A stretch of DNA of 64,000 nt, taken from assembly GCA_018262985.1 (NCBI GenBank), contig JADFDI010000002.1, positions 330,314-394,313 of the forward strand. Direction: 5' to 3'. Origin of the DNA: Spirochaetota bacterium. Its GTDB lineage: Bacteria > Spirochaetota > Spirochaetia > Treponematales > UBA12059. Shown in pieces: positions 1 through 64,000 of this stretch. Under the pieces are notes generated by a model that worked only from the letters and a program-made list of their open reading frames with translations, made no database searches and was not told the DNA's origin. Within the stretch, counting starts at the first letter, position 1. Every line of letters begins with the position of its first letter. Made by a program: the position numbers and the translations under genes.

Positions 1-1626
1 GGAATCGATCTCGCGCTTGACCACGTCCATGCCGACGCCGCGCCCCGAGACCTTGGTGACCGTCTTCGCCGTCGAGAAGCCCGGGGCGAAGATCAGCTGG
101 TCGATCTCCTGGTCGGGAAGGTCCGCGCCGGGACCGATGATGCCCCGTTCGAGCGCCTTGGCCTTGATCGCCGCGCGGTCGAGGCCGGCGCCGTCGTCGG
201 CCACCTGGATGAGCACGTAGGCGCCCGAGTGCATGGCCGAGAGCCGTATGGTGCCCGATCGGGGCTTTCCGGCGGCGAGCCGGTCCGCGGGACGCTCGAT
301 GCCGTGGTCGAGGGAATTGCGGATGATGTGCACGAGCGGGTCGCCGAGCTTCTCGATCACCGTCTTGTCGAGCTCCGTCTCGGCGCCCTCGGTCGCGAGC
401 TCGGCGTCCTTCCCGAGCTCGAGGGAAAGATCGCGCACCACGCGCCTGAACTTGTTGAAGGTGGAGCCGATCGGCAGCATGCGGATGCTCATGGTGTTGT
501 CGCGCAACTGCGAGATCAGGCGATCGAACATCTCCGAGATGCCGGTGAGGCCGGGATCCTGGATGCCGAGCGCCGTCTGGGAGAGCCGGGCCTGGAGGGT
601 CACGAGCTCGCCGACCAGGTCCACGAGCTGGTCCAGCTTGTCGCTGGCGACCCGGATGCTCGCGGCGCCCGTATCCACCTGGCGCTCCTGGACGCGCTTC
701 AGGTGCTCCTGCTCGACCAGGGCCGACTCGACCTGTTCCTTCGAGACGAGCTTCTTCTCGACGAGCACCTCGCCGAGGCGGCGCTGGGACTGCAGGGCCT
801 CGTCGATCGCCGCCCTCGTGACGATGCCCCTCTCGAGGAGTATCTCGCCGAGCTTCTTGGGTTCCTCGCGCTCCTGGAGGATCGCCGCCTCCTCTATCTT
901 GCCGAGGGCTATCTCGGACTCCGTCTCGATGAAGATGAAGACGTCCTTGATCGCGTCAGGCCCCTTGCCGCTGGCGATGATCGCGTCCCATGAGGTCAGG
1001 CACGCCTCGGGATCGAGCTTCCCGAGCTCGGGAATCCGCTCGGTATGGGGGAAGCACGCGCAGTCGCCGAGTTCCGACAGCTCTTCGAGCAGGCGGAGCA
1101 CCTTGGTGCCCGAGCGGAACACTCCCTCGCCGGGCTTGAACGAGAGCCGCCAGACGGTTTCCTCGCCCTCCGAGCCGGGTTTTTCCGTCGACGCGTCCGC
1201 GCGCGTTTCCGGCGCTTCCGCGGATTCCGGTTCGAAGGCCCTCGCCCCCTTCGCCGCGTAGGCGCGCAGGGCCTCCACCAGCTCGGAGGTGCGCGCCTCG
1301 ACGGCCGGTCCCGGCGCCTCGTCCGCCGCGAGCAGGGTCCTGATGTGGTCGCGCGAAGCCAGGGCCAGGTCCGCGAAGCCCTTCGTCATGGGCAGGGAGC
1401 CCGAGCGGATCCTGTCCATGATGTTCTCGAGGTCGTGCGCGAAGCGTCCGATCGCTTCGAACCCGAACATGCCGGCGGAGCCCTTGATCGTATGCACCGC
1501 GCGGAACGCCGCGTTCAGCAGTTCCGGATCGCCGGGCCTGGCCTCGAGTTCGAGCAGGATGCCCTCGAGCCCGGACAGGAGTTCCTCGGCTTCCTCGCGG
1601 AAGGATTCCTTGAAGCCGTCGATCAT
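1..1626 (-). CDS. cheA: CheA chemotaxis histidine kinase, 3' end outside the window
   Basis: Only the first 542 residues are present; the reading frame runs off the left edge. An N-terminal HPt (P1) domain carries the phospho-acceptor His45 in VHTIKGSAG. Residues ~150-245 hold a P2-like region. Residues ~253-300 contain two LGE-L helical repeats (LGEILLERGIV, LGEVLVEKKLV) that resemble the MshEN/GspE N-terminal module. A P3 dimerisation helix follows, then the kinase core with the N box (HIIRNSLDHGIE) and the G1 box (GRGVGMDVV). The ATG overlaps the stop of the STAS gene (ATGA), so the two are co-translated. The expected role is to autophosphorylate and pass phosphate to CheY-type regulators. 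No CheW, CheY or receptor gene lies in the visible sequence, and cheX is 35 kb away, so this could be a second chemosensory system. Confidence 0.95.
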   Translation of the reverse strand, partial: MIDGFKESFREEAEELLSGLEGILLELEARPGDPELLNAAFRAVHTIKGSAGMFGFEAIGRFAHDLENIMDRIRSGSLPMTKGFADLALASRDHIRTLLAADEAPGPAVEARTSELVEALRAYAAKGARAFEPESAEAPETRADASTEKPGSEGEETVWRLSFKPGEGVFRSGTKVLRLLEELSELGDCACFPHTERIPELGKLDPEACLTSWDAIIASGKGPDAIKDVFIFIETESEIALGKIEEAAILQEREEPKKLGEILLERGIVTRAAIDEALQSQRRLGEVLVEKKLVSKEQVESALVEQEHLKRVQERQVDTGAASIRVASDKLDQLVDLVGELVTLQARLSQTALGIQDPGLTGISEMFDRLISQLRDNTMSIRMLPIGSTFNKFRRVVRDLSLELGKDAELATEGAETELDKTVIEKLGDPLVHIIRNSLDHGIERPADRLAAGKPRSGTIRLSAMHSGAYVLIQVADDGAGLDRAAIKAKALERGIIGPGADLPDQEIDQLIFAPGFSTAKTVTKVSGRGVGMDVVKREIDS

Positions 1627-1961
1627 TTGGTCGCGCTCCCGTAATCGACCAGCGAGGCCTCGAGTTCCTCCCCGGTGCGGCAGGGGGTACGGGTGAAACC
1701 CGCGACCTGCAGGCGCCTGGAGATTTTTTCCGAAACCTTCCCCATCAGCGAAAAGCGCACCGTTCCGAGCTCGGCGCTGCGCCGGGCCGCGTAGAGCACC
1801 TGCAGCACCGCCAGGTCGATGTCCTCGGCGAGGGAGAAGTCGAAAAGCACTTCGTCGGACCCGGCGAACGCGGCAAGGAGCTCCTGCCTCAAGGGCGAGG
1901 CGGCCTCGATGCCGAGAGCCCCCTCGGGAGCGATCAGCTTCTGGGTCGGCTTTTTCTTCAC
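1623..1961 (-). CDS. STAS-domain protein
   Basis: A protein of 112 residues made almost entirely of one STAS (anti-sigma-factor-antagonist-like) domain, with the pattern KLIAPEGALG...FDFSLAEDIDLAVLQVL...GFTRT. The usual phosphorylatable Ser before the helix is not obvious; the loop reads DIDLAVLQ. I chose the GTG at 1961 because an AGGA sits about nine bases upstream; an in-frame ATG at 2000 would add 13 residues. It overlaps the cheA start by four bases. STAS-CheA pairs occur in chemosensory operons, where the STAS protein is thought to act as a small receiver or scaffold; its exact role here is unknown. Confidence 0.75.
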   Translation of the reverse strand: MKKKPTQKLIAPEGALGIEAASPLRQELLAAFAGSDEVLFDFSLAEDIDLAVLQVLYAARRSAELGTVRFSLMGKVSEKISRRLQVAGFTRTPCRTGEELEASLVDYGSATK

Positions 1962-2036
1962 CAATTCCCGTCCTTCCGACGAACCCCGGCGGGTCCGCAC
2001 GTGGGATCGAGGGCGCGGCCCTCTCCGACCGTATCG

Positions 2037-2064
2037 ATTATAGACGATACCGGACCGGGCGCAA
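2037..2064 (-). promoter_or_regulatory. sigma70-type promoter for STAS-cheA
   Basis: On the minus strand TTGCGC and TATAAT are 16 bases apart. Transcription would start near 2030, which gives a 30-70 base leader before the STAS gene. Confidence 0.55.
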
Positions 2065-2094
2065 GGGCGGGGCGGCGCGCCGCCGGCGGCGGGA

Positions 2095-3894
2095 CTAGAG
2101 GAAGGAGGAGACGTCGAGCAGGCCCGGAATCGCGATGAGCGCGTCGAGGAAACCGGCCTTGCGGCGCTTCACGTAGAGCCTCAGGACGGCCACGCGCTCT
2201 TCCTCGAGCAGCTCGAAATCCTGCACCAGCAGCGGATCCGATTCGGACAGGCCGCTCTCGTCGGCGGCGCCTCCGAACCATACCTTTTCCACGCTGAAAC
2301 CGCCCTTGCCGAGCAAGCCGCCCGGCCGCGCCTCGAGGCGCATGCCGAAGAGCACGGGATACAGGTTCTCCCGGACGTCGCGTCGCAGCGCCTCGTCCAC
2401 CGGCCGTTCGGGACGGGGCCGCAAGGCCACGGGCACGACGTACGCCCCGCTTACCGATTCGAAACCGAGGTTGACGAGGGTGCCGGGGACGCGGTCGAGC
2501 AGGAGGGCCTGGGCCTCGACCAGGGCGCTCACCGCGACGCCGTCCACCGACGCGAGTCGGTCGCCGCGGTTGGGCGCCCGCGGCGCTCCGGGAAACGCGT
2601 AAAGCAGTTCGGGAGGGGCCGGATCCTCGTGGAACGCGAGGCCCGTCCATGCGTGCACGGTCTCGCCGCCGTCGTAGAGGCCGGGCAGGAGCGCGACGAT
2701 CCAGCGCGACGGCACGGCGAAGTTGAGTCCCTGGAATTGGGGCATGCCCGCGAATACGATGCCGGCGAGCTCGCCTCGCTCGTCGAGCAGCGGTCCTCCG
2801 GAGTTGCCGGGGTTCACCGCCACGTCCACCTGCACCGCGTCGCCGAGCTCGAGGAAGCGACGGCCGGTCGCGCTCACGATCCCGCTCGTCACGGTGCTTT
2901 CGAGGCCGACCGGGCTTCCGATCGCGTAGATGCGGTCGCCGGGGGCGAAGGCGGAGCGCCCCGAGAACGAGAGCCAGAACTCCGGGACCGCCTCGGTCTT
3001 GAGCAGGGCGAGGTCGAACACGGGATCCCAGCCCACGACCCGCGCCGGCACCCTGAGTTCCGAGCTGCCGGGAAGGCGCACCGAGAGCCGCGAGAAACCC
3101 TCGTACTCCGGGTCGACCTCGCTCGCGATCACGTGGTAGTTGGTCAGGATATAGCCTGACCTGTCGATGAAGAAGCCGGACCCGATCACGCGTTCGGGGG
3201 TCCCGACGCCGCGATCGACCCTGATGCCCTTGTTGACCCAGATGGTGACGGTGCCGCGAAGGAGCTCGCGCATTGGATCGGACCCCGACGCGTACGCGGA
3301 CATGGGGCCGTCGAGCGCCGCGGGAGCCCGGGCCAGTATGGTCCGCAGCACCGCGCGGTTGCGGCCGTCCATGGCTCGCGCGGTCCAGGTTCCGAGCTCG
3401 GTTCCGCCCATGGCCCCCAGTTCGAAGGCCTCGAGGAACACGGCGAAGGCCGCCGCCTCCTTGCCCCCGTTCCAGAAATTCTCGGCCTTGGCGAGCAGGA
3501 AGTGCGATTCCGTTCCCGGACCGAGCCGCGCGCCTTCGAAGAGCGGCGCCGCGAGCGGATGCGAGGCGAGCGAGCGCGCCGACCGGAGCGCCGAGAGCGC
3601 GAGCGCGGGATCGGCTCCGGGGTCGGCGGCGGCGTTTTCGAGCCTGGAAGCGATCTCCGCGGCGGCTCCGCGCGCGATCCGGCGCCAGCTCTCGCGCTTC
3701 GCCGCGTCGCCGAGCTCCGCGAGGTACACGGCTTCCTCGAAAGCCAGGGCCGGATCGGACGCGACCAGGGTCTCGAGCTCGTCCGATCTCACGCGGTTCC
3801 AGTCGCCGGGGAGCTCCGGCTCCGACGCGCAGGCGCCGAGCCAAAGCGAGAAGGCCAGTACGGCGAACGGCTTCGCCGCGCGGGGCCGCCTCAC
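2095..3894 (-). CDS. HtrA/trypsin-like serine protease, predicted lipoprotein
   Basis: 599 residues from a GTG that overlaps the previous stop (GTGA). A lipobox (LGAC, Cys22) predicts a lipid-anchored envelope protein. Residues ~30-200 are a helical region rich in Ala and Leu. The S1C-type protease domain follows with a complete triad: His254 in LTNYHVIAS, Asp294 in DPVFDLALLKT and Ser365 in NPGNSGGPL. After residue ~400 come one or two PDZ-like segments (LASVDGVAV, LLVQDFELLE). The likely role is proteolytic quality control or processing at the cell envelope. It is the last gene of the ftsH chain, directly after a TPR secreted protein, so the two may act together. The product family is clear; substrates cannot be predicted. 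Confidence 0.85.
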   Translation of the reverse strand: MRRPRAAKPFAVLAFSLWLGACASEPELPGDWNRVRSDELETLVASDPALAFEEAVYLAELGDAAKRESWRRIARGAAAEIASRLENAAADPGADPALALSALRSARSLASHPLAAPLFEGARLGPGTESHFLLAKAENFWNGGKEAAAFAVFLEAFELGAMGGTELGTWTARAMDGRNRAVLRTILARAPAALDGPMSAYASGSDPMRELLRGTVTIWVNKGIRVDRGVGTPERVIGSGFFIDRSGYILTNYHVIASEVDPEYEGFSRLSVRLPGSSELRVPARVVGWDPVFDLALLKTEAVPEFWLSFSGRSAFAPGDRIYAIGSPVGLESTVTSGIVSATGRRFLELGDAVQVDVAVNPGNSGGPLLDERGELAGIVFAGMPQFQGLNFAVPSRWIVALLPGLYDGGETVHAWTGLAFHEDPAPPELLYAFPGAPRAPNRGDRLASVDGVAVSALVEAQALLLDRVPGTLVNLGFESVSGAYVVPVALRPRPERPVDEALRRDVRENLYPVLFGMRLEARPGGLLGKGGFSVEKVWFGGAADESGLSESDPLLVQDFELLEEERVAVLRLYVKRRKAGFLDALIAIPGLLDVSSFL

Positions 3895-5786
3895 TCCACG
3901 ACCTCGAGGAAGGCGACGCCCTTGAAGCGGTAGACTCGATACCGTATCCCGTCCCGCTCGCCGACGCCCGAGGGCGGCAGGACCGGCCCGAGGTCGAAGG
4001 GCTTGCGGCCTATCCAGAACGCGGAGCCCGAGGCGTCGGGGACGAGCGCCAGCTCGGTCCCCGCGCGGAACAGCCTCAGGATCCGTCCGTCCTTCACGAT
4101 GGCGGCCGTATCGTACCTGCCGTCGAAGCGGCTCGCGAACTCCCAGGTTTCGCTCCCGTCGGGGCCGGGCCGGACGGACGCGTCCCACAACCCGTCCCCG
4201 TCGTAGTCCCATTCGCGGGAGGGGGACGGAACGTAGGTCTCCCGGTAATCGGGCCGTCCGTCGCCGTCGAGGTCCACCTCGAGCAGGCGCGGCGTCGAGC
4301 GCGCGAGCTCGCCGTCATCCGCGAGCCAGGTACGCCGGCCTTCGAAGATCCCGTCGCCGTCGAAGTCGAGGAGCTCCAGCGATACGGCCCCCCGCTCGCG
4401 ATGCACCACGGCGACGACGCCCTGGGCGTCGGTCCTGAAGGAATCCGCGGGAACCCCGGCCTCGATGTCGAAACTCTCGGTCGAGCGCAGGTCGACTCGG
4501 GAAGCGGCGAAGGCGAGGGACGCGGCGGCCCGTTCGGTCGGAACGGCTACGGCCGAGCGTCGGGCGAGCCGGAAGGGGCGCGATCCGGAGGAAGCGAGCT
4601 CGTCGAAGCTGAGCAAGGGCAGGGAAAAGGCTCCCGGAGCGAACCAGTAGCGCCGAACCTCGCCGCCGGACTCCCAGGCGAGCTCGGCGACGCCGGGCCA
4701 GGCCCCGTAGGCCACCGACACCGTTTCGCCCGAAAGGACTGCTTCGGCCCTCACGGGAGCGCCTTCCGAAAGATGGACGGCGAGCTCGGCGCGCCCGTCC
4801 TGGTCGAGGTCGAGCTCGAAGCGGACGATCGCGCCGTTCCGGTAGGCGGCTCGCGCCTCGGGAATGCCGTCGCCGTTGGCGTCGGCGAGCAGGGCGCCGC
4901 TCCACCCGAGCAGGAGGGCGGTGATGGCTTCGCGCTCATCCGCGTCCCTCGACGCCTCGATGAGCGCTTCGACGTCGCGGCGGTAGGCGCTGCCGCCCGA
5001 AAGGATCTCGGCGGCCGCCCGCGGAGCGGACACGAGGCCTGAACGGACCGCCAGCACGCTCGTGGCCCCGCTGCGGCCGCCCTGCGCCCTGAAGGCGCGG
5101 AGAGCCGCCAGGGCGTCCGCCTCCCGGCCCGGCAGGCGGACGAGGGCCGGCAGTTCAGGGTCGACGAGCGACCAGGACGAAAGTCGCGAAAGGACGCGCT
5201 CGCGGATTTCCCGCTCCGATCCGCCCGCGGGTTCGGACGGGAAACCGCCCGAGTCGACGTAGAGCCGGCCGAAGCGCGGATCGAAGGGATGGCGGTCCAT
5301 GCCGGTCGCCAGCGCGGCGAGGAAGCCGTCGCGGTCGCCCGAGAAGCGGAGGCAGGCGGCGCGGATCCAGTCGCTTTCCGGATCGGCGCCCTTTCCGGGC
5401 AGGGCGGCCAAGGCTTCGTCGTAGCGCTTGGTCTCGTAGAGCACCCGGGCGAGCAGGCGCCTGGCCTCGTCCATCGAGTATGCGGAGAAGCCATTGGCGG
5501 CTATGGCCGTCTTGAGCATGGCTTCGGCCTCGAAGCGCGGCAGGTCGAGCCCGAGGCCGAGCAGGGCCTCCAGGTAGAGCGCGTCGGACTCCGCCGGCGC
5601 GAAGGAACGGGCGGAATGGAGGAGCGCGCGGGCTTCGGTGACCCTCCCCGCGCCCGCGGCTTCCCGGGCGCGCTCGAAGTAGCTCCGGGACGCCGAGCGT
5701 TCCCATTCCGACTGCGCCGCGGCGGGAGGAACCGCCAGGGCGAGGACGGCCAGCAAGGGCAGGACGCCGGCCCCCCGCGTCCTCAT
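3891..5786 (-). CDS. Secreted TPR-like protein with EF-hand-type calcium loops
   Basis: 631 residues starting at an ATG that overlaps the ftsH stop (ATGA). A signal peptide (about residues 1-24, ending AAAQ) predicts export. The N-terminal third is a helical TPR-like array (YFERAREAAGAGR, YETKRYDEALAAL). Five acidic loops of the DxDxDG type follow: DANGDGIPE, DLDQDGRAE, DFDGDGIFE, DLDGDGRPD and DYDGDGLWD. Such loops bind calcium in EF-hand, dockerin-like or FG-GAP proteins. I do not recognise a specific family. It is flanked by ftsH and the HtrA-like protease with overlapping ends on both sides, so it is translationally coupled to two proteases and may be an envelope scaffold or adaptor. Function is inferred only from architecture. 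Confidence 0.7.
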   Translation of the reverse strand: MRTRGAGVLPLLAVLALAVPPAAAQSEWERSASRSYFERAREAAGAGRVTEARALLHSARSFAPAESDALYLEALLGLGLDLPRFEAEAMLKTAIAANGFSAYSMDEARRLLARVLYETKRYDEALAALPGKGADPESDWIRAACLRFSGDRDGFLAALATGMDRHPFDPRFGRLYVDSGGFPSEPAGGSEREIRERVLSRLSSWSLVDPELPALVRLPGREADALAALRAFRAQGGRSGATSVLAVRSGLVSAPRAAAEILSGGSAYRRDVEALIEASRDADEREAITALLLGWSGALLADANGDGIPEARAAYRNGAIVRFELDLDQDGRAELAVHLSEGAPVRAEAVLSGETVSVAYGAWPGVAELAWESGGEVRRYWFAPGAFSLPLLSFDELASSGSRPFRLARRSAVAVPTERAAASLAFAASRVDLRSTESFDIEAGVPADSFRTDAQGVVAVVHRERGAVSLELLDFDGDGIFEGRRTWLADDGELARSTPRLLEVDLDGDGRPDYRETYVPSPSREWDYDGDGLWDASVRPGPDGSETWEFASRFDGRYDTAAIVKDGRILRLFRAGTELALVPDASGSAFWIGRKPFDLGPVLPPSGVGERDGIRYRVYRFKGVAFLEVVE

Positions 5787-7657
5787 GGCCGCTCCGGGCT
5801 CCCCGCGCGCGGGGCGAAGCCGAAAAGGGTCCTGATTTCCTCGTCGTCGAGGGTCTCCCGCAGCATCAGCTCGTCGGCCAGCCTTTCGAGCTGGTCGCGA
5901 TGCGCGCCCAGCAGCCCCTCGCACTCGGCGAGGGCGTCGTCGAGCATCTTCTTGATGGACTCGTCGATGCGGCGCGCGGTCTCCTCGGAATAGTCCTTGT
6001 GGCGGGCGATCTCCTTGCCGAGGAAGATGGGCTCCTCCTCCTGGCCGTAGGCGATCGGACCCATGCCGGGAGCCATGCCCCACTCGCAGACCATTTTCCG
6101 CGCGAGGTCGGTGGCCTGCCTGATGTCCTGCGAGGCGCCGGTGGTCGTCTCGCCGTACACCAGCCGCTCCGCGACGTAGCCGCCGTACGCGATGACGATG
6201 CGGTTCCGGATCCAGCCGTAGCCGCGCGAGTAGGCTTCCTTCTCCGGCAGCGAGAACGCCAGTCCTAGCGCCCGCCCGCGCGGGATGATGGTGACCTTGT
6301 GGAGCTGGTCGGCGTGCGGCAAGTAATAATGGAGGAGGGCGTGGCCGGCCTCGTGGACGGCGGTCATGCGCTTCTCCTCGTCGGTGATGAACAGGCTCTT
6401 GCGCGCCACGCCCATGAGGATCTTGTCGCGCGCCTCCTCGAAGTCCTGCATGGCCACGGCCTGGTCGCCGCGACGGATCGCGTGCAGGGCGGCCTCGTTG
6501 ACCAGGTTCGCGAGGTCGGCGCCGCTCGTGCCGGGCGTGGCCCGGGCCATGGTCTTGACGTCGACGTCCGCGCCCACGGGGATTTTCTGCATGTGGATGC
6601 CGAGGATCGCCTCGCGTTCCTGGACGTCCGGCATGGCCACGGTGACCTGGCGGTCGAAGCGGCCGGGCCGGAGCAGCGCCGGGTCGAGCACGTCGGGACG
6701 GTTGGTGGCGGCGAGCATGATGACGCCGTCCTTCGTGTCGAAGCCGTCCATCTCGACGAGCATCTGGTTGAGCGTCTGCTCGCGCTCGTCGTGGCCGCCG
6801 CCGTAGCCGGCGCCGCGCGTCCTTCCCACCGCGTCCAGCTCGTCTATGAAGATGATGCACGGCGCGCTCCGCCTGCCCTGCTCGAAGAGGTCGCGCACGC
6901 GGCTCGCGCCGACGCCCACGAACATCTCCACGAAGTCCGAGCCCGACATGTGGAAGAAGGGCACGTTCGCCTCGCCCGCTACCGCGCGGGCCAGCAGGGT
7001 CTTGCCCGTTCCCGGCATGCCGACGAGCAGGACGCCCTTGGGAATCCGGGCGCCCATCTTGACGAATTTCTGGGGGTTCTTGAGGTAGTCGACCACCTCG
7101 GAGAGCTCGTACTTGGCCTCGGCCTGTCCCGCCACGTCCTCGAAGGTGATCTTCCGCGACGACTCGACGTAGCGCTTGGCCTTGCTCTTGCCGAACATGA
7201 AGGCCTTGTTGTTGCCCTGCGACTGCCTGAACAGCACGAAGAGGATGGCGATGCCGAGCACCCAGGGCAGGGTCTCGAGGAGGATGCGCCAGGGCGACAT
7301 GCCCGAGAGGGCGCCGTCGACCTTGACTCCGGCCTCCCGCAAGGTCGCGAGCAGTTCGTAATCCGGATAGGGGATCCGGGCGCGGAAGCCCACGTCCTTG
7401 CCGTCGGCGTCCTTGGCCTTGAACTTGCCCACGAGCTCGTATTGATCGACGATGCTGACGGAGTCGACGTCGCCCTGCTCGACGTGCTGGAGGAAGGCCG
7501 TGTAGGTGAGGTCGCGGCTCGCGGCCTGGCCGTTCGCGAGCCACATGGCCACGGTGATCGAGGCGAGGGCGATGAAGGCCACCATGGCGGCTTTCGGTCC
7601 CCTCGGGGCGACCGGAGCGGGAAGGGGCTTCTGTTCGGGATCCTGGTTCAGTGCCAT
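5783..7657 (-). CDS. ftsH: ATP-dependent zinc metalloprotease FtsH
   Basis: 624 residues, typical for the family. Two membrane segments (about 24-40 and 132-143) bracket a small periplasmic domain. The AAA+ module has Walker A GMPGTGKT (213-220), Walker B IIFIDELD (268-275) and the second region of homology around [18 protein letters not shown]. The zinc protease site is HEAGH (435-439). FtsH degrades membrane and regulatory proteins as a hexamer at the inner membrane. The ATG at 7657 lies inside the last codons of tilS, which makes translational coupling likely; the tilS-ftsH order is conserved in many bacteria. Confidence 0.98.
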
Positions 7658-9039
7658 ACGCTTGCGTCCGTTCCTTTCGCTATCACGAGTCGTCGCCCGC
7701 CGGTCGGACGCGCGCTCCGCGGAAAATCGCGCCGCCCCGCGGGGGCGCCGACGAGACAGGCCAGGCCGGCCTCGTCCTCCGCGACGAGGAGGGGAAAGCC
7801 TTCCGGATCCGGCGCCCCGTCGCCGACGGGATGGCCGGGATCGCCGGGCCGTCGGGTGCGGAGGGTGAGCGGAAAGGAGAAGCTCCCCTCCGGCAGGCCG
7901 GCCTCCCCGCCGTCCGTCCAATATATCCTAAGCACTTCGCGTTTGCCAACGACGATCGGTCCGGGTTCATCGACGCGGACGCGGAGGATGCGTTCCCTAG
8001 TCCCGGCGTCTTCGGCGCGACCGCCCTGGAACCGGATCGAGACGCGTCGGCCGTCGGATTCCAGGAGGAGCCCGCCGCCGCGGCTCCGGAAGGGCTTGCC
8101 GTCCGCGGCGCCCTTCGCCGCGGACGCGAGGGTATTCCAGGGAAGGCGCGCGCCGTCCGGCCCGTCCGTCGAGGCTAGCGCCAGGTCCGAGCCGCGCGCG
8201 AGCATCCGGACCGCGAGGGCGAGCGCCGTGCCTTCGAAGCGGGAGGATTCGCAGGTCCACCGATCTCCGCTCCGCGTCCATTCCGCTTCCGGGGCGAGGG
8301 CCTCGAGAGCCTCGTCCTCCAGCGCCGCCTTCGCGGCAGTCCGCGCTATCGCCTTCCGCCACCCGGGAAAGACGGCATCCAGGGCGGGGATGAGGACGTG
8401 CCGCGCGCGGTTGCGCGCGTAGTCGAGCTCGGCGTTGGTGGAGTCCTCGCTCCAGATCAGGCCCCGTTCCTCGAGGTAGGCCGCGAGCGCGCTCTTCGGA
8501 AGCGAAAGGAGGGGCCGGCCCCAAAGTCCGTTCCTCGACCGCATGCCCCGAAGGCCCCCCGAGCCCGAACCGGAGAAGAGCCGCATGAGGACGGTCTCCG
8601 CCTGGTCGTCGCGGGTGTGGCCGAGGAGCACCAGGCTAGCGCCCTCCGCGCGGGCAGCCTCCGCGAGCGCGGCCCGGCGGAGGGATCGCGCAGCCGCCTC
8701 GACGCCGCAGGAACCGGCGGCCGCGAGCGCCGATACCGCGCCCCGGCCGAGCCGCTTCTCGAGCAGCCGTACGCCGATCGCCGCGCAGGTCGACCCGAGC
8801 GCCCGGCGCTCCGCGTCGATCTCGGCTTCGGGGCGGATCGCGTGGTCCACCCATACCGCTACGGCCTCGATGCCCGTCGACGGCGCGACGGCGGCGCAGG
8901 CGGCCAGGAGGGCGGTCGAGTCGCAGCCGCCGGAAGCCGCCACCAACACCCTCGGCCGGGCGTCGGCCTGCGTCTTCAGGAAGCCGGAGACGGCGTTCTC
9001 CACGCGCTCGAGCCTGGCTCGCGGATGGCTGGATGGCAT
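7648..9039 (-). CDS. tilS: tRNA(Ile)-lysidine synthetase
   Basis: 463 residues. An N-type ATP pyrophosphatase P-loop SGGCDS lies at 36-41, followed by GHTRDDQAETVLMRL and a C-terminal domain that ends in a basic region. TilS converts C34 of the tRNA-Ile CAU anticodon to lysidine, which is essential for decoding AUA. A strong GGAGGT precedes the ATG at 9039. The 3' end overlaps the start of ftsH by 10 bases. A terminator hairpin separates it from rplY upstream, so it may depend on readthrough or on its own weak promoter. Confidence 0.93.
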   Translation of the reverse strand: MPSSHPRARLERVENAVSGFLKTQADARPRVLVAASGGCDSTALLAACAAVAPSTGIEAVAVWVDHAIRPEAEIDAERRALGSTCAAIGVRLLEKRLGRGAVSALAAAGSCGVEAAARSLRRAALAEAARAEGASLVLLGHTRDDQAETVLMRLFSGSGSGGLRGMRSRNGLWGRPLLSLPKSALAAYLEERGLIWSEDSTNAELDYARNRARHVLIPALDAVFPGWRKAIARTAAKAALEDEALEALAPEAEWTRSGDRWTCESSRFEGTALALAVRMLARGSDLALASTDGPDGARLPWNTLASAAKGAADGKPFRSRGGGLLLESDGRRVSIRFQGGRAEDAGTRERILRVRVDEPGPIVVGKREVLRIYWTDGGEAGLPEGSFSFPLTLRTRRPGDPGHPVGDGAPDPEGFPLLVAEDEAGLACLVGAPAGRRDFPRSARPTGGRRLVIAKGTDASVWH

Positions 9040-9108
9040 CTGACCTCCGGGACCGACGCCCGGCGCTCCGCGAGAGGACGCCTGAGGCCGGGAAAGGGCC
9101 CGCTTACG

Positions 9109-9138
9109 AAAAAGCCGTCCGACTCGAGGTCGGACGGC
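9109..9138 (-). terminator. Intrinsic terminator after rplY
   Basis: A perfect 10-bp stem (9114-9123 with 9129-9138) and a 5-base loop are followed on the minus strand by five T residues. It ends the rplY message about 70 bases before tilS begins. Confidence 0.75.
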
Positions 9139-9157
9139 GGGTTTCGCTCTCGAACCG

Positions 9158-9799
9158 TCAGGCCTTCGGCTCGGCGGCCTTGTCGGCCGCCGGAGCGGCT
9201 TCGGCGGCGGGAGCCGCCTCGACGGGAGCCTCGACGACGGCTTCGGCCTTGAGGTACTTGACTACCGCGACGACCTGGTCGGGCGAGGACAGGAATTTGA
9301 CGCCCGGGTACTTGGCGCCGAGATCCCTGACGTGGACGGAGTGGTTGGCCTCGAGACCGGAGACGTCGATCTCGATGCGGGCCGGTAGATCCTTCGGGAG
9401 GCACTCGACCTCGAGCTCGTGGACCGGATTTTCGAGGATGCCGCCCTGGCGGACGCCGATGGGGGTTCCATCGAGGTGGATGGAGACGTGGGCCTTCATG
9501 GCCGTGCCCTTCTGCACCTCGAAGAAGTCGATGTGCACGATGGAGCTGGTCCGCCAGTCGAGCTGGCGGTCCTTGATGAAGGCCTCGACGGTCTTGCCCT
9601 CGATCTGGAGCTTGACGAGGGTGGACTCGGTCGCTCCGGCGATCTGCTGCAGGTATTCCTTGGCGTCGAGGGAGAGCGGGCGGGACTCGCCCTTGTGGTT
9701 GTAGACCACCGCGGGAATCTTGCCCGCGGCGCGGAGGCGCTTGGCGTCTCCCTTGCTGCCCGCGGACCTGACCGCGGCGTTGAGGACTGGCTGGCTCAT
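9158..9799 (-). CDS. rplY: 50S ribosomal protein L25, long CTC/TL5 form
   Basis: 213 residues. The N-terminal L25 domain (GDAKRLRAAGKIPAVVYN) binds 5S rRNA, and a CTC-type C-terminal domain ends in an Ala/Glu-rich tail. This long form is the general-stress-protein type rather than the 94-residue E. coli form. AAGGAGT lies just before the ATG. The gene follows tRNA-Gln by 46 bases and probably shares its transcript. Confidence 0.95.
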   Translation of the reverse strand: MSQPVLNAAVRSAGSKGDAKRLRAAGKIPAVVYNHKGESRPLSLDAKEYLQQIAGATESTLVKLQIEGKTVEAFIKDRQLDWRTSSIVHIDFFEVQKGTAMKAHVSIHLDGTPIGVRQGGILENPVHELEVECLPKDLPARIEIDVSGLEANHSVHVRDLGAKYPGVKFLSSPDQVVAVVKYLKAEAVVEAPVEAAPAAEAAPAADKAAEPKA

Positions 9800-9845
9800 C
9801 GATGGACTCCTTCTTCTTCTTCCGGCGGAAATATGTCGTATGAAA

Positions 9846-9917
9846 TTGGGACGGCAGGAGTCGAACCTGCGAATGGCGGAACCAAAAACCGCTGACTTGC
9901 CGCTTGTCTACGTCCCA
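9846..9917 (-). tRNA. trnQ: tRNA-Gln (anticodon TTG)
   Basis: A 72-nt cloverleaf. The acceptor stem TGGGACG/CGTCCCA pairs perfectly. The T arm is GCAGG-TTCGACT-CCTGC and the anticodon loop is TTTTGGT, which gives anticodon TTG. The anticodon stem has a T-T mismatch at its loop end. The discriminator is A; CCA is not encoded. It lies between spoVG and rplY on the same strand. Confidence 0.95.
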
Positions 9918-9957
9918 ATGCGTACTGTTGATGGACGGGACCCGCGGGGAACCGTCC

Positions 9958-10257
9958 CTATGCCTCAACCTCTCCCGGATCCTCTTCCCCGGCGTCCGCG
10001 TGCTCGTCCGCGTTGGCGAAGGCCTCGAGAATGCGGTCCTGGAGCCGGCTCCGGAAATCCGGACAGATGGGATGCGCGATATCCTTGTACTCCCCGGTGC
10101 GCGTGCGCCGGCTCGGCATCGCGATGAAGACCCCGGTCTTGCCCTCGATGATCTTCACGTTGTGCACCACGAAGCACTCGTCGAAGGTCACCGTGACGTA
10201 CGCCTTGAGCTTGCCCTCGGCGGTGACCTTCCGGATGCGGATGTCGGTAATCTCCAT
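9958..10257 (-). CDS. spoVG: SpoVG family RNA/DNA-binding regulator
   Basis: 99 residues, starting [11 protein letters not shown], with the family core [15 protein letters not shown] and the basic strand [18 protein letters not shown]. SpoVG proteins bind nucleic acid and act as global regulators; in Borrelia the homologue binds DNA and RNA. A strong AAGGAG sits seven bases before the ATG. It directly follows ispE, an arrangement also seen in Firmicutes. The acidic C-terminal tail ([12 protein letters not shown]) is a common variable feature. Confidence 0.95.
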
Positions 10258-10267
10258 GTTGTTCTCC

Positions 10268-11173
10268 TTAGCCGACGGCGGAATCCAAGGCCGAATTGTA
10301 GCCCGGCTCCGGAAGGCGCGCAAGCGCGGCGCAGGAAAACGCGGAAAGGCCTTCGCCCGACAGGGCCGTCGCGGTCCGCCCGGCCTCGGCCCGATCCTCG
10401 TAGAGGGCGAAGCAGGCGCTGCCGGAGCCCGAAAGCCCGGCCAGGACCGCGCCCCTCGAGCGCAGGCGCCCGATGACGGCCTCGAGCCCGGGATGGACGG
10501 GCGAGAGGACCTCGAGGAAGTCGTTCCTGAAAGGCCAGTCGCGCGGGGAGAGCCGGAGCGCTTCCTTGACGAGCGCCACCGGAGGATCGATCGGGATGGC
10601 GGCTTCGGGATCGGAGCGCGAGGCGTCGAGGACCCGATAGGCCTCGGGCGTCCGGATCGGAAAGCCGGGATCCACGATGACGGCGTACAAGGACCGGCCG
10701 GGTTCGAGCGGCTCGAGGATTTCGCCCCGTCCCGTCACGAGGGCCCTGGCCGCGCCGAGGAAGAACGGCACGTCGGATCCGATTCCGCGCGCGATCTCCG
10801 AGAGCGCGGCATCCCCCAGGCCGAGGCCGAAGAGGGTTTCAAGTCCCTTGAGGGCGGCCGCGGCGTCGCTGGAGCCGCCTCCGAGGCCGGCGCCGGCGGG
10901 CACGCGCTTTTCGACCCGTATCTCCACGCCCGCGTCGATCCGCGCGGCTTCGAGCCAGGCTTCGGCGGCCCGCACGATGGTATTGGCATGGGGCGGACAG
11001 TCGAAGCTTCCATGAAGCTCGACGCCGCGGGTTGCTTTCAAAGAACGGAGCTCGAGGCGGTCCGCGAGGGATACGGCCTGGAAAACGCTGACGATGCCGT
11101 GGAAGCCGTCCGGTCTTTTCTCGAGCACCTGGAGGTGAAGATTGAGCTTCGCCGGAGCGTGGACGGCAACCAT
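10268..11173 (-). CDS. ispE: 4-diphosphocytidyl-2-C-methyl-D-erythritol kinase
   Basis: 301 residues of the GHMP kinase fold. The N-terminal [10 protein letters not shown] carries the conserved Lys, and the phosphate loop [16 protein letters not shown] spans about 92-107. A C-terminal Gly-rich motif (LSGSGSACF) matches GHMP motif III. It phosphorylates CDP-methylerythritol in the MEP isoprenoid pathway; ispG at 45.6 kb is a later step of the same route. The start has no Shine-Dalgarno sequence and the -10 box ends only 11 bases upstream, so the mRNA is probably almost leaderless. Confidence 0.96.
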
Positions 11174-11184
11174 CGCGGCTGCAG

Positions 11185-11214
11185 AGAGTACCCTTTACCG
11201 CCCTACCTTGTCAA
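11185..11214 (-). promoter_or_regulatory. Promoter of ispE, giving a ~5-nt leader
   Basis: TTGACA, an 18-base spacer and TACTCT on the minus strand. The -10 ends 11 bases before the ispE ATG, so the predicted leader is about 5 nt. Confidence 0.65.
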
Positions 11215-11294
11215 ACCGGGCGCGCCGTACAGCCGCGGCCCTCCCTCGCGCCCCGGGGCCGCTCGGAATTACCGAGAAACGTCGAATTCCGTAG

Positions 11295-11323
11295 TTGACA
11301 TACCAGTGTCCGCTCTTTAGATT
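11295..11323 (+). promoter_or_regulatory. Promoter of the acidic-tail gene
   Basis: TTGACA, a 17-base spacer and TAGATT. It points toward the gene at 11416 with a leader of roughly 86 nt. It is divergent from the ispE promoter. Confidence 0.65.
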
Positions 11324-11415
11324 TTCGGTTGTATCGACCCCGCCAGGGGGCGATACGAGGCATGGCACCTACAAATGCTTGAACTACAAAGAATTGGCCG
11401 AGGGAGGAGTTGGAT

Positions 11416-11730
11416 ATGATCCCGTTCACCGCCGCTGGCGAGCAGACAGGGGCCCCTGGCCTCGCGCTACAGGTCATGGGGATGGCCGGCGTGGATCCCC
11501 TTCTCCCCGTCGTCTTCGGTTCGTATGACGAGGACGAGGACGATTTCGAGGAAGAGGACGATTTCGAGGACCTCGGCGATGACGACGTCGACGAGGACGA
11601 GGACTTCGACGACGAGGACGACGACTTCGACGACGACCTCGACGACGAGGACGACGACTTCGACGACGACGAGGAAGAAGAGGACTACGACTACGAGGAC
11701 GACCTCGACTACGACGACTTCGACGAGTGA
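11416..11730 (+). CDS. Small protein with a poly-Asp/Glu tail
   Basis: 104 residues. The first ~35 (MIPFTAAGEQTGAPG...) are neutral and hydrophobic; the remaining ~68 are almost only Asp, Glu, Phe, Tyr and Leu, arranged as short acidic runs broken by DF, DL or DY. The start at 11416 is supported by AGGGAGGAG six bases upstream, a consensus promoter and a terminator just downstream, so this is a real monocistronic gene despite its repetitive composition. No family is recognised. Such acidic tails occur in nucleic-acid mimics, histone or ribosome chaperones, and calcium buffers; nothing here separates these options. The acidic aromatic repeats are encoded by a GAC/GAG/TTC-rich tract (11530-11727). 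Confidence 0.7.
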   Translation: MIPFTAAGEQTGAPGLALQVMGMAGVDPLLPVVFGSYDEDEDDFEEEDDFEDLGDDDVDEDEDFDDEDDDFDDDLDDEDDDFDDDEEEEDYDYEDDLDYDDFDE

Positions 11731-11763
11731 GTCCCCGTCGGCGGTAAAACTCCCCCGACGATG

Positions 11764-11809
11764 AAAAGCCGCCGCCCGGTTCCTTCCAGGATCCGGGCGG
11801 CGGCTTTAT
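11764..11809. terminator. Bidirectional intrinsic terminator
   Basis: A perfect 12-bp GC-rich stem (11768-11779 with 11793-11804) has AAAA on its left and TTTATT on its right. It can end the acidic-tail gene on the plus strand and the rplU-to-rsfS operon on the minus strand. Confidence 0.85.
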
Positions 11810-11867
11810 TGGGTTCGAGCCCCGGTCCTTCCCTTCCGGTTCGGCTTCCGCCCGCCGAGGCGCGTTC

Positions 11868-12236
11868 TCAGGCGCCGGCTGGCCGCGGCGCGGGCACCGG
11901 GAGCTTCTCAGCCTGGAACCAGAGCTTCTCGAGCTCGTAGAACTCTCTCGCGCGCGCGCTCATCAGATGCACCACGAGCCAGCCGCAATCGACGAGTACC
12001 CACTCCTCGTCCTCGCCTATGCGCGGCTGCCGCAGGACCTCGATGCCGCGGGCGGCGCAGAAGTCGAGCAGGTGCCGCGCCATGCCGCGCAGGTGGGTGG
12101 AACTGGTCGCGGAGGCGATGACGAAATAATCGGTCCAGCCGTGCAGCCCCGAAAGGTCGAGGGCGACGGGATCCTGCCCGTTGTGGAGAGCCAGTTCCGC
12201 CGCGCACGCGACGGCCTGGGCGCCAGGTTCAGTCAA
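11868..12236 (-). CDS. rsfS: Ribosomal silencing factor RsfS
   Basis: 122 residues with the family signature DLSGLHGWTDYFVIASATSS and the region WVLVDCGWLVVHLM. RsfS binds L14 on the large subunit and blocks subunit joining during starvation. It overlaps the LCP gene by eight bases and is the last gene of the rplU block. A Pro/Ala-rich tail ends the protein. Confidence 0.95.
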   Translation of the reverse strand: MTEPGAQAVACAAELALHNGQDPVALDLSGLHGWTDYFVIASATSSTHLRGMARHLLDFCAARGIEVLRQPRIGEDEEWVLVDCGWLVVHLMSARAREFYELEKLWFQAEKLPVPAPRPAGA

Positions 12237-13413
12237 CGACGTACCTCCCGTTGAAATCCTTGCCGAGTACGATGGTGAAGTCCGCGAGGGAGTCGGTCAG
12301 GAGCTCCCCCCCGGCGATGGTCTCGATGTTGTCGCAGCGTATGACGTCGCCTATGGATACCGCGCCGTCCGGATTGCCGAAGTGATCCTGGATGACCGTC
12401 CGCTCCAGCGCGTCGGTTTCGGCGTTGGCCACGTTCCGGACCTCGTAGCCGAAACTCTGGAACATCTCGGCGGTCTTCGAGGCGAGGCCCCTGACGTTGG
12501 TCCCGTTCAGGATGTCGATCACGTAGATCTTGTCCTCGACGGAGAACGAGCCGGCCCGCGCGAGGGCGTTCAGGGTCTGGCGCACTATGTCGACGACGAT
12601 GCGGCCGTCGTAATGCGGGAACAGCATGCGCGAACCTTCGATCTCCTTCCAGACGCCGGGGATGCGCTGGGTCACGAGCAGGTTGGCGTCGAAGCCGCCC
12701 ATCAGCGTCAGCAGCCGCCGCAGGGCCGTCTCGTCGATGTTGGATCGCAGCCGGGAGCGGATCGCGTCGAACAGGGGATCCGCCGAGATGCGGGCGGAAC
12801 GCTCGCCGAGCCTGCGGATCAGGGCCTGGAAAGCCTTCTGCCGGCGGTCGACCAGGTCCGAGTCGGACTCCTCGGGGTCGACGTAGGTCGCGTAGTCCCA
12901 GGCTTTCGCTCCGTCCAGCCGCTGGGTTCCGGCGGGCAGGGCGACGCGGCGGCCTCCCGACTCGAGATCCACGGCGTTAGGCATGAAAACCTCGATCCCG
13001 TCGAGCAGGTCCACGAGCTCGGTGAAGCGGCGCTCGTCCAAGGCGATCCAATACGGAACGTCGGCGCCGGCGAGCTTGGCGATCTCTTCGACGAAAGCCC
13101 CGGGAGAGCCGCTCTCGTAGATCTCGTCGAGCCTGGCGAGCTTCTCGATGCGGCTGATGATCAGGCCGGTCTCGGAGGGCACGTAGAGCACGGCGCCCCG
13201 CTGATTCGCCGGATAGTAGAAGAATACGTTCGTGGAAATCGGTTTCCCGAGCTCCTCGAGCACGAAGGCGACGTTCACCACCCGGTCGTTCTCGAGGGCT
13301 TCCCGGACCGCGTCCCGGCGCATGCCGATGCTGAAGGCGAGCGTCACGCCGACCACCAGGGCGAGGATGGCGACGAGGAAGAGGACGCTCGGGTCGAAGG
13401 ACTTACGGGTCAT
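12229..13413 (-). CDS. LytR-CpsA-Psr family protein with LytR_C domain
   Basis: 394 residues. One N-terminal membrane helix (about 10-28, VLFLVAILALVVGVTLAF) anchors an extracytoplasmic region. The central part resembles an LCP domain (YVPSETGLIIS, ADVPYWIALDERRFTELVDLLDGI). The C-terminal ~95 residues match the LytR_C domain (IDILNGTNVRGLASKTAEMF). LCP enzymes usually attach glycopolymers to peptidoglycan; spirochaetes lack teichoic acid, so the acceptor here is unknown. It overlaps yqeK and rsfS, which makes it part of one operon. Confidence 0.85.
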   Translation of the reverse strand: MTRKSFDPSVLFLVAILALVVGVTLAFSIGMRRDAVREALENDRVVNVAFVLEELGKPISTNVFFYYPANQRGAVLYVPSETGLIISRIEKLARLDEIYESGSPGAFVEEIAKLAGADVPYWIALDERRFTELVDLLDGIEVFMPNAVDLESGGRRVALPAGTQRLDGAKAWDYATYVDPEESDSDLVDRRQKAFQALIRRLGERSARISADPLFDAIRSRLRSNIDETALRRLLTLMGGFDANLLVTQRIPGVWKEIEGSRMLFPHYDGRIVVDIVRQTLNALARAGSFSVEDKIYVIDILNGTNVRGLASKTAEMFQSFGYEVRNVANAETDALERTVIQDHFGNPDGAVSIGDVIRCDNIETIAGGELLTDSLADFTIVLGKDFNGRYVVD

Positions 13414-13988
13414 GGCACGCTCACCCGGACGGAATCATACAGGTCGGCGGTCTCCGGGGCAAGCGGAAGCCCTTCTGACCGGATCCAGTCGACGACGGCC
13501 TCGACTGAAAGCCTGAAGGCCTCGGCTAGCGGCAGGGCCACGATGCGTTCGCGCTCCGCCGGATCGAGGAACTCGCGGCCCGGTTCGTTTTTGTCCGCCA
13601 GGTACAGGATCCTCGTGAGGACGCCCGAGTCCGGCCGCGGCAACGTATGGAAGGCCACCGCCTCGAGGATATCCGGATCGGAACAGCCGTACTCGGAGGC
13701 CAGGACCGTCGCGGCGGCGGGTCCGTGCGCGAAGCGGGCGTTCGCCGCGAGCTCGGCCGCGCGCGGGACGGGGCAGGCCGCCGCGAGTTCGGCCTGGATC
13801 GCCGCGGGCAAGGCGCGGCAGAGGTCGTGGGCGAGCCCGGCGACCCTGCCCCGCTCCGGGTCGAGGCCTTCCCGCTCGCAGAGCTCGGCGGCGAGCGCGG
13901 CGACCGCGCGGCTGTGCCGCGCCCGCTTCGCGCCGAGGGCCCCGTCGAGCGCGGCTTCGAGCCGGGCCGCCAGGTCGCTTTCAGGCAC
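13410..13988 (-). CDS. yqeK: HD-domain hydrolase of the YqeK type
   Basis: 192 residues. The HD metal site is complete: HSRAVAALAAEL, LAHDLCRAL, HGPAAATVL, and HTLPR followed by YLADKNEPGREF. YqeK proteins are symmetrical Ap4A hydrolases. Its place between nadD and the LCP gene is the standard context for the family. It overlaps nadD by eight bases. Confidence 0.93.
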   Translation of the reverse strand: MPESDLAARLEAALDGALGAKRARHSRAVAALAAELCEREGLDPERGRVAGLAHDLCRALPAAIQAELAAACPVPRAAELAANARFAHGPAAATVLASEYGCSDPDILEAVAFHTLPRPDSGVLTRILYLADKNEPGREFLDPAERERIVALPLAEAFRLSVEAVVDWIRSEGLPLAPETADLYDSVRVSVP

Positions 13989-14553
13989 GGTACCACCCCC
14001 GCTCTTCGATGAGGGAGCGGACCGCGTCGGGTACGAGCCGGCGCCAGGCGCCTCCCGAGGCGATCCGATCGCGCACCAGGCTCGAGGACACCGGGAACAG
14101 CGCGTTTCCGAGGCGGCGGTGCGGCCAGGGAAAGCGAGGCGGCGCGTCCTCGTCCCGTCCCGCGATGACGAGGTCGGCCAGGTTCGCGATGGCGTCGGGC
14201 TCGCGCCAGCGCCCGAAGGCCGCGGCCTGGTCGTCGCCGATGAGGAGGCCGGGCTTGCCCTCGCAATCCGGCCTCGCGGCGATGACGCGGAGCGTGTCGA
14301 CCGTGTACGACACGCCCTCGCGACGCAGTTCGAGGTCGTCCACGAGCAAGGTCGGATCGCCCGAGGCGACGGCCGCGAGCATCTCGAGGCGGGCGGCCGG
14401 ACCGGGATCTCGGTCGAGCGCCTTGTTGGGCGGACGGAAGGCCGGCACCAGAACGACCGCGTCGTAGCCGAACGCGACGCGGGCCTCCTCGGCCATGGCC
14501 AGGTGCCCGAGGTGGAGCGGGTTGAAGGACCCGCCGAAGACGAGCAACCTCAC
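13981..14553 (-). CDS. nadD: Nicotinate-nucleotide adenylyltransferase
   Basis: 190 residues from a GTG overlapping the obg stop (GTGA). The nucleotidyltransferase motif GGSFNPLHLGHL and the C-terminal SSSLVRDRI (the SSTxIR position) are present, with PPNKALDRDP between them. It makes nicotinate adenine dinucleotide in NAD synthesis. It is translationally coupled to both obg and yqeK. Confidence 0.96.
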   Translation of the reverse strand: MRLLVFGGSFNPLHLGHLAMAEEARVAFGYDAVVLVPAFRPPNKALDRDPGPAARLEMLAAVASGDPTLLVDDLELRREGVSYTVDTLRVIAARPDCEGKPGLLIGDDQAAAFGRWREPDAIANLADLVIAGRDEDAPPRFPWPHRRLGNALFPVSSSLVRDRIASGGAWRRLVPDAVRSLIEERGWYRA

Positions 14554-15692
14554 CGGCGTTCGCCTCCGCCCTTCCCGAAGTAGCCCTCGGCCTCGTCCTC
14601 GCGGGGATTCCCGTCTGCCGGGTCGACCGCGGGCGCGTCCGTGGGACCGCCTGCCCACCCGAGGCCGCGCGCGGACCAGTCGCCCGCGGGCTTCGCGGCG
14701 GCCGCCTCCGCGTCGAGCACGAAGGCCATGAAGGCGTCCCGGATGGCGTCGAGGCCCTCGCCGGAAAAGACCGAGAGCCCGAGGACGCGCTCGGAAGGCA
14801 ACGACTCTGCGAGCTCCGCGAGCCGCCCCTCCGTCTCCTCGAGGTCGAGCTTGGTGCCGATGACGAGGCGAGGCTTGGCCGCCAGGTCGGCCGAGAAGGC
14901 CTCGAGCTCCGCGAGCAGGGTCGGGAAGGCGCTGAGGTAGTTGTCGTCGGACAGGTCGATGAGGAAGGCCAGCGCGGCCGTCCTCGAAATGTGCTTGAGG
15001 AAGCGGATGCCGAGGCCCGCGCCTTCGCTCGCGCCCTCGATGATGCCGGGGATGTCCGCAAGGATCACGTCGCGCTCGCCCACGGTGAGGACGCCGAGGT
15101 TCGGGATCTTCGTGGTGAAGGGGTACGGCGCTATCTTCGGCCGCGCGTTGGTGAAGCGGTCGAGCAGGCTCGACTTGCCCGCGTTCGGGAAGCCGACGAA
15201 GCCGATGTCCGCCATCAGCTGGAGCTCGACGCGGAGGCGCCGCTCGGCGCCTTCCTTGCCCGGCAGCGCGATGCGCGGGGCCTGGTTGACGCTCGTGGCG
15301 AAATGCTGGTTTCCCCATCCGCCGTTCCCGCCGCGCAGGAAGACCCAGCGTTCGCCGTCCTCCATGAATTCGCGCAAGGTAGCGCCGGAGTCCGCGTCGA
15401 AGACGACGGTGCCCGGGGGAATCGGGATGACGACGTCGTCGCCGTCCGAACCGTGCATGTTGCGCGAGGTGCCGTCCTCGCCGACCTTGGCGCGGAACGC
15501 CTGGTTGAAGCGCAGGTGGGCCAGGGTGCGCAGGTTGCGGCGGACCTCGAACACGACGTCGCCGCCGCGCCCGCCGTCGCCGCCCGAGGGTCCCCCGCGC
15601 GGTACGTACTTCTCGCGGCGGAAGGCTATGCAGCCGTTGCCGCCCTTGCCGCTCGCCACCGTGATGAAGGCTTCGTCGGCGAATTTGTTCAC
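14550..15692 (-). CDS. obg: GTPase Obg/CgtA
   Basis: 380 residues. The glycine-rich Obg fold occupies about 1-158 (SGKGGNGCIAFRREKYVPRG). The G domain has G1 GFPNAGKSSLLD, G3 DIPG and G4 GTKLD. The C-terminal ~50 residues are Gly/Asp/Glu-rich with no recognisable OCT domain. Obg acts in 50S assembly and the stringent response. It follows rpmA, as in most bacteria. Confidence 0.97.
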   Translation of the reverse strand: MNKFADEAFITVASGKGGNGCIAFRREKYVPRGGPSGGDGGRGGDVVFEVRRNLRTLAHLRFNQAFRAKVGEDGTSRNMHGSDGDDVVIPIPPGTVVFDADSGATLREFMEDGERWVFLRGGNGGWGNQHFATSVNQAPRIALPGKEGAERRLRVELQLMADIGFVGFPNAGKSSLLDRFTNARPKIAPYPFTTKIPNLGVLTVGERDVILADIPGIIEGASEGAGLGIRFLKHISRTAALAFLIDLSDDNYLSAFPTLLAELEAFSADLAAKPRLVIGTKLDLEETEGRLAELAESLPSERVLGLSVFSGEGLDAIRDAFMAFVLDAEAAAAKPAGDWSARGLGWAGGPTDAPAVDPADGNPREDEAEGYFGKGGGERR

Positions 15693-15715
15693 GTGCTTTT
15701 CCTCGTAAAGACGGA

Positions 15716-15751
15716 AGAGCCGCCTCCGGCGCCATCGCCTGAAGCGGCTCT
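15716..15751 (-). other. Hairpin in the rpmA-obg gap
   Basis: An 8-bp stem (15716-15723 with 15744-15751) and a 20-base loop sit in the 144-base gap between rpmA and obg. It has no clean T tract, so it could be an mRNA processing or attenuation hairpin rather than a full terminator. Nothing else is seen in this gap. Confidence 0.3.
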
Positions 15752-15836
15752 CCTCGTTCGGGAGCTCGCGGTACCGATCGAGCCTTCCGGGCGCCCGCGG
15801 GCGTCAGGTCGGCGGCGCATCGCGTCCCGCGGCCCT

Positions 15837-16079
15837 TCAGGCCTGGACGGGCTCGACGCCGGCGAACTTGCGGCCGCGGTATTCCTTGAAGAAGACCGTG
15901 CCGTCGACCAGCGCGAACAGGGTGTCGTCCTTGCCGCGGCCGACGTTGAGGCCCGGATGGATCCGGGTGCCGCGCTGGCGGACGATGATGGAGCCGGCGG
16001 TGACCTGCTCGGAACCGTAGACCTTGACCCCGAGGTGCTGGGGGTTGGAATCGCGTCCGTTCACGCCTTTGTGAGCCAT
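15837..16079 (-). CDS. rpmA: 50S ribosomal protein L27
   Basis: 80 residues with the L27 body [28 protein letters not shown] and [12 protein letters not shown]. The N terminus begins [11 protein letters not shown]. It therefore lacks the extra leader that Prp cleaves in Firmicutes, even though a prp gene lies 13 bases upstream. Confidence 0.97.
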
Positions 16080-16092
16080 ATCGATACCTCCG

Positions 16093-16422
16093 TTAACGTA
16101 CTATCTCGAGGAGGACGTCCGCCGGGCTCTCCCGCGCGAGCGCGGAAAGGCCGGTCAGCAGGAAGTCCCCCACCCCCCTCGCGAGGGGCATTTCCGCATC
16201 GCCGTACCTTCGCACGACGAAGCGCAAGGCGCCGCGTTCAGGGGCGCTTCCGTCGACCTCGACGCCCGGATAGGACGCCAGGGTCTCGTAAGCCGTCCTG
16301 AGCAGCACCGTCGCGGCGGCGCAAACCACGTTCGCGCCCCGCGGAGCCCCTCCGGCGTGTCCCTCGGCCTCGACCGCGACCACGACGCCCGAAGCGTCGA
16401 GCCGCGCCTTGACGGAGATCAC
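16093..16422 (-). CDS. prp: Ribosomal-processing cysteine protease Prp family
   Basis: 109 residues from a GTG 13 bases after the rplU stop. The two catalytic positions are visible: His in AEGHAGGA and Cys in [13 protein letters not shown]. Prp removes the N-terminal extension of L27 in Firmicutes. Here L27 appears to have no such extension, so the enzyme may keep another ribosomal role or process a very short leader. Position between rplU and rpmA is the canonical one. Confidence 0.9.
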
Positions 16423-16435
16423 GCCGTCAGGCCCT

Positions 16436-16744
16436 TCAGCCGACGATGTCCTCGATCTTGAGGACGGTGTAGTCCTGCCGGTGACCCTGCTTGCGGCGGT
16501 AGTCCTTCTTCGGCTTGTACTTGAAGACGATGACCTTGTCGCCCTTCGTCTGCTCGGCGATGACGGCCTTGACCGACGCGCCCGTGACGTAGGGGGCCCC
16601 GACCTTGACGGCATCGCCGGAGACGAGGAGCACCTTGTCGAGCGTCAGGGCCGCGCCCTGCTCGCCCTCGATGCGGTCAACGCGAAGGGAGGCGCCCTTG
16701 TCGGCGCGATACTGCTTGCCCTGGACTTCCACGACTGCGTACAT
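16436..16744 (-). CDS. rplU: 50S ribosomal protein L21
   Basis: 102 residues, start MYAVVEVQGKQYRADKG, and the C-terminal YKPKKDYRRKQGHRQDY that contacts 23S rRNA. It is the first gene of the block that runs through rsfS. A GAGGTTA lies before the ATG. The 62 bases upstream are AT-rich and should contain the operon promoter, but I cannot pick a convincing -35/-10 pair. Confidence 0.97.
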   Translation of the reverse strand: MYAVVEVQGKQYRADKGASLRVDRIEGEQGAALTLDKVLLVSGDAVKVGAPYVTGASVKAVIAEQTKGDKVIVFKYKPKKDYRRKQGHRQDYTVLKIEDIVG

Positions 16745-16806
16745 CTCGATAACCTCGATGAATAACTAAAATGGCCAGTTTTTCTACTATGGAAGCGGCG
16801 ACGGTG

Positions 16807-17259
16807 TCAACCGGAGGCGCCCGCGCCGTCCGGGGAATCGGATAGCAAGGCCCGGAGCCGCTCCAGGGCGGCCTCGGGGATCGCGATGAGCTTGTGGCGG
16901 CTCGTCGCGCCGGTTTCCAGCGTCACCTGGTTCCGCGAGAGGCCCAGGGCGCCCGCGACGAAGCGCACCAGCTCCTCGTTGGCCTTGCCCTTGTCGGGGG
17001 CCGCGGCCACCCGTACGGCGAGCTCGCCGCCGCGGAGCCCCGCGAAGGCGGAGCGCGGCGCGTTCGGCAGGGCCTTGACCGCCACCCTGGCCAGGCCGCC
17101 GGCAACGCGGACCCGCAGCGGAGCCCCGCCGGCAGCGGCTCCAACCCCCGGCGACCCGTCGTCGGGTGGCTCCGGCGCGACAGGGGCCGCGCCGCGGGCG
17201 ACCGGACGCGCGGCGGCCGTCGACCTGGCCGCCCCGCCCTTCCCCTTTTTCGCGCCCAC
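16807..17259 (-). CDS. DUF167 (YggU-type) protein with an extended N terminus
   Basis: 150 residues from a GTG that directly follows the ligA stop. The C-terminal ~100 residues match DUF167 (KALPNAPRSAFAGLRGGEL, AAPDKGKANEELVRF, SGATSRHK-like ETGATSRHKLI). The first ~45 are Ala/Pro/Lys-rich low complexity and probably disordered. The family has a known fold but no agreed function. It is co-transcribed with ligA. Confidence 0.85.
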   Translation of the reverse strand: MGAKKGKGGAARSTAAARPVARGAAPVAPEPPDDGSPGVGAAAGGAPLRVRVAGGLARVAVKALPNAPRSAFAGLRGGELAVRVAAAPDKGKANEELVRFVAGALGLSRNQVTLETGATSRHKLIAIPEAALERLRALLSDSPDGAGASG

Positions 17260-19257
17260 TCAAGTCCCGCCGACCAGGGCCAGGAAACCCGCTTCGTCGA
17301 GGACCGCGACGCCGAGCTCGGAGGCCTTCCGGTTTTTCGCGGAGCCCGAGGCGGGATCGTTGGTCACGAGGTACGAAAGGTCCTTGGTGACGCCGGAGCG
17401 GATGGCCGCGCCGAGGCTCTTCGCGAGCGCCTCCGCGTCCTTCCTTTTCATGGAAGAAAGCTCGCCGGTAAAGCAGAAACTTTTCCCGGAAAGCGGGCCG
17501 CCCGAAACCGGGGGACGGATCCGGAGGCGCCCCGTGGCGAGCAGCGCGTCGATCTCGGGTCCGAGGCGCCCGAGCCCCTCGGACAGCGCCCGGGCGGTGA
17601 TCTCGCCGAAGCCGTCCACGGCGGACAGTTCCTCGACCGTGGCCGCGCGGAGCCTTTCCAGGGTGTCGAAGCCGGCGCCGATCGCCTTCTCCGCCAACAG
17701 TTCGCCCAGGCCCTCGATGTCGAGCCCCGCGATGAAGGCGGCGAGCGGCACCTCGTCGCGCGCGCGCAGGTTCCGCACGATCTTGGCGGCCGAGGTCTCG
17801 CCCATGCGCTCGTAGGCCGCGAGCTCCGCCGGTTCCAGGGTGTAGAGCTCCGGGACCGAGCGGACGCGGCCGGACTCGAAGAGGCGGGAAAGGATGGTCG
17901 TGCCGAAATCGCGGATGTCGAGCACTGATAGCCATTTCTCGAGTCGGTGGAGCGCCTTCTTCGGGCAGTCCGGGTTCGGGCAGGCGAGTCGCGTGCCCTC
18001 GTCCACGAGCGTCGAGCCGCAGGAGCAGGTCGAAGGCGCCACGATTTCCGCCGCGCCTTCCGGGTTCTCCACGAGGGACTCGATCTTGGGGATGATCTCG
18101 CCGCGCTTCGTGATGACCACGCGGCTTCCGATCTTGAGGCCGAGCGCGCGCATGATGCCGGGGTTCGCGAGGCTGGCCCGCTGCACGGTCGTGCCCGCGA
18201 GCCGGACCGGGTCGACGACGCCGACCGGCGTATAGGTGGCGCCGGATTCCGACCACTCCACCGCGCGCAGCGTCGTCACCGCCTCCTCGAGGCTGAACTT
18301 GAAGGCGATCTGCTTTTCAGGCCGCGCGCGCCGGAGGTCCGCCCAGTCGACCGCGCGGCCGCGCACCACGAGGCCGTCGATGTCGTAGGGAAGGCCGGGG
18401 CGTTCGTCCATCGCCTTGCCGCGGAAAGCGACCACCGCCTCCGGATCGGGCAACAACACCCAGGGCACCACCTCGAAGCCGGCGGCCGAGAGCCACTCGA
18501 GCTTCGCGAGCTCGTCGTCGAAGGCGGCAAGCGCCGCGCCGTTCTCGGGTCCGCCGCCCGATCCTTCCGCGTCGAAGAGCGAGGGCCCGGCTCCAGCGAC
18601 CGGCCGGCGCGGAGCGGCGGAGGCGGCCACGCGCGCCACGTCCTCGGTCGAGAGCACGTCGTACACGACGACGCGAAGGTCTTCCGAACCGGAGCCGTCC
18701 TTCCGCTTCATGAGCCCGTTGGCGGCGTTGCGGCAGTTGGCCTTGTCCGGATATTTCGCCGCGTGCACCGCGCGCGGCATGAGCACCTCGCCGCGCACCC
18801 CGCCGGAAAAGCCGCCGGGCAGAACGCGCACGAGGCCGCCCATGCGGAGCGCGTTCGGCGTGATGTCGTCGCCCGTCTCGCCGTCGCCGCGGGTGACGGC
18901 CCTGACGAAGCGCCCTGCTTCGTACTGGAGCTCGAGGCTGGCCCCGTCGAGCTTGTGCTGCACGAGCCATTCCGGGTGCCCGACCTTGGCGGCCCAGGCC
19001 AGGAAGGCCTCGGGGTCGGAGGCCTTCTCCTGGCTGCCCATGGGAATCAGGTGGCGCGCCTTCGGCCAGCCGTCCGCGGCGTCCGCGCCGACCGCGGCCA
19101 GGATCGGATTGTCCGGATCGAGGGCGGAAAGCTCGTCCCAGAGCGCGTCGAACTCGGTGTCGGATATTTCCGGCTGCCCGTTGTAGTAGAGGTCCTGGTG
19201 GCGGCGGATCTCCCGTTCGAGCTCCGCGACGCGCGCCGGAGCGCTGTTCCGTTTCAT
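17260..19257 (-). CDS. ligA: NAD-dependent DNA ligase
   Basis: 665 residues. Order: Ia domain (YYNGQPEISDTEFDAL) that binds NMN; adenylation domain with Lys102 in HKLDGASLEL; OB fold (GVVDPVRLAGTTVQRASL); a four-Cys zinc finger (CSCGSTL...CPNPDC); helix-hairpin-helix repeats (GLDIEGLGELLAEKAI); and a C-terminal BRCT domain (GKSFCFTGELSSMKRKDAE). It seals nicks in replication and repair. The ATG has no Shine-Dalgarno sequence, and a consensus promoter places transcription start at or next to the A of the ATG. Confidence 0.98.
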   Translation of the reverse strand: MKRNSAPARVAELEREIRRHQDLYYNGQPEISDTEFDALWDELSALDPDNPILAAVGADAADGWPKARHLIPMGSQEKASDPEAFLAWAAKVGHPEWLVQHKLDGASLELQYEAGRFVRAVTRGDGETGDDITPNALRMGGLVRVLPGGFSGGVRGEVLMPRAVHAAKYPDKANCRNAANGLMKRKDGSGSEDLRVVVYDVLSTEDVARVAASAAPRRPVAGAGPSLFDAEGSGGGPENGAALAAFDDELAKLEWLSAAGFEVVPWVLLPDPEAVVAFRGKAMDERPGLPYDIDGLVVRGRAVDWADLRRARPEKQIAFKFSLEEAVTTLRAVEWSESGATYTPVGVVDPVRLAGTTVQRASLANPGIMRALGLKIGSRVVITKRGEIIPKIESLVENPEGAAEIVAPSTCSCGSTLVDEGTRLACPNPDCPKKALHRLEKWLSVLDIRDFGTTILSRLFESGRVRSVPELYTLEPAELAAYERMGETSAAKIVRNLRARDEVPLAAFIAGLDIEGLGELLAEKAIGAGFDTLERLRAATVEELSAVDGFGEITARALSEGLGRLGPEIDALLATGRLRIRPPVSGGPLSGKSFCFTGELSSMKRKDAEALAKSLGAAIRSGVTKDLSYLVTNDPASGSAKNRKASELGVAVLDEAGFLALVGGT

Positions 19258-19264
19258 GGAGGCG

Positions 19265-19294
19265 ATTCTACGCAGTAGGGCGCGTCGCTGTCAA
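19265..19294 (-). promoter_or_regulatory. Leaderless promoter of ligA
   Basis: TTGACA, 18-base spacer, TAGAAT, then only seven bases before the ligA ATG. Start of transcription is expected at or next to the start codon. Confidence 0.75.
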
Positions 19295-19334
19295 AGCCGG
19301 CCCGGCCTCGCTCCGCCCGGCTCCGGCGGCCCCG

Positions 19335-19364
19335 TTGACCCTCGGGCGGATCGAAAGTTACCAT
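19335..19364 (+). promoter_or_regulatory. Promoter of the MFS transporter
   Basis: TTGACC, 18-base spacer and TACCAT. The leader to the ATG at 19404 would be about 33 nt and includes GGAG. Confidence 0.55.
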
Positions 19365-19403
19365 ATATCTACACGCCGCCCGAGGGCGGTTCCGGAGCAA
19401 CCC

Positions 19404-20582
19404 ATGCAGACCGTACAGACCTCGCTTCCGCCCGCGGACCTGCGCCGCATGGCGGTCATCATGCCGGCGTCCTTCCTGGCCGCCATCGCCATCGGGTTCC
19501 TCCAGCTGGGACTGCTCTTCGTCGTCAAGGAAGTCTACCTCGTGCCGCCCGCCGCCGTGGGCTGGTTCGGCGCGCTCTGGTCCGCGGCCTACCTGGCCGG
19601 GGTCTTCCTGCTCATGAAGCCGGCCAAACGGCTTCCCGCCCGGGTCGCCGTCGCGCTCGCGGTGTCCGTGAACGCCGCCGCGCTCGGCCTCTTCCTCATC
19701 GCCCCCTCGCTGCCGCTCGCCTTCCTCGCCTACGCCGTCGTCGGCTTCTCCACGGCCCTCCACTGGCCGCCCCTCATGGGCTGGCTCTCGCGCGGGCTCG
19801 AGGGCGAGAAGCTCGGCAAGGCCGCCGGGCTCTTCTCGGTGTCGTGGACCTCGGGCGGCATCGTGAGCCCGTGGATAGCCGGGCTCGTCTCCGAACAAGG
19901 CAAGTTCCTTCCCGTCGCCGCCGCGGCGCTCTTCTTCGCCCTCGAGGCGGTGTTCATCCTCTCCTCCCGCGCCTGGCTCCGCGACCCCTGGGAGGCCCGC
20001 CCCGACGCCAAGGCCGCCCCCGCGCCCGACCGCTCCACGGCGCTCCGCTTCCCCGCCTGGATCGGCGTCGCCCTCGTGTACGCGGCCCTCGGCGTCGCGT
20101 TCACCATCTTCCCGGTCTACGCCCGCGACGAGCTCGGCCTCACCGAAGGCGCCGTCGGTTTCACCCTGACCCTGCGCGCCGTCCTGACCGGCTCGGGCTT
20201 CGCCCTGCTCGGCCGCTGGCACGGCTGGCATTTCAAGCGCGCCCTCGTGGCCGCGCCCATCGCCCTCATGCTCCCCGTCATCGCGGCCCTCGCCTTCGCG
20301 AACCTCCCCTGGCACTTCGCCCTCGGTTTCGCGCTCGTGGGCCTCCTCATGGCCTGGGCCTACAACAACTCGATCTTCTACGGCGCCTCGGGCGCCCCCG
20401 ACCGCGACAGGCGCATGAACGTCCACGAAGCCCTGCTCACCACGGGACAGTTCGCCGGCGCCGCGGCGGGCGGCCTCGTCTACCAGGCCGCCTCGATGAA
20501 GGCGGTGTTCCTCGCGCTCGCGCTCCTCCTCGCGACGGGGCTCGCCGCGCAGGTCGCGCTCGTGGCGGGAGGCCGAAAATAG
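19404..20582 (+). CDS. Major facilitator superfamily transporter
   Basis: 392 residues with about 12 hydrophobic segments and the typical split around a cytoplasmic loop near residue ~190-215 (DPWEARPDAKAAPAPDR). The start at 19404 is supported by GGAG six bases upstream. In-frame codons further 5' exist but overlap the promoter. Substrate cannot be read from the sequence. It stands alone between divergent ligA and the 5'-nucleotidase gene, so a link with nucleoside uptake is possible but unproven. Confidence 0.88.
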   Translation: MQTVQTSLPPADLRRMAVIMPASFLAAIAIGFLQLGLLFVVKEVYLVPPAAVGWFGALWSAAYLAGVFLLMKPAKRLPARVAVALAVSVNAAALGLFLIAPSLPLAFLAYAVVGFSTALHWPPLMGWLSRGLEGEKLGKAAGLFSVSWTSGGIVSPWIAGLVSEQGKFLPVAAAALFFALEAVFILSSRAWLRDPWEARPDAKAAPAPDRSTALRFPAWIGVALVYAALGVAFTIFPVYARDELGLTEGAVGFTLTLRAVLTGSGFALLGRWHGWHFKRALVAAPIALMLPVIAALAFANLPWHFALGFALVGLLMAWAYNNSIFYGASGAPDRDRRMNVHEALLTTGQFAGAAAGGLVYQAASMKAVFLALALLLATGLAAQVALVAGGRK

Positions 20583-20617
20583 GGAAGGAAGCGGGGAAGG
20601 AAGCGGGGAAGGAAGAA
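20582..20617 (+). repeat. 12-bp tandem repeat, three copies
   Basis: Three copies of GGGAAGGAAGCG (the last ending in AA) begin at the stop codon of the MFS gene. Purine-rich on the plus strand. Confidence 0.9.
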
Positions 20618-20701
20618 GGTCCGCGGCTCCGGCCCCGCCTCGAAACGGACGGGCCGCCGTCGCGAGTTTCGTGAAATTCGGAACAATCGCGTGATTTTTC
20701 T

Positions 20702-20730
20702 TTGCGAAATCGAACATCGTGGTTTATTCT
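20702..20730 (+). promoter_or_regulatory. Promoter of the 5'-nucleotidase gene
   Basis: TTGCGA, 17-base spacer and TATTCT in an AT-rich stretch; leader of about 60 nt to the GTG at 20796. Confidence 0.5.
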
Positions 20731-20795
20731 TTCGTTCCCCCTCCGCCCGCGGCCGGGGACCTTGAAAAACCCGCTTTCTTTCCCGGGAGGAAAAC

Positions 20796-22418
20796 GTGAA
20801 ACCGTCCAGAATCGCGATCGCCCTGGTCGCCCTGCTTTCGCTCCTCGTCTCCTGCCAGACCGCCCCGATCGCGGAGTACGGCAGCCTCGACCGCGCCGCG
20901 GTCGAGCTCCTCGCGAACGGCAGCGCCCGCCGCGTCGACATCGTCAGCTTCAACGACTTCCACGCCGCCCTCGTCGAGGAACTCACCGTGGTGGACGGCG
21001 GCGTCATCGTCCAGGGCAAGAACCCCGGCATGGCCAAGCTCGCCACCGCCATGCGCGACATGAAGAAGACCAACCCGAACACGGTCTTCGTCTCCGCCGG
21101 CGACAGCTACCAGGGCTCCGCCCTCTCCATCCTCTCCGAAGGCAGGATCGTCTCCGAGTTCCTCAAGTCGATGGGCGTCGCCGCGAGCGCGGTCGGCAAC
21201 CACGAGTTCGACTGGGGCGACGAATGGTTCGACGACTGGTCGCGCGACGGCGGCTTCCCCTTCCTCGCCGCCAACATCGTCGAGAAGGCCACGGGCGAAA
21301 TCCCCTCGTGGGCGAAACCCTACGTCATCGTCAAGGTGGGCGGCCACCGCATCGCCCTCCTCGGCCTCGCCACCCTCGAGACCCCGACCGCCACCACGCC
21401 CGCCAACGTCGCCGCCTACGATTTCCTCGACGCCGCCGCGACCGCCCGCTTCTGGGTCAACCGCATCCGCGCCACCGAGAAGCCCGAGGTCCTCATCGCC
21501 CTGACCCACATCCCCGCGGCCGTCGACAAGCTCGACGCCTCCCGCGCCGTCTCCGCCTCGGAGCTCGGCGAGCTCGAGGCCCTGGCCGCGGTCGACGGCA
21601 TCGACGCCATCGTCACCGGCCACAGCCACGCCCGCGTCTCCGCGAAGACCGACGGCGTCCCTGTCGTCCAGGCCTACTACAACGGCCGCGGCCTCGGCCG
21701 CATCGCCATCACCTTCCGCGACGACGGCTCCTTCTCGCTCTCCACCGGCTTCGTCGACCTCTACTCGGCCAAGGACTCCATCCTCGAGGATCCCGAGGCC
21801 AAGGCCCTCTACGCCCGCTACATGGCCGAGCACGGAGCCACCCTGCTCCGCGAAGTCGCGACGGTCGAAGGAGACCTCTCGCACGACCGCTCGTCCAACG
21901 TCACCCCGATGGGCCTCTGGGTCGGCAAGGCCATGATCGAGCGCTTCGGCGCCCAGGTCGCCATCATGAACGGCGGCGGCCTCCGCAAGGGCTTCGCCCC
22001 CGGCCAGGTGGCCGTCCAGGACTTCTGGGACCTCATGCCCTTCGACAACACCGCCGTCGTCTTCAAGGCCAAGGGCTCCGCCCTCCGCGCCATGATCGAG
22101 CACGGCCTCGACTCGGTCGGCTTCGGCAACGGCCAGTTCGCCGGGCTCGTCGTCGAGTACGATCCCATGAAGCCCCAGGGCGCCAAGATCGTCTCCATGC
22201 GCCTCGCCGACGGCACCCCCGTCGCCGACGACGGCCTCTACACAATCGTCACCAACGACTTCATCTTCGAAGGCGGCGACGGCTACGTCATGATGAAGGC
22301 GAACGCGCTCGACGCCGTGAACACCTTCGTGCCCATCCGCGACGCCCTCGTCGAGGCCGCCGAAAAGGCAGGCGTCATCCGCGCCGAGAAACCCGAAGTG
22401 CTGGAAGCCGTCTTCTAG
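20796..22418 (+). CDS. 5'-nucleotidase/UshA family lipoprotein
   Basis: 540 residues from a GTG preceded by GGGAGG. A signal peptide with lipobox Cys20 (LLVSC) anchors it outside the inner membrane. The metallophosphatase domain has FNDFHA (52-57), GDSYQGS (102-108), GNHEFD (134-139) and GHSHAR. The C-terminal 5'-nucleotidase domain (NGGGLRKGF, FDNTAVVF, FEGGDGYVM) binds the substrate base. It should release nucleoside and phosphate from nucleotides or hydrolyse UDP-sugars. Together with the secreted nucleases at 25.8-36.8 kb it suits scavenging of extracellular nucleic acid. Confidence 0.93.
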   Translation: MKPSRIAIALVALLSLLVSCQTAPIAEYGSLDRAAVELLANGSARRVDIVSFNDFHAALVEELTVVDGGVIVQGKNPGMAKLATAMRDMKKTNPNTVFVSAGDSYQGSALSILSEGRIVSEFLKSMGVAASAVGNHEFDWGDEWFDDWSRDGGFPFLAANIVEKATGEIPSWAKPYVIVKVGGHRIALLGLATLETPTATTPANVAAYDFLDAAATARFWVNRIRATEKPEVLIALTHIPAAVDKLDASRAVSASELGELEALAAVDGIDAIVTGHSHARVSAKTDGVPVVQAYYNGRGLGRIAITFRDDGSFSLSTGFVDLYSAKDSILEDPEAKALYARYMAEHGATLLREVATVEGDLSHDRSSNVTPMGLWVGKAMIERFGAQVAIMNGGGLRKGFAPGQVAVQDFWDLMPFDNTAVVFKAKGSALRAMIEHGLDSVGFGNGQFAGLVVEYDPMKPQGAKIVSMRLADGTPVADDGLYTIVTNDFIFEGGDGYVMMKANALDAVNTFVPIRDALVEAAEKAGVIRAEKPEVLEAVF

Positions 22419-22449
22419 GCCTCCGCCGCTTCGCGACCGTGCGAACGAG

Positions 22450-22480
22450 CCGCCCGTCCCCCGAGGACGGGCGGTTTTTT
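22450..22480 (+). terminator. Intrinsic terminator after the 5'-nucleotidase gene
   Basis: A perfect 9-bp stem CCGCCCGTC/GACGGGCGG with a 7-base loop and six T residues. Confidence 0.9.
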
Positions 22481-22756
22481 ATCAGGATCAGCGGTGTCCG
22501 GGCGCCTCGGGAATGCCGGAGGGCATTCCCGACCGGGCCTTCCGCTCCAATCGCCGCGCGGACCTGTCGGTGTCACGAAGCTTCCGGGTTGTCGCGTCCA
22601 GCCTTCCGAAGAGAGCGCGCGGCGATTCCGCTGCAGTCCCTGGCGCGAATCAAGGCGATGCGGCGCCGACAGCTCCGGGGGCGGCGCGGGCTAGATACCC
22701 CGATGCGGGAGCGGAATCCCGTTCCTTATTTCCTGTCCCAGAAGTACGCTCCATTC
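22481..22756. other. Intergenic stretch with one hairpin
   Basis: No gene is supported here. It holds a perfect 11-bp hairpin at 22507-22532 (loop GGAG) with no T tract. GC content drops toward vapB. Confidence 0.5.
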
Positions 22757-22799
22757 ACTACAAGTCTTTCACACCCAGCAAGGAAAGTATACTTGTAGT
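22757..22799. promoter_or_regulatory. Candidate VapBC operator (inverted repeat)
   Basis: Arms ACTACAAGT (22757-22765) and ACTTGTAGT (22791-22799) form a perfect 9-bp inverted repeat. A 10-bp palindrome AAGTATACTT (22785-22794) overlaps the right arm. Placement just upstream of the vapB -35 box fits autorepression by a VapBC complex. Confidence 0.55.
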
Positions 22800-22804
22800 C
22801 ATAC

Positions 22805-22833
22805 TTGCCATAAGCCACAGGTCGCGGTATAGT
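22805..22833 (+). promoter_or_regulatory. Promoter of vapBC
   Basis: TTGCCA, 17-base spacer and TATAGT. The leader before the vapB ATG is only about 10 nt and consists of little more than GGAGGG. Confidence 0.65.
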
Positions 22834-22850
22834 CTGGGGTGGAGGGCATC

Positions 22851-23081
22851 ATGCCGCAGATTTCTCTCTACATTGACGAACCGACTCTCAAGAAGGTGGA
22901 AACCGCCGCCCTGAGGGAGCATGTATCCATTTCCAAGTGGGTGGCGCGACAAATTCGGGCGAGGATCGAGCCGGTCTACCCCGCCGGCTACGAGGAACTA
23001 TTCGGTTCGATCGACGATCCCACCTTCGAAGAGCCGCAGGAGCTCGGGATCGGTGCCGATGTCGGGCGGGAAGGCCTTTGA
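22851..23081 (+). CDS. vapB: VapB-type antitoxin
   Basis: 76 residues. The N terminus (MPQISLYIDEPTLKKVE) followed by a helix-turn-helix-like segment (SISKWVARQIRARIE) looks like a ribbon-helix-helix DNA-binding domain. The acidic C terminus (GSIDDPTFEEP) would bind the toxin. The ATG at 22851 is preferred over an in-frame GTG at 22839 because GGAGGG precedes it. Its stop overlaps the vapC start (TGATG), the usual coupling for type II toxin-antitoxin pairs. Confidence 0.85.
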   Translation: MPQISLYIDEPTLKKVETAALREHVSISKWVARQIRARIEPVYPAGYEELFGSIDDPTFEEPQELGIGADVGREGL

Positions 23082-23479
23082 TGTACTTCCTTGACACAAA
23101 TACCTGCATCTATTTCCTGAACGGAAAATATCGGTCGATCAGGGACAGGATCCTCCGCCTGCCGCCGGCGGAACTGGCCATCCCGTCCGTCGTGAAAGCC
23201 GAGTTGTTGCTCGGCGCGTATAAGAGCCTCAAGCCGGCGGAGAACACAGACAAGGTCGAGCGCTTCCTCGAACCCTTCGAGATTGTTCCGTTCACCGACG
23301 CGGTAACCTATACCTACGCCGCGCTCAGGTCGAAAGCCGAACGGGAAGGAATCGTCATCGGACCGAACGATCTGTTCATCGCCTCCATCGTCGTCTTCCA
23401 CGAAGGCATCCTCGTGACCAACAACGTCAAGGAGTTCCGGAGAATACCGGAGCTGAACGTGGAAAACTGGGAGGAGTGA
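23081..23479 (+). CDS. vapC: VapC PIN-domain ribonuclease toxin
   Basis: 132 residues. PIN acidic residues: Asp5 (FLDTNTCIYFLNG), Glu41 (KAELLLGAYKS) and Asp97 (GPNDLFIAS), with the C-terminal LVTNNVKEF in the usual place. VapC toxins cleave tRNA or rRNA under Mg2+. The pair with vapB appears intact. Codon usage is slightly less GC-rich than neighbouring genes, as expected for a mobile module. Confidence 0.92.
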   Translation: MYFLDTNTCIYFLNGKYRSIRDRILRLPPAELAIPSVVKAELLLGAYKSLKPAENTDKVERFLEPFEIVPFTDAVTYTYAALRSKAEREGIVIGPNDLFIASIVVFHEGILVTNNVKEFRRIPELNVENWEE

Positions 23480-23562
23480 AAGCTTGACCGCGCGTCGTCG
23501 CTTTCCATCCACGAAGCGCGTGCGGTACGACTATCCGCGCAAAACCACCATCGCCTGGAAAG

Positions 23563-23588
23563 CAAAAGGCCGCCCCGAAGGGCGGCCT
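23563..23588 (-). terminator. Intrinsic terminator of the barrel-protein gene
   Basis: A perfect 9-bp stem AGGCCGCCC/GGGCGGCCT with a CGAA loop; TTTT follows on the minus strand. It lies 20 bases after the stop at 23609. Confidence 0.85.
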
Positions 23589-23608
23589 CGATCGTACCGG
23601 AAAGCGGC

Positions 23609-25471
23609 TCAGAACTTGATGGTGCTGTAGAGGCCGAGCGAGACGACCTGGCTCGTGTCGACCTTCCAGCCGGACTCGCGGCCGGAGGCGGCAAGCTCGA
23701 CCTCGAAGCGCTCGGTCGGATCCCAGGCGAGGGACGCGTTCCACGAGACGTCGTCGAGCAGGCCGGGAAGCGGCCAGGCGCCGGCATCGGCGTACGACAC
23801 GAGGCCATTGTTGGTCCAGCGCTCGGCGCCGAGCGAAAGCGCGAGGGGCAGGCCGAGAAGCTCGCGGGTCCGGAATTCGAGTTCGCCGTACCAGCCGGCG
23901 CCCTGCAGGGCCAGGGACTCGACTCCGTAGAGCAGGACGCGATAGCCGCCTCGGAGGGCACCGAGGTCCATCCCGAAGAAGGCGGTCGGTTCGATGTCGG
24001 CGCCGAGCTCGACGGCGAGCGCGTTGCCGGCCTTGGCGGCGTCGAAGTCGCCCCGGAGCGAAACGCCGTCGAAACGATCCTCGAGCAGGTTGCCGCCCCA
24101 GCCGCCGTAACCGTACTGCTTGAAGGCGGCGGCGGTTTCGAGGCCGAAGCCGAGCCAGTCGGCGGCGAGTTCCGCGGCGAAGGCGAGGGAAAGCTCGGAG
24201 GCATCGGCTTCGAGGTAGCGGTCGTTCCAGAGCACGGCGTCCGCCTCGAGCGCGGCGTCGACGGAGAGCGCGCCGCGGAGCTGGTAGTCGACGCCGAGGC
24301 TGGCAGCCAGGTGCTCCGGCCTGACGAGCAGGTCCGGGGCGAGCAGTTCGAGCGAAACGGAGAGCTCGTGGCCGAGCAGGCGTTCGAAGTCGTAGGCGGC
24401 CGCGAGCCTGGCGCCGATCCATGAGGCCTCGCCGGGGTACCATTCCATGGTCTTGGTGTTGTAGTCCTCGACGACGGACTCGATGCCGCCCGAGGCGGCC
24501 GCGGTGATCGAAAGCGAGAGGCCGGAGACGAGGCCGGGGGCCAGGGCGAGGCGCAGGCTGGAACCCGGCTCGTCCTGCGAGGCGCGGGGGCTCCGGACCA
24601 GCGTGCCCGTCGAGAGAGCCGATCCTACGAAGTCGAAGCGCAGGTCGAGGAAGCCGAAGACGTTCGAGAGCGAGAGCCAGGCGGCCTTCACCTTGACGCC
24701 GCCGATGGAGAGGCTCGAATCGCTACCGAAGACGTACTCCTCGAAGCTTCCGTAGGCTTCCTGCTCGGCGAGCACGGCGGCCTGCTGCTCGGCGGTGAGC
24801 AGGCGGAACGCGTACTGGTTGATCGGATCGCCCGAGCCGGAGGTGATGTCACCCGAGATGTTCTCGATGGCGCTCAGGATGGCGTCGCGCAGGTCGGTGT
24901 AGAGCGCGCGGGCGTCGGACCACTTGTCCTGGGTCCAGGAGACCCACTCGATCGGTTCGACGGTGTTTCCATAAATGAAGCGATAACGGCCCGACGCGGC
25001 GCCGTAGTCGGTGGTGGGCCATGTGATGGCGGGGAGCCCGTAGCGGGGGCGCTTGTCGACGTACCAGTCGATCATGCGCTGCACCTGCGGGTAACCAGAG
25101 GTGTCGGCATCGAAGTCGGCCTCGTAGGCGGCCGCTTCCGTTTCGAGGAGCTCGGCCAGGTCGAGCTTGAGCCCGGCCTCGTAGCCGAGTACGCGCTCGA
25201 AGCGGTACTGGTCCTCATAATAGGTGCGGTCGATGGCGCTCCGGCTCGCGGCGGCCGAGAGAACCAACTCGATGTCCGCGAGGAAGAGGCCCCCGGTGAA
25301 GCCGGGAACGTCCGCGACGAAGGGGTTTCCGAGCAGGTTAAAATCGGCGAATCCGGCGGTGGTCGTCCCGGCGAGCTTCGGGCCCGAGAGCGACAGCGCT
25401 TCCTGCGCGGTCGCGGTCGCGACCAAGGCAAGCAACGCGAGCAAGAGGGACAAGTGGTTTCTTTTCAGCAT
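23609..25471 (-). CDS. Predicted outer-membrane beta-barrel protein
   Basis: 620 residues. A cleavable signal peptide (MLKRNHLSLLLALLALVATATAQ split near 22) precedes alternating-hydrophobic strands with aromatic ends. The final residue is Phe after LGLYSTIKF, the classic last strand recognised by BamA. Tyr/Trp-rich girdle segments occur throughout (RYRFIYGNTVEPIEWVSW). I do not recognise the family. It should be surface exposed, as a porin or adhesin. It has its own consensus promoter and terminator and is divergent from the nuclease cluster. Confidence 0.75.
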   Translation of the reverse strand: MLKRNHLSLLLALLALVATATAQEALSLSGPKLAGTTTAGFADFNLLGNPFVADVPGFTGGLFLADIELVLSAAASRSAIDRTYYEDQYRFERVLGYEAGLKLDLAELLETEAAAYEADFDADTSGYPQVQRMIDWYVDKRPRYGLPAITWPTTDYGAASGRYRFIYGNTVEPIEWVSWTQDKWSDARALYTDLRDAILSAIENISGDITSGSGDPINQYAFRLLTAEQQAAVLAEQEAYGSFEEYVFGSDSSLSIGGVKVKAAWLSLSNVFGFLDLRFDFVGSALSTGTLVRSPRASQDEPGSSLRLALAPGLVSGLSLSITAAASGGIESVVEDYNTKTMEWYPGEASWIGARLAAAYDFERLLGHELSVSLELLAPDLLVRPEHLAASLGVDYQLRGALSVDAALEADAVLWNDRYLEADASELSLAFAAELAADWLGFGLETAAAFKQYGYGGWGGNLLEDRFDGVSLRGDFDAAKAGNALAVELGADIEPTAFFGMDLGALRGGYRVLLYGVESLALQGAGWYGELEFRTRELLGLPLALSLGAERWTNNGLVSYADAGAWPLPGLLDDVSWNASLAWDPTERFEVELAASGRESGWKVDTSQVVSLGLYSTIKF

Positions 25472-25592
25472 CCGGGTTCCTTTTCACGGAGACGGGCCGG
25501 AGCGCCGCGAGGCGACGGCATGCGTATCGTGTTAAAATTCTCGCATTTATCCCAACCTGCACAGCGGACGGCGGGGGCGAGCGGAACTCACA

Positions 25593-25620
25593 ACTATACC
25601 GGTCCTTCCATGCCTGTCAA
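25593..25620 (-). promoter_or_regulatory. Promoter of the barrel-protein gene
   Basis: TTGACA, 16-base spacer and TATAGT on the minus strand; leader ~115 nt. A near-consensus, probably strong promoter, as expected for an abundant outer-membrane protein. Confidence 0.7.
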
Positions 25621-25662
25621 CAAAAAAAAGCCCCGAGGAGACATCCGAGGGTAAAATAAAGC

Positions 25663-25691
25663 TTGCATTCTGGGTGTGAAGGATTTACCAT
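25663..25691 (+). promoter_or_regulatory. Promoter of the secreted nuclease operon
   Basis: TTGCAT, 17-base spacer and TACCAT, divergent from the barrel-protein promoter; leader ~70 nt. Confidence 0.45.
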
Positions 25692-25770
25692 ACCCTCCCC
25701 TTTTCCGTCCGAGGCATCCGCCGACCGGTCGGAACGGACACGTAAGTCAGTAACGGAGCGCGTCAATTCG

Positions 25771-28419
25771 ATGAAAATCACCCGAGTCACGACCCCGGCC
25801 ATCGCGGCCTTCATGCTGATCCTGGCCTCGTGCGCCCCGCTGCGTTCGGGGTACGTACTCGAAGGCACGGTGCTCGACGCCGCCGGCGCCCCGGTGGCCG
25901 GCGTCGCCATCTCGCTCGAGGGCGACGCCATGTCGACGACGAGCGCCGCCGACGGCACGTACTCCCTGAGCCCGGCGCCCTACGGCACTTGGCGCGTCGT
26001 GGCCGCGAAGCCCGGCATGGTCTTCGTTCCGCGCAACGCCGACCCGACGCGCGAAGGCGCCGTGGTCTTCCTCGGAGAAAGCCGGAGCGTCGAACTGGAC
26101 TTCGTCGCGGCCGACGCGGGTTCCCTCACCATACCGATGATCCAGGGCACGGGCTTCACGAGCCCGCTCACGGGCCAGGAAGTGCGGAACGTCGTCGGCG
26201 TCGTCACCCAGGTGACGCGGAAGGCGCCGCACGCTATCTACGAGACCCTGCTCGCCGACGGCACCACCACCCCGCAGTGGGTCTCGGAGGACGGCTTCTT
26301 CATGGAAGCTTTCGACTCGTACAAGGACGGGAACCCGCTTACCTCCGACGGCATCTTCGTCTACACCCACAACGACGCCTACCTCGAGTCCAAGTGGCTC
26401 GACTCCGTGCCCTCCGACCTCGCCGTCGGCGACGTGGTCTCGGTCTCCGGCGTCGTCCGCGAGCATCGTCCCGTCGACCGCTTCGGCAACTCCGAAGGCT
26501 ACCTGACCTTCACCCGCATCGAGGAACCGACCGTGCTCCGCGTCACGGAAGCCGGCGTCCCGGTCAAACGCCTGACCGCCTTCCCCGCCGGCGTCCTCCT
26601 CACCTACGACGACATCGCTAATGTGACGGACCTCCAGGTTGTGGCCCCCGGCTCCACTGAATGGCGCACCCTGCCCTGGGGCGCCAACGCCGCCGGCAAG
26701 CTGAGCCTCCTCGACGCGTCGCTCGTCCTCGAGAGCGTCGAGGGCATGGTAGTGCGGGTCAACGACCCGCTCGTCTCCACCTCCACCTACTACAACGTGA
26801 CCGGCATCCTGGCCGACGGCGGCAAGAAGGGCGGCGTCGATAACCCGAGCCTGAACCTCGACTGGAAGGGCGTGGTCCTCCAGGATCCGACGGTCGCCGG
26901 CATGGACTTCAACGCCGAGCTGCTCTTCTGCGACTACCAGAAGCCGGACTGGCGGACCTTCCAGCCCATACCGCAGACCGGCGACTTGATCAAGGACACC
27001 GCGGCAATACCTGAACACGTACTCCGCGGCGTCATGGAGTACACCTTCGACGCCGTATACATGATCAAGCCGCTCCAGGGCTTGCCGGCAGGGCTCACCG
27101 CCTCGGGCGGCGCCGCCATCGTCAACCAGGGCTGGGACTTCGACCCCGCGACCTACCCGACCGCCACCACGCCCAACATGAAGAGCATCGGTACCGTGGC
27201 CCTGCGCACCGCCATCCGCAACTGGCGCATCGGCGCAGCCGCCGACCCCTACTTCAAGGCCCCCTGGGGCACGGCGCCCGAAGCGCTCTGGCTCAAGGTG
27301 GGCGCCTTCAACATCGAGAACTTCGAGGAGCAGGGCGACCCTTACGCCAAGGACGTGGACATCGCGGACATCATCGTCCACAACATGGGCGCGCCGGACG
27401 TGGTCATCGTCGTCGAGATGGGCGACGATTACGGCTCGACCATCGTCTACGTCAACCAGGACAACGCCTACGCCATTCCCGACGGCATCGTCACCTCGGT
27501 GCTCAACTTCCGCTCCATCGTCGACTCGATCAAGTCGGTGGGCGGCCCCCAATACGACTTCCGCTGCATCGACCCGGAGGAGAACCGCGACGGCGGCGAG
27601 CCGGGCACCAACATCCGCGTCGGCTTCCTCTTCCGCACGGACACGGTGGAATTCGTGGACGCCGGGCTCCCGACCAACCATCTGCTCACGACAGGCACCG
27701 AGACGACGACTAGCCCCGAGTCGAGCTGGGCCGTCACCTTCCCCTCGACGCTCGCCACCGCCCTCGCGAATACGCCGACCAGCGTCGTCCGCGACCCTGC
27801 GGACGGATCTCCGAAGCTGACCCAGAGCCCGGGGCGCATCATCGGCTCGCCCTTCGCGGGCGCGACACGCAAGCCCCTCGTCGGCGAGTTCGTCCACAAG
27901 GGGACGGGCGAGAAGTTCTTCGTCATCGCCGCGCACCTCGGCTCCAAGCGCGGCGACACGCCCCTCTACGGCGAGCAGCAGCCGCCCGTGTTCGGCTCGG
28001 ACGCCCGCCGCGCCGAGCAGGGCAAGGAGATCGCGAAGCTCGTCTCGCAGATCCTCGACATCGACCCCGGCGCCAATATCGTGGTCGGCGGCGACATGAA
28101 CGACTTCCCCTGGGCGGACTCGATGAAGGCACTCAAGGGGATCGACTCGGGCAACCAGATCCTCTGGAGCCCGAGCGAAGAGTACATGCCGCCCAATGAG
28201 CAGTTCAGCTACGCATTCCGCGGCAACCTCCAGCAGATCGACCATCTCTACGCCTCGTACGGCCTCATCGCCGGGAACGACGCGGCGGCTCGCGTCGTTC
28301 CGGACGGCTGGAAGGGCGCTGTGTTCATCTCGCACATCGACTCGCCCTTCTCCAAGAACAACCACATCCAAACCTCCGACCACGACGCAATCGTCGGCCG
28401 GTTCAAGATCGGGGACTGA
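25771..28419 (+). CDS. Secreted endonuclease/exonuclease/phosphatase lipoprotein A
   Basis: 882 residues. Lipobox Cys21 (LILASC). Residues ~28-115 form a carboxypeptidase-regulatory-like beta domain (LEGTVLDAAGAPVAGVAI). Residues ~130-520 contain OB-fold-like segments of the ExeM/NucH type. The C-terminal EEP catalytic domain has FNIENF, VIVVEMGDD, AAHLGSKRG, VVGGDMNDF, QIDHLYAS and TSDHDAIVG, a complete set. Proteins of this architecture are extracellular DNases, so cleavage of environmental DNA or RNA is the likely role. The start at 25771 is set by the signal peptide; GGAG is rather far (about 12 bases). First gene of a run ending at 34573. Confidence 0.88.
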   Translation: MKITRVTTPAIAAFMLILASCAPLRSGYVLEGTVLDAAGAPVAGVAISLEGDAMSTTSAADGTYSLSPAPYGTWRVVAAKPGMVFVPRNADPTREGAVVFLGESRSVELDFVAADAGSLTIPMIQGTGFTSPLTGQEVRNVVGVVTQVTRKAPHAIYETLLADGTTTPQWVSEDGFFMEAFDSYKDGNPLTSDGIFVYTHNDAYLESKWLDSVPSDLAVGDVVSVSGVVREHRPVDRFGNSEGYLTFTRIEEPTVLRVTEAGVPVKRLTAFPAGVLLTYDDIANVTDLQVVAPGSTEWRTLPWGANAAGKLSLLDASLVLESVEGMVVRVNDPLVSTSTYYNVTGILADGGKKGGVDNPSLNLDWKGVVLQDPTVAGMDFNAELLFCDYQKPDWRTFQPIPQTGDLIKDTAAIPEHVLRGVMEYTFDAVYMIKPLQGLPAGLTASGGAAIVNQGWDFDPATYPTATTPNMKSIGTVALRTAIRNWRIGAAADPYFKAPWGTAPEALWLKVGAFNIENFEEQGDPYAKDVDIADIIVHNMGAPDVVIVVEMGDDYGSTIVYVNQDNAYAIPDGIVTSVLNFRSIVDSIKSVGGPQYDFRCIDPEENRDGGEPGTNIRVGFLFRTDTVEFVDAGLPTNHLLTTGTETTTSPESSWAVTFPSTLATALANTPTSVVRDPADGSPKLTQSPGRIIGSPFAGATRKPLVGEFVHKGTGEKFFVIAAHLGSKRGDTPLYGEQQPPVFGSDARRAEQGKEIAKLVSQILDIDPGANIVVGGDMNDFPWADSMKALKGIDSGNQILWSPSEEYMPPNEQFSYAFRGNLQQIDHLYASYGLIAGNDAAARVVPDGWKGAVFISHIDSPFSKNNHIQTSDHDAIVGRFKIGD

Positions 28420-28421
28420 CC

Positions 28422-30239
28422 ATGAAGAAACCTACCCGCGTCATCACCGGCTTCGCAACTTTGCTCGCTTTAGCGGCGATAGCCCTTCTCTCGACCTGCG
28501 CCGAACCGCCCGCTTCGCCTGAGCTCGTTTCGCTCATCTTCCGAGCGGCCGACAATCCCGCCCTTCCCGTCGACGTCGAAGGCGTCATCGACGAGGGCAC
28601 CGACCTCGTCACCGTCCGCCTGCCCGACACGGTGCCAGTCGCCGCCTACGCCGACCTCAAGGCGCAGGCGATTTTCAGCGAGGGGAACTCGGCCGCTCCG
28701 TCGCTTCCTTCGGACTTCTCAATGAATCCGACTCCCATCACTGTCGCGAACGCATTGGGAGAGCAGCGGACCTACCTCGTGGACCTCAGCCCCGAAGTCA
28801 AGGACTATGGCCCTGACGCCTTGATCTTCACCGAGTACTACGCCGGTACGGGTTATGCGCTCAAGAACGATTTCAATCGGTGGATCGAGATCACCAATAT
28901 CGCCTCCGAAACCGTGGATCTGTCGGCATTCCATCTCCGAAAAGCCGCGCGGCAGGATGGCCTGCGCGTTCCGGAGCTGGACCAGTCGATCCGCTTGAGC
29001 GGCAACCTCCCTGCCGGAGCTTCGCTACTCATTTACGCCGATCGAACCAATTCCTCCACGTTCAGCCAGGTCAGGTCCCTCGTGGCGCCTGACCTGACGC
29101 GCTCCGACGCGCTCCTCAACGGCATCCTCGACTTCGACGGGGACGACGGTTACCAGTTGCTTCGGGACGGCGTCGTGCTTGACGTCATCGGTCCGAACGG
29201 AGGCACCGGCGGAGAATCCTACTGGGGACGGGAAAAGCGCATGCTTCGGAAGAACGGCCGGCTGCCGTCGCCGGTCTGGGACGAGAAGGCCTGGGTCGCC
29301 TACGTCATCACGAACACCGCAAGCGACGACGACAACGCGGGCAATCTCACGCCTGCCTTCGGCACGACCGACACGACCCTCACCTATTTCGCACTCGAGA
29401 ATTTCACTCCCCGGGTCTACGGAACCATCAACCAGACCGACAAGACCGTCGTGCTTTCCGTGGAAGAGGGCACCGATCTTTCGGCGGTGCGGCCCTACTT
29501 CTCCACTCAAGGCGCCGGTGTGACCTACCAAAGCAAGCTCATCTATTCCGGCGAAACGACGGTCAACCTCAACTCACCGCAAGTATTCACTATTTGGGCT
29601 TCCGATCCATCTTTCAGCCAGAATTACACCGTCTCGGTTTCCTACTATCACGTCATGCAGTACGTGCCCACCAACTATACGTTCTCCGGCGGCGTCAAGG
29701 CGGCCTACGACGCCGCTATCGCGGCGGGCGGCACGTCGACTCCATACACGACACCCGCCGAAGGAGTCGTGACTGCCAAGAACGTCTACATGACGAGCAC
29801 CTACAAGAACTGCTTCTTCATCCAGGACAGGGACAAGGGCATCCTCGTCCTCTCGGCGACGGCCATCGCACCGCCGGTCGGTTCCCGCGTGAGGGTGGTT
29901 CCGACAAGCGTCGTCACCTATTACAGCATGCCGGAAATCCAAGGCTTTACCAGCGTGTCTCAGGTCGATACAACGGTCTACGACATCTACTACAAGACCG
30001 GCGCGTACAACTCGCTCGATTCTCTCGGCGACGTCTACATGTGGGACGGCATCATCGCCGAGGGCATGGACAATTACTACGTTGGCACCTTCGAAGGCGC
30101 CCTGCAGTACCATGGCACCAGCGCGTTCAAGACCACGCTCGCCGAGGGGAAGCGGGGTACGTTCTACGGTCCGATCACCTTCAGCTACGACGTCTACCGG
30201 ATGGAGATCAACGATCCCTTCCAGATCAAGTTGCGGTGA
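28422..30239 (+). CDS. Lamin-tail-domain lipoprotein
   Basis: 605 residues, starting two bases after the nuclease stop. Lipobox Cys26 (LLSTC). Residues ~30-125 are a small beta domain. Residues ~128-270 match a lamin tail domain (LIFTEYYAGTGYALKN, RWIEITNIASETVDLS, FDGDDGYQLLRDGVVLDVIG). Residues ~300-400 hold a DUF5018-like beta repeat, and the C-terminal ~190 residues look OB-like (NCFFIQDRDKGILVL). Lamin-tail domains often accompany secreted EEP nucleases and are thought to hold them at surfaces or on DNA. Catalytic residues are not seen, so a binding role is inferred. Confidence 0.75.
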   Translation: MKKPTRVITGFATLLALAAIALLSTCAEPPASPELVSLIFRAADNPALPVDVEGVIDEGTDLVTVRLPDTVPVAAYADLKAQAIFSEGNSAAPSLPSDFSMNPTPITVANALGEQRTYLVDLSPEVKDYGPDALIFTEYYAGTGYALKNDFNRWIEITNIASETVDLSAFHLRKAARQDGLRVPELDQSIRLSGNLPAGASLLIYADRTNSSTFSQVRSLVAPDLTRSDALLNGILDFDGDDGYQLLRDGVVLDVIGPNGGTGGESYWGREKRMLRKNGRLPSPVWDEKAWVAYVITNTASDDDNAGNLTPAFGTTDTTLTYFALENFTPRVYGTINQTDKTVVLSVEEGTDLSAVRPYFSTQGAGVTYQSKLIYSGETTVNLNSPQVFTIWASDPSFSQNYTVSVSYYHVMQYVPTNYTFSGGVKAAYDAAIAAGGTSTPYTTPAEGVVTAKNVYMTSTYKNCFFIQDRDKGILVLSATAIAPPVGSRVRVVPTSVVTYYSMPEIQGFTSVSQVDTTVYDIYYKTGAYNSLDSLGDVYMWDGIIAEGMDNYYVGTFEGALQYHGTSAFKTTLAEGKRGTFYGPITFSYDVYRMEINDPFQIKLR

Positions 30240-30244
30240 CGGGA

Positions 30245-31492
30245 ATGAGATCTTTCCACAGGGCGCTCTCGGCGCTGGCAGCATCGTTATCGGTTCTCTC
30301 CTGCGTGCCGGCCGCCACCGGAGTCTATGCCTCGTCCGAAAAGATGTTTTCCGAGCTCGAGATACTCAAGGCCGACAACACCGATGTCATTGGCCTGCCG
30401 GATAAGGTTTCCTTCTATCGAAACGGGCAGGTGTACACGAGCACGATCCAGGTCGAGTGGGACGTCGACATCTCCGTGCTCGTACCGAGATTCATCGCTT
30501 CTGAAGGCGCATCCGTAGTCGTGAATGACGCTCCCGTGATTCCAGGTGAGACCGCCGTGGACTTCCGCGGCGGCGCCCATTTCAGCGTGACGGCCGAGGA
30601 CGGGTCCAGCGTCGAGTACAATGTCTTCGTCAAACGGAAACTCAAACCTCCGGCATCCGGGCTTATCGGAGTGAACGTCACGGTAGCCTCGTACAACGCC
30701 GAGGATTTCTTCGCCGGAAACACGAACCGTCACGCGCAGATCGCCCAGGTGATGAAGAACAACTCGGTCGAAGTCCTCGTGCTGACCGAGACCAAGGCAG
30801 ACACTCCCGGCAACGACGTGGCCGCCCTCCAGACCAAGCTCGCCGAAATCGGCTGCCCCCTTCCCTATTCATACGCGGCGATGGATCCCTACAATGAGGA
30901 TGACATCGTCGTCCTCAGCAAGTACGAGATCGCCGAAGCAGGCATCGTGACGCCGCCCGGAACCTGGCCGCGCCCCGGCGCCTCGGCGACCCTCATGGTC
31001 CGCGAGCCAGCCGATTCATTGGACGCCGACTATGCCCTCTTGACCGTATTCGGCTTCCATCTGAAGGCTTCGACGACCAATGATCCGGCCGAGGATGCAC
31101 CCACCAACCTCGCGAAGCGAATAGCGCAGGCAAGCTCCCTCTCGACGCTCCTCAAAGCTCGGCCGGTCGACGACTACAACAAGTACTTCGTGGTCGCCGG
31201 CGACATGAACACCCTGCTGCCCGGAGACCGTACCGCGGCAACATCGACCCTCGGCTACCTCTGCGTCAGGGATGACGCTGTTTCGACCAACGACCTCTGG
31301 CCCGCCAACGAGACGGAACTACCGACCACTTCGACGCACCAGCTGGGAAGCGTACTTGACCACATCATCCTTTCGCCCTCGCTCAAGGCACGTTACCAGG
31401 CCGCTTCCGTCCAAGTGCTCAAGTCCGATCCGGACGTGGACCTGTCCCTCATCTCCGATCACTTTCCGGTTCTGCTCGAACTGGCTCTGTGA
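30245..31492 (+). CDS. Secreted endonuclease/exonuclease/phosphatase lipoprotein B
   Basis: 415 residues. Lipobox Cys20 (SVLSC). Residues ~35-135 form a DUF5018-like beta domain (VEWDVDISVLVPRFIASEG). The EEP domain follows with ASYNAEDFF, VLVLTETKAD, FGFHLKAS, VVAGDMNTL, LDHIILS and SDHFPVL. It is smaller than protein A and lacks the OB segments. It starts five bases after the lamin-tail gene, in the same operon, so it is probably secreted together with it. Confidence 0.87.
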   Translation: MRSFHRALSALAASLSVLSCVPAATGVYASSEKMFSELEILKADNTDVIGLPDKVSFYRNGQVYTSTIQVEWDVDISVLVPRFIASEGASVVVNDAPVIPGETAVDFRGGAHFSVTAEDGSSVEYNVFVKRKLKPPASGLIGVNVTVASYNAEDFFAGNTNRHAQIAQVMKNNSVEVLVLTETKADTPGNDVAALQTKLAEIGCPLPYSYAAMDPYNEDDIVVLSKYEIAEAGIVTPPGTWPRPGASATLMVREPADSLDADYALLTVFGFHLKASTTNDPAEDAPTNLAKRIAQASSLSTLLKARPVDDYNKYFVVAGDMNTLLPGDRTAATSTLGYLCVRDDAVSTNDLWPANETELPTTSTHQLGSVLDHIILSPSLKARYQAASVQVLKSDPDVDLSLISDHFPVLLELAL

Positions 31493-31531
31493 TATCCCCC
31501 GTCGGGGGAAAAACATTCAGGAGGCTTCCGA

Positions 31532-34500
31532 ATGAAACGTATCCTTACCATCGGCCTCGCGGTCAGCTTGCTGATCGCGCTCGCCGGATGCCCCAGCCCG
31601 GTCGTCGGGCCGGAGCCCTCGAGTTCGGCGGAAATGACGAGCTTCGTCCTTCCCATGGCGCTCAACCTCGCGCTCGATGCCGACTACCCCGGCGACTGGA
31701 ACGCGGTCGCCGAGCAGTTCAACATCACCGACCTGCCCGCAGGCGTGGACGTCAGGCAGCTCGTCCCGACCTTCACCGTCTCGACGGGCGCGACGGTCAA
31801 GATCGGCGCGGCTGCCCAGACTTCGGGCGTCAGCGTGGTCGACTTCACGAGCGACGTCGTCTACACCGTGACCGCCGAGGACGGGACAACCAAGAACGAG
31901 TACACGGTCCACGTGACCGCTCCCGAACTCGGATTCTCGGCTTTCTCGATCGCGGTGAGCGGAATGCCCGGCGGCACCATGCCGTTGGAGAGAGACAACA
32001 CTAACAACACGCTTACTGGCGAGATACCCTATACGTACCGGACGGCGAAGGACAGCCCGCTGACCATCAGCTTCGACCACAACGGCACGGGCGTGTGGCT
32101 GGCTTCCGCCGAGCAGACCAGCGGGATCTCCCAGCTGGACTTTTCCACTGCCACTGGAACCTCCTCGTACAGCCTCGAGCTGCGCAACGTCGGCAGCATC
32201 GCGAAGACCTACACGGTCACGGTCACCGCGGCGACGAGCGCCTCGGCCGACGCCGACCTGTCGAGCTTCTCCGTCACGAGCGGCACGAGCACCTACCCCG
32301 GCACCATCACCGGAACCGAAGTGAGCTTCGCGCGTCTGCCGCCTTACGCCGACATCAACGCGCTCACGGTCAACTTCGCCATGAGCCATGTCGCCGCGAC
32401 GCTCGCCGACGGCGCCACCACCCTTACGAGCGGCACTTCCACGCTCGACCTGAACGCCGACAAGTTGCTTACCGCCACCGCCGAGGATGGCAGCACCCAG
32501 ACCTACACGGTCAAGGCGGTCAACAACAAGCCGGACGCGGCCATCATCGCCATGGATCTCGATTCATATACCGATGGCATGAAGTACATCGACATCAAGA
32601 TCTACGACAAGGCCGGAGCGGGTTCCCTGTCCATGGGATACCTCACCAGCACCTACGAGAATTACTACTTCCCCTCCCTCTCCGCTCTCCCCTTCTGGGC
32701 TTCCGTGGCCGATGGCGATATCATCCGTGTCTGGGACGCTTTCGGCACCGTCAAGGGAAGCACGAATTCAGTAAACATCCAGGACGATGTCGTAAAGAGC
32801 GACAACACAGCCGACCGCTGGGACGTGCGGAATGCCGAGACGACCGGTCCCGGCTATTTCCTCGCAGGCTACAACGTCGTGTTCCTGAAGGGCGCAAGCG
32901 GTTTCGTGAACATCGCGCCGATATCCACCAGCAGCACCTGGTTCAGCCCCGTCCCCCCCTCATTCGACGGCGCCGTCACCGCCGGTTACTGGAACGAGGA
33001 AACCCAGCCGGCGAGCATTATCCATGGCAGTACAGCCACCGCGAAATACGCAAGGCTCCTGCCCGGAAAAACCCATGGCCTTTCTGCCTCCGACTGGGAA
33101 ATCCGGACCGACGGGAAGTACTTCTCCTTTACCGCCGCCTCAGCCACCCCGTCGGTAAACTTCGGCGTAGGGGGCACCGTCACGCTCTCAATCACCCCGA
33201 CCATGTTCAATGGCGCAGTAGCCAGCTCGGTCTTCGCGGACCTCACGGCGATCGGCGGAACCGCCAACACTAATTTAACCGATACCGCCGGCGTCTGGTC
33301 TACCACCTTCGACGTCGCCCCGACGCTCGCCGCCGGTACCTACTCCGTACCCGTTGATGCGCGTGACAGCGTCTCCGGCGCCGCGAGCAAGACCTACACG
33401 GGCAACGAGATCAAAGTGACCGTGATGCCTCCCAAGGACATCAGCATCTCCTCCTTCACTGCCAGCCCGACCATAGCGCCGGTCAATCCCGCCAGCACGG
33501 TCACCCTCACGGTGGACGTCTCCGGGCTCAATGGCGACACCGTCAGCACGGTCTCCGTGGACACCTCCGCCATCAACACGGTCGGACCGGTTGCGCTGGT
33601 TAACTCATCCGGCACCTTGTGGACCGCCACGACCGCCGTCGACGCCGGACTGGCTGTGGGCGACAAGACCCTCATCGCCACCGCGACGAGCTCCTCGGGC
33701 ATCGTTAAGACGGCAAGTGCTGTCGTAACGGTGAGCTCCGATCCCACCATGACCATCAACTCCTTCACCGCCTCCAAGTACCTCATCGAGAACGCTACCG
33801 CAGATACGGTGACCCTCACTGCCGATATCCTCGGGCTCAACGGCGCGAACCCGGACACCGTCACCGCCGATCTGTCGGCATTCGGCGGCTCGGCAAGTGC
33901 GGCGTTCACCAACGTCTCCGGCAATACCTGGACTTGCGATCTCAACGTTCCCGACACCCAGGCTCCCGCGGGCTACACGATTACGGTCACGGCGAACAAT
34001 GTCGCGAACGCCCTTACCGAGACGGCTTCGCTCAATATCCGAGTCAGGCCTGTCATGGCATTCGCGAATAGCGACATGGAAGCGGACATGCACAATACAG
34101 GCTACGGACTCAAGCCTACTACCAGTGGGTATGAGTCAGTAACCGGGCATGACGGTACCACGTCCAGGGCGCTTCACGTGTACGGTACAAATACAAGCAC
34201 GGCTTTTATCTTCACCTCCGCTGTACCATTAAATGCCCAGGGAACCTATACCAAGATAAGTTTCTGGGTTAAAGGCGCCATAACCGGTGCAGACAAGGCT
34301 ATTTCCATTCAGATTGGAAGCCTTGGCAGCAGCGCTCCAGGCCAGATTTTCCCCTGCGAAGTGATCGGGGCAATCGACAAGACTGTCGTTTCAGCCAGCA
34401 GTCACAGCTACACTGGGTCGCTCAATACGGAGGGCAATTGGGTAAAAATCACTCTCGACCTCATTACCGGCACCGCTACGACAACGGCTGGGAATACCAT

Positions 34501-34573
34501 CGCATTTAAAGTCGGTGGCGCTACCGGCCTGACCTGTGATTTCTACATCGACGATATCGTATACGAGGAATAA
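31532..34573 (+). CDS. Large repeat lipoprotein with DUF5018-like and Ig-like modules
   Basis: 1013 residues. Lipobox Cys20 (IALAGC) and a good AGGAGG. Residues ~30-125, ~130-235 and ~240-330 are three successive DUF5018-like beta repeats, each ending in a motif such as VYTVTAEDGT or TYTVTVTA. Residues ~335-540 resemble the OB-like part of the lamin-tail protein (YLTSTYENYYFP). Three Ig-like repeats follow (~555-870; FTASPTIAPVNPASTVTLTV, FTASKYLIENATADTVTLT). The last ~130 residues form a carbohydrate-binding-like jelly roll ending YIDDIVYEE. No catalytic signature is visible; a surface adhesion or substrate-capture role is inferred. It lies 39 bases after nuclease B. Confidence 0.75.
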   Translation: MKRILTIGLAVSLLIALAGCPSPVVGPEPSSSAEMTSFVLPMALNLALDADYPGDWNAVAEQFNITDLPAGVDVRQLVPTFTVSTGATVKIGAAAQTSGVSVVDFTSDVVYTVTAEDGTTKNEYTVHVTAPELGFSAFSIAVSGMPGGTMPLERDNTNNTLTGEIPYTYRTAKDSPLTISFDHNGTGVWLASAEQTSGISQLDFSTATGTSSYSLELRNVGSIAKTYTVTVTAATSASADADLSSFSVTSGTSTYPGTITGTEVSFARLPPYADINALTVNFAMSHVAATLADGATTLTSGTSTLDLNADKLLTATAEDGSTQTYTVKAVNNKPDAAIIAMDLDSYTDGMKYIDIKIYDKAGAGSLSMGYLTSTYENYYFPSLSALPFWASVADGDIIRVWDAFGTVKGSTNSVNIQDDVVKSDNTADRWDVRNAETTGPGYFLAGYNVVFLKGASGFVNIAPISTSSTWFSPVPPSFDGAVTAGYWNEETQPASIIHGSTATAKYARLLPGKTHGLSASDWEIRTDGKYFSFTAASATPSVNFGVGGTVTLSITPTMFNGAVASSVFADLTAIGGTANTNLTDTAGVWSTTFDVAPTLAAGTYSVPVDARDSVSGAASKTYTGNEIKVTVMPPKDISISSFTASPTIAPVNPASTVTLTVDVSGLNGDTVSTVSVDTSAINTVGPVALVNSSGTLWTATTAVDAGLAVGDKTLIATATSSSGIVKTASAVVTVSSDPTMTINSFTASKYLIENATADTVTLTADILGLNGANPDTVTADLSAFGGSASAAFTNVSGNTWTCDLNVPDTQAPAGYTITVTANNVANALTETASLNIRVRPVMAFANSDMEADMHNTGYGLKPTTSGYESVTGHDGTTSRALHVYGTNTSTAFIFTSAVPLNAQGTYTKISFWVKGAITGADKAISIQIGSLGSSAPGQIFPCEVIGAIDKTVVSASSHSYTGSLNTEGNWVKITLDLITGTATTTAGNTIAFKVGGATGLTCDFYIDDIVYEE

Positions 34574-34598
34574 ACATCTCGATTAATAGCGATCGCAA

Positions 34599-34633
34599 AC
34601 AAGGGCCGCCCCATCCGGGGCGGCCCTTGTTTT
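34599..34633. terminator. Strong bidirectional terminator
   Basis: A perfect 14-bp stem (34599-34612 with 34617-34630), ATCC loop and a T run on the right. It closes the lipoprotein operon and probably also the convergent gene at 34644. Confidence 0.9.
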
Positions 34634-34643
34634 CTTCCAGTAA

Positions 34644-35249
34644 CTATTTCGCCAAGTCCCTTTTCTGATGCTTCCGGGGGAAATGCTTTTTCCCCAACAA
34701 CCACAGGTACCGATCTATTTGTTTCAATGTGAATTGACCAAGGTCGAAGTGCTTCCGGAAGTCTTCGATAATTCTCACGAAGGTCGGATAATCTTTCAAC
34801 TCATCTTTCGAGAACCTGCTGAATCTGGTCTCCTTCTTAAAATATCGTAGCATCCTATCGACATAGCTGTCATAGATGGGGAAGAGATCAGGCGCATGAT
34901 GGCTACAGTACTTCGATGCGAATGAGTAAAAATTCCTCTTCTTTCCTTTTGCCACTTTTACTTGCGCGATATCCATCACCAACGTCAGATCCGCCTGCTT
35001 CAGCCTGGAATCAATCGATAACTGCAAAATACGGTTGGCAACCTTGAAAGGTGAGTAAATGTTCGTGCTGTAGAAATCATTCAGAGAACACACCTTGATC
35101 AGGACGTCGTCCATTTCATTGTTCTCCGGATAGGTCTCGGTGAAAAGCTTCTTGAGACTTCTCTCCTGAAGGACATAATGCTCGTCTTTTTCCCATTTCC
35201 CTTGATAGAAGCTCACTTGTTCGGCACTCGGTTTCTTGACCTTTTCCAA
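34644..35249 (-). CDS. Orphan protein of unknown function, AT-rich gene
   Basis: 201 residues from a TTG with AGGAGG eight bases upstream. The protein is basic and mostly helical, with a conserved-looking block SFASKYCSHHAPDLFPIYDSY near the middle (spans ~112-132) and a Lys/Arg-rich tail. No signal peptide or membrane segment. I do not recognise the family with confidence. Its base composition (roughly 43% GC by eye) is far below that of its neighbours, which suggests recent acquisition. It sits between the nuclease lipoproteins on the opposite strand. Defence or toxin function is conceivable but unsupported. Confidence 0.6.
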   Translation of the reverse strand: MEKVKKPSAEQVSFYQGKWEKDEHYVLQERSLKKLFTETYPENNEMDDVLIKVCSLNDFYSTNIYSPFKVANRILQLSIDSRLKQADLTLVMDIAQVKVAKGKKRNFYSFASKYCSHHAPDLFPIYDSYVDRMLRYFKKETRFSRFSKDELKDYPTFVRIIEDFRKHFDLGQFTLKQIDRYLWLLGKKHFPRKHQKRDLAK

Positions 35250-35363
35250 CTGTCATTCCTCCTGAAAGTACACGATTTCCTCGCATTCCTGGTCATGACC
35301 GTACCGGCCATTCAGCAGGACTAAAACCCGAAAACCAGAACGTCGTCTTCTGCAATCGTTTCC

Positions 35364-36842
35364 TCAAGGTAATGCAAAATCCCTCACCACAGCCATATGT
35401 TGCATGTTCAGCGCCGCGGAGTCGGTGGCGAGCGCGGGAGAAATGTCGTCTATGGGAGAATAAACGCGCGTATCGATGACCGCGCCGTTCGCGAAAATCG
35501 CAGCACCTATTTCGACGGGAACCTCGATCGCATCCAGATCGGAGTCTGCGAGCACTCTGTCATACGGGGAACTACGGCCGGAATTTGTATCAGAATCATC
35601 GGAAACGTCCGCAGGGAACGGCATAGCGACGATGACGAAGCCATCGAGCACGGAGAGGCAGGGCTCGACGGCCGTGTCGCTAGAGTAGGTGTTGAAATCG
35701 CCCGCGACGACGAGGTACGCAGCAGCGGGGACGTTCGTCGCGATCAATGCCTTAAGCGAAGTCGCTTCGTCGGTTCGCTTTTGCTTGTCAGTCTCAGCAG
35801 AGCTAGCCTTTAAGTGGACGCTAACCGCCCAGAGATCGACGTCGCCGGGGACATCGAGACGCGCCCACGCGAAATCGCGGTCGGTCATGTACGGATCGTC
35901 CCACTCGCCCGCGGAAAGGATGGGATATTTCGAAACGATTCCGTTCGGGATGGTGCCGGCCGATCCGACGCCGCCCTTGCCTTCGCGGTACCAGAAAGCC
36001 TGTTCTCCCCCGGCTCCTCCCGTTGCGGCGCGGTAGATAATTAAATTAGCCATTTCCTGGAAATCTACGTCAGCATTCGATTTGTAGTTGAACTCCTGGA
36101 CCATTACGACGTCCGGATCGATCCCCTCGAGAATTCGGATGCCTTCCATTCCGGTGTAGTCCTGGTTCGTACCTGAGGTGAGATTGGAGGCGACGAGGCG
36201 TAGCCGGGTAGCTGGAATGCCTCCTTCTATGGCGACAGTCGAGGGAGTCGACGCTGACCAGTTGCCCGCCTGGTCGCCAGCCTGGACGAAAAGAGTGTAG
36301 GTGCCGTCCGCCAGCGCCTTCGGCGTATAGACCTTGGTTGCCTGGACTGTCCATCCGGCTGCGCTTTCAGCGCCGAGCTGGCAGCGGAAAGTCGTGGCAT
36401 CAGATGACGCCGACCAAGTCCATGTGGGAGTCGAATCGGTCGTGGGGCTCACCGGCCCCGAGACACTCGGCGCGGCGGGCGCGAGCGTGTCGACCTTCAC
36501 GGTCCTGACGTCGAACGAGGATTCCTCGCCCTCCGCGTTCACCGCCTTGACGAAGAGGCTGTGGTTGCCGTCCGTAAGGTCGTCTGCGGGCGTCCAGGCT
36601 CGGGGCAGGACGCCGACGCGCGTCCAAGTGCCGGGCATTGAGCTGAACTGCACCAGATAGGCGTCCGCGTACTCGGAGGCGGTCCAGGTCCAGGTCGGCC
36701 GCCGCTCGTTCGTAACGGTCGGCGCGGAGAGCACCGGCGCGCTCGGCGCGGGCAGGTCGAGGGCGGGCGGCATGCAGGAGGAGAGGCCGACGAGAACAAG
36801 GAGACTGGCGGCGATGGCCACGACGAAGGAACGGTGCTTCAC
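35364..36842 (-). CDS. Secreted endonuclease/exonuclease/phosphatase lipoprotein C
   Basis: 492 residues. Lipobox Cys23 (GLSSC). Two Ig-like repeats (~35-115 and ~120-205) share the motif PTWTW. The EEP domain has ASNLTSG, VVMVQEFNYK, WAVSVHLKASS, VVAGDFNTYSSD and a final NMQHMAVVRDF, where QHM stands in place of the usual SDH but keeps the His. It is the third EEP lipoprotein in 11 kb, on the opposite strand from the other two. A -10-like TATGAT lies at 36890-36895, about 50 bases upstream. Confidence 0.85.
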   Translation of the reverse strand: MKHRSFVVAIAASLLVLVGLSSCMPPALDLPAPSAPVLSAPTVTNERRPTWTWTASEYADAYLVQFSSMPGTWTRVGVLPRAWTPADDLTDGNHSLFVKAVNAEGEESSFDVRTVKVDTLAPAAPSVSGPVSPTTDSTPTWTWSASSDATTFRCQLGAESAAGWTVQATKVYTPKALADGTYTLFVQAGDQAGNWSASTPSTVAIEGGIPATRLRLVASNLTSGTNQDYTGMEGIRILEGIDPDVVMVQEFNYKSNADVDFQEMANLIIYRAATGGAGGEQAFWYREGKGGVGSAGTIPNGIVSKYPILSAGEWDDPYMTDRDFAWARLDVPGDVDLWAVSVHLKASSAETDKQKRTDEATSLKALIATNVPAAAYLVVAGDFNTYSSDTAVEPCLSVLDGFVIVAMPFPADVSDDSDTNSGRSSPYDRVLADSDLDAIEVPVEIGAAIFANGAVIDTRVYSPIDDISPALATDSAALNMQHMAVVRDFALP

Positions 36843-36944
36843 AGAAGGCTCCCGGATCGGTGCTGCCGGCCGTTCCGGGCCGGGTCGGCATCATACACCG
36901 AGCGGTGTTCGTTTTGCCACTCGAACCGGAGCGCTTCCCGACCC

Positions 36945-36973
36945 TTGCCCCCGCCCCTTTTCCGTTCTACCAT
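36945..36973 (+). promoter_or_regulatory. Promoter of cheX
   Basis: TTGCCC, 17-base spacer and TACCAT; leader of about 26 nt before the ATG at 37006. Confidence 0.5.
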
Positions 36974-37005
36974 GAAGGAGCCCCGCCGGGCGCACGGAGT
37001 GGAGC

Positions 37006-37503
37006 ATGAACGCCGCGCACGTCAATCCCTTCCTCTCGGCCACCATACGCCTGTTCGAACGGACCTTCGGGGTCAAGGCGGAGCCGGGCAAGCCCTACCT
37101 CGACGACCGGTCGATGAGCCACCGCTGGGACATCTCGGGGGTCATGGTGCTGACCGGCAACGCCATCGGCGTGGTGGCCATACGGCTCACGCGGCTCCTC
37201 GCGGACAAGCTGCTCGAGCGCTCGGGCGTCACCTGGAAGACGGAGGACGAGCGGCACGAGATCGTCAACGGCATGGTGGGCGAGCTCGTCAACGTCATCG
37301 CCGGCAACGCGGCCTCGGAGCTCTCCGGCTTCAATATCGAGATCTCCGTGCCCGTGGTCATCCAGGGCAAGAACCACACGGTCGCCTGGCCCGACCGGGA
37401 ACCCGTCGTCGGCGTCCCCTTCAACACGCCCCTCGGCCCCTTCCTCGTCAACCTCTCCCTCATCGAGGTGCCCGCGGCCTACCGGCAGGCGGGGTGCAAG
37501 TAG
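37006..37503 (+). CDS. cheX: Chemotaxis phosphatase CheX
   Basis: 165 residues of the CheC/CheX/FliY family. The start MNAAHVNPFLSATIRLFE matches the usual NPF-containing CheX N terminus. The catalytic helix with Glu and Asn is EIVNGMVGELVNVIAGN. CheX dephosphorylates CheY-P; spirochaetes use it in place of CheZ. It normally sits with cheA, cheW and cheY, but here it is alone, 35 kb from the cheA at the left edge. Confidence 0.92.
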   Translation: MNAAHVNPFLSATIRLFERTFGVKAEPGKPYLDDRSMSHRWDISGVMVLTGNAIGVVAIRLTRLLADKLLERSGVTWKTEDERHEIVNGMVGELVNVIAGNAASELSGFNIEISVPVVIQGKNHTVAWPDREPVVGVPFNTPLGPFLVNLSLIEVPAAYRQAGCK

Positions 37504-37512
37504 GAAAATTCG

Positions 37513-37668
37513 ATGGAAACCGAGAATGAAACCTCCGAGCCCGCCACGGACGGCAGGAACCTGATCCTTTCCCCGCAGGGCGACAGGCGTGATGAACCGG
37601 ACTTGCTCCGATCCCTCGAGAAGATAAACGGCAAAATCGGCAAAACCCTGAGGCGCCTCGGCGCATGA
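37513..37668 (+). CDS. Possible small protein of 51 residues
   Basis: An open frame nine bases after cheX, starting METENETSEPATDGRNLIL and ending LRRLGA. AGGAAAA precedes the ATG by about five bases. The sequence is acidic at first and basic at the end. No family is recognised, and its 3' end runs into the doc remnant, so it could be a real small gene or a by-product of decay. Confidence 0.3.
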   Translation: METENETSEPATDGRNLILSPQGDRRDEPDLLRSLEKINGKIGKTLRRLGA

Positions 37669-37824
37669 TGGCGACAAGCGGGCAGCTTCGCGTCCGCGCT
37701 CGTGTTCCTGGACCTCAACGGCTTCGACTTCGACGCGACTGAGGACGAGGCGTACGAAGCCATGATGTCCGTCGCCCGGTCGGAACTCCCGAAGCCTGGG
37801 TTGACCCGCTTCTTCATCAGGCAT
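37664..37824 (+). pseudogene. Remnant of a Doc/Fic-type toxin
   Basis: The translated sequence HDGDKRAA, a one-base frameshift, then FASALVFLDLNGFDFDA and TEDEAYEAMMSVARSEL match the Fic-motif region and C terminus of death-on-curing (Doc) toxins. The N-terminal half, including the catalytic HPF part, is missing. The frame shift falls in GCAGCT-TCGCG, where one T appears lost. No intact Phd-like antitoxin is present. A decayed phd-doc module is the best reading. Confidence 0.65.
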
Positions 37825-37907
37825 TCCAGGCCGCGCACGGAGTGGCATTCCGGATCCGCCATTGCACTCAGGCCCTTCGTTACGGTGAGCCTCACCGCAT
37901 GGCGTTG

Positions 37908-37936
37908 CCCTCTTCTTCCCCATCCCTCTGCGTCCT
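37908..37936 (-). repeat. CT-rich repeat copy 1 beside vapC
   Basis: On the minus strand it reads as GCAGAGGG followed by a purine-rich AGAAGAGGG tract. A diverged copy in the same orientation lies at 38643-38685, so the pair flanks the truncated vapB and vapC. Similar CGCAGAGG-type repeats are dispersed in many bacterial genomes. Confidence 0.55.
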
Positions 37937-38004
37937 GCGTCGCTTCGCGCCGCTTTCGTAGAAGAATGGATTGTAGCGCCCGCGCTTCGCGCAGGCGACC
38001 TCAT
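37937..38004 (-). repeat. Double-hairpin element, copy E0 (68 bp)
   Basis: Minus-strand reading: starts ATGAGGTCGC, left hairpin of about 9 bp with a GAA loop, core CAATCCATTC, then right hairpin GCGGCGC-GAA-GCGACGC. The right half is almost identical to copies E4 and E5 at 55.4 kb. It sits where the 5' part of vapB should be. Confidence 0.85.
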
Positions 38005-38009
38005 CGGCG

Positions 38010-38120
38010 CCTCTGCGGGAATTCGTGAACGTGCGGAAGGCACGGAACCTGAAGGACCTCAAAGGCAGGATCGCCTTCGCCGAGGGCTACGACCACAAGG
38101 CCATGAGAAGCACGCGATGA
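38010..38120 (+). pseudogene. 3' remnant of a VapB antitoxin gene
   Basis: The frame LREFVNVRKARNLKDLKG and then AEGYDHKAMRSTR matches the C-terminal half of VapB proteins and ends in a TGA that overlaps the vapC ATG. The DNA-binding N-terminal half is absent: an in-frame TAG lies upstream at 37974-37976 inside element E0. A GTG within the frame could still start a short toxin-binding peptide. Confidence 0.6.
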
Positions 38121-38533
38121 TCCTTCTCGACACGTCCGTGCTGATCGATTACCTGAAGGGAACCGAGAAACCGGAGTCGGCCGCGCTCGATCGAATAATC
38201 GACAAGGGAATACCCTTCGGCATCTGCGCCTTCGTTTTCCAGGAAACACTGCAGGGGGCGCGGGATCTGGAGGAATACGAGCGCTTGCGCGAATACCTCG
38301 GGTCGCTCGTTTTCCACGAGCTCCGGAACGGCATCGGATCGTACGAAAAGGCCGCGCTCATCAACGCGAGGTGCAGGAACGCGGGGCTCGCCGTCCGGAG
38401 CACCATCGACCTCCTCATCGCCGAGATTGCCATCGAGAACGGCCTCGAGCTCCTGCATCGCGACAACGATTTCCGGAACATCGCGAGCGTTGTCGGAGAA
38501 CTCAAGCTCTTCGATCCGCGAGACCTGATCTGA
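38117..38533 (+). CDS. vapC: VapC PIN-domain toxin, antitoxin gene truncated
   Basis: 138 residues. PIN residues Asp5 (LLDTSVLIDYLKG), Glu43 (VFQETLQG), Asp98 (STIDLLIAE) and Asp116/118 (HRDNDF) are all present, so the toxin looks catalytically intact. Its ATG overlaps the stop of the broken vapB (ATGA). An intact toxin without full antitoxin is unusual; low expression, a C-terminal antitoxin peptide or cross-neutralisation by another VapB could allow it. Confidence 0.88.
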   Translation: MILLDTSVLIDYLKGTEKPESAALDRIIDKGIPFGICAFVFQETLQGARDLEEYERLREYLGSLVFHELRNGIGSYEKAALINARCRNAGLAVRSTIDLLIAEIAIENGLELLHRDNDFRNIASVVGELKLFDPRDLI

Positions 38534-38571
38534 CGACGCTCCCATCCAGAACCCGGCGGGGATGGGTGGGC

Positions 38572-38607
38572 CCGGGAGGGAAGGCGGCGGAGCCCCTTCC
38601 CTCCCGG
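38572..38607. terminator. GC-rich hairpin between convergent vapC and mfd
   Basis: A perfect 13-bp stem (38572-38584 with 38595-38607) and a 10-base loop. There is no T tract on either side. A second 7-bp hairpin lies at 38541-38566. Confidence 0.4.
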
Positions 38608-38642
38608 ACAGTCCCAACTCCCCTCTTGCGCTTCTCGCTCCG

Positions 38643-38685
38643 CCCTCTTCTCCCTCTCCCCTCTGCGTCGCTGCGCCTCTGCGGC
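38643..38685 (-). repeat. CT-rich repeat copy 2 beside vapC
   Basis: Minus strand GCCGCAGAGGCGCAGC followed by GACGCAGAGG and a purine-rich tail. Partner of the copy at 37908-37936. Confidence 0.55.
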
Positions 38686-38705
38686 TATCTTCGTCCTGGT
38701 TCTTC

Positions 38706-42119
<3,414 letters not shown>

Positions 42120-42206
42120 GCTGGCTTTCCGACAATCATACGGGATAGTCCGAACTTCGCGGTATACTAACCCGATACCGCGCACGCGAACAAGGAGCCT
42201 TCCGCC

Positions 42207-43187
42207 GTGAAACCCTCCCGGCCCGCCCGCGCACTCCTCGCCGTCCTCGCCGCCGCCGCCGTGGCCGGCCTCGCGCCGGCGCAGACGCTTCCGGCCTCGA
42301 CCCCGCCCTTCGGCGCGGAACTGTCCATACGCTTCTGGGACGCGCGCGTGTACTACGCGGGCGACAGCGTGCACGTCAAGGTGACCCTGCACAACTCGGG
42401 CGCCGCGCCCTTCCGGTTCAAGCTGTCCGAGAGCCGCATGTTCTCGCTCTCGTTCGAGGCCCGCACGCCCTCCAACCGCCTGCTCGACGCCTCCGAAGAC
42501 TACAAGCGCGTCGTGGCCTCGAGCATGCCGGTCTATTACCGCGAGATCACTCTCGAGCCCGGAGAGGAGTACTCCTTCGTCGAGGACGCGAGCCGCTACG
42601 TCAAGCTCGACGAGGCCGGCCTCTACACGTTGCGCGCCAACTTCCTGCCCGAGTTGCTCAGGCCCGGCGAGAAGGGCCGGGCCATCCAGTCGAACGCGCT
42701 CTCGCTCTCGGTAAGGCCCGCCGCGGGGCTTCCGCCCTCCGCGCCCGCGGTTTCGGGCCTGACCGGAGAGATCCTCCGGCCCGAGAAGATCTCGCCGGAC
42801 GAGGTGATCCGCCGCACCATCGCGGCGCGCCAGAAGGGACGTTGGGAGGAGTTCTTCCTCTACCTCGACGTCGAAAGCCTCCTCCGGCGCAACGAAGCGC
42901 TGCGCCTCCGCTACGACCGCGAGTCCGACGACGCCCGCCTCCGCATGCTCGAGGCCTACAAGGCCGACCTCCGCCTCGACCGCGTCGACGCGGACATCGT
43001 CGTCATCCCGACGAGCTTCGAGATCGTGCAGACCTCGTACACCGCCGCCTACGGCACGGTGACGGTGGTCCAGAAGTTCGCCTACCCCGGCTTCTCCATG
43101 GTCAAGGATTACGTGTACGAGCTTTCGCGCCGCGACGACGTCTGGTACGTCGTCGGCTACTCGGTCCGGAACCGGGGAACCGAATGA
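42207..43187 (+). CDS. Secreted protein of unknown function with a BsuPI-like domain
   Basis: 326 residues from a GTG with AAGGAG nearby and a TATACT at 42163-42168. A signal peptide ends near AQT (residue ~27). Residues ~35-170 form a beta-sandwich with the pattern DSVHVKVTLHNSGAAPFRF and LEPGEEYSF, similar to intracellular proteinase inhibitor-like (BsuPI) or P pilus-like folds. The C-terminal half (PDEVIRRTIAARQKGRWEEF) resembles NTF2-like or SnoaL-type domains. Function unknown. Its stop overlaps the next ATG, so it is coupled to the PilZ protein. Confidence 0.65.
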   Translation: MKPSRPARALLAVLAAAAVAGLAPAQTLPASTPPFGAELSIRFWDARVYYAGDSVHVKVTLHNSGAAPFRFKLSESRMFSLSFEARTPSNRLLDASEDYKRVVASSMPVYYREITLEPGEEYSFVEDASRYVKLDEAGLYTLRANFLPELLRPGEKGRAIQSNALSLSVRPAAGLPPSAPAVSGLTGEILRPEKISPDEVIRRTIAARQKGRWEEFFLYLDVESLLRRNEALRLRYDRESDDARLRMLEAYKADLRLDRVDADIVVIPTSFEIVQTSYTAAYGTVTVVQKFAYPGFSMVKDYVYELSRRDDVWYVVGYSVRNRGTE

Positions 43188-43921
43188 AGGTACTCGTAGT
43201 CGTCGACGACGACCGCGTCTCGGAGCTGCTCCGCTTCTACCTCCGGCCGCTGGGCTTCGAGATCGTACGCTACCGCAATCCGATCAAGGCCCTGGACAAC
43301 CTCGAGGAGATCGAGCCGGACGCCGTGGTGGTCAGCGCGCGCGACTACCCGCGCCACTGGAAGCCCATCGCGGTGGCCATGCGCTCGCTCCGGCCGAAGG
43401 ACAAGTGCGCCATCATCCTGATGAAGGGCGAGGTCTTCCCCTTCGAGGAAGCCGCCAAGGCCATGCACCTGGGCGTCAACGGCGTGGTTCGCGACGCGCT
43501 CGACGACCGCGAAGAGGTCGACCACTTCCAGCGGCTGCTCAAGCGCTACGTCGACGTCGACGAAGGCCGGCGCGCCGAGCGCGTCGCGCCTTCCCCCTGG
43601 GACCGCATCGATTTCGTCTTCTCGCATCCCCGTTCGCTCACCCCGATCACCGGCCGCGTGGAGACGCTGTCGTCGCTCGGCATCTCCTTCTCGCCCGACA
43701 ACCTCGCCCTGGTCGCCGACGTCGAGATCGGCGAGACCGTCCCGGACTGCTCGCTCCGCGTCGGAGCGGACATCGTAGACGTGTCGTGCAAGGTCGTTCG
43801 TTCCGGAAAGGTGGTCGCCTTCTCGTTCACCCGCCTGGCGCCCGGGGACGCGGAACGCATCGAAGGCTACCTCCGCAGCTGCCCCGAAAGGCGCATGCGC
43901 GCCCTGTTGAAAAACTCGTAA
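43184..43921 (+). CDS. Degenerate receiver-PilZ protein
   Basis: 245 residues. Residues 1-~120 have the receiver fold (VLVVVDDDRVSELLRFYL) with the acidic pocket, but the phospho-acceptor position in DAVVVSARDYPRH carries Ser rather than Asp. Residues ~130-235 fit a PilZ domain (GISFSPDNLALVADVEIG, CKVVRSGKVVAFSF). PilZ domains bind cyclic di-GMP, often through an RxxxR motif; here candidate arginines lie in DEGRRAERV. It is likely a c-di-GMP responsive regulator of motility or the envelope. It overlaps the preceding gene by four bases. Confidence 0.75.
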   Translation: MKVLVVVDDDRVSELLRFYLRPLGFEIVRYRNPIKALDNLEEIEPDAVVVSARDYPRHWKPIAVAMRSLRPKDKCAIILMKGEVFPFEEAAKAMHLGVNGVVRDALDDREEVDHFQRLLKRYVDVDEGRRAERVAPSPWDRIDFVFSHPRSLTPITGRVETLSSLGISFSPDNLALVADVEIGETVPDCSLRVGADIVDVSCKVVRSGKVVAFSFTRLAPGDAERIEGYLRSCPERRMRALLKNS

Positions 43922-43935
43922 TTTATCGATATGAT
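43907..43935 (+). promoter_or_regulatory. Leaderless promoter of the ArsR-type regulator
   Basis: TTGAAA, 17-base spacer, TATGAT, then seven bases to the ATG at 43943. The promoter overlaps the end of the PilZ gene. Confidence 0.7.
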
Positions 43936-43942
43936 GGCTTTT

Positions 43943-44293
43943 ATGGTCACCCAGCCGCCCTGCGCCGATGAGGTCGTCATCGAGCACGCGAAGAAACTGA
44001 AGGCTATCGGCCACCCGGTACGCCTCCGCCTCCTCTGCCTGATCGAACGGCAGGAGGATCCCTGCGTCTCCGACCTGTGGAAATGCCTCAAGCAGCCCCA
44101 GCCGGTCATCTCGCAGCACCTGGCCATCCTCAAGCAGTCGGGCATCGTCAGCGCCGAAGTGCACAGGACGCGCAGGGTCTACTCGATTTCGGACGCCTTC
44201 ATCAAGTCCGTGATCCGGTCCATCGTCGACACGATCCCTAACATCGGCGACCCCGTCGCGGACGCGCCGCTCATCGGCAAGCCGCTGGCCTGA
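43943..44293 (+). CDS. ArsR/SmtB-family transcriptional regulator
   Basis: 116 residues. The winged helix is clear: HAKKLKAIGHPVRLRLLCLI, recognition helix QPQPVISQHLAILKQSGIV and wing RTRRVYSI. Cysteines at DPCVSDLWKCL lie near the alpha3 region, where thiol or metal sensors have their ligands, but the classic CxC motif is absent. The ATG at 43943 is chosen over the one at 43931 because the -10 box ends seven bases before it. No obvious target gene such as a metal transporter is adjacent. Confidence 0.88.
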   Translation: MVTQPPCADEVVIEHAKKLKAIGHPVRLRLLCLIERQEDPCVSDLWKCLKQPQPVISQHLAILKQSGIVSAEVHRTRRVYSISDAFIKSVIRSIVDTIPNIGDPVADAPLIGKPLA

Positions 44294-44330
44294 GTCCCGA
44301 GCCCCGAGCCGAGGCCGGGCTCCCGCGGCC

Positions 44331-45611
44331 TCAGCGCTCCGCGGTGCCGGGCAGCGATGGAAACGGCTTGACGCTCGGCGTAGCCAGCTGCGACCGGGCG
44401 CTCCGCGAGCTCTCGCCGAGTTCCGGATGGTTCGCCAGCACCGTCCAGACCGATCTCGCGCCCCTCCGGTTGTTCCTCAGCCACATCGAATCCGCCAGGT
44501 AGAGCAGAGACTCCCACACGCCGCTCGCTTCGGCGTAAGCCGCGTAGTCGCGGTCCGCGAGAATGCGCGCGACCAGCTCCCCGAGGGTCGAATAGACGTA
44601 GCCCGGCTCGCGGATGGCGATGCGTTCGATGACGCGCGTCAGCGGCGCGTTCACGGCCACCGCGGCGTGCACCAGGGCCTGCTCGCGGGCGCCGGCGCGG
44701 TAGAAGGCCGCCAGTTCGCGCCAGGCGCGCTGCGACCACGCGGTCTTGGTGCGGTACAGGGTCATGAAACGGTCGAAGGCGTCCGAGCCGGCCTTCGGTC
44801 CCGACGCGTCGGAGAGCGTGCGCTCCATCGCGGCGATGAGGAATTCCTCCTCGGCCGCCATGAGCGGGTCGTCGCGGAGTATGGCCTTGAGCGACGCCTC
44901 GTAGGAAGCCATGTCGCCCGAGAGTTGCCAGGTCTCCGACAAGGCGTAGGCCGCGGCGTAGCGGTCCTCGGGCGTCTCGAACGACTCGCGCATGGAAAGC
45001 GCACGCTCGTACTGCGCTCGCGCGAGCGCGAGCTCTCCTTCGCGCTGGTAGACCCGTCCGATCCAGTACTCCGCCTCCGGATAGCGCGCGAGCCAGCGCG
45101 TCTCGGCCTCGAGCCGCGGAATGGAATCGCGCAGCTCCTCCCACGAGCGGTGCGTGAGGACGAGGTCGAGCACGCCCAGGAAGGCGCGGAAGCTGTCCGA
45201 GAGGCGACGCTCGAGGAAGAGCTCCGCGAGGCGCCTGCGGGACGGCCCCGCGGCGGCCTCGATGGCCATGCGCTCGCTCACGATGAAATCGCGGTCGGCG
45301 TAGAGCCGGATCAGCGCGTCTATCGAGCCCAGGGCCCGCGCGGAGAGCGGATCCTTGAGGCTGTAGGCGAGGGAGGCCTGGGCCGATTCGAAGGTGCGGC
45401 GGCGCTCGTCGGCGGCGTTGCGGAACGTGGTGAGGGCTTCGCCGAAACGGCCGGCCTCGTAGAGCTTGCGGCCTTCCTCGAATCGCACCCATACGGGATC
45501 GGCTTCGGCGTGGAGGGCCGGAACCGCGAAGGCGAGCGCGAGGACCAGCGCCGCGGCTAAGGCGGGGCCGCGCTTCGGCGGCGAGGCTCGGTTGTTCATG
45601 CGCGTGCTCAT
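44331..45611 (-). CDS. Secreted TPR-repeat protein
   Basis: 426 residues; the ATG overlaps the ispG stop (ATGA). A signal peptide (about residues 1-36, ALHAEA) precedes TPR-like helical pairs: EEGRKLYEAGRFGEALTTF, YWIGRVYQREGELALARAQ, YALSETWQLSGDMASYE. It is probably periplasmic and scaffolds protein contacts. Partners are unknown; coupling to ispG may only be transcriptional. Confidence 0.75.
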   Translation of the reverse strand: MSTRMNNRASPPKRGPALAAALVLALAFAVPALHAEADPVWVRFEEGRKLYEAGRFGEALTTFRNAADERRRTFESAQASLAYSLKDPLSARALGSIDALIRLYADRDFIVSERMAIEAAAGPSRRRLAELFLERRLSDSFRAFLGVLDLVLTHRSWEELRDSIPRLEAETRWLARYPEAEYWIGRVYQREGELALARAQYERALSMRESFETPEDRYAAAYALSETWQLSGDMASYEASLKAILRDDPLMAAEEEFLIAAMERTLSDASGPKAGSDAFDRFMTLYRTKTAWSQRAWRELAAFYRAGAREQALVHAAVAVNAPLTRVIERIAIREPGYVYSTLGELVARILADRDYAAYAEASGVWESLLYLADSMWLRNNRRGARSVWTVLANHPELGESSRSARSQLATPSVKPFPSLPGTAER

Positions 45612-46654
45612 AGTTTCGAGAGTTCTTCCTCGAATACAGTATCGGCTTCCTCGCTCGCTATCGTGCGCACGATTTCGCCCCTGCGGAAGACGAGCACCTT
45701 GTCGCCGGCGCCGGTGATGCCGATGTCGGCGTGCCGCGCCTCTCCCGGGCCGTTCACGACGCAGCCCATGATCGCCACGGTGACGTCCTTGCCGAGCGAG
45801 TAGATGCGGTCCCGCCAGCGCTCGGCGAAGGCGTGCGTGTCGAAACCCGCCCGGCCGCAGCGCGGGCACGACACGAGCTCCGGCCCGCTCCTCTTCCCTC
45901 CGGACAGCGCGAGGATCTCGCGGCCCGCGAGCACCTCGCTTTCCATGTCGGCCGAGAGCGAGACGCGGAGCGTGTCGCCGATGCCCTTCGAGAGCAGGGC
46001 GTGCAAGGCCACGGCGCTGCGGACGCAGCCCTGGACGAGGGGGCCGGCCTCGGTGACGCCGATATGGAGGGGGACGTCGGGATGCCGCGCCGCGAAGCGC
46101 TCGTTGCAGCTCACGGTCTCGGGAACGTTCGAGGCCTTCATCGAGACGATCACGTCGCGGAAGCCGAGCGCGTCGAGGGCCGCCACCTCGCGCTCCGCGG
46201 CCAGGACGAGGGCCGACGCGCGCTCCGGATGATCCTTCAGGTCGGCGGGCAGGGAGCCCGAGTTCACGCCGACGCGGATGGGGACGCCCGCGGCCGCGGC
46301 CTTGGACGCGACTTCCTCGAGCTTCCAGGCGGCGCCGAGGTTGCCGGGATTGACGCGGATCTTGGCTATCGGGAAATCGAGGCAGCGGAGGGCGATGCGC
46401 CAGTCGAAGTGGATGTCCGCGACGAGGGGCAGGACGGAGCGGGCGGCGAGCGCGCCGAGCGTCTCCGCGTCGGCCTCGGTCGGCACGGCGAAGCGCAGGA
46501 TGCCGCAGCCGAGGTCCCCGAGCTTGCGGATGCGCGCCTCCGCGGCGTCGAGGGCGTCGGCGCGAAGGGGCTCCTTCCACATGGTCTGCACCGGCGCCGG
46601 GTAGCCCCCGCCCACGATGACGCCCCCCACCCTGACCGCCCGTGTCGATGACAT
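45608..46654 (-). CDS. ispG: 4-hydroxy-3-methylbut-2-enyl diphosphate synthase
   Basis: 348 residues with GGAGG before the ATG. The TIM-barrel part has PLVADIHFDWRIALR, IRVNPGNLG and VGVNSGSLP. The iron-sulfur domain holds the cysteines of SCPRCGR and MGCVVNGPGE for the 4Fe-4S cluster. It catalyses the penultimate MEP-pathway step and pairs with ispE at 10.3 kb. Confidence 0.97.
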   Translation of the reverse strand: MSSTRAVRVGGVIVGGGYPAPVQTMWKEPLRADALDAAEARIRKLGDLGCGILRFAVPTEADAETLGALAARSVLPLVADIHFDWRIALRCLDFPIAKIRVNPGNLGAAWKLEEVASKAAAAGVPIRVGVNSGSLPADLKDHPERASALVLAAEREVAALDALGFRDVIVSMKASNVPETVSCNERFAARHPDVPLHIGVTEAGPLVQGCVRSAVALHALLSKGIGDTLRVSLSADMESEVLAGREILALSGGKRSGPELVSCPRCGRAGFDTHAFAERWRDRIYSLGKDVTVAIMGCVVNGPGEARHADIGITGAGDKVLVFRRGEIVRTIASEEADTVFEEELSKL

Positions 46655-46675
46655 ACCGCCTCCAGGGAAACGCGA

Positions 46676-46720
46676 ACCGCGGAGGCGCGGACGAGGCGAC
46701 CTCGTCCGCGCCTCCGCGGT
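46676..46720 (-). terminator. 21-bp perfect hairpin after the V-ATPase operon
   Basis: Arms 46676-46696 and 46700-46720 pair perfectly around a 3-base CGA loop. It follows the atpK stop by 20 bases and precedes ispG. No clean T tract follows, so it may be a terminator, an RNase-resistant 3' end or a differential-expression hairpin. Confidence 0.6.
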
Positions 46721-46740
46721 ATTCCTTCTTCGAACGATCC

Positions 46741-47163
46741 TTAGATGGCGCCGAAGGTGAAGGCCATGACGAAGAGGGCGACCGTCTCGCAGAGGCCGAC
46801 GACGGTGATGTACTGGCCGAAGCCCTTGCCCGTCTCGCCGAAGGCGTCGCAGCTCGAGGCCGAGGCCATGCCCTGGGCGATGGCGGAAATGCCCATGGCG
46901 GCGCCGCCGATGACGCCCGCCGCGAGGAGGAGGAAGGGATCCTTCTCCGAGGTGGCCATGCGCTGCATGAGGATGAAGCCGTAGATGGTCTGGGTGAGCG
47001 GGGCGCCCGCGAAGACGACGAGGAGGAAGCTCGCCGGCTTGTTGGCGAGGTAGCTCCGCTTCCACGATCCGATGGCCGCCTGGCCCGCGATGGCCGCTCC
47101 GACGCCCGAGCCGATGGCCGCGAGGCCCAGGACCGCCGCGACGCCGATCATGCCGATGTTCAT
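46741..47163 (-). CDS. atpK: V-type ATP synthase subunit K (proteolipid ring)
   Basis: 140 residues, about four hydrophobic helices in two hairpins with Gly-rich packing (GLAAIGSGVGAAIAGQAAIG). The ion-binding Glu126 lies in GLCETVALFVMAF in the last helix. The ion (H+ or Na+) cannot be decided with certainty; a Gln28 in the first helix is compatible with Na+-type sites. Last gene of the operon. Confidence 0.95.
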   Translation of the reverse strand: MNIGMIGVAAVLGLAAIGSGVGAAIAGQAAIGSWKRSYLANKPASFLLVVFAGAPLTQTIYGFILMQRMATSEKDPFLLLAAGVIGGAAMGISAIAQGMASASSCDAFGETGKGFGQYITVVGLCETVALFVMAFTFGAI

Positions 47164-47174
47164 TCGAGTCTCCT

Positions 47175-49031
47175 TTACTCCGCCCGATCCGCCTGAGCGG
47201 TCTCGCGGAACGGTTCGTATTTGTAGCCGGACCACTCCATGCCGAGGTGGCCCGAGAATTCGAGCATGTTGAGCCTGACGCCGTGCACGATTACCGACAG
47301 CAAGCTCATGATGACGTTGAGCCCGTGGCCGAAGACGAGCAGGAGCACGCCGGCCGCGAACAGGATGGCGTGGCCGAGCATGGGGCCGGCCATGTTGTTG
47401 ACGGTCTGGCTGATCGCCACGCCCGCGAGCCCCACCGCCCAGAGGCGGATGTAGCTGACGATGTCGGCGAAGACGTTGACCACGCCGAGGAACACCGAGA
47501 CGATGTTGGCGAGGCTCGAGAGGATGCCGCCGATCACGCCCTTCACGAAGCCCTTCGAGCCGTCGTAGCTCCCGAACACGAAGTTCGCCGCGAAGCCGCC
47601 GAGCACCGTGTAGAGCGCCCACATCGGCATCGGGTACTTGGTCTGGCTGATGACCAGGTTGAGGACGATGAAGAACATGCCCGCGACCATGGCGAACTGC
47701 CCGAGCTGGCCGACGAGCTTGAGCGAAGGCCAGTCGCGGCGGACGTTCTTGACGTGTGCCACCACGAGCTGGACCGTGCCGATCGAGAAGCAGAGGACTT
47801 TTATGTTGTCACCGGCTTCCGGGTTCCCGCCGTTGATCCAGGGGATCGAGATCGCCCTGAGGACCTCGGGCAATTTGGCGTAGTCGATGCCGAACCAGCT
47901 CGCCGTCGCGACGCCCCAGGCCACCGTCGCGCCGCCGAGCAGCACGAGCAGCCGTATCGGGTCCGGCACCTTCCCGCCCGAGAGCTTCGACTTGAGCGCG
48001 AGCGCCAGGCCCGCGAGGAGCAGGATGGAGCCGTAGCCGCCGTCGCCGAAGATCATGGCGAAGAAGAACGAGAAGAAGAGGAGGAACAGGCCCGAGATGT
48101 CGTACTCGCGGTAGTTCGGGACGGTGCCGAGGAAGTCGAACACCGGCTGGACCATGCGGACGAGCGGGTGGCTCACCACCTTGGTCGGCGGCAGCTCGTC
48201 GTCGGCGGGCTCGTCGGCGAGGAGGCCCCAACCGCGGCGCGCGGCCTCCTCGGAGAGCTTCGGGAAGTCGGCGGCGGGCAGGTAGCCCTCGAGCCAGGCG
48301 ACCGCGCCCTCCGCCTCGAGCCCCGAGCGGAGCGTCTCGAAGCGGTGGTCGCGTTCGGTCCTGGCGAGCCGGGCCCTGGCCGAGGGCAGCTCCGCGGCCA
48401 GCGTCGCGAATTCGCCGCCGATGGCCGCGAGCCGCGAGGCGACCTCGCGCTTTCTCGCCGAAATGACGCCGAGCGAGCGCTCGGGCAGCGCGAATTCGCG
48501 GTACTGCTCGGACTCCGGGAACGGAGTGCCGCGGGGCGCGACGAGGAGGACGCGCAGGGCGTCCTTGGCGGCGGCGAAGGGCACGAGGCTCCAGCCCTCG
48601 GGCGGCTCGGACAACGCGCGCGCGCTTCCGGAGACGAGCCGCACGTCGAGCCCGGCGTCCTTGAGCTCCGACGCGAGGCCGGGCTCGAAGTCGCCCCAGG
48701 GCGCGATACGGTCGGCCTCGCGCGCGAGCGAGCTCGCTTCCTCGTGGAGGCGCTTCTCCTCGTCCGCGAGGGCGTTGACGGAGCGGACCACGGCGAGCCC
48801 GCGGTCCTCGTCGGCCGGTTTCGGAGCGGCGGACTTCGGGAGCTTCACGCCCTCGAGCAGGCCCGTGGCGCGGCGCGCCTCTTCGAGGGCGGCGGCCGCG
48901 GTCTCGAGCCCCTCGCCGGAGCCCTGCACCGGCACGGGGTGCACGAGGCCGAGGCGCCTGAGCGCCTTGAGGCCCTGGGCGCGCTCCCGGTCGAGCATGA
49001 CCAGGAAAACCTTCTTCATCGGGGCTATCAT
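47175..49031 (-). CDS. atpI: V-type ATP synthase subunit I
   Basis: 618 residues; ATG overlaps the atpD stop (ATGA). The N-terminal ~300 residues form a soluble coiled-coil arm (EARRATGLLEGVKL). The C-terminal half has about seven or eight membrane helices, including FFSFFFAMIFGDGGYGSILL and the conserved SYIRLWAVGLAG segment with the essential Arg. It forms the stator and ion half-channels of the membrane sector. Confidence 0.95.
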   Translation of the reverse strand: MIAPMKKVFLVMLDRERAQGLKALRRLGLVHPVPVQGSGEGLETAAAALEEARRATGLLEGVKLPKSAAPKPADEDRGLAVVRSVNALADEEKRLHEEASSLAREADRIAPWGDFEPGLASELKDAGLDVRLVSGSARALSEPPEGWSLVPFAAAKDALRVLLVAPRGTPFPESEQYREFALPERSLGVISARKREVASRLAAIGGEFATLAAELPSARARLARTERDHRFETLRSGLEAEGAVAWLEGYLPAADFPKLSEEAARRGWGLLADEPADDELPPTKVVSHPLVRMVQPVFDFLGTVPNYREYDISGLFLLFFSFFFAMIFGDGGYGSILLLAGLALALKSKLSGGKVPDPIRLLVLLGGATVAWGVATASWFGIDYAKLPEVLRAISIPWINGGNPEAGDNIKVLCFSIGTVQLVVAHVKNVRRDWPSLKLVGQLGQFAMVAGMFFIVLNLVISQTKYPMPMWALYTVLGGFAANFVFGSYDGSKGFVKGVIGGILSSLANIVSVFLGVVNVFADIVSYIRLWAVGLAGVAISQTVNNMAGPMLGHAILFAAGVLLLVFGHGLNVIMSLLSVIVHGVRLNMLEFSGHLGMEWSGYKYEPFRETAQADRAE

Positions 49032-49645
49032 GCCGACTCCCTCTCCACTACCTTGCGCTTGGCGATCTTGCCCCTGACCACCTGCGCCGTCTGCTGGTCC
49101 CCGAGGTAGATGCGGATCTTGCGGATGTTCTCCGCCGTCTCGGGGATCTTCACCTTCTCGAACAGGTTGACGCGCTGCGTGGTGATGCGGAGCTCGCGGG
49201 CGAGCCGGGCCACCTGCTCGTCGAGGACCTTGATCTCGAGGTCGAGGAGCAGCATGGCCCGGAGGCGCTCGAGCGCCTTGTCGATCCAGAGCGGCCGGAC
49301 GAAGAGGTCGTAGTCCTCGAGCGCGAAGTCCGCGCCCTCGAACACGGGTATCTCGACGCCCGCGATGTTGCCCGAGCGCGTCCGGACGGACCGGACCTTG
49401 AGCAGCCAGCCGCCGTCGGCGGAACGCACGGCCGAGGTCTCGCCGAAGACGGCGATCCACGCCACGAACTCGGCGTCGAGGCGGTCGCGTTCCTCGGCCA
49501 GGGCCCGCGCGCGGGCCTCGATGCCGCGGATTTCCGCCTGCAGCTGCTGCTTCTTGAGCTGGAGCGTGGGAAGGTAGCGCCTGAACATCTTCAGGGCGTC
49601 CTTCTGCTTCTTCAGCTCGTTCTTGGTAAGCTTGATCTTCGCCAT
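49028..49645 (-). CDS. atpD: V-type ATP synthase subunit D
   Basis: 205 residues, a long coiled coil (MAKIKLTKNELKKQKDALK and VNLFEKVKIPETAENIRKI). It is the central rotor shaft of the V1 sector. It sits 16 bases after atpB and overlaps atpI. Confidence 0.95.
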   Translation of the reverse strand: MAKIKLTKNELKKQKDALKMFRRYLPTLQLKKQQLQAEIRGIEARARALAEERDRLDAEFVAWIAVFGETSAVRSADGGWLLKVRSVRTRSGNIAGVEIPVFEGADFALEDYDLFVRPLWIDKALERLRAMLLLDLEIKVLDEQVARLARELRITTQRVNLFEKVKIPETAENIRKIRIYLGDQQTAQVVRGKIAKRKVVERESA

Positions 49646-49661
49646 GGCGGCGCCCGGCCTC

Positions 49662-50963
49662 CTACGCCGTCTTCTTCGGCCAGTACTGGTCGACGAGCTT
49701 GGTCTGGAGACCGGTTTCCTGCCGCTCGAAGCAGTCGGCGAGGATTTCCCAGCCGCGGTCGAGGGCCTGCTCGAGGGGGATGTTGACGGAGAGGTCCATC
49801 ATGCCCTTCTCGAATTTCTCGCCGTACTTGAGGAGCTTGCCGTCCCACGCGGACATCTGGAAGCCCATCGACTTCTTCTCGAGGGTGTCCTTGTACGCGG
49901 CGTAGAGCTTGATCATGCCGTCCATGATGGCGCGGTGGTCGCTCCGGGTCTTGCCGTTGACCATCTGCTTGAGGCGCGACAGCGAGCCGAAGGGCTCGAT
50001 GCGGCCGTTCTTGAGGTAGAACTGGCCCTCGGTGATGTAGCCCGTGTTGTCCGGCACCGGGTGGGTGACGTCGTCGCCGGGCATCGTGGTGACCGCGAGG
50101 ATGGTGATGGAGCCCGAGCCCTCGAAGTCGACCGCCTTCTCGTAGCGGCTCGCGAGCTGCGAGTAGAGGTCGCCCGGGTAGCCGCGGTTCGAGGGAACCT
50201 GCTCCTGGGTGATGGCGATCTCCTTCATGGCGTCGGAGAAGTTGGTCATGTCGGTCAGCAGCACGAGGACGTTCTTGCCCTTGAGGGCGAAGCGCTCGGC
50301 GACGGCGAGCGAGATGTCCGGCACCATGAGGCACTCGACCACGGGGTCGCTCGCGGTGTGCACGAACATGATGGTCTTGCTCATGGCGCCGCCGGACTCG
50401 AGCGCGTCCTTGAACGAGAGGTAGTCGTCGTACTTGAGGCCCATGCCGCCGAGCACGATGATGTCGACCTCGGCCTGCATGGCGATGCGCGCGAGGAGCT
50501 CGTTGTACGGCTCGCCGGAGACCGAGAAGATCGGCAGCTTCTGGCTCTTCACCAGGGTGTTGAAGAGGTCGATCATCGGGATGCCCGTGCGGATCATCTC
50601 CTTGGGGATGATGCGCTTGGCCGGGTTGACCGAGGGGCCGCCGATGGTGATCAGGTTCTCGTCGAGGGTCGGGCCCTTGTCGCGGGGCTCGCCGGCGCCG
50701 TCGAAGATGCGGCCCATGAGCGAGTCCGAGAAGGACACCTTCATCGGGTGCCCGAGGAAGCGGACCTCGTCGCCCGTGGAGATGCCGCGGCCGCCCGCGA
50801 ACACCTGGAGGCTCACGAGGTCGTCCGAAAGCCGGATGACCTCGGCCAGGGAGGCGCCGAAGCGCGTGCGGACCTCGGCCAGCTCGCCGTAGGCGACGCC
50901 CTCGGCCTTGACCGCGATGACGTTGCCCGTGATCGACTCGATGCGGGAATATACCTTCTTCAT
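49662..50963 (-). CDS. atpB: V-type ATP synthase subunit B
   Basis: 433 residues of the non-catalytic subunit. It keeps the beta-barrel N terminus ([14 protein letters not shown]), [19 protein letters not shown] and the [14 protein letters not shown] motif. Walker A is replaced by SGEPYNE, as usual for subunit B. It alternates with subunit A in the V1 hexamer. Confidence 0.97.
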
Positions 50964-50965
50964 GG

Positions 50966-52738
50966 TCAGCGCTCCAGGGTTTCGATGTGGCGGGCGGCGA
51001 CGGGCTCGAGTCCTTCGGAGCGCTCGGCGACGGCGGCCCTCAGGGCGGACTCGACCTCCGCGAAGCGCGGGGTGTTCCACTCCGCGCCGTTCAGGTCGAT
51101 GAAGAGCTGGCGGACGCGGTTGAAGTACGAGCGCGCCTCGTCCTTGTCCTTGAGCCGGAACGCGGTGCCGAGCACCGCGAGCACGAGGCCGAAGACCCGC
51201 TTCTGGCGTTCGGGCGAGACGGCCGCGTCCACCGGGTCGAAGGAGTTCTGCTGGAGGTAGACCGCGTCGAGCAGCTCTCCCTTCAGGTACACGGCGAAGT
51301 CGTCGAGGCTGGTGCCCTCCTCGCCGACGACCTTCATCATCTGGCCGACCTCGGAACCGCGGAACAGGAAGCCGTGGGCGTAGGAGACGATGTCGTGGGC
51401 GATGATGCCGCCGTACTTCGACCAGGAATCCAGGGGGTGGATGGCGGGGTACTTGCGGGCGTCGGAGCGTTCGCGCGAAAGGCCGTGGAAGGCGCCGACC
51501 ACCTTGAGGGTGGCCTGGGTGACCGGCTCCTCGAAGTTGCCGCCCGCGGGGCTGACCGTGCCGCCGACCGTGACCGAGCCGGTGGAGCCGTCCGCGAGGC
51601 GGACGATGCCGGCGCGCTCATAGAAGCTGGCGATGACCGACTCGAGGTAGGCGGGGAAGGCTTCCTCGCCGGGGATCTCCTCGAGGCGGCCGGACATCTC
51701 GCGCATGGCCTGGGCCCAGCGGCTCGTGGAGTCCGCGAGCAGGAGGACGTCGAGGCCCATCTGCCGGTAGTACTCCGCCATCGTGACCGCCGTGTACACG
51801 GAGGCCTCGCGCGCGGCGACCGGCATCGAGGAGGTGTTGCACACGATGATGGTGCGCTCCATGAGCGAGCGGCCCGTGCGCGGGTCGAGGAGCTCGGGGA
51901 ACTCCTTGAGGGTCTCGACGACCTCGCCGGCGCGCTCGCCGCAGGCCGCGATGATGACGATGTCGACGTCGGCGTGGCGGCTCGTGATCTGCTGGAGCAC
52001 GGTCTTGCCGGCGCCGAAGGGGCCGGGGATGCAGTAGGTGCCGCCCTTGGCCACCGGGAAGAAGGTGTCGATGAGGCGGACGTGGGTGACCATCGGCTCG
52101 GTCGGTTTGAGGCGCTCGGCGTAGCAGTCGACGGCGCGCTTGACCGGCCACTGGAACAGCATGGTCACCTTGTGGACGACGCCCTCGGAGTCGACGAGCT
52201 CGGCCACCTGGTCGGTGACCTCGTACTCGCCGGCCTTGGCCACAGACTTGACGGTCAGGTCGCCGTAGAGGTTGAACGGCACCATGATGCGGTGCGTGAA
52301 CGAGCCTTCCGGCACGGTGCCGAGGGTGTCCGAGCGTCGCACGACGTCGCCGGCCTTGGCGACCGGGGTGAAGGCCCAACGGGTCTTGCGCGGCAGCGCC
52401 TCGAGGTAGACGCCCGGCTCGAGGAAGTAGCCGGTCTTCTCGGCCACCTCGGGCAGGGGGTTCTGGAGTCCGTCGTAGATCTGGCCGAGCAGGCCCGGCC
52501 CGAGCTCGACGGCGAGCAGCTCGCCGGAGAAGGAAACCGGGTCGTCGACCTTGATCCCCTTCGTGAGCTCGAAGACCTGGAGCTGGACCGAGTCGCCGCG
52601 CACGCGGATGATCTCGCTCTTGAGCGAGCGTCCCTGGTTCTCGATGTAGGCGACCTCGTTCATGTACACGGGTCCGTCGACGCGGACCGTGACCATGTTG
52701 CCGTTGACGCCCGTCACTCTTCCTTTGGTAGCGGTCAT
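50966..52738 (-). CDS. atpA: V-type ATP synthase subunit A (catalytic)
   Basis: 590 residues. Walker A GPFGAGKT (239-246), arginine finger region and [19 protein letters not shown] are present, along with the bulge domain unique to A subunits (residues ~115-190). It hydrolyses or makes ATP. It starts four bases inside the DUF2764 stop and is followed by atpB after two bases. Confidence 0.98.
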
Positions 52739-53346
52739 GTAGTCACTCCGGTATCTTCGCTTGCGGTGCCGGCGCTTCCGCCCGGTCCGGGGGCGCCCGA
52801 GGCGCCGAGTATGTCGCGGTAAACCTCGCCGTAGGCCGCCCTGCCCCGCTCGACCTCGAAACGGGCGGTCCGTTCGAGGATGCGCAGCTTGAGGCCGTAG
52901 GCGACGAGGGCTTCGGTGTCGAAGTAGTGGCCGACCTGGAGCCGCTCGACGACGGCCCAGCGCTCGCGCTCGATGACGAGCTCGCCGTCGAGCGGACTTT
53001 CCGCCTGGAAGGCCGCCTGCGCCGCCCGGAGTCCGTCCCATTCGACGGAACCGGGCCGGACGTGCCGGTCGGCCGGCTGCCCGAGCCTGCCCGCGCGGAG
53101 CCGCGCGAGCTCGTTCCGCAAGGTCAGCTCCCAGCGGTAGTAGGCGCCGAGGAGGCGCGATCGCCGCGCGACGGGAGGCGGAACCCCGTCGTCCGGCAGC
53201 GAGAACGGCGCTTCCTTCAGGAGCCCGAAGTCGCGCGCGGACAGGTGGACGGCGCAGCGCTCGAGGAAGGCCTCGAACCCGAGCGGCGCGACGCCGCGCC
53301 AGGAGAGCGACTGGAGGGTCGTGCCGAAGTAGTAGTAGCTGGCCAC
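52735..53346 (-). CDS. DUF2764 protein of the V-ATPase operon
   Basis: 203 residues beginning MASYYYFGTTLQSL, the hallmark start of DUF2764. The gene lies between atpE and atpA, its standard place in spirochaetes and Chlamydiae. It has a helical, archaeal-subunit-C-like appearance (no predicted membrane segment), and operons of this type lack an annotated subunit C. A role as stalk subunit or adaptor is plausible but not shown. Confidence 0.88.
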   Translation of the reverse strand: MASYYYFGTTLQSLSWRGVAPLGFEAFLERCAVHLSARDFGLLKEAPFSLPDDGVPPPVARRSRLLGAYYRWELTLRNELARLRAGRLGQPADRHVRPGSVEWDGLRAAQAAFQAESPLDGELVIERERWAVVERLQVGHYFDTEALVAYGLKLRILERTARFEVERGRAAYGEVYRDILGASGAPGPGGSAGTASEDTGVTT

Positions 53347-53351
53347 GGCGC

Positions 53352-53966
53352 TCAGCCCCCCGCGAGGGCTTTGTCGACGATGGCGGCCACGTGGGCGTTG
53401 AGGTGCTGGCCGAGGATCTCCGCGACGGACTCGGCGGTGTAGTCGTAGTAGGCGGAACCGTCCTTGCGGGCGATGCGGAAGCCGGCCTTGAGGCCGGGGT
53501 GGCTCTTGATCACGAGCCCGGCCTTGAAGCCGTCGGCGAGCTTGGCCTTGATGGCGGCCTCGACCTTCGCGAGGTCGGCGGCGGGTACGAGCAGCGAAAG
53601 GTCCTTCGCCTCCTCGCCCTTCCAGCCGGCGAGCACCGCGGGGATGGCCTTGGCCACGGCGTCCGCGTCGTAGGCCCTGGCGACCTCGTCGCGGGTGATC
53701 GCGGCCAGCATGCGGTCGATCTCCTTGCGGAAGGCGAGAGCGGCGTCGCGGGCGGCCTGGGCGATGGCGGCCTTGCCAGCCTCCTCGGCGCGCGCGGCGT
53801 CGGCGGCGGCCTTTTCGCGCAGGGCCTTCGCCTCGCGTTCGGCGGCCTCGATGATGGCCTTCCGTCCGGCTTCGGCCTCGGCCGCGATGCGCGCGGCTTC
53901 CTTCCCGGCGGCTTCGACGCCGTCCCGCTTGATCTTCTCGAGAAGCTCCTGCAGTCTGATGTCCAT
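53352..53966 (-). CDS. atpE: V-type ATP synthase subunit E
   Basis: 204 residues. The N-terminal ~95 form an Ala/Glu/Lys-rich coiled coil (KEAARIAAEAEAGRKAIIE); the C-terminal globular head has SYYDYTAESV-like AYYDYTAESVAEIL. It is the peripheral stator stalk. First recognised structural gene in the operon. Confidence 0.92.
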   Translation of the reverse strand: MDIRLQELLEKIKRDGVEAAGKEAARIAAEAEAGRKAIIEAAEREAKALREKAAADAARAEEAGKAAIAQAARDAALAFRKEIDRMLAAITRDEVARAYDADAVAKAIPAVLAGWKGEEAKDLSLLVPAADLAKVEAAIKAKLADGFKAGLVIKSHPGLKAGFRIARKDGSAYYDYTAESVAEILGQHLNAHVAAIVDKALAGG

Positions 53967-54008
53967 GGCTGCTTTCGTTCCTTTCCCGAAGGATTGGCGA
54001 TCCCTGAG

Positions 54009-54374
54009 TCAGCGGGACTCGCCGGATTCGATATAGCGTCTGACCTTGCTTATCTTGCGGCCCAGGAGCTCGGTTATGGCCTTCGGCTCCTCGTGGCGGA
54101 CGACGAGTTCGAGGGCGCCCTTCCGGACGGCCGCCGCGACTTCGTCGATACTTTTATATAGCGAGCCCTGCATTCCGTCAACGAAAAGAGCCAGTTCCCG
54201 GCACGATTCCTGCTCACGGACCAGCAGGGCACCGTTCTCGCGATAGACATAGGGGGTCACCTCGGAACGTTCGAAGCGCTCACGGAGGCGTTCGTCTATC
54301 GCTGCGAGGTCTTCGGCCAGGTCATCGAGCTCCGCGCGCAGGATCTTCAGGAAGAACGCGACTCGGTCCGCCAC
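54009..54374 (-). CDS. Small conserved-looking protein at the head of the V-ATPase operon
   Basis: 121 residues from a GTG with AGGAGG at good distance. Two long helices are predicted (FLKILRAELDDLAEDLAAIDE; ALELVVRHEEPKAITELLGR) and the protein is soluble and charged. A -10/-35 pair lies directly upstream, so it is the first gene of the operon. It could be a peripheral stalk partner (the position of subunit G/H or F, neither of which is otherwise seen), but no family match is claimed. Confidence 0.6.
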   Translation of the reverse strand: MADRVAFFLKILRAELDDLAEDLAAIDERLRERFERSEVTPYVYRENGALLVREQESCRELALFVDGMQGSLYKSIDEVAAAVRKGALELVVRHEEPKAITELLGRKISKVRRYIESGESR

Positions 54375-54410
54375 CAGGCGCCTCCTTGGGACGATGATAC
54401 CGCATGTAAA

Positions 54411-54438
54411 AGTATAGGAGAGCGGCGCGGCGGCACAA
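54411..54438 (-). promoter_or_regulatory. Promoter of the V-ATPase operon
   Basis: TTGTGC, 16-base spacer and TATACT on the minus strand; leader of about 30 nt to the GTG at 54374. Confidence 0.6.
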
Positions 54439-54479
54439 GGCGTTCAAGCACCCGGATCCGCTTTACACGGAAACAACGC

Positions 54480-54508
54480 TTGACGTTTGTCCTGCCCCGT
54501 GCTATATT
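54480..54508 (+). promoter_or_regulatory. Promoter of the candidate small RNA / tRNA-Gly region
   Basis: TTGACG, 17-base spacer and TATATT on the plus strand, one of the best sigma70-like promoters in the window. No protein gene follows it. Confidence 0.75.
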
Positions 54509-54514
54509 CTGGGC

Positions 54515-54624
54515 AAGAACTTCGCGACCCGCAAGGGCCGCCCGGCAGTCGAAAGGCATGCCATTTCGCGACCCCTTCCGGGGCGCCCCGTTTCCGACGC
54601 CGTTTTTCACGACGTCTTTTTTTT
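54515..54624 (+). ncRNA. Candidate ~110-nt small RNA
   Basis: It begins seven bases after the -10 box and ends at a terminator: an 8-pair stem with one C-A mismatch (54596-54603 with 54609-54616) followed by eight T residues. Inside are two copies of TTCGCGAC, each leading into a small hairpin (CCC-GCAA-GGG and CCCC-TTCC-GGGG). No long frame with a ribosome site is seen. It does not match SRP RNA, 6S, tmRNA or RNase P that I recognise. Alternatively it is the 5' part of a tRNA-Gly precursor with an attenuator. Confidence 0.5.
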
Positions 54625-54658
54625 GCCCCGACGCCTTCCCCGAAGGCTGAATGGATAC

Positions 54659-54852
54659 CGCGCCGGTCGTACGGCGAGAACCCGAGCGCAAGCGAGGGCC
54701 TCCAGCCGAACGATCGCAACCTTGAACGTGAGTCGCGGAAGCGACGAACAATAATCGCGCCGGTCTTACGGTGAGAACCCGAGCGCAAGCGAGGGCCTCG
54801 AGCCGAACGATCGCAACCTTGAACGTGAGTCGCGGAAGCGACGAACAATAAT
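54659..54852 (+). repeat. Two 97-bp tandem repeats leading into tRNA-Gly
   Basis: Units 54659-54755 and 54756-54852 differ at only a few positions. Each unit begins CGCGCCGGTC(G/T)TACGG, which copies the 5' end of the tRNA-Gly gene that starts in phase right after the second unit. Each contains the hairpin GTCGC-GGAA-GCGAC and a GAGCG-CA-AGCGAGGGCC motif that recurs downstream. Confidence 0.9.
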
Positions 54853-54853
54853 C

Positions 54854-54925
54854 GCGCCGGTCGTATAACGGCTATTACCCCAGCCTTCCAAGCTGGAGAC
54901 GAGGGTTCGACTCCCTTTCGGCGCT
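54854..54925 (+). tRNA. trnG: tRNA-Gly (anticodon TCC)
   Basis: A 72-nt cloverleaf. Acceptor GCGCCGG/TCGGCGC has one G-T pair; anticodon stem CCAGC/GCTGG with loop CTTCCAA gives TCC; T arm GAGGG-TTCGACT-CCCTT. CCA is not encoded. The 3' end is repeated and inverted several times downstream. Confidence 0.95.
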
Positions 54926-55095
54926 TCAATCGTACGGCCCGCCATCCGGCGGGCCGTTTTTCATCGTAGCGCCGAAAGGGAGTCGAACCGAGGAGCCGTC
55001 CCGAGCGATGAGCGAGGGCCCTGCGCCGTGATGGCGCAGGGAGGCTCCGAGGCGGGCTGGAGGATCGAGGACAGGAAGTCCGAGATCCGGAAGCC
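54909..55095 (+). repeat. 187-bp module M1 (uninterrupted copy)
   Basis: It starts with the tRNA-Gly 3' tail (GACTCCCTTTCGGCGC), holds a terminator, an inverted copy of the tail (GCGCCGAAAGGGAGTCGAAC) and about 110 bp of GC-rich sequence ending CCGGAAGCC. It is the clean reference for the interrupted copy M2. Confidence 0.85.
54934..54961 (+). terminator. Terminator of tRNA-Gly (in M1)
   Basis: A perfect 10-bp stem ACGGCCCGCC/GGCGGGCCGT, ATCC loop and a T5 tail. Confidence 0.9.
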
Positions 55096-55167
55096 GACTC
55101 CCTTTCGGCGCTTCAATCGTACGGCCCGCCATCCGGCGGGCCGTTTTTCATCGTAGCGCCGAAAGGG

Positions 55168-55228
55168 ATGAGGTGGTCGCTTAGCGACCACCTAAACCCA
55201 TTCCCTGCCGAAAACGTCCGGAGGACGT
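55168..55228 (+). repeat. Double-hairpin element E1 (61 bp)
   Basis: Starts ATGAGGTGGTCGC; left hairpin AGGTGGTCGC-TTA-GCGACCACCT (10 bp), core AAACCCATTCC, right hairpin ACGTCC-GGA-GGACGT. It splits the inverted tRNA tail (AAAGGG^AGTCG) relative to M1. Confidence 0.85.
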
Positions 55229-55252
55229 AGTCGAACCGAGGAGCCGTCCCGA

Positions 55253-55318
55253 TCGACCGGTCGCGAAAGCGACCACGACAATCCATTCCACCAGAGAACG
55301 GTCATCGAAGATGATCGA
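55253..55318 (+). repeat. Double-hairpin element E2 (66 bp)
   Basis: Left hairpin GGTCGC-GAAA-GCGACC, core CAATCCATTCC beginning at base 27, right hairpin TCATC-GAA-GATGA. The insertion site relative to M1 is CCCGA^GCGATG. Confidence 0.85.
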
Positions 55319-55344
55319 GCGATGAGCGAGGGCCCTGCGCCGTG

Positions 55345-55542
55345 ATGAGGCCGCCCGCCGAAGGCGGGCACGTCAATCCATTCCTCTCCGAAAGCGCCGC
55401 GAAGCGACGCATGAGGCCGCCCGCCGAAGGCGGGCACGTCAATCCATTCCTCTCCGAAAGCGGCGCGAAGCGACGCATGAGGCCGCCCGCCGAAGGCAGG
55501 CACGTCAATCCATTCCTCTCCGAAAGCGGCGCGAAGCGACGC
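55345..55542 (+). repeat. Double-hairpin elements E3, E4, E5 (3 x 66 bp in tandem)
   Basis: Three nearly identical 66-bp units start at 55345, 55411 and 55477, each with ATGAGG, left hairpin GCCCGCC-GAA-GGCGGGC (E5 has one change), core CAATCCATTCC and right hairpin with a GAA loop. The triplet is inserted at CGTG^ATGGCG relative to M1. Confidence 0.9.
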
Positions 55543-55607
55543 ATGGCGCAGGGAGGCTCCGAGGCGGGCTGGAGGATCGAGGACAGGAAGTCCGAGATCC
55601 GGAGGTC

Positions 55608-55673
55608 GACGCCGTCGCCCGCCGAAGGCGGGCATGTCGATCCATTCCACTCGGCGACCGGCGCGGAGCGACG
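55608..55673 (+). repeat. Double-hairpin element E6 (66 bp)
   Basis: Left hairpin GCCCGCC-GAA-GGCGGGC, core GATCCATTCC, right hairpin around a GGA loop. It separates the end of M2 from the next copy of the tRNA tail. Confidence 0.8.
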
Positions 55674-55740
55674 TACTCCCTTTCGGCGCGACACACCGCG
55701 GCCCGCCATCAGGCGGGTTGTCTTTCATCGGGCCCCGGCG
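55674..55740 (+). repeat. Degenerate third module M3
   Basis: It begins ACTCCCTTTCGGCGC and has a decayed version of the terminator hairpin (GCCCGCC-ATCA-GGCGGG) followed by TTTC. The remaining bases to 55848 hold no feature I can name. Confidence 0.6.
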
Positions 55741-55848
55741 AAATCGAGGAGGAGGAGGCGCGGCGAACCGTAAAACGCGGACGCGCCGCCTCGTGACGAC
55801 GCGAAGCGAGCTCGGGCTCCGGCGGCTGTTCTCCCCCTCCTTCCCATC

Positions 55849-55857
55849 TGCTATAGT
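55849..55857 (+). promoter_or_regulatory. Extended -10 promoter of the J-domain gene
   Basis: TGC followed by TATAGT; the ATG at 55864 is six bases downstream, so the message would be leaderless. The -35 region is weak, as is common for extended -10 promoters. Confidence 0.6.
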
Positions 55858-55863
55858 CGCGGC

Positions 55864-56493
55864 ATGCCGAACCGCTTCGCGCGCCGCATCAGGGACGGCG
55901 AGATCGACAGCCCCGAGGCGCTCGCCTCGGAGTTCCGCGCGCTGGCCAAGTCCACCCACCCGGACCTGGCCGGCCCCGGCGCCGATCCGCACGAATTCGT
56001 CCGGGTCCGCGCCGAGTACGAGGCGGCCCTCCGCGACTTCGAGCGCCACCGCTTCGGGGCGCGGCGCGACGGCTTGAAGCCCGAGCCCCGCGCTGGGGCC
56101 GACGACGGTGACGGTGACGCGCGGGCATGGACCGCGCTCGCGCTCCTCCTGAAGCGCGGCTTTCCGAAGACGCCCCGCCACGAGAAGGAGCGCCTCCGCT
56201 ACGAGTACGCGCTCTGGCGCTTCGAGCGGGAGCTGCACGCGTTCGGGGAGCATGCCGCCCGACGTTTCGGCGCGTTCGCGGCGGCGCTGGGCCCGCTCAA
56301 GGATTCCGATCCCGCGGAGGCGCGACGCGTGGTCGCCCTGCTCGAGGAGCTGCTGGAGTACCGGCGCACGGGCATCGAGGCGCTCCGCACCTCCATCGCC
56401 CACGGCCTCGAGGCGCTCAGGCGCCGGGCAGTGGACCCGGCCCTGCCCGCCTTCGTGGAGGCCCTGGCCGGGATACGACTCGGTCCCGCCTGA
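55864..56493 (+). CDS. J-domain (DnaJ-like) protein
   Basis: 209 residues. The N terminus carries a short J domain with the HPD motif (LAKSTHPDLAG, about residues 27-37). There is no G/F or zinc-finger region, so it is a class C J protein. The remaining ~130 residues are helical and charged, with no recognised domain. It should recruit DnaK to a specific client. No Shine-Dalgarno sequence is present. Confidence 0.78.
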   Translation: MPNRFARRIRDGEIDSPEALASEFRALAKSTHPDLAGPGADPHEFVRVRAEYEAALRDFERHRFGARRDGLKPEPRAGADDGDGDARAWTALALLLKRGFPKTPRHEKERLRYEYALWRFERELHAFGEHAARRFGAFAAALGPLKDSDPAEARRVVALLEELLEYRRTGIEALRTSIAHGLEALRRRAVDPALPAFVEALAGIRLGPA

Positions 56494-56550
56494 AGAGCGG
56501 CCGAGCGACCGCCCCCGCGCACGCACGCCGACAAAAAACGGAAGCTCCCT

Positions 56551-56580
56551 TTGACCAGCCTCGCGGACCGAGGCTAGACT
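56551..56580 (+). promoter_or_regulatory. Leaderless promoter of trkA
   Basis: TTGACC, 18-base spacer, TAGACT, then seven bases to the trkA ATG at 56588. The geometry is the same as at ligA. Confidence 0.75.
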
Positions 56581-56587
56581 TCGCGCC

Positions 56588-57940
56588 ATGCGCATCGTGG
56601 TCGTGGGCGGGGGTATCATCGGCACGCAGGTAGCCCGCCGCCTCGTGGAAAAGGGACAGGACGTCGTTTTGGTGGAACGAGATCCCATCAAGGCGCGGCA
56701 CCTGGTGAACGACCTGGATTGCCGGGTCGTCTGCGGAGAGGGAACGGATCTCGACGCCCTCACCGAGGCGGGAGTCTCCGACGCGGACCTGCTCGCCGCC
56801 CTGACCGGTTCCGACGAGGTCAACATAGTCAGCTGCCTGGTCGCCGGCCGCGAATCGCCGGCGCTCAGGACCATCGCCCGCGTCAAGAATCCCGATTACG
56901 CCAGGCTCGGGGGGGCGTCCGGCTCGCCTTTCCCCGGCATCGACCGCGTGGTTTACCCGGAGGTCGCGGCGGCCCACGAGCTCGTGGCGGCCGTAGGCCG
57001 CGGTTCCACCGCCGACCAGACCGACCTGCCGGCCTGGGGACTCCGGCTTCGAGCCTTCGACATCGCCGACGGCTCGGGTCTCGAGGGAGTCCCGCTCAAG
57101 GATCTGCGGAGCGCGAGGAAGGGCGATTTCCTCGTGCTGGCCATACGACGCGGCGAGGAGCTGATCGTACCGCGGGGGGACGAGCGCCTCCTGGCCGGCG
57201 ACCGCGCCTTCGTCATCGGGTCGCCCGCGGGCCTCGACGCGGCGCTCGGCGCGCCACCCGCCCCGCTCGGCCGGAACCGCTCGGTGGCCGTGATCGGCGG
57301 CGGGCTCGTCGGCGAGGAGGTGCTGCGCGGCTTCTTCGGCGACGGCAAGGCGCCCCGCGGCAAGGCGGCCGTATTCGAGCAGTCCATCGAGAAATGCAAG
57401 GTCATCGCGGAGCGCTTCCCCGAGGTGCTGGTCGTCCACCGCGACATGGCCGAAGAGGAAGCCTTCGCCGACGAGCGCATCGGCGCCTACGACCTGGTGG
57501 TCGCGGCCACGGGCAACCAGGACTTCAACCTGCTCTCCGCGGCGCGCGCCAAGGCGCTCGGGGCCAAGCGTTGCGCCGCCCTGCTCGTCTCGGGCGAGTA
57601 TCCGGAAATCCTCGAAAAGCTGGACGTCGACGTCGCGGTGAGCCTCCGGGACGCTGTGACCGCGACCGTGATCGCGGCTACGCGGGCCGGCTCGCTCCGG
57701 ACGCTCCGGGCTTTCCTCGGCGAGGGCCTCGAGCTCGTCGAGGCCGAGATCCGACCCGACGCGCCCCTAGCCTACAAGACGCTCAGGGAGGCGCGGCTGC
57801 CCGATGGCGCGCTGGTCGCCTTCGTCGGACGCGCGGGAAAGACCCTGCCCGCCACGGGAGACACGAGGCTCCAGCCCGGCGACCGAGTGGGCATCCTGGT
57901 CCGGACGGACGTCGCGCAGAACGTCGAATCCCTGGTATAG
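56588..57940 (+). CDS. trkA: Trk potassium uptake regulator TrkA
   Basis: 450 residues as a tandem duplication of RCK units. Each half has a Rossmann NAD site (VVVGGGIIGTQVARRL near residue 3; VAVIGGGLVGEEVLRGF near 235) and a TrkA-C domain (about 145-225 and 365-445). It binds NAD(H) or ATP and gates TrkH at the inner membrane. Nine bases separate it from trkH. Confidence 0.95.
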   Translation: MRIVVVGGGIIGTQVARRLVEKGQDVVLVERDPIKARHLVNDLDCRVVCGEGTDLDALTEAGVSDADLLAALTGSDEVNIVSCLVAGRESPALRTIARVKNPDYARLGGASGSPFPGIDRVVYPEVAAAHELVAAVGRGSTADQTDLPAWGLRLRAFDIADGSGLEGVPLKDLRSARKGDFLVLAIRRGEELIVPRGDERLLAGDRAFVIGSPAGLDAALGAPPAPLGRNRSVAVIGGGLVGEEVLRGFFGDGKAPRGKAAVFEQSIEKCKVIAERFPEVLVVHRDMAEEEAFADERIGAYDLVVAATGNQDFNLLSAARAKALGAKRCAALLVSGEYPEILEKLDVDVAVSLRDAVTATVIAATRAGSLRTLRAFLGEGLELVEAEIRPDAPLAYKTLREARLPDGALVAFVGRAGKTLPATGDTRLQPGDRVGILVRTDVAQNVESLV

Positions 57941-57949
57941 GCGGCGACG

Positions 57950-59410
57950 ATGCCCTGGAAGACCATCCTTACCCTGATTTCCTTCATGTTGCTGCCCATC
58001 AGCGCGCTGATGGGAATTTCCGCCGCCGTCGGCGTCCCCTACGGCGAGGGCGCCGAGGCGTTCCGCGCGTTCGGACCGCCCATCGCGGCGAACACCGCGT
58101 TCCTCCTGCTGATGCTGCTCCTCGGCGGCGCCAGGCGGCGCGGGGTCGAGAGCTTCCCGCCGCGGGCGGGCCTCCTCTTCGTCGCGCTCTCGTGGACGGC
58201 TGCTTCGATGAGCGGTTCGCTGCCCTTCATGCTGTCAGGCCGTATCCCGTCGTTTACCGACGCCTTCTTCGAGACGATGAGCGGCTTCACCACGACGGGG
58301 GCGACCATACTCGGGGATATCGAATCCCTGCCCAGGTGCCTGCTCTTCTGGCGCTCGGCCACCCACTGGCTCGGGGGCATGGGCATCGTGGTGCTCACGG
58401 TCGCGCTATTTCCCCTGCTGGGCATCGGCGGCTTCAGGCTCATGGAAGCGGAGGCGCCCGGCCCTTCCGTGGACCGCATCAGCGCCCGAATTTCCGGCAC
58501 GGCGAAACGCCTGTGGCTGGTCTATCTCGGGCTCACCGTCGTCGAGACGGTCCTCCTCATGGCCACCGGACAGGACGCCTTCGACGCGGCGACGCACGCC
58601 TTCGGCACTATGGCCACGGGCGGATTCTCCCCGAAGAACGCGAGCATAGGCCATTACGGAAACCCGGCCGCCGAGTGGATCGTGGCGGTGTTCATGTTGC
58701 TGGCGGGCATGAATTTCACCCTGCACTACCGCGCGCTGACCGGGCGTCCGCGGGCGGTGCTCCGCGACCTCGAGTTCAGGGTCTACATCCTCGTCGTCGC
58801 GGCGGCGGCCGGCGCGATCGCCGTCGACCTGGCGCTCTCGGGGCTGGCGGCCGGCGAGGCGGCGCGCTCGGCCGTTTTCCAGGCGGCCTCGGTCATCACC
58901 ACCACCGGCTACGCGACGGCGGATTTCGCGCTTTGGCCGGCCTTTTCGCAGGCCGTGCTCTTCCTGCTCATGTTCGTGGGCGGCTGCGCGGGCTCCACCG
59001 GCGGCGGCATCAAGGTGGTCAGGCTCGTGGCGCTCTTCAAGATGGCCGCCAACGAGCTTCGGCTCGCGACGAGGCCCCGCGGCGTGTTCGCGGTGGTCAT
59101 GAACGGCCGGGCGGTCAAGAAGAACGTCATCTACGACACGGCCGCCTTCGTCGTCATCTACCTCTTTTTGGTGGTCGCCGGCACCGTCGTGGTCTCCTCC
59201 GGCGGCTTCGATACGACCACGTCCCTGACCGCCACGCTGGCGACCCTCGGAAACATCGGACCGGGTCTCGCCCTGGTGGGCCCGATGGCCAACTACGGCT
59301 TCATGCCGGACTACATCCTGTGGTTCCTCTCCTTCCTGATGCTGGCGGGCAGGCTCGAGATCTTCACCGTGTTCGCGCTGTTCCTGCCGGAATTCTGGAG
59401 GAAGCGCTAG
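57950..59410 (+). CDS. trkH: Trk potassium transporter TrkH
   Basis: 486 residues with about ten to twelve membrane segments and four P-loop repeats (for example MSGFTTTGAT, MATGGFSPKN, ITTTGYATADF, LGNIGPGLAL) that build the K+ filter. Conserved GGCAGSTGGGIKV is present. It takes up K+ and depends on TrkA. Confidence 0.96.
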   Translation: MPWKTILTLISFMLLPISALMGISAAVGVPYGEGAEAFRAFGPPIAANTAFLLLMLLLGGARRRGVESFPPRAGLLFVALSWTAASMSGSLPFMLSGRIPSFTDAFFETMSGFTTTGATILGDIESLPRCLLFWRSATHWLGGMGIVVLTVALFPLLGIGGFRLMEAEAPGPSVDRISARISGTAKRLWLVYLGLTVVETVLLMATGQDAFDAATHAFGTMATGGFSPKNASIGHYGNPAAEWIVAVFMLLAGMNFTLHYRALTGRPRAVLRDLEFRVYILVVAAAAGAIAVDLALSGLAAGEAARSAVFQAASVITTTGYATADFALWPAFSQAVLFLLMFVGGCAGSTGGGIKVVRLVALFKMAANELRLATRPRGVFAVVMNGRAVKKNVIYDTAAFVVIYLFLVVAGTVVVSSGGFDTTTSLTATLATLGNIGPGLALVGPMANYGFMPDYILWFLSFLMLAGRLEIFTVFALFLPEFWRKR

Positions 59411-59444
59411 CCGGGACGACGCGCGCGCCCCGCTCGGGGCCGCC

Positions 59445-59474
59445 TTGCGCCCTTGGCCGCGCCTCGGCTAGAAT
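59445..59474 (+). promoter_or_regulatory. Promoter of speD-speE
   Basis: TTGCGC, 18-base spacer and TAGAAT. The leader to the GTG at 59588 is about 107 nt, long enough for post-transcriptional control. An in-frame ATG at 59495 is an alternative start. Confidence 0.5.
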
Positions 59475-59587
59475 CGCCCATTCCGCCCGGCGTCATGGAC
59501 TCCGGGCGGACCCGGACGGGACGCGCCCGACGCGCGCAGACGGGCATCAAGGCCGCGCCGCGCGCGGCCGGGGGCGGGACGGTAACA

Positions 59588-60373
59588 GTGCTCAGAAGGG
59601 TCAGCGGAAGGAAGATCAAGCTCGAGGGATTCAACAACCTCACGAAGACGCTGTCGTTCAACATCTACGACATCTGCTACGCCAAATCCAGGGAAAGCCA
59701 GATCGATTACCTCGAGTACATCGACGGCGAGTACAATTCGGAAAAGCTCCTCACGATAGTGGAAGAGGTGACGCGCATCATCGACGCGCGCCTGGTGAAC
59801 GTCTCCACCCAGGATTACGATCCGCGGGGAGCCAGCGTGACCGCGCTGATCAACGAGCACGACCATAACCTGCCCAAGTCGGAGTACGCGGGCGGACACG
59901 CGGTCGGACACCTGGACAAGAGCCACATCACCGTCCACACCTATCCCGAGCACGACGCGGAGTCGGGCATAGCGAGCTTCCGGGTCGACGTCGACGTCTC
60001 CACCTGCGGCATGATCTCGCCGCTCCGCGCGCTCCACTACCTGATCGACAGCTTCGATTCCGACATCGTGCTGATGGACTACCGGGTGCGCGGCTTCACG
60101 CGCGACTCGAAGGGCCGCAAGATCTACATCGACCACGACATCGCGAGCATCCAGGACTACATAGCCGAGGACGTGCTGTCCGACTACCAGGCTTACGACA
60201 TAAACATCCTCTCCGCGAACCTCTTCACCACGCGGATGATCAAGAAGAAGCTCGTCCTGGACGACTACCTCTTCGGTCCCGAGGTGGACGGGCTCGGCCA
60301 GAAGGAACGACGCCGCGTCCGCGAGCTTTTGAGGCAGGAGATGCAGGAGATCTTCGAGTGCCAGAACTACTAG
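59588..60373 (+). CDS. speD: S-adenosylmethionine decarboxylase proenzyme, E. coli type
   Basis: 261 residues, close to the 264 of E. coli SpeD. The self-cleavage Ser112 lies in HLDKSHITVHTYPE, where it becomes the pyruvoyl group. Also conserved are GFNNLTKTLSFNIYDICYAK and STCGMISPLRALHYLI. The GTG is chosen because the family begins a few residues before KLEGFNNL; upstream in-frame sequence is low complexity. It makes decarboxylated SAM for speE, which overlaps it by 16 bases. Confidence 0.95.
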   Translation: MLRRVSGRKIKLEGFNNLTKTLSFNIYDICYAKSRESQIDYLEYIDGEYNSEKLLTIVEEVTRIIDARLVNVSTQDYDPRGASVTALINEHDHNLPKSEYAGGHAVGHLDKSHITVHTYPEHDAESGIASFRVDVDVSTCGMISPLRALHYLIDSFDSDIVLMDYRVRGFTRDSKGRKIYIDHDIASIQDYIAEDVLSDYQAYDINILSANLFTTRMIKKKLVLDDYLFGPEVDGLGQKERRRVRELLRQEMQEIFECQNY

Positions 60374-61287
60374 ACCCCTCGGGCGCCCGGCGCGAGGTCG
60401 TCGTCGAGTGGTTCAACGGCCACGCCGGGCATTTCTACGCCGTCGCCCGCCGCCTCGCCAAGTCGCGCACGCGCTTCCAGGACGCGGAACTCCTCGAGAC
60501 GCCCTTCCTCGGGCGCGTGCTCTCGCTCGACGGCATGACCCAGGCGGCGGAGTCCGGCGAATTCGAATACCACGAGGCGCTGGCGCATCCCGCGCTGCTC
60601 GCCCACCCCGATCCGCGGCGCGTGCTGGTCATCGGCGGAGGCGACGGCGGCATCCTGCGCGAGGTGCTCCGCCACCCCTCGGTCGAGCGGGCCGTCGTTG
60701 TGGAGCTCGACGGGGACGTGGTGCGCTTCTCCGCCGAAACCTTGCCCGAGGTCTCCGACGGCGCTTTCGACGACGCGCGCGCCCGAGTCGAGATCGCCGA
60801 CGGGCGGGCCTTCGTGGAGAGCGCGGAGGCCGGCTCCTTCGACGTGGTCATCATGGACATGACGGATCCCGGCGGTCCCTCGCTCCCGCTCTACACCGAG
60901 GAGTTCTTCCGCGCCGCGCGCCGCGCGCTGTCGGGCGAGGACGGCGTCTTCGCGATGCACGCCGAGTCGCCCGTCGCGCGCCCCGCCGCCTTCGCCTCGA
61001 TCCACGCCACGCTCGCGCGCGCCTTCCCGAAGATCCGCCTCGCCTTCGCCTACGCCCGCATGTACGGAACGCTCTGGTCCTACGCCTTCGCCTCCGTGGC
61101 GTCGGACCCCGTCCGGCCCGCGCCGGGCCGCCTCGAGGCGGCGTTCGCCGGACCGCTCTCGGGCCTCAGGTTGCTGGACGCCGAATCGTACCGGGCGCTC
61201 TTCGCCGGAGCGCCCTGGCTCAGGGAGCTGCTGGCCCGCCCGGCCAAGGTCATCACGGACGCGGACCCCGAATTCCCGGAGGAGTGA
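60358..61287 (+). CDS. speE: Spermidine synthase-type aminopropyltransferase
   Basis: 309 residues from a GTG. VLVIGGGDGGILREVLRH is the SAM-binding Gly motif; VVVELDGDVVRF and DVVIMDMTDPGGPSLPLY are the substrate and catalytic motifs. The polyamine acceptor (putrescine or another) cannot be fixed. No ornithine or arginine decarboxylase is nearby. Confidence 0.92.
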   Translation: MPELLDPSGARREVVVEWFNGHAGHFYAVARRLAKSRTRFQDAELLETPFLGRVLSLDGMTQAAESGEFEYHEALAHPALLAHPDPRRVLVIGGGDGGILREVLRHPSVERAVVVELDGDVVRFSAETLPEVSDGAFDDARARVEIADGRAFVESAEAGSFDVVIMDMTDPGGPSLPLYTEEFFRAARRALSGEDGVFAMHAESPVARPAAFASIHATLARAFPKIRLAFAYARMYGTLWSYAFASVASDPVRPAPGRLEAAFAGPLSGLRLLDAESYRALFAGAPWLRELLARPAKVITDADPEFPEE

Positions 61288-61349
61288 GGAAGGGCGCCGC
61301 GCTCGGGCCCGGCGTCCCGGCGCGGCACGTCGCGCCGCCGTTCAGGCGC

Positions 61350-62723
61350 TCAGGATTCCCCGAGGCCGTATTCCTTGATCTTGTTGAGCAGGGTGCGGCG
61401 GCTGATGCCGAGCTCGCCCGCGGACTTTTCGCGCCGGCCCTCGTTCCGCTCGAGCGCCGCCCTGATGGCGCGCCGTTCGAGCTCCGCGATGGTGACGGGC
61501 TCGGCGAAGGGGTCGGCGCTCGCGCCGCCTCGCGCCGCGGTTTCGGCCTGGCCCGCCCGAGGCTCCGACGGCGCGAAGAACTCGAAGTCACGGGGCTCGA
61601 GCTCCTCGCCGTCCGCGAGTATGACCGCGCGCTCGATAGCGTTGGACAGCTCGCGCACGTTGCCGGGGAAGGAATGACCCGCGAGCAGCACGAGCGCGCG
61701 CGGCGAGATCGAGCGCACGCGCTTTCCGGTCTCGGCCGAGAGCTTGCCGAGGAAATGGCCCGCGAGCAGGGCGACGTCGCCGGGGCGCTCGCGGAGCGGC
61801 GGCATGCGCACGCGGACCACGTTGACGCGGTAGAAGAGGTCCTCGCGGAAGCGTCCCGCCTTGACCTCCGCCTCGAGGTCGCGATTCGTCGCGGCGACGA
61901 TGCGGACGTCCACCGGAATGGCCTGCGCCCCGCCGATCCGCGTGACCACGCGCTCCTGCAGGACGCGCAGCAGCTTGACCTGGAGCTGGAGGGGCAGCTC
62001 GCCGATCTCGTCGAGGAAGAGCGTGCCGCCCTTGGCGAGCTCGAAGAGTCCCTGCCGCCGCGCGTCGGCGCCCGTGAAGGCACCTTTCTCGTGCCCGAAG
62101 AGCTCCGACTCCGCGAGCGATTCCGGCACGGCGCCGAGGTTCACCGGGACGAAGGGCCCGGAACGGCCGGAGAGGCGATGTACGAGGCGGGCGGCCACTT
62201 CCTTGCCCGTGCCGCTCTCTCCCACCAGCAGCACCGTGGCGCCGGTCGGCGCGGCCTTGGCGATGAGGCGTTCGGCTTCCTTGATGGCGGGGCTTTCGCC
62301 GACCATCTCGTCGCGGGCGATCGCGCCGCGCGCGCCCGCCTCCAGGTCGGCGGCCAGGCGCCGCTCCTGCACGGCCGCGCGGATCTTGAGCACGAGCTCG
62401 TCTGGATCGAAGGGCTTGACGAGGTAGTCGCGGGCGCCGAGCTTCATGGCCTCGACCGCGTCCTTCACGTCGCCGTGGGCGCTCACCACGAGGGCCGGGA
62501 TCGAGGCCGGCCCCGAGTCGCGGAGCCAGCGGAGGAGCCCCAGGCCGTCGAGGCGGGGCATGCGGAGGTCGAGCACCAGCGCGTCGACGGTCTCGACCCC
62601 GAGCAGGGCGCGGGCCTCCTCGCCGTCTGCGGCGAGCACGGGCTCCATACCCTCGGTCTCCAGCCATTCCGCGAGCGACTTCCTCAAGTTCGGTTCATCG
62701 TCGGCGACGAGTACGCGCACCAT
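61350..62723 (-). CDS. NtrC-family sigma54-dependent response regulator
   Basis: 457 residues. Receiver domain with Asp52 ([12 protein letters not shown]) and Lys103; AAA+ domain with Walker A GESGTGKE (168-175), GAFTGA (214-219, the sigma54 contact) and [15 protein letters not shown]-terminal Fis-like helix-turn-helix ([16 protein letters not shown]). It activates sigma54 promoters after phosphorylation. No partner kinase lies in the window, and no -24/-12 promoter was found beside it. Confidence 0.96.
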
Positions 62724-62781
62724 CCGCTCCTGCCGCGACCGCGAGTCCGGCGAATTTGCGCCGGCGGGCGCTCGCGCTTAG

Positions 62782-62788
62782 TATAGAG
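62782..62788. promoter_or_regulatory. Shared divergent -10 region
   Basis: The sequence AGTATAGA reads TATAGA on the plus strand (seven bases before the MEMO-gene ATG) and TATACT on the minus strand (toward the NtrC-type gene). Clear -35 boxes are lacking on both strands. Confidence 0.45.
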
Positions 62789-62794
62789 GTCGGC

Positions 62795-63679
62795 ATGGCC
62801 GAGCATAGCGGAAACCGGATGGTTCGGGAAGCGACGGGGGCTGGTCTCTTCTACCCCGAGGCGCCAGGCGCCCTCGTCGAGGCGCTCAGGGCGCTCTTCG
62901 AGGCGTCCCCGGACCCTGCGCCCGGCGCCCTCGCCATACTCTCGCCGCACGGCGGCTTCGCCTTCTCCGGCAGGCTCTCGGCCCTGGCCTGGAAGGCCGC
63001 GAAGAAGCGCAGGGTATCCACCGTGCTCATCGTCGCGCCCTTGCACGGCGCCGACGAATCGCGTATCTGGATCCCGGAGGCCGCGGAATTCCAGACGCCC
63101 ATCGGCGATATCGGAACGGATCTACCCCTGCTGCGCGAAATCGAGTCCTGCGGCACCGTCTTCGAAGAATCGGACATTCCCCACCTGCTCGAGCACGCCA
63201 TCGAGGTCCAGCTGCCCTTCATGCACACCCTGTTTCCGGGGGCGAGGGTCGCGCCCCTCCTCGTGGGTTCGCCGAGCCCGGCAGTGTACTCCTCGCTCGT
63301 GAGCGCGCTCGACCTCGTGGTCGCGGAACGGCTCGACGAACTGCTCGTCGTGGCTTCCACCGACCTGGCCTCGGTGGCGCGCGGCAAGGATGCGGGGCGA
63401 ATGGCGGCCGACGCCTCCGCGCTCGCGCTCGACCGGCTCCGGCGCCGCGACGCCGGGGATTTGGCCGCGCCGGACGACGGCGCCGGTCCCTGCGGCGCGA
63501 CCCTGCTCGCGGCCCTGGTCGCCTCGCGCGTGCTCGACGGCGCCCGGTTCGAGACGCTCGGCACGGGCGACTCCGCCGGCGCGAGCGCCGGACCGGAACT
63601 TCGCGCCGAAACGGAAGGAGACTCCATAGTGAGCTACGCCGCCTGCGCCTGGTATCCCGAACGGGCGGCGCCAGCATGA
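62795..63679 (+). CDS. amrB: AmmeMemoRadiSam system protein B (MEMO family)
   Basis: 294 residues of the MEMO/LigB-like fold: GLFYPEAPGALVEALR, ILSPHGGFAFSGRLSA (metal-site His), LIVAPLHGADESR, HLLEHAIEVQLPFMHTLFP and VASTDLASVARG (STDL in place of SSDLSH). The eukaryotic homologue binds iron or copper. It overlaps the AMMECR1 gene by four bases. A radical SAM partner should follow to the right of the window. Confidence 0.9.
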   Translation: MAEHSGNRMVREATGAGLFYPEAPGALVEALRALFEASPDPAPGALAILSPHGGFAFSGRLSALAWKAAKKRRVSTVLIVAPLHGADESRIWIPEAAEFQTPIGDIGTDLPLLREIESCGTVFEESDIPHLLEHAIEVQLPFMHTLFPGARVAPLLVGSPSPAVYSSLVSALDLVVAERLDELLVVASTDLASVARGKDAGRMAADASALALDRLRRRDAGDLAAPDDGAGPCGATLLAALVASRVLDGARFETLGTGDSAGASAGPELRAETEGDSIVSYAACAWYPERAAPA

Positions 63680-64000
63680 GGGAGTACGTCCTCAGCGAAG
63701 ACGAGCGCCGGGCGCTCCTCGGCGTCGCCAGAAAGGCGATCTTGAACCGGTTCGAGGGCCGCGAGGCCGAGCTTCCCGCGGCCACGGGCGGGCTCGCCGC
63801 GCCGGCGGGCGCCTTCGTCACGCTCAAGAAACGCGGCGAGCTCCGGGGCTGCATCGGCCGCATCGTCGGCGGTCCGCCCCTCGTGGAGACGGTGGCGCGC
63901 ATGGCCGAGGACGCCGCCTTCGGCGATCCCCGCTTTCCCCCGCTCCAGGCCGACGAGCTGCCGGATGTATCGATAGAGATATCCGTCCTCACCCCGCTCG
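63676..64000 (+). CDS. amrA: AmmeMemoRadiSam system protein A (AMMECR1 domain), 3' end outside the window
   Basis: The first 108 residues are present. AMMECR1 motifs are clear: FVTLKKRGELRGCIGRI, AEDAAFGDPRFPPL and VSIEISVLTPL. The Cys in LRGCIG is the invariant one. It is translationally coupled to the MEMO gene (ATGA). Function of the family is unsettled; a redox or radical chemistry role is discussed. Confidence 0.92.
   Translation, partial: MREYVLSEDERRALLGVARKAILNRFEGREAELPAATGGLAAPAGAFVTLKKRGELRGCIGRIVGGPPLVETVARMAEDAAFGDPRFPPLQADELPDVSIEISVLTPL

Follow-up and report, generated by a model that had tools for sequence, protein, structure and literature searches.

Rickettsia palindromic elements (RPE) are small palindromic repeats that are able to enter the neighbourhoods of RNA genes, and in-frame insertion into genes is a known habit of theirs. 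Single-strand transposons are known to excise precisely. REP sequences have been defined as a single palindrome that carries an unpaired GTAG or CGTC tag at one of its ends (PMC3733652). The IS200/IS605 elements have a hairpin near each end, make no target duplication, show strand polarity and are joined precisely (PMC6006769, PMC8266576). A further paper deals with insertion into palindromic repeats, by IS1397 and by IS elements in REPs (PMC1525189). This work concerns short two-hairpin sequences in a Spirochaetota genome that, in our opinion, are probably mobile elements and should be compared with these systems.

The window is the whole stretch of DNA that was analysed, 64,000 nucleotides of this genome (G000 below). 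The locus begins at a tRNA-Gly (TCC) gene at 54854..54925 (+), found by ARAGORN and as Rfam tRNA, whose 3' end is the start of M1, an uninterrupted unit of 187 bp at 54909..55095 (+). In M1 the tRNA 3' end is followed by a terminator hairpin, an inverted copy of the tRNA 3' end (a 22-nt match at 54968..54989, +) and a folded body; a unit of this type then closes with the tRNA 3' end once more, in direct orientation, and a second terminator. M2, at 55096..55674 (+), is an M1-type unit with six elements at four sites. The first-pass annotation of this DNA had claimed that M2 (578 bp) is M1 plus its inserts, and the gap-tolerant alignment it proposed bears this out, since the only gaps are of 61, 66, 198 (3 x 66, head-to-tail) and about 66 bp. 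All of the inserts lie on the + strand. Insert 1 (61 bp, 55168..55228) interrupts the inverted tRNA T-arm at AAAGGG^AGTCGA, and the inverted copy within M1 is the intact counterpart of its target. Insert 2 (66 bp, 55252..55317) is placed at GTCCCG^AGCGAT with at most 3 ambiguous bases, and belongs to a second sequence type beginning ATCGACC. Insert 3a (66 bp, 55345..55410) lies at GCCGTG^ATGGCG in a loop of a body hairpin and is followed by the tandem copies 3b (55411..55476) and 3c (55477..55542), while insert 4 (66 bp, 55609..55674) lies at G^ACTCCC, where the direct copy of the tRNA 3' end begins, at the T-loop position.

Three of these junctions can indeed be read against M1, as had been said, with 1-3 ambiguous bases. 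Junctions 1, 2 and 3 have 2, 4 and 4 equivalent placements, G^A is among the allowed placements at each, and the possible target duplication is at most 1 (A), 3 (CGA) and 3 (ATG) bases, which agrees with the earlier statement that duplication is absent or no longer than about 3 bases. The fourth junction, at CCG^ACTCCC, has two substitutions just upstream (GGAAGCCG vs GGAGGTCG) and is not exact base by base; insert 4 also extends one base past the end given for M2 in the first-pass annotation (55673). The opening 74 bp of the unit are repeated with zero mismatches. Because of this perfect recurrence, and because the inserts belong to a family with dozens of copies elsewhere, chance cannot account for the M1/M2 pattern. 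At 55675..55730 (+) the tRNA 3' end and the terminator occur a third time, as a decayed copy. The sister genome has a tRNA-Gly without any such unit, neither M1 nor M2, and shares the right flank of this third copy.

Other repeats were seen near tRNA-Gly genes. Direct repeats of 97 bp lie upstream of this one (window 54659-54852, and L034 at about 3700-3995), each opening with the first 12-13 bases of tRNA-Gly, and the sister has related but different repeats. Elsewhere in the genome (L143, G000:C18:37386-38256) a second tRNA-Gly(CCC)-like copy is broken: a related two-hairpin element divides its T-loop (GGGTTCG^ACT...).

The inserts belong to a family of dispersed two-hairpin elements that measure 60-69 nt in 86 of 87 copies, the remaining one being 75. 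The common plan has ATGAGG at the 5' end, then two variable hairpins on either side of a conserved linker around AATCCATTCC, followed by the end. The second sequence type starts with ATCGAC, keeps the same plan, and is represented by insert 2 and, in L004, by three copies next to tRNA-Val. The first-pass annotation had drawn attention to insert lengths that are a multiple of three; this does not carry over to the family, where 38/87 copies have such a length, and the spread of lengths (60-69 plus one of 75) rules it out as a coding signal. A model built from nine aligned copies (R1) was used to search for more, and its copy numbers are lower bounds since no more than 150 candidates were scored. 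It finds at least 64 matches in this genome at E<=1 and at least 46 at E<=1e-4, at least 59 and at least 42 copies in two congeners at E<=1e-4, and one element or more in at least 19 of the 23 genomes of the taxonomic family. Across the order, under stricter filters, 28/116 genomes match at E<=1e-5. Rfam gave no match to an element or a tRNA-linked unit (described below) at E<=0.5 in window positions 50000-60000, and at ten loci nothing exceeded the gathering score except tRNA and SRP RNA. No description of this family was found in the literature searched, in which subscription journals are thinly covered. A solitary copy lies elsewhere in the window, at 37937..38004 (-). At its place (window 37800-38100) the start of a small gene, which resembles one for a VapB-type antitoxin, is intact in the sister genome.

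Both hairpins covary. In 73 aligned copies 96.8% of cells are paired, and 10 of the 12 pairs have changed on both sides in at least one copy, although the alignment was fitted to the structure model and this favours the pairing result. Cells changed on both sides number 110 vs 24.3 in shuffles, with 0/500 shuffles as high, and the covariation score is 0.356 vs at most 0.048 for slid partners. A model-free count gives a perfect stem of at least 5 for the first hairpin in 72/89 copies (14% of shuffles) and for the second in 28/89 (7% of shuffles). The second is rarely perfect because its common form has one mismatch within the stem.

The flanking bases show the target. For 44 copies in relatives the preceding base is G in 42, the following base is A in 42, and both hold in 40; in this genome G before and A after are found in 34/45 copies, tandem and misaligned ends included. 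The cut may fall on either side of the A, since the element itself begins with A. When the flanks were joined and folded, the junction lay in a hairpin loop at 27/61 sites vs 102/564 control G^A sites, or at 27/62 vs 129/720 (18%) when local G^A controls were used. Outside a CACGGAGGCACGG-like repeat tract the figure is 20/35, vs the same 129/720 local controls (p=6e-7), and inside the tract it is 7/27. Typical sites are GCGCGCCAAGG^ATGGCGCGC and GGGCCGACAGG^ATGTCGGCCC, and a loop of this kind in M2 contains insert 3. GG^A is the preferred target where it lies in a hairpin loop, in a short CACGGAGGCACGGAG-like tract, or in the T-arm sequence of a tRNA 3' end, direct or inverted. Elements often land in short intergenic tracts of the AACCACGGAGGCACGGAGACACGGAG type, whose length varies between congeners (L046, L051-L053, L057, L065, L072 and others).

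Presence or absence, which the first-pass annotation had wanted compared between strains, was compared at 13 sites of this genome with one or two congeners, and it yields empty counterparts at six of them (L046, L051, L056, L066, L072, L081) plus one tRNA-Met site. Filled counterparts occur at five (L051, L056, L063, L065, L077), two of which are also empty in another genome, and four are not interpretable (L053, L086, L070, L075). The cleanest, exact to the base, is L051, CCACGG^AGGCACGG, filled in G000 and G002 and empty in G001: the latter reads ...CGAACCACGGAGGCACGG..., and the element stands between CACGG and AGGC in the other two. The empty counterparts at L046 and L072 are less exact, being in a repeat tract with flanks that differ. 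The inverted T-arm of tRNA-Met is whole in G001 (L234), CAGGGACAGGACTCGAA, and split at CAGG^ACTCG in G000 (L011), CAGGGACAGG[element]ACTCGAA. The comparison also runs in reverse, for two elements of G001 contig C87 are absent from the matching stretch of the window. Since some of the same sites are empty in related species, elements have come and gone.

It is important to realize that M1 is not a neutral target. It is a member of a second family, the tRNA-linked units, and the same plan is found behind other tRNAs, where each unit carries the sequence of the tRNA that it follows. At least 16 nt are repeated in inverted form after 7/44 tRNAs here and 9/45 in G001; with the 3' ends of other tRNAs as a control, inverted copies number 2/1760 and 2/1592. 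Besides the window (54909-55730), units were listed in G000 at L119, L126, L127, L138, L140, L141 and L082, and in G001 at L214, L220-L222, L231, L234, L236 and L241-L243. Eight of them share a fold plan in which the inverted arm pairs with the direct arm and side hairpins stand in between; these are single-sequence folds, more consistent than the alignment of seven bodies, which is too poor for a covariance model. The bodies differ between sister species and the tRNA-derived arms stay. At tRNA-Ser only a bare palindrome is present in G001, and in G000 a body of about 108 bp stands at its middle. Body hairpins at L119, L127, L140, L141 and L082 carry the loops CAGGAAG and CAGGATG, which we take to resemble CsrA-binding GGA loops; the genome has a CsrA gene (L211), and a CsrA sponge is a candidate role. 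Among the element copies listed, 12/46 are found no more than 1 kb downstream of a tRNA vs 0.4 expected, and they fall at 5 tRNA places by script count, so they are not 12 independent events. Contigs C5 and C8 of G000 (L004, L011) share their first 87 bases, which may be one end of an insertion sequence at which the assembly broke beside tRNA arrays.

At the places that match the M2 inserts, the units of tRNA-Met, Ser, Leu, Glu and Pro have no interruption, so the uninterrupted form is the older and M1 is the empty state. The evidence supports insertion, with the interrupted form derived, and the precise insertion read from this locus in the first-pass annotation is strengthened by the empty sites in congeners, by the G^A shared among relatives' copies and by the uninterrupted sister units. 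The reverse would be an ancestral interrupted form, with M1 either formed when all six elements were precisely lost or restored through gene conversion by a unit free of elements. It is odd for M2 to have collected four insertion events and M1 none when the two are almost alike, and single-strand transposons are able to excise exactly. To explain the near-identity, gene conversion is needed, or else a duplication that was recent and led on to a burst; from this locus by itself the M1/M2 duplication cannot be dated relative to the insertions. However, the exact loss of six elements at once is improbable in itself, the other units are intact at the corresponding places, the tRNA-Met site is empty in G001 and filled in G000, and the sister tRNA-Gly lacks a unit altogether; we regard ancestral interruption as quite unlikely. 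We give even less weight to an artefact in which the assembler joined reads from other repeat copies. The assembly has 22 contigs, several ending in these repeats, and the repeats are short and alike. Yet the array is traversed by unique flanks and distinct insert sequences, the same element splits comparable targets in three congeneric assemblies, and the family and its habit of insertion would stand even if the order of M1 and M2 were wrong. Alongside what is observed directly, namely the family, its ends and target bases, the covarying hairpins and the presence or absence at orthologous sites, we consider it probable that the inserts are non-autonomous mobile elements of about 60-69 nt that enter G^A without duplication, with a preference for loops, T-arms and tracts, and that M1 is the older, empty form.

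How such elements would move is a different matter. Judging from the hairpins by themselves, a single-strand, hairpin-recognising mechanism fits best. A strand-specific enzyme would recognise the folded single-stranded DNA and cut both element ends, the excised piece would be joined into an exposed G^A loop, and local duplication may then make the head-to-tail triplets. Our searches found no enzyme for the elements and saw no relative of full length that shares their ends and has an ORF, and the 33 Y1 loci scanned have no such parent nearby; half-matches to R1 are present elsewhere in the genome search. The obvious candidates are the host RAYT (Y1) transposases, which could move REP-type repeats in trans. 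This genome has six PF01797 genes (Y1, RAYT-type), the elements have hairpins and make no target duplication, and an element lies near the members of one orthologous RAYT pair. That pair, however, accounts for both of the 2/33 Y1 loci with a confident copy, and three of the six Y1 loci here (L036, L037, L039) have GGGGACAGAGCT-type repeats instead, apparently those genes' own family. There is neither a GTAG tag nor an inverted pair, and no correlation appears across 23 genomes: G017, G006, G020, G012, G004 and G013 have elements and no PF01797 match (one genome is 57% complete), and G009 has five matches and no element. The locus scan and the genome comparison rule out RAYT as the leading view, and as an alternative we think it unlikely. 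Transposition could also be dispensed with, if replication slippage and template switching at palindromes gave hairpin-shaped duplications. The tandem triplets, the inverted tRNA 3' ends and the fast-changing stems do resemble palindrome-driven replication errors, but local errors cannot supply dozens of unlinked copies with shared ends, linker and length, and we find this very unlikely.

Within the single-strand mechanism one can go further and propose a system in layers, where single-stranded DNA in folded form serves as the mobile piece and also as its address. Elements would home to G^A loops, above all in tRNA-templated palindromic units whose body was itself inserted at a like loop, and an undescribed non-Y1 enzyme would run the whole. 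The inserted body is suggested by tRNA-Ser, with its bare palindrome in G001 and its body in G000. We offer this larger scheme tentatively, as a possibility that is doubtful as a whole. Whatever its fate, the family gives base-exact natural before/after pairs for very small mobile hairpins, and the target rule (G^A, often in a loop) is directly testable on single-stranded DNA. It also exposes tRNA-adjacent units that carry inverted and direct copies of tRNA 3' ends; the origin of such tRNA-specific palindromes is now a testable question.

Against the known systems the elements compare as follows. With REPs, REPINs and their RAYT (TnpA_REP) genes they share short, dispersed, non-coding hairpin repeats, fast-changing stems and no expected target duplication. 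They differ in being two tandem hairpins rather than one or an inverted pair, in not flanking Y1 genes, and in a G^A target that is often in a hairpin loop. Instead of a GTAG or CGTC tag, copies have ATGAGG (or ATCGAC) at the start and finish in the second hairpin; the linker does hold ACGTC, but not at an end adjoining a palindrome, which excludes a CGTC-REP. By inspection of the 89 copies listed the ends are not mutually inverse, as in a REPIN they would be, and the association with a RAYT gene is confined to the two Y1 loci above. Classical MITEs are excluded by the lack of inverted ends and by the 1-3 ambiguous junction bases at most. The first-pass annotation had taken the missing duplication to set the elements apart from ordinary IS-derived MITEs; this is right for the classical IS-derived type and goes too far for the IS200/IS605 type, since elements of that type make no target duplication either. 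IS1397 and the ISs in REPs likewise enter palindromic repeats, but they are autonomous, whereas the insert here is itself a 65-nt hairpin piece. Unlike RPE, the elements follow no length-of-three rule (38/87), and the open-frame scan of 24 loci does not prove genes. Compared with derivatives of IS200/IS605, no parent with the same ends was found near the 33 Y1 loci, and G^A with a loop context takes the place of a fixed 4-5 base site; the subterminal hairpins, the absence of target duplication, the strand polarity and the precise joining are what such a derivative has. The elements lack what defines REPs, REPINs and classical MITEs, and they belong with the small non-autonomous hairpin repeats.

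Follow-up and report, generated by a model that had tools for sequence, protein, structure and literature searches.

The locus and its element copies

The window, i.e., the whole stretch of 64,000 nucleotides of a Spirochaetota bacterium that was analysed, carries an intact tRNA-Gly gene, an uninterrupted copy of a region that recurs further downstream and, within the recurrence, several short elements able to form hairpins. The first-pass annotation had recognized seven copies of this element, six at 55168-55673 and one at 37937-38004, and all of them are present at these positions. We set the boundaries of the units, named E0 to E6, from the comparison of empty and filled sites. The features are the following:

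37937-38004, minus strand: E0, a single copy, in the target ...GGCGCCG/AGGACGC... (model match C15:368247-368317, 81 bits including 3 flank bases)
54854-54925, plus strand: tRNA-Gly (TCC) gene, intact; the target region repeats its 3' end and its terminator
54966-55117, plus strand: copy A, the uninterrupted paralog of the target region, where three of the four sites are exact joints without insertion
55168-55228, plus strand: E1, inserted between GCGCCGAAAGGG and AGTCGAACC, an antisense tRNA-Gly fragment
55252-55317, plus strand: E2, inserted between GGAGCCGTCCCG and AGCGATGAGCGA, with divergent arms
55345-55410, plus strand: E3, unit 1 of three abutting head-to-tail
55345-55350, plus strand: 5' head of E3, ATGAGG, bases 2-6 being the 5' strand of helix P1
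55353-55369, plus strand: left hairpin P2 of E3, GCCCGCC-GAA-GGCGGGC
55388-55392, plus strand: CCGAA of E3, the 3' strand of P1, with tandem G.A in the window's genus
55394-55410, plus strand: right hairpin P3 of E3, GCGCCGC-GAA-GCGACGC, with a GNA loop; the element's 3' end is the final base of this hairpin
55411-55476, plus strand: E4, tandem unit 2 of the array E3-E5
55477-55542, plus strand: E5, tandem unit 3 of the array E3-E5
55609-55674, plus strand: E6, inserted between GGAGGTCG and ACTCCC, with a fully Watson-Crick P1 (CGCCG/CGGCG), as in other genera

The tandem 66-mers E3-E5 and the core common to the copies are both seen in a direct-repeat analysis of the window; being near-identical, these three units are not three independent observations. 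Their array is located in the loop of the palindrome CCTGCGCC-GTGAT-GGCGCAGG, between GTG and AT. E2 scores weakly in the covariance-model search (17.8 bits, E 0.32), yet in the empty copy the flanks of its site are joined exactly.

The 3' end of the tRNA-Gly gene with its terminator (ACTCCCTTTCGGCGC...) recurs at 55097 and, diverged, at 55675, and these repeated ends bound two units that each start with an inverted tRNA fragment. The repeats of 54854-55700 look like a tandem integration or duplication at the tRNA 3' end. Directly upstream of the gene, at 54670-54860, there are two near-identical repeats of about 95 bp, whose starts resemble the tRNA-Gly 5' end (GCGCCGGTC).

The copies are insertions

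That the copies are insertions can be seen inside the window itself, since the stretch 55153-55690 has an uninterrupted paralog at 54966-55117. Exactly one occurrence was found for each of the joined targets GCGCCGAAAGGG+AGTCGAACCGAGG, GGAGCCGTCCCG+AGCGATGAGCGA and CCCTGCGCCGTG+ATGGCGCAGGGA, all in the first copy, at 54969, 54992, and 55019; in the second copy, they are split by E1, E2, and E3-E5, respectively. The E6 site, compared by sequence, reads GGAAGCCG followed by ACTCCC when empty, versus GGAGGTCG, E6, and ACTCCC when filled. Orthologous sites in three species are also reciprocally filled or empty: L080 (G000) is filled where L134 (G001) is empty, with the reverse at another site about 0.7 kb away, and L124, L142, and L182 present filled/empty differences at two sites. 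Finally, nested copies in L155 and L190 break the right stem of another element between GCGG and AGC, which fixes both ends.

Family size and distribution

The family had been described as dispersed, with a conserved structure, and a covariance-model search had been proposed with the expectation of dozens of hits with covarying stems. The search was run and gave this result, confirming a dispersed family that is larger than first reported. A search with one copy as DNA returned about 30 convincing places in the host genome, while a model of the two hairpins built from 25 copies (R1) found 45 places at an E-value of 8.9e-7 or better, well above what chance would give, and 47 copies at 0.01. The same model found 64 and 44 copies in two genomes of the same genus, and 1-12 copies in each of several other genera of the same family. 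Extended with the third helix P1 described below (R2) and run over 296 genomes of the phylum, the model matched 19 of them, all within the window's order and mostly in one genus of a family labelled f3; 17 candidates were scored per genome, and the per-genome copy counts are lower bounds. We take these hosts to be the Treponema group. They include G034 (4,059,867 bp in one contig), and no element was found in G032 (1.1 Mb in one contig). The genomes are draft MAGs, the E-values are rough, and the models were trained on part of the set.

In G000, many copies are found no further than 200-400 bases from the end of a contig (C8, C9, C16; L084, L132, L073), i.e., assemblies break at the elements, and copy counts are thus probably underestimates. 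In G034, several diverged copies spaced by about 147 bp each follow the same AAATTTCC...TTTT leader (L268, around C1:1596592-1596956), the element being embedded there in a longer tandem repeat. Recent activity is suggested by near-identical subfamilies that occupy separate sites in G001 and G002. A spread across phyla was considered from an exact 19-base pattern and rejected, the non-spirochaete matches being coincidences in coding sequences, without the structure.

The element folds through three helices

Both hairpins covary strongly, as the compensatory stem changes read in the first copies had announced. Across 124 distinct copies, pairing reaches 98% in the left helix and 84% in the right one, two-sided changes affect 10 of the 13 pairs, and compensatory cells number 153 versus 35 in shuffles, a signal that is lost when the partners are slid by 1-3 bases. 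A MAFFT alignment (A1) agrees with it (27 compensatory cells versus 6.8) and is the cleaner test, since the alignment of 124 copies was fitted to the model. Both hairpins are recovered when E0, E1, E2, E4, and E6 are folded as single-stranded DNA. Only for E1 does the fold exceed by far the stability of shuffled sequences (z of -5.7, versus -0.9 to -2.1 for the four others), so that the structural case rests on covariation and not on energy.

The two-hairpin layout of the first-pass annotation therefore stands, and what it had missed is a third helix, together with the empty sites of the window, the target between G and A, and the targeting of hairpin loops. This helix, P1, pairs bases 2-6 of the element with the five that immediately precede the right hairpin, and was revealed by alignments from other genera, where the pairs are TGCCG/CGGCA, TGTCG/CGACA, TTACG/CGTAA, TTCGG/CCGAA, TGTGG/CCACA, TGCGC/GCGCA, and TGCAT/ATGCA. 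Its covariation between genera is significant (24 cells versus 9.2; 0 of 500 shuffles for the score), and a perfect P1 of at least 5 bp is present in 10 of 28 copies from other genera versus 2.9 with heads exchanged. In the window's genus, P1 is TGAGG/CCGAA, i.e., T-A, tandem G.A, and GG/CC, and for this reason covariation tests the helix only through the other genera. A hammerhead-like reading of these bases (GATGAG...CGAAA) was ruled out because they vary with Watson-Crick replacement in other genera.

The loop of P3 is a GNA in 82 of the 98 loops called, and GNA triloops are unusually stable in DNA. As the 3' end of the element coincides with that of P3, P1 and P3 would set both ends side by side.

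Choice of the target

Among 109 single insertions in the window's genus, G precedes the insertion in 95% and A follows it in 93%; in other genera, each proportion is 82% (n=28). There is no target duplication beyond one A, whose assignment at the junction is ambiguous and thus leaves room for a 1-base duplication. Tracts of the CACGGAGG/CGCAGAG type received 63 of the 109 insertions. These tandem tracts, the commonest target (e.g., L080, L134), are themselves a dispersed repeat. Of 137 insertions, 15 have flanks that, once joined, pair around the junction into a stem of 7 bp or more, versus 1.0 expected with flanks randomly re-paired, hence an excess of insertions in hairpin loops of about 15 times over chance.

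A tRNA gene is among the targets. In G308 (L246:1465-1602), an elongator tRNA-Met belonging to a 14-gene tRNA cluster is broken by a 66-base copy, antisense to the tRNA and placed at the 3' end of the anticodon loop; the interrupted gene is unreported by ARAGORN. The adjacency to tRNA genes that had been anticipated for the copies is unsupported as a rule. A structured RNA, spreading as a retro-element or acting as an intervening sequence removed from RNA, would account for such a split anticodon loop, for the tRNA-like size, for the three covarying helices, and for precise insertion without duplication. We nevertheless judge it very improbable: the reverse transcriptase domain PF00078, which a group I/II intron or retro-element would need in its host, is absent in G000, G001, G002, G015, and G034; the loops are GNA triloops and not GNRA or UUCG; in both L246 and E1, the element lies antisense to the tRNA; and the Rfam 15 covariance models give no match for the element, only tRNA being reported.

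Integron attC sites are a further target. In G037 and G309, copies are found inside attC-like repeats, between GGCTAYG and AACCTTTG, with many empty attC in the same arrays (L308 and L298). These loci appear to be chromosomal integron cassette arrays, with identical element copies in the attC-like repeats over L308:6000-19100 (G037) and L298:4000-19700 (G309), and an integron integrase lies near the arrays at G037:C31:279513; what had been taken in G037 for a composite cassette between two identical elements is actually such an array. These copies, and the presence of an integron integrase above cut-off in seven genomes (G000, G001, G309, G037, G263, G223, and G139), could suggest that the elements are themselves integron-type sites mobilised by IntI, an enzyme acting on folded single-stranded attC. 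The distribution of the integrase largely refutes this, since seven element hosts (G015, G034, G319, G299, G308, G243, and G035) have none above cut-off and the element-free G185 and G210 have one; moreover, the element consensus is without the GTTRRRY core, and cleavage is between G and A, not between G and TT. We give this origin next to no credence.

Search for the mobiliser

None of the enzyme families tested (Y1 transposase, reverse transcriptase, and integron integrase) is linked to the element or tracks it. A linked HUH enzyme had been suggested from the outset. Hairpin ends, no target duplication, an oriented insertion 3' of a short motif, and nested insertions would indeed fit an origin from REP/REPIN or IS200/IS605 sequences, with a Y1 HUH transposase (RAYT/TnpA) moving the element. 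Y1_Tnp genes also occur in the window's genus, and the element lies within about 400 bp at 3 of its 12 Y1 loci. On the other hand, PF01797 gives no match in 9 of the 12 element-bearing Treponema-group genomes tested, all at least 94% complete, G319 with its roughly 20 copies among them. The Y1 genes of the genus are either of a GGGGACAG-flanked type (TIRYT-like, cf. PMC6006769, PMC3733652) or tyrosine-less; the elements near them are polymorphic and do not stand at both ends, and the G002 ortholog of the G001 locus is without element. Neither an insertion sequence with the element's ends (searched with the element model and end patterns) nor a RAYT gene flanked by element copies was found across the Y1 loci, and the element bears no GTAG or CGTC tag.

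A lagging-strand bias is expected for single-strand transposition of the IS200/IS605 type. The strand counts, deduced from 20-kb GC skew, which is weak and a noisy proxy, are 15:4 in G319 but 20:24 at 44 other sites. The unevenness of G319, suggestive by itself, is not repeated at these other sites, and this may speak against the single-strand proposal made below and likewise against a Y1 enzyme. Altogether, we consider mobilisation by a Y1 transposase unlikely. A Y1-like protein is found in single copy in all three same-genus genomes (L059, L210, L211), with the HUH motif DHVH kept and ERIDDNAV as its tyrosine motif. This subfamily B was examined as a domesticated RAYT and rejected, since it has no catalytic Tyr and its orthologs are not element-flanked.

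The failure of the tested families to track the element, together with the ubiquity of Xer-like recombinases, would fit an unidentified recombinase acting on double-stranded or cruciform DNA, or host repair or template switching without a dedicated enzyme. The single-base precision at both ends and the sequence-conserved linkers suggest instead a specific recognition, and we hold this explanation to be about as improbable as a Y1 transposase.

Proposed mechanism

As a whole, the observations are probably best explained by a non-autonomous mobile element that folds, most likely as single-stranded DNA, and is moved in trans. The element, of about 61-72 nt (about 67), would form P1 and P2, then P3. 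P1, made of the 5' head and of the segment upstream of the right hairpin, would enclose P2 and the unpaired linker ...ACNACAATCNNTTCC..., and, by gathering both ends, P1 and P3 would allow an enzyme acting in trans to cut and rejoin precisely. From the hairpin ends, the lack of duplication, the GNA triloops, and the preference for hairpin loops, we infer an action on single-stranded DNA; the trans-acting nuclease and the role of P1 are likewise proposed. Insertion is oriented and takes place between G and A, the ambiguous A being the sole duplication that could occur. The ATG with which the element begins restores the target at the left junction, and this accounts for the abutting head-to-tail arrays. 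Folding targets, i.e., palindrome loops, the tRNA anticodon arm, and integron attC, are favoured.

It is conceivable, although we put it forward tentatively, that mobile elements of a new, minimal class, made of about 67 nt of folded DNA, are widespread in the Treponema group. Such an element would depend on an enzyme or host pathway not yet described, by which a folded single strand is joined exactly between G and A, hairpin loops (tRNA anticodon arms included) being preferred. The spread of very small non-autonomous repeats in bacteria is poorly understood, REPs with their RAYTs being the main model. Here, an independent family offers precisely known ends and target, cleanly empty sites when close genomes are compared, and a defined three-helix fold, in hosts often without Y1 transposases. 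Another mobilising activity can thus be sought by direct tests, for which the genomic coordinates and the covariance model supply the substrates.

Comparison with known systems

The first-pass annotation knew of no named spirochaete repeat with this architecture, and none was found in the literature searched (subscription journals being outside its coverage). REPs are single hairpins of 20-40 bp with GTAG or CGTC tags, the CGTC ones being mostly head-to-head dimers, reported from Spirochaetes without a linked transposase (PMC3733652). Like REPs, the element is short, dispersed, and hairpin-forming, with subfamilies differing in their stems, and, like the CGTC ones, it has no linked transposase (PMC3733652). 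Unlike them, it has two non-equivalent hairpins in a fixed order plus P1, about 67 nt, a head joining ATG to P1, and head-to-tail arrays; it is neither a single 20-40 bp palindrome nor two inverted copies. No unpaired GTAG/CGTC (TGTC/CCTC) tag stands at the hairpin foot, where the window's genus has the head ATGAGG, which varies in other genera because it pairs in P1.

REPINs, made of two inverted REPs, are non-autonomous and form hairpins, and their proposed movement is in trans, through a single-stranded DNA form (PMC3116915, PMC6006769). The element resembles them in these respects, but its hairpins are unrelated and directional, without RAYT association, so that the REPIN concept first invoked was not borne out as a membership. 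With the ends of IS200/IS605 and their miniature derivatives, it shares a hairpin near each end, no TSD, and a fixed orientation 3' of a short motif; it differs by the two-base target, the variable stem sequences, the lack of a cognate IS with its ends, and the many hosts without Y1. Classical MITE features are absent, the ends not being inverted repeats and no TSD existing beyond the ambiguous A.

Insertion sequences targeting REP palindromes (PMC1525189) and IS621/IS110 (PMC11208160) encode their enzymes. Like them, the element targets hairpins or palindromes, apparently in intergenic DNA; unlike them, any site with G followed by A serves it, without other common target sequence. Integron attC, also a target, is likewise a folded single-strand site of 60-70 nt, yet the element consensus has no GTTRRRY/RYYYAAC core and its distribution does not follow IntI. 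In conclusion, the element works like a non-autonomous element of the REP/IS200 type yet has neither a GTAG/CGTC tag nor a RAYT linkage, and a RAYT-like mode of action may be carried out by another enzyme.
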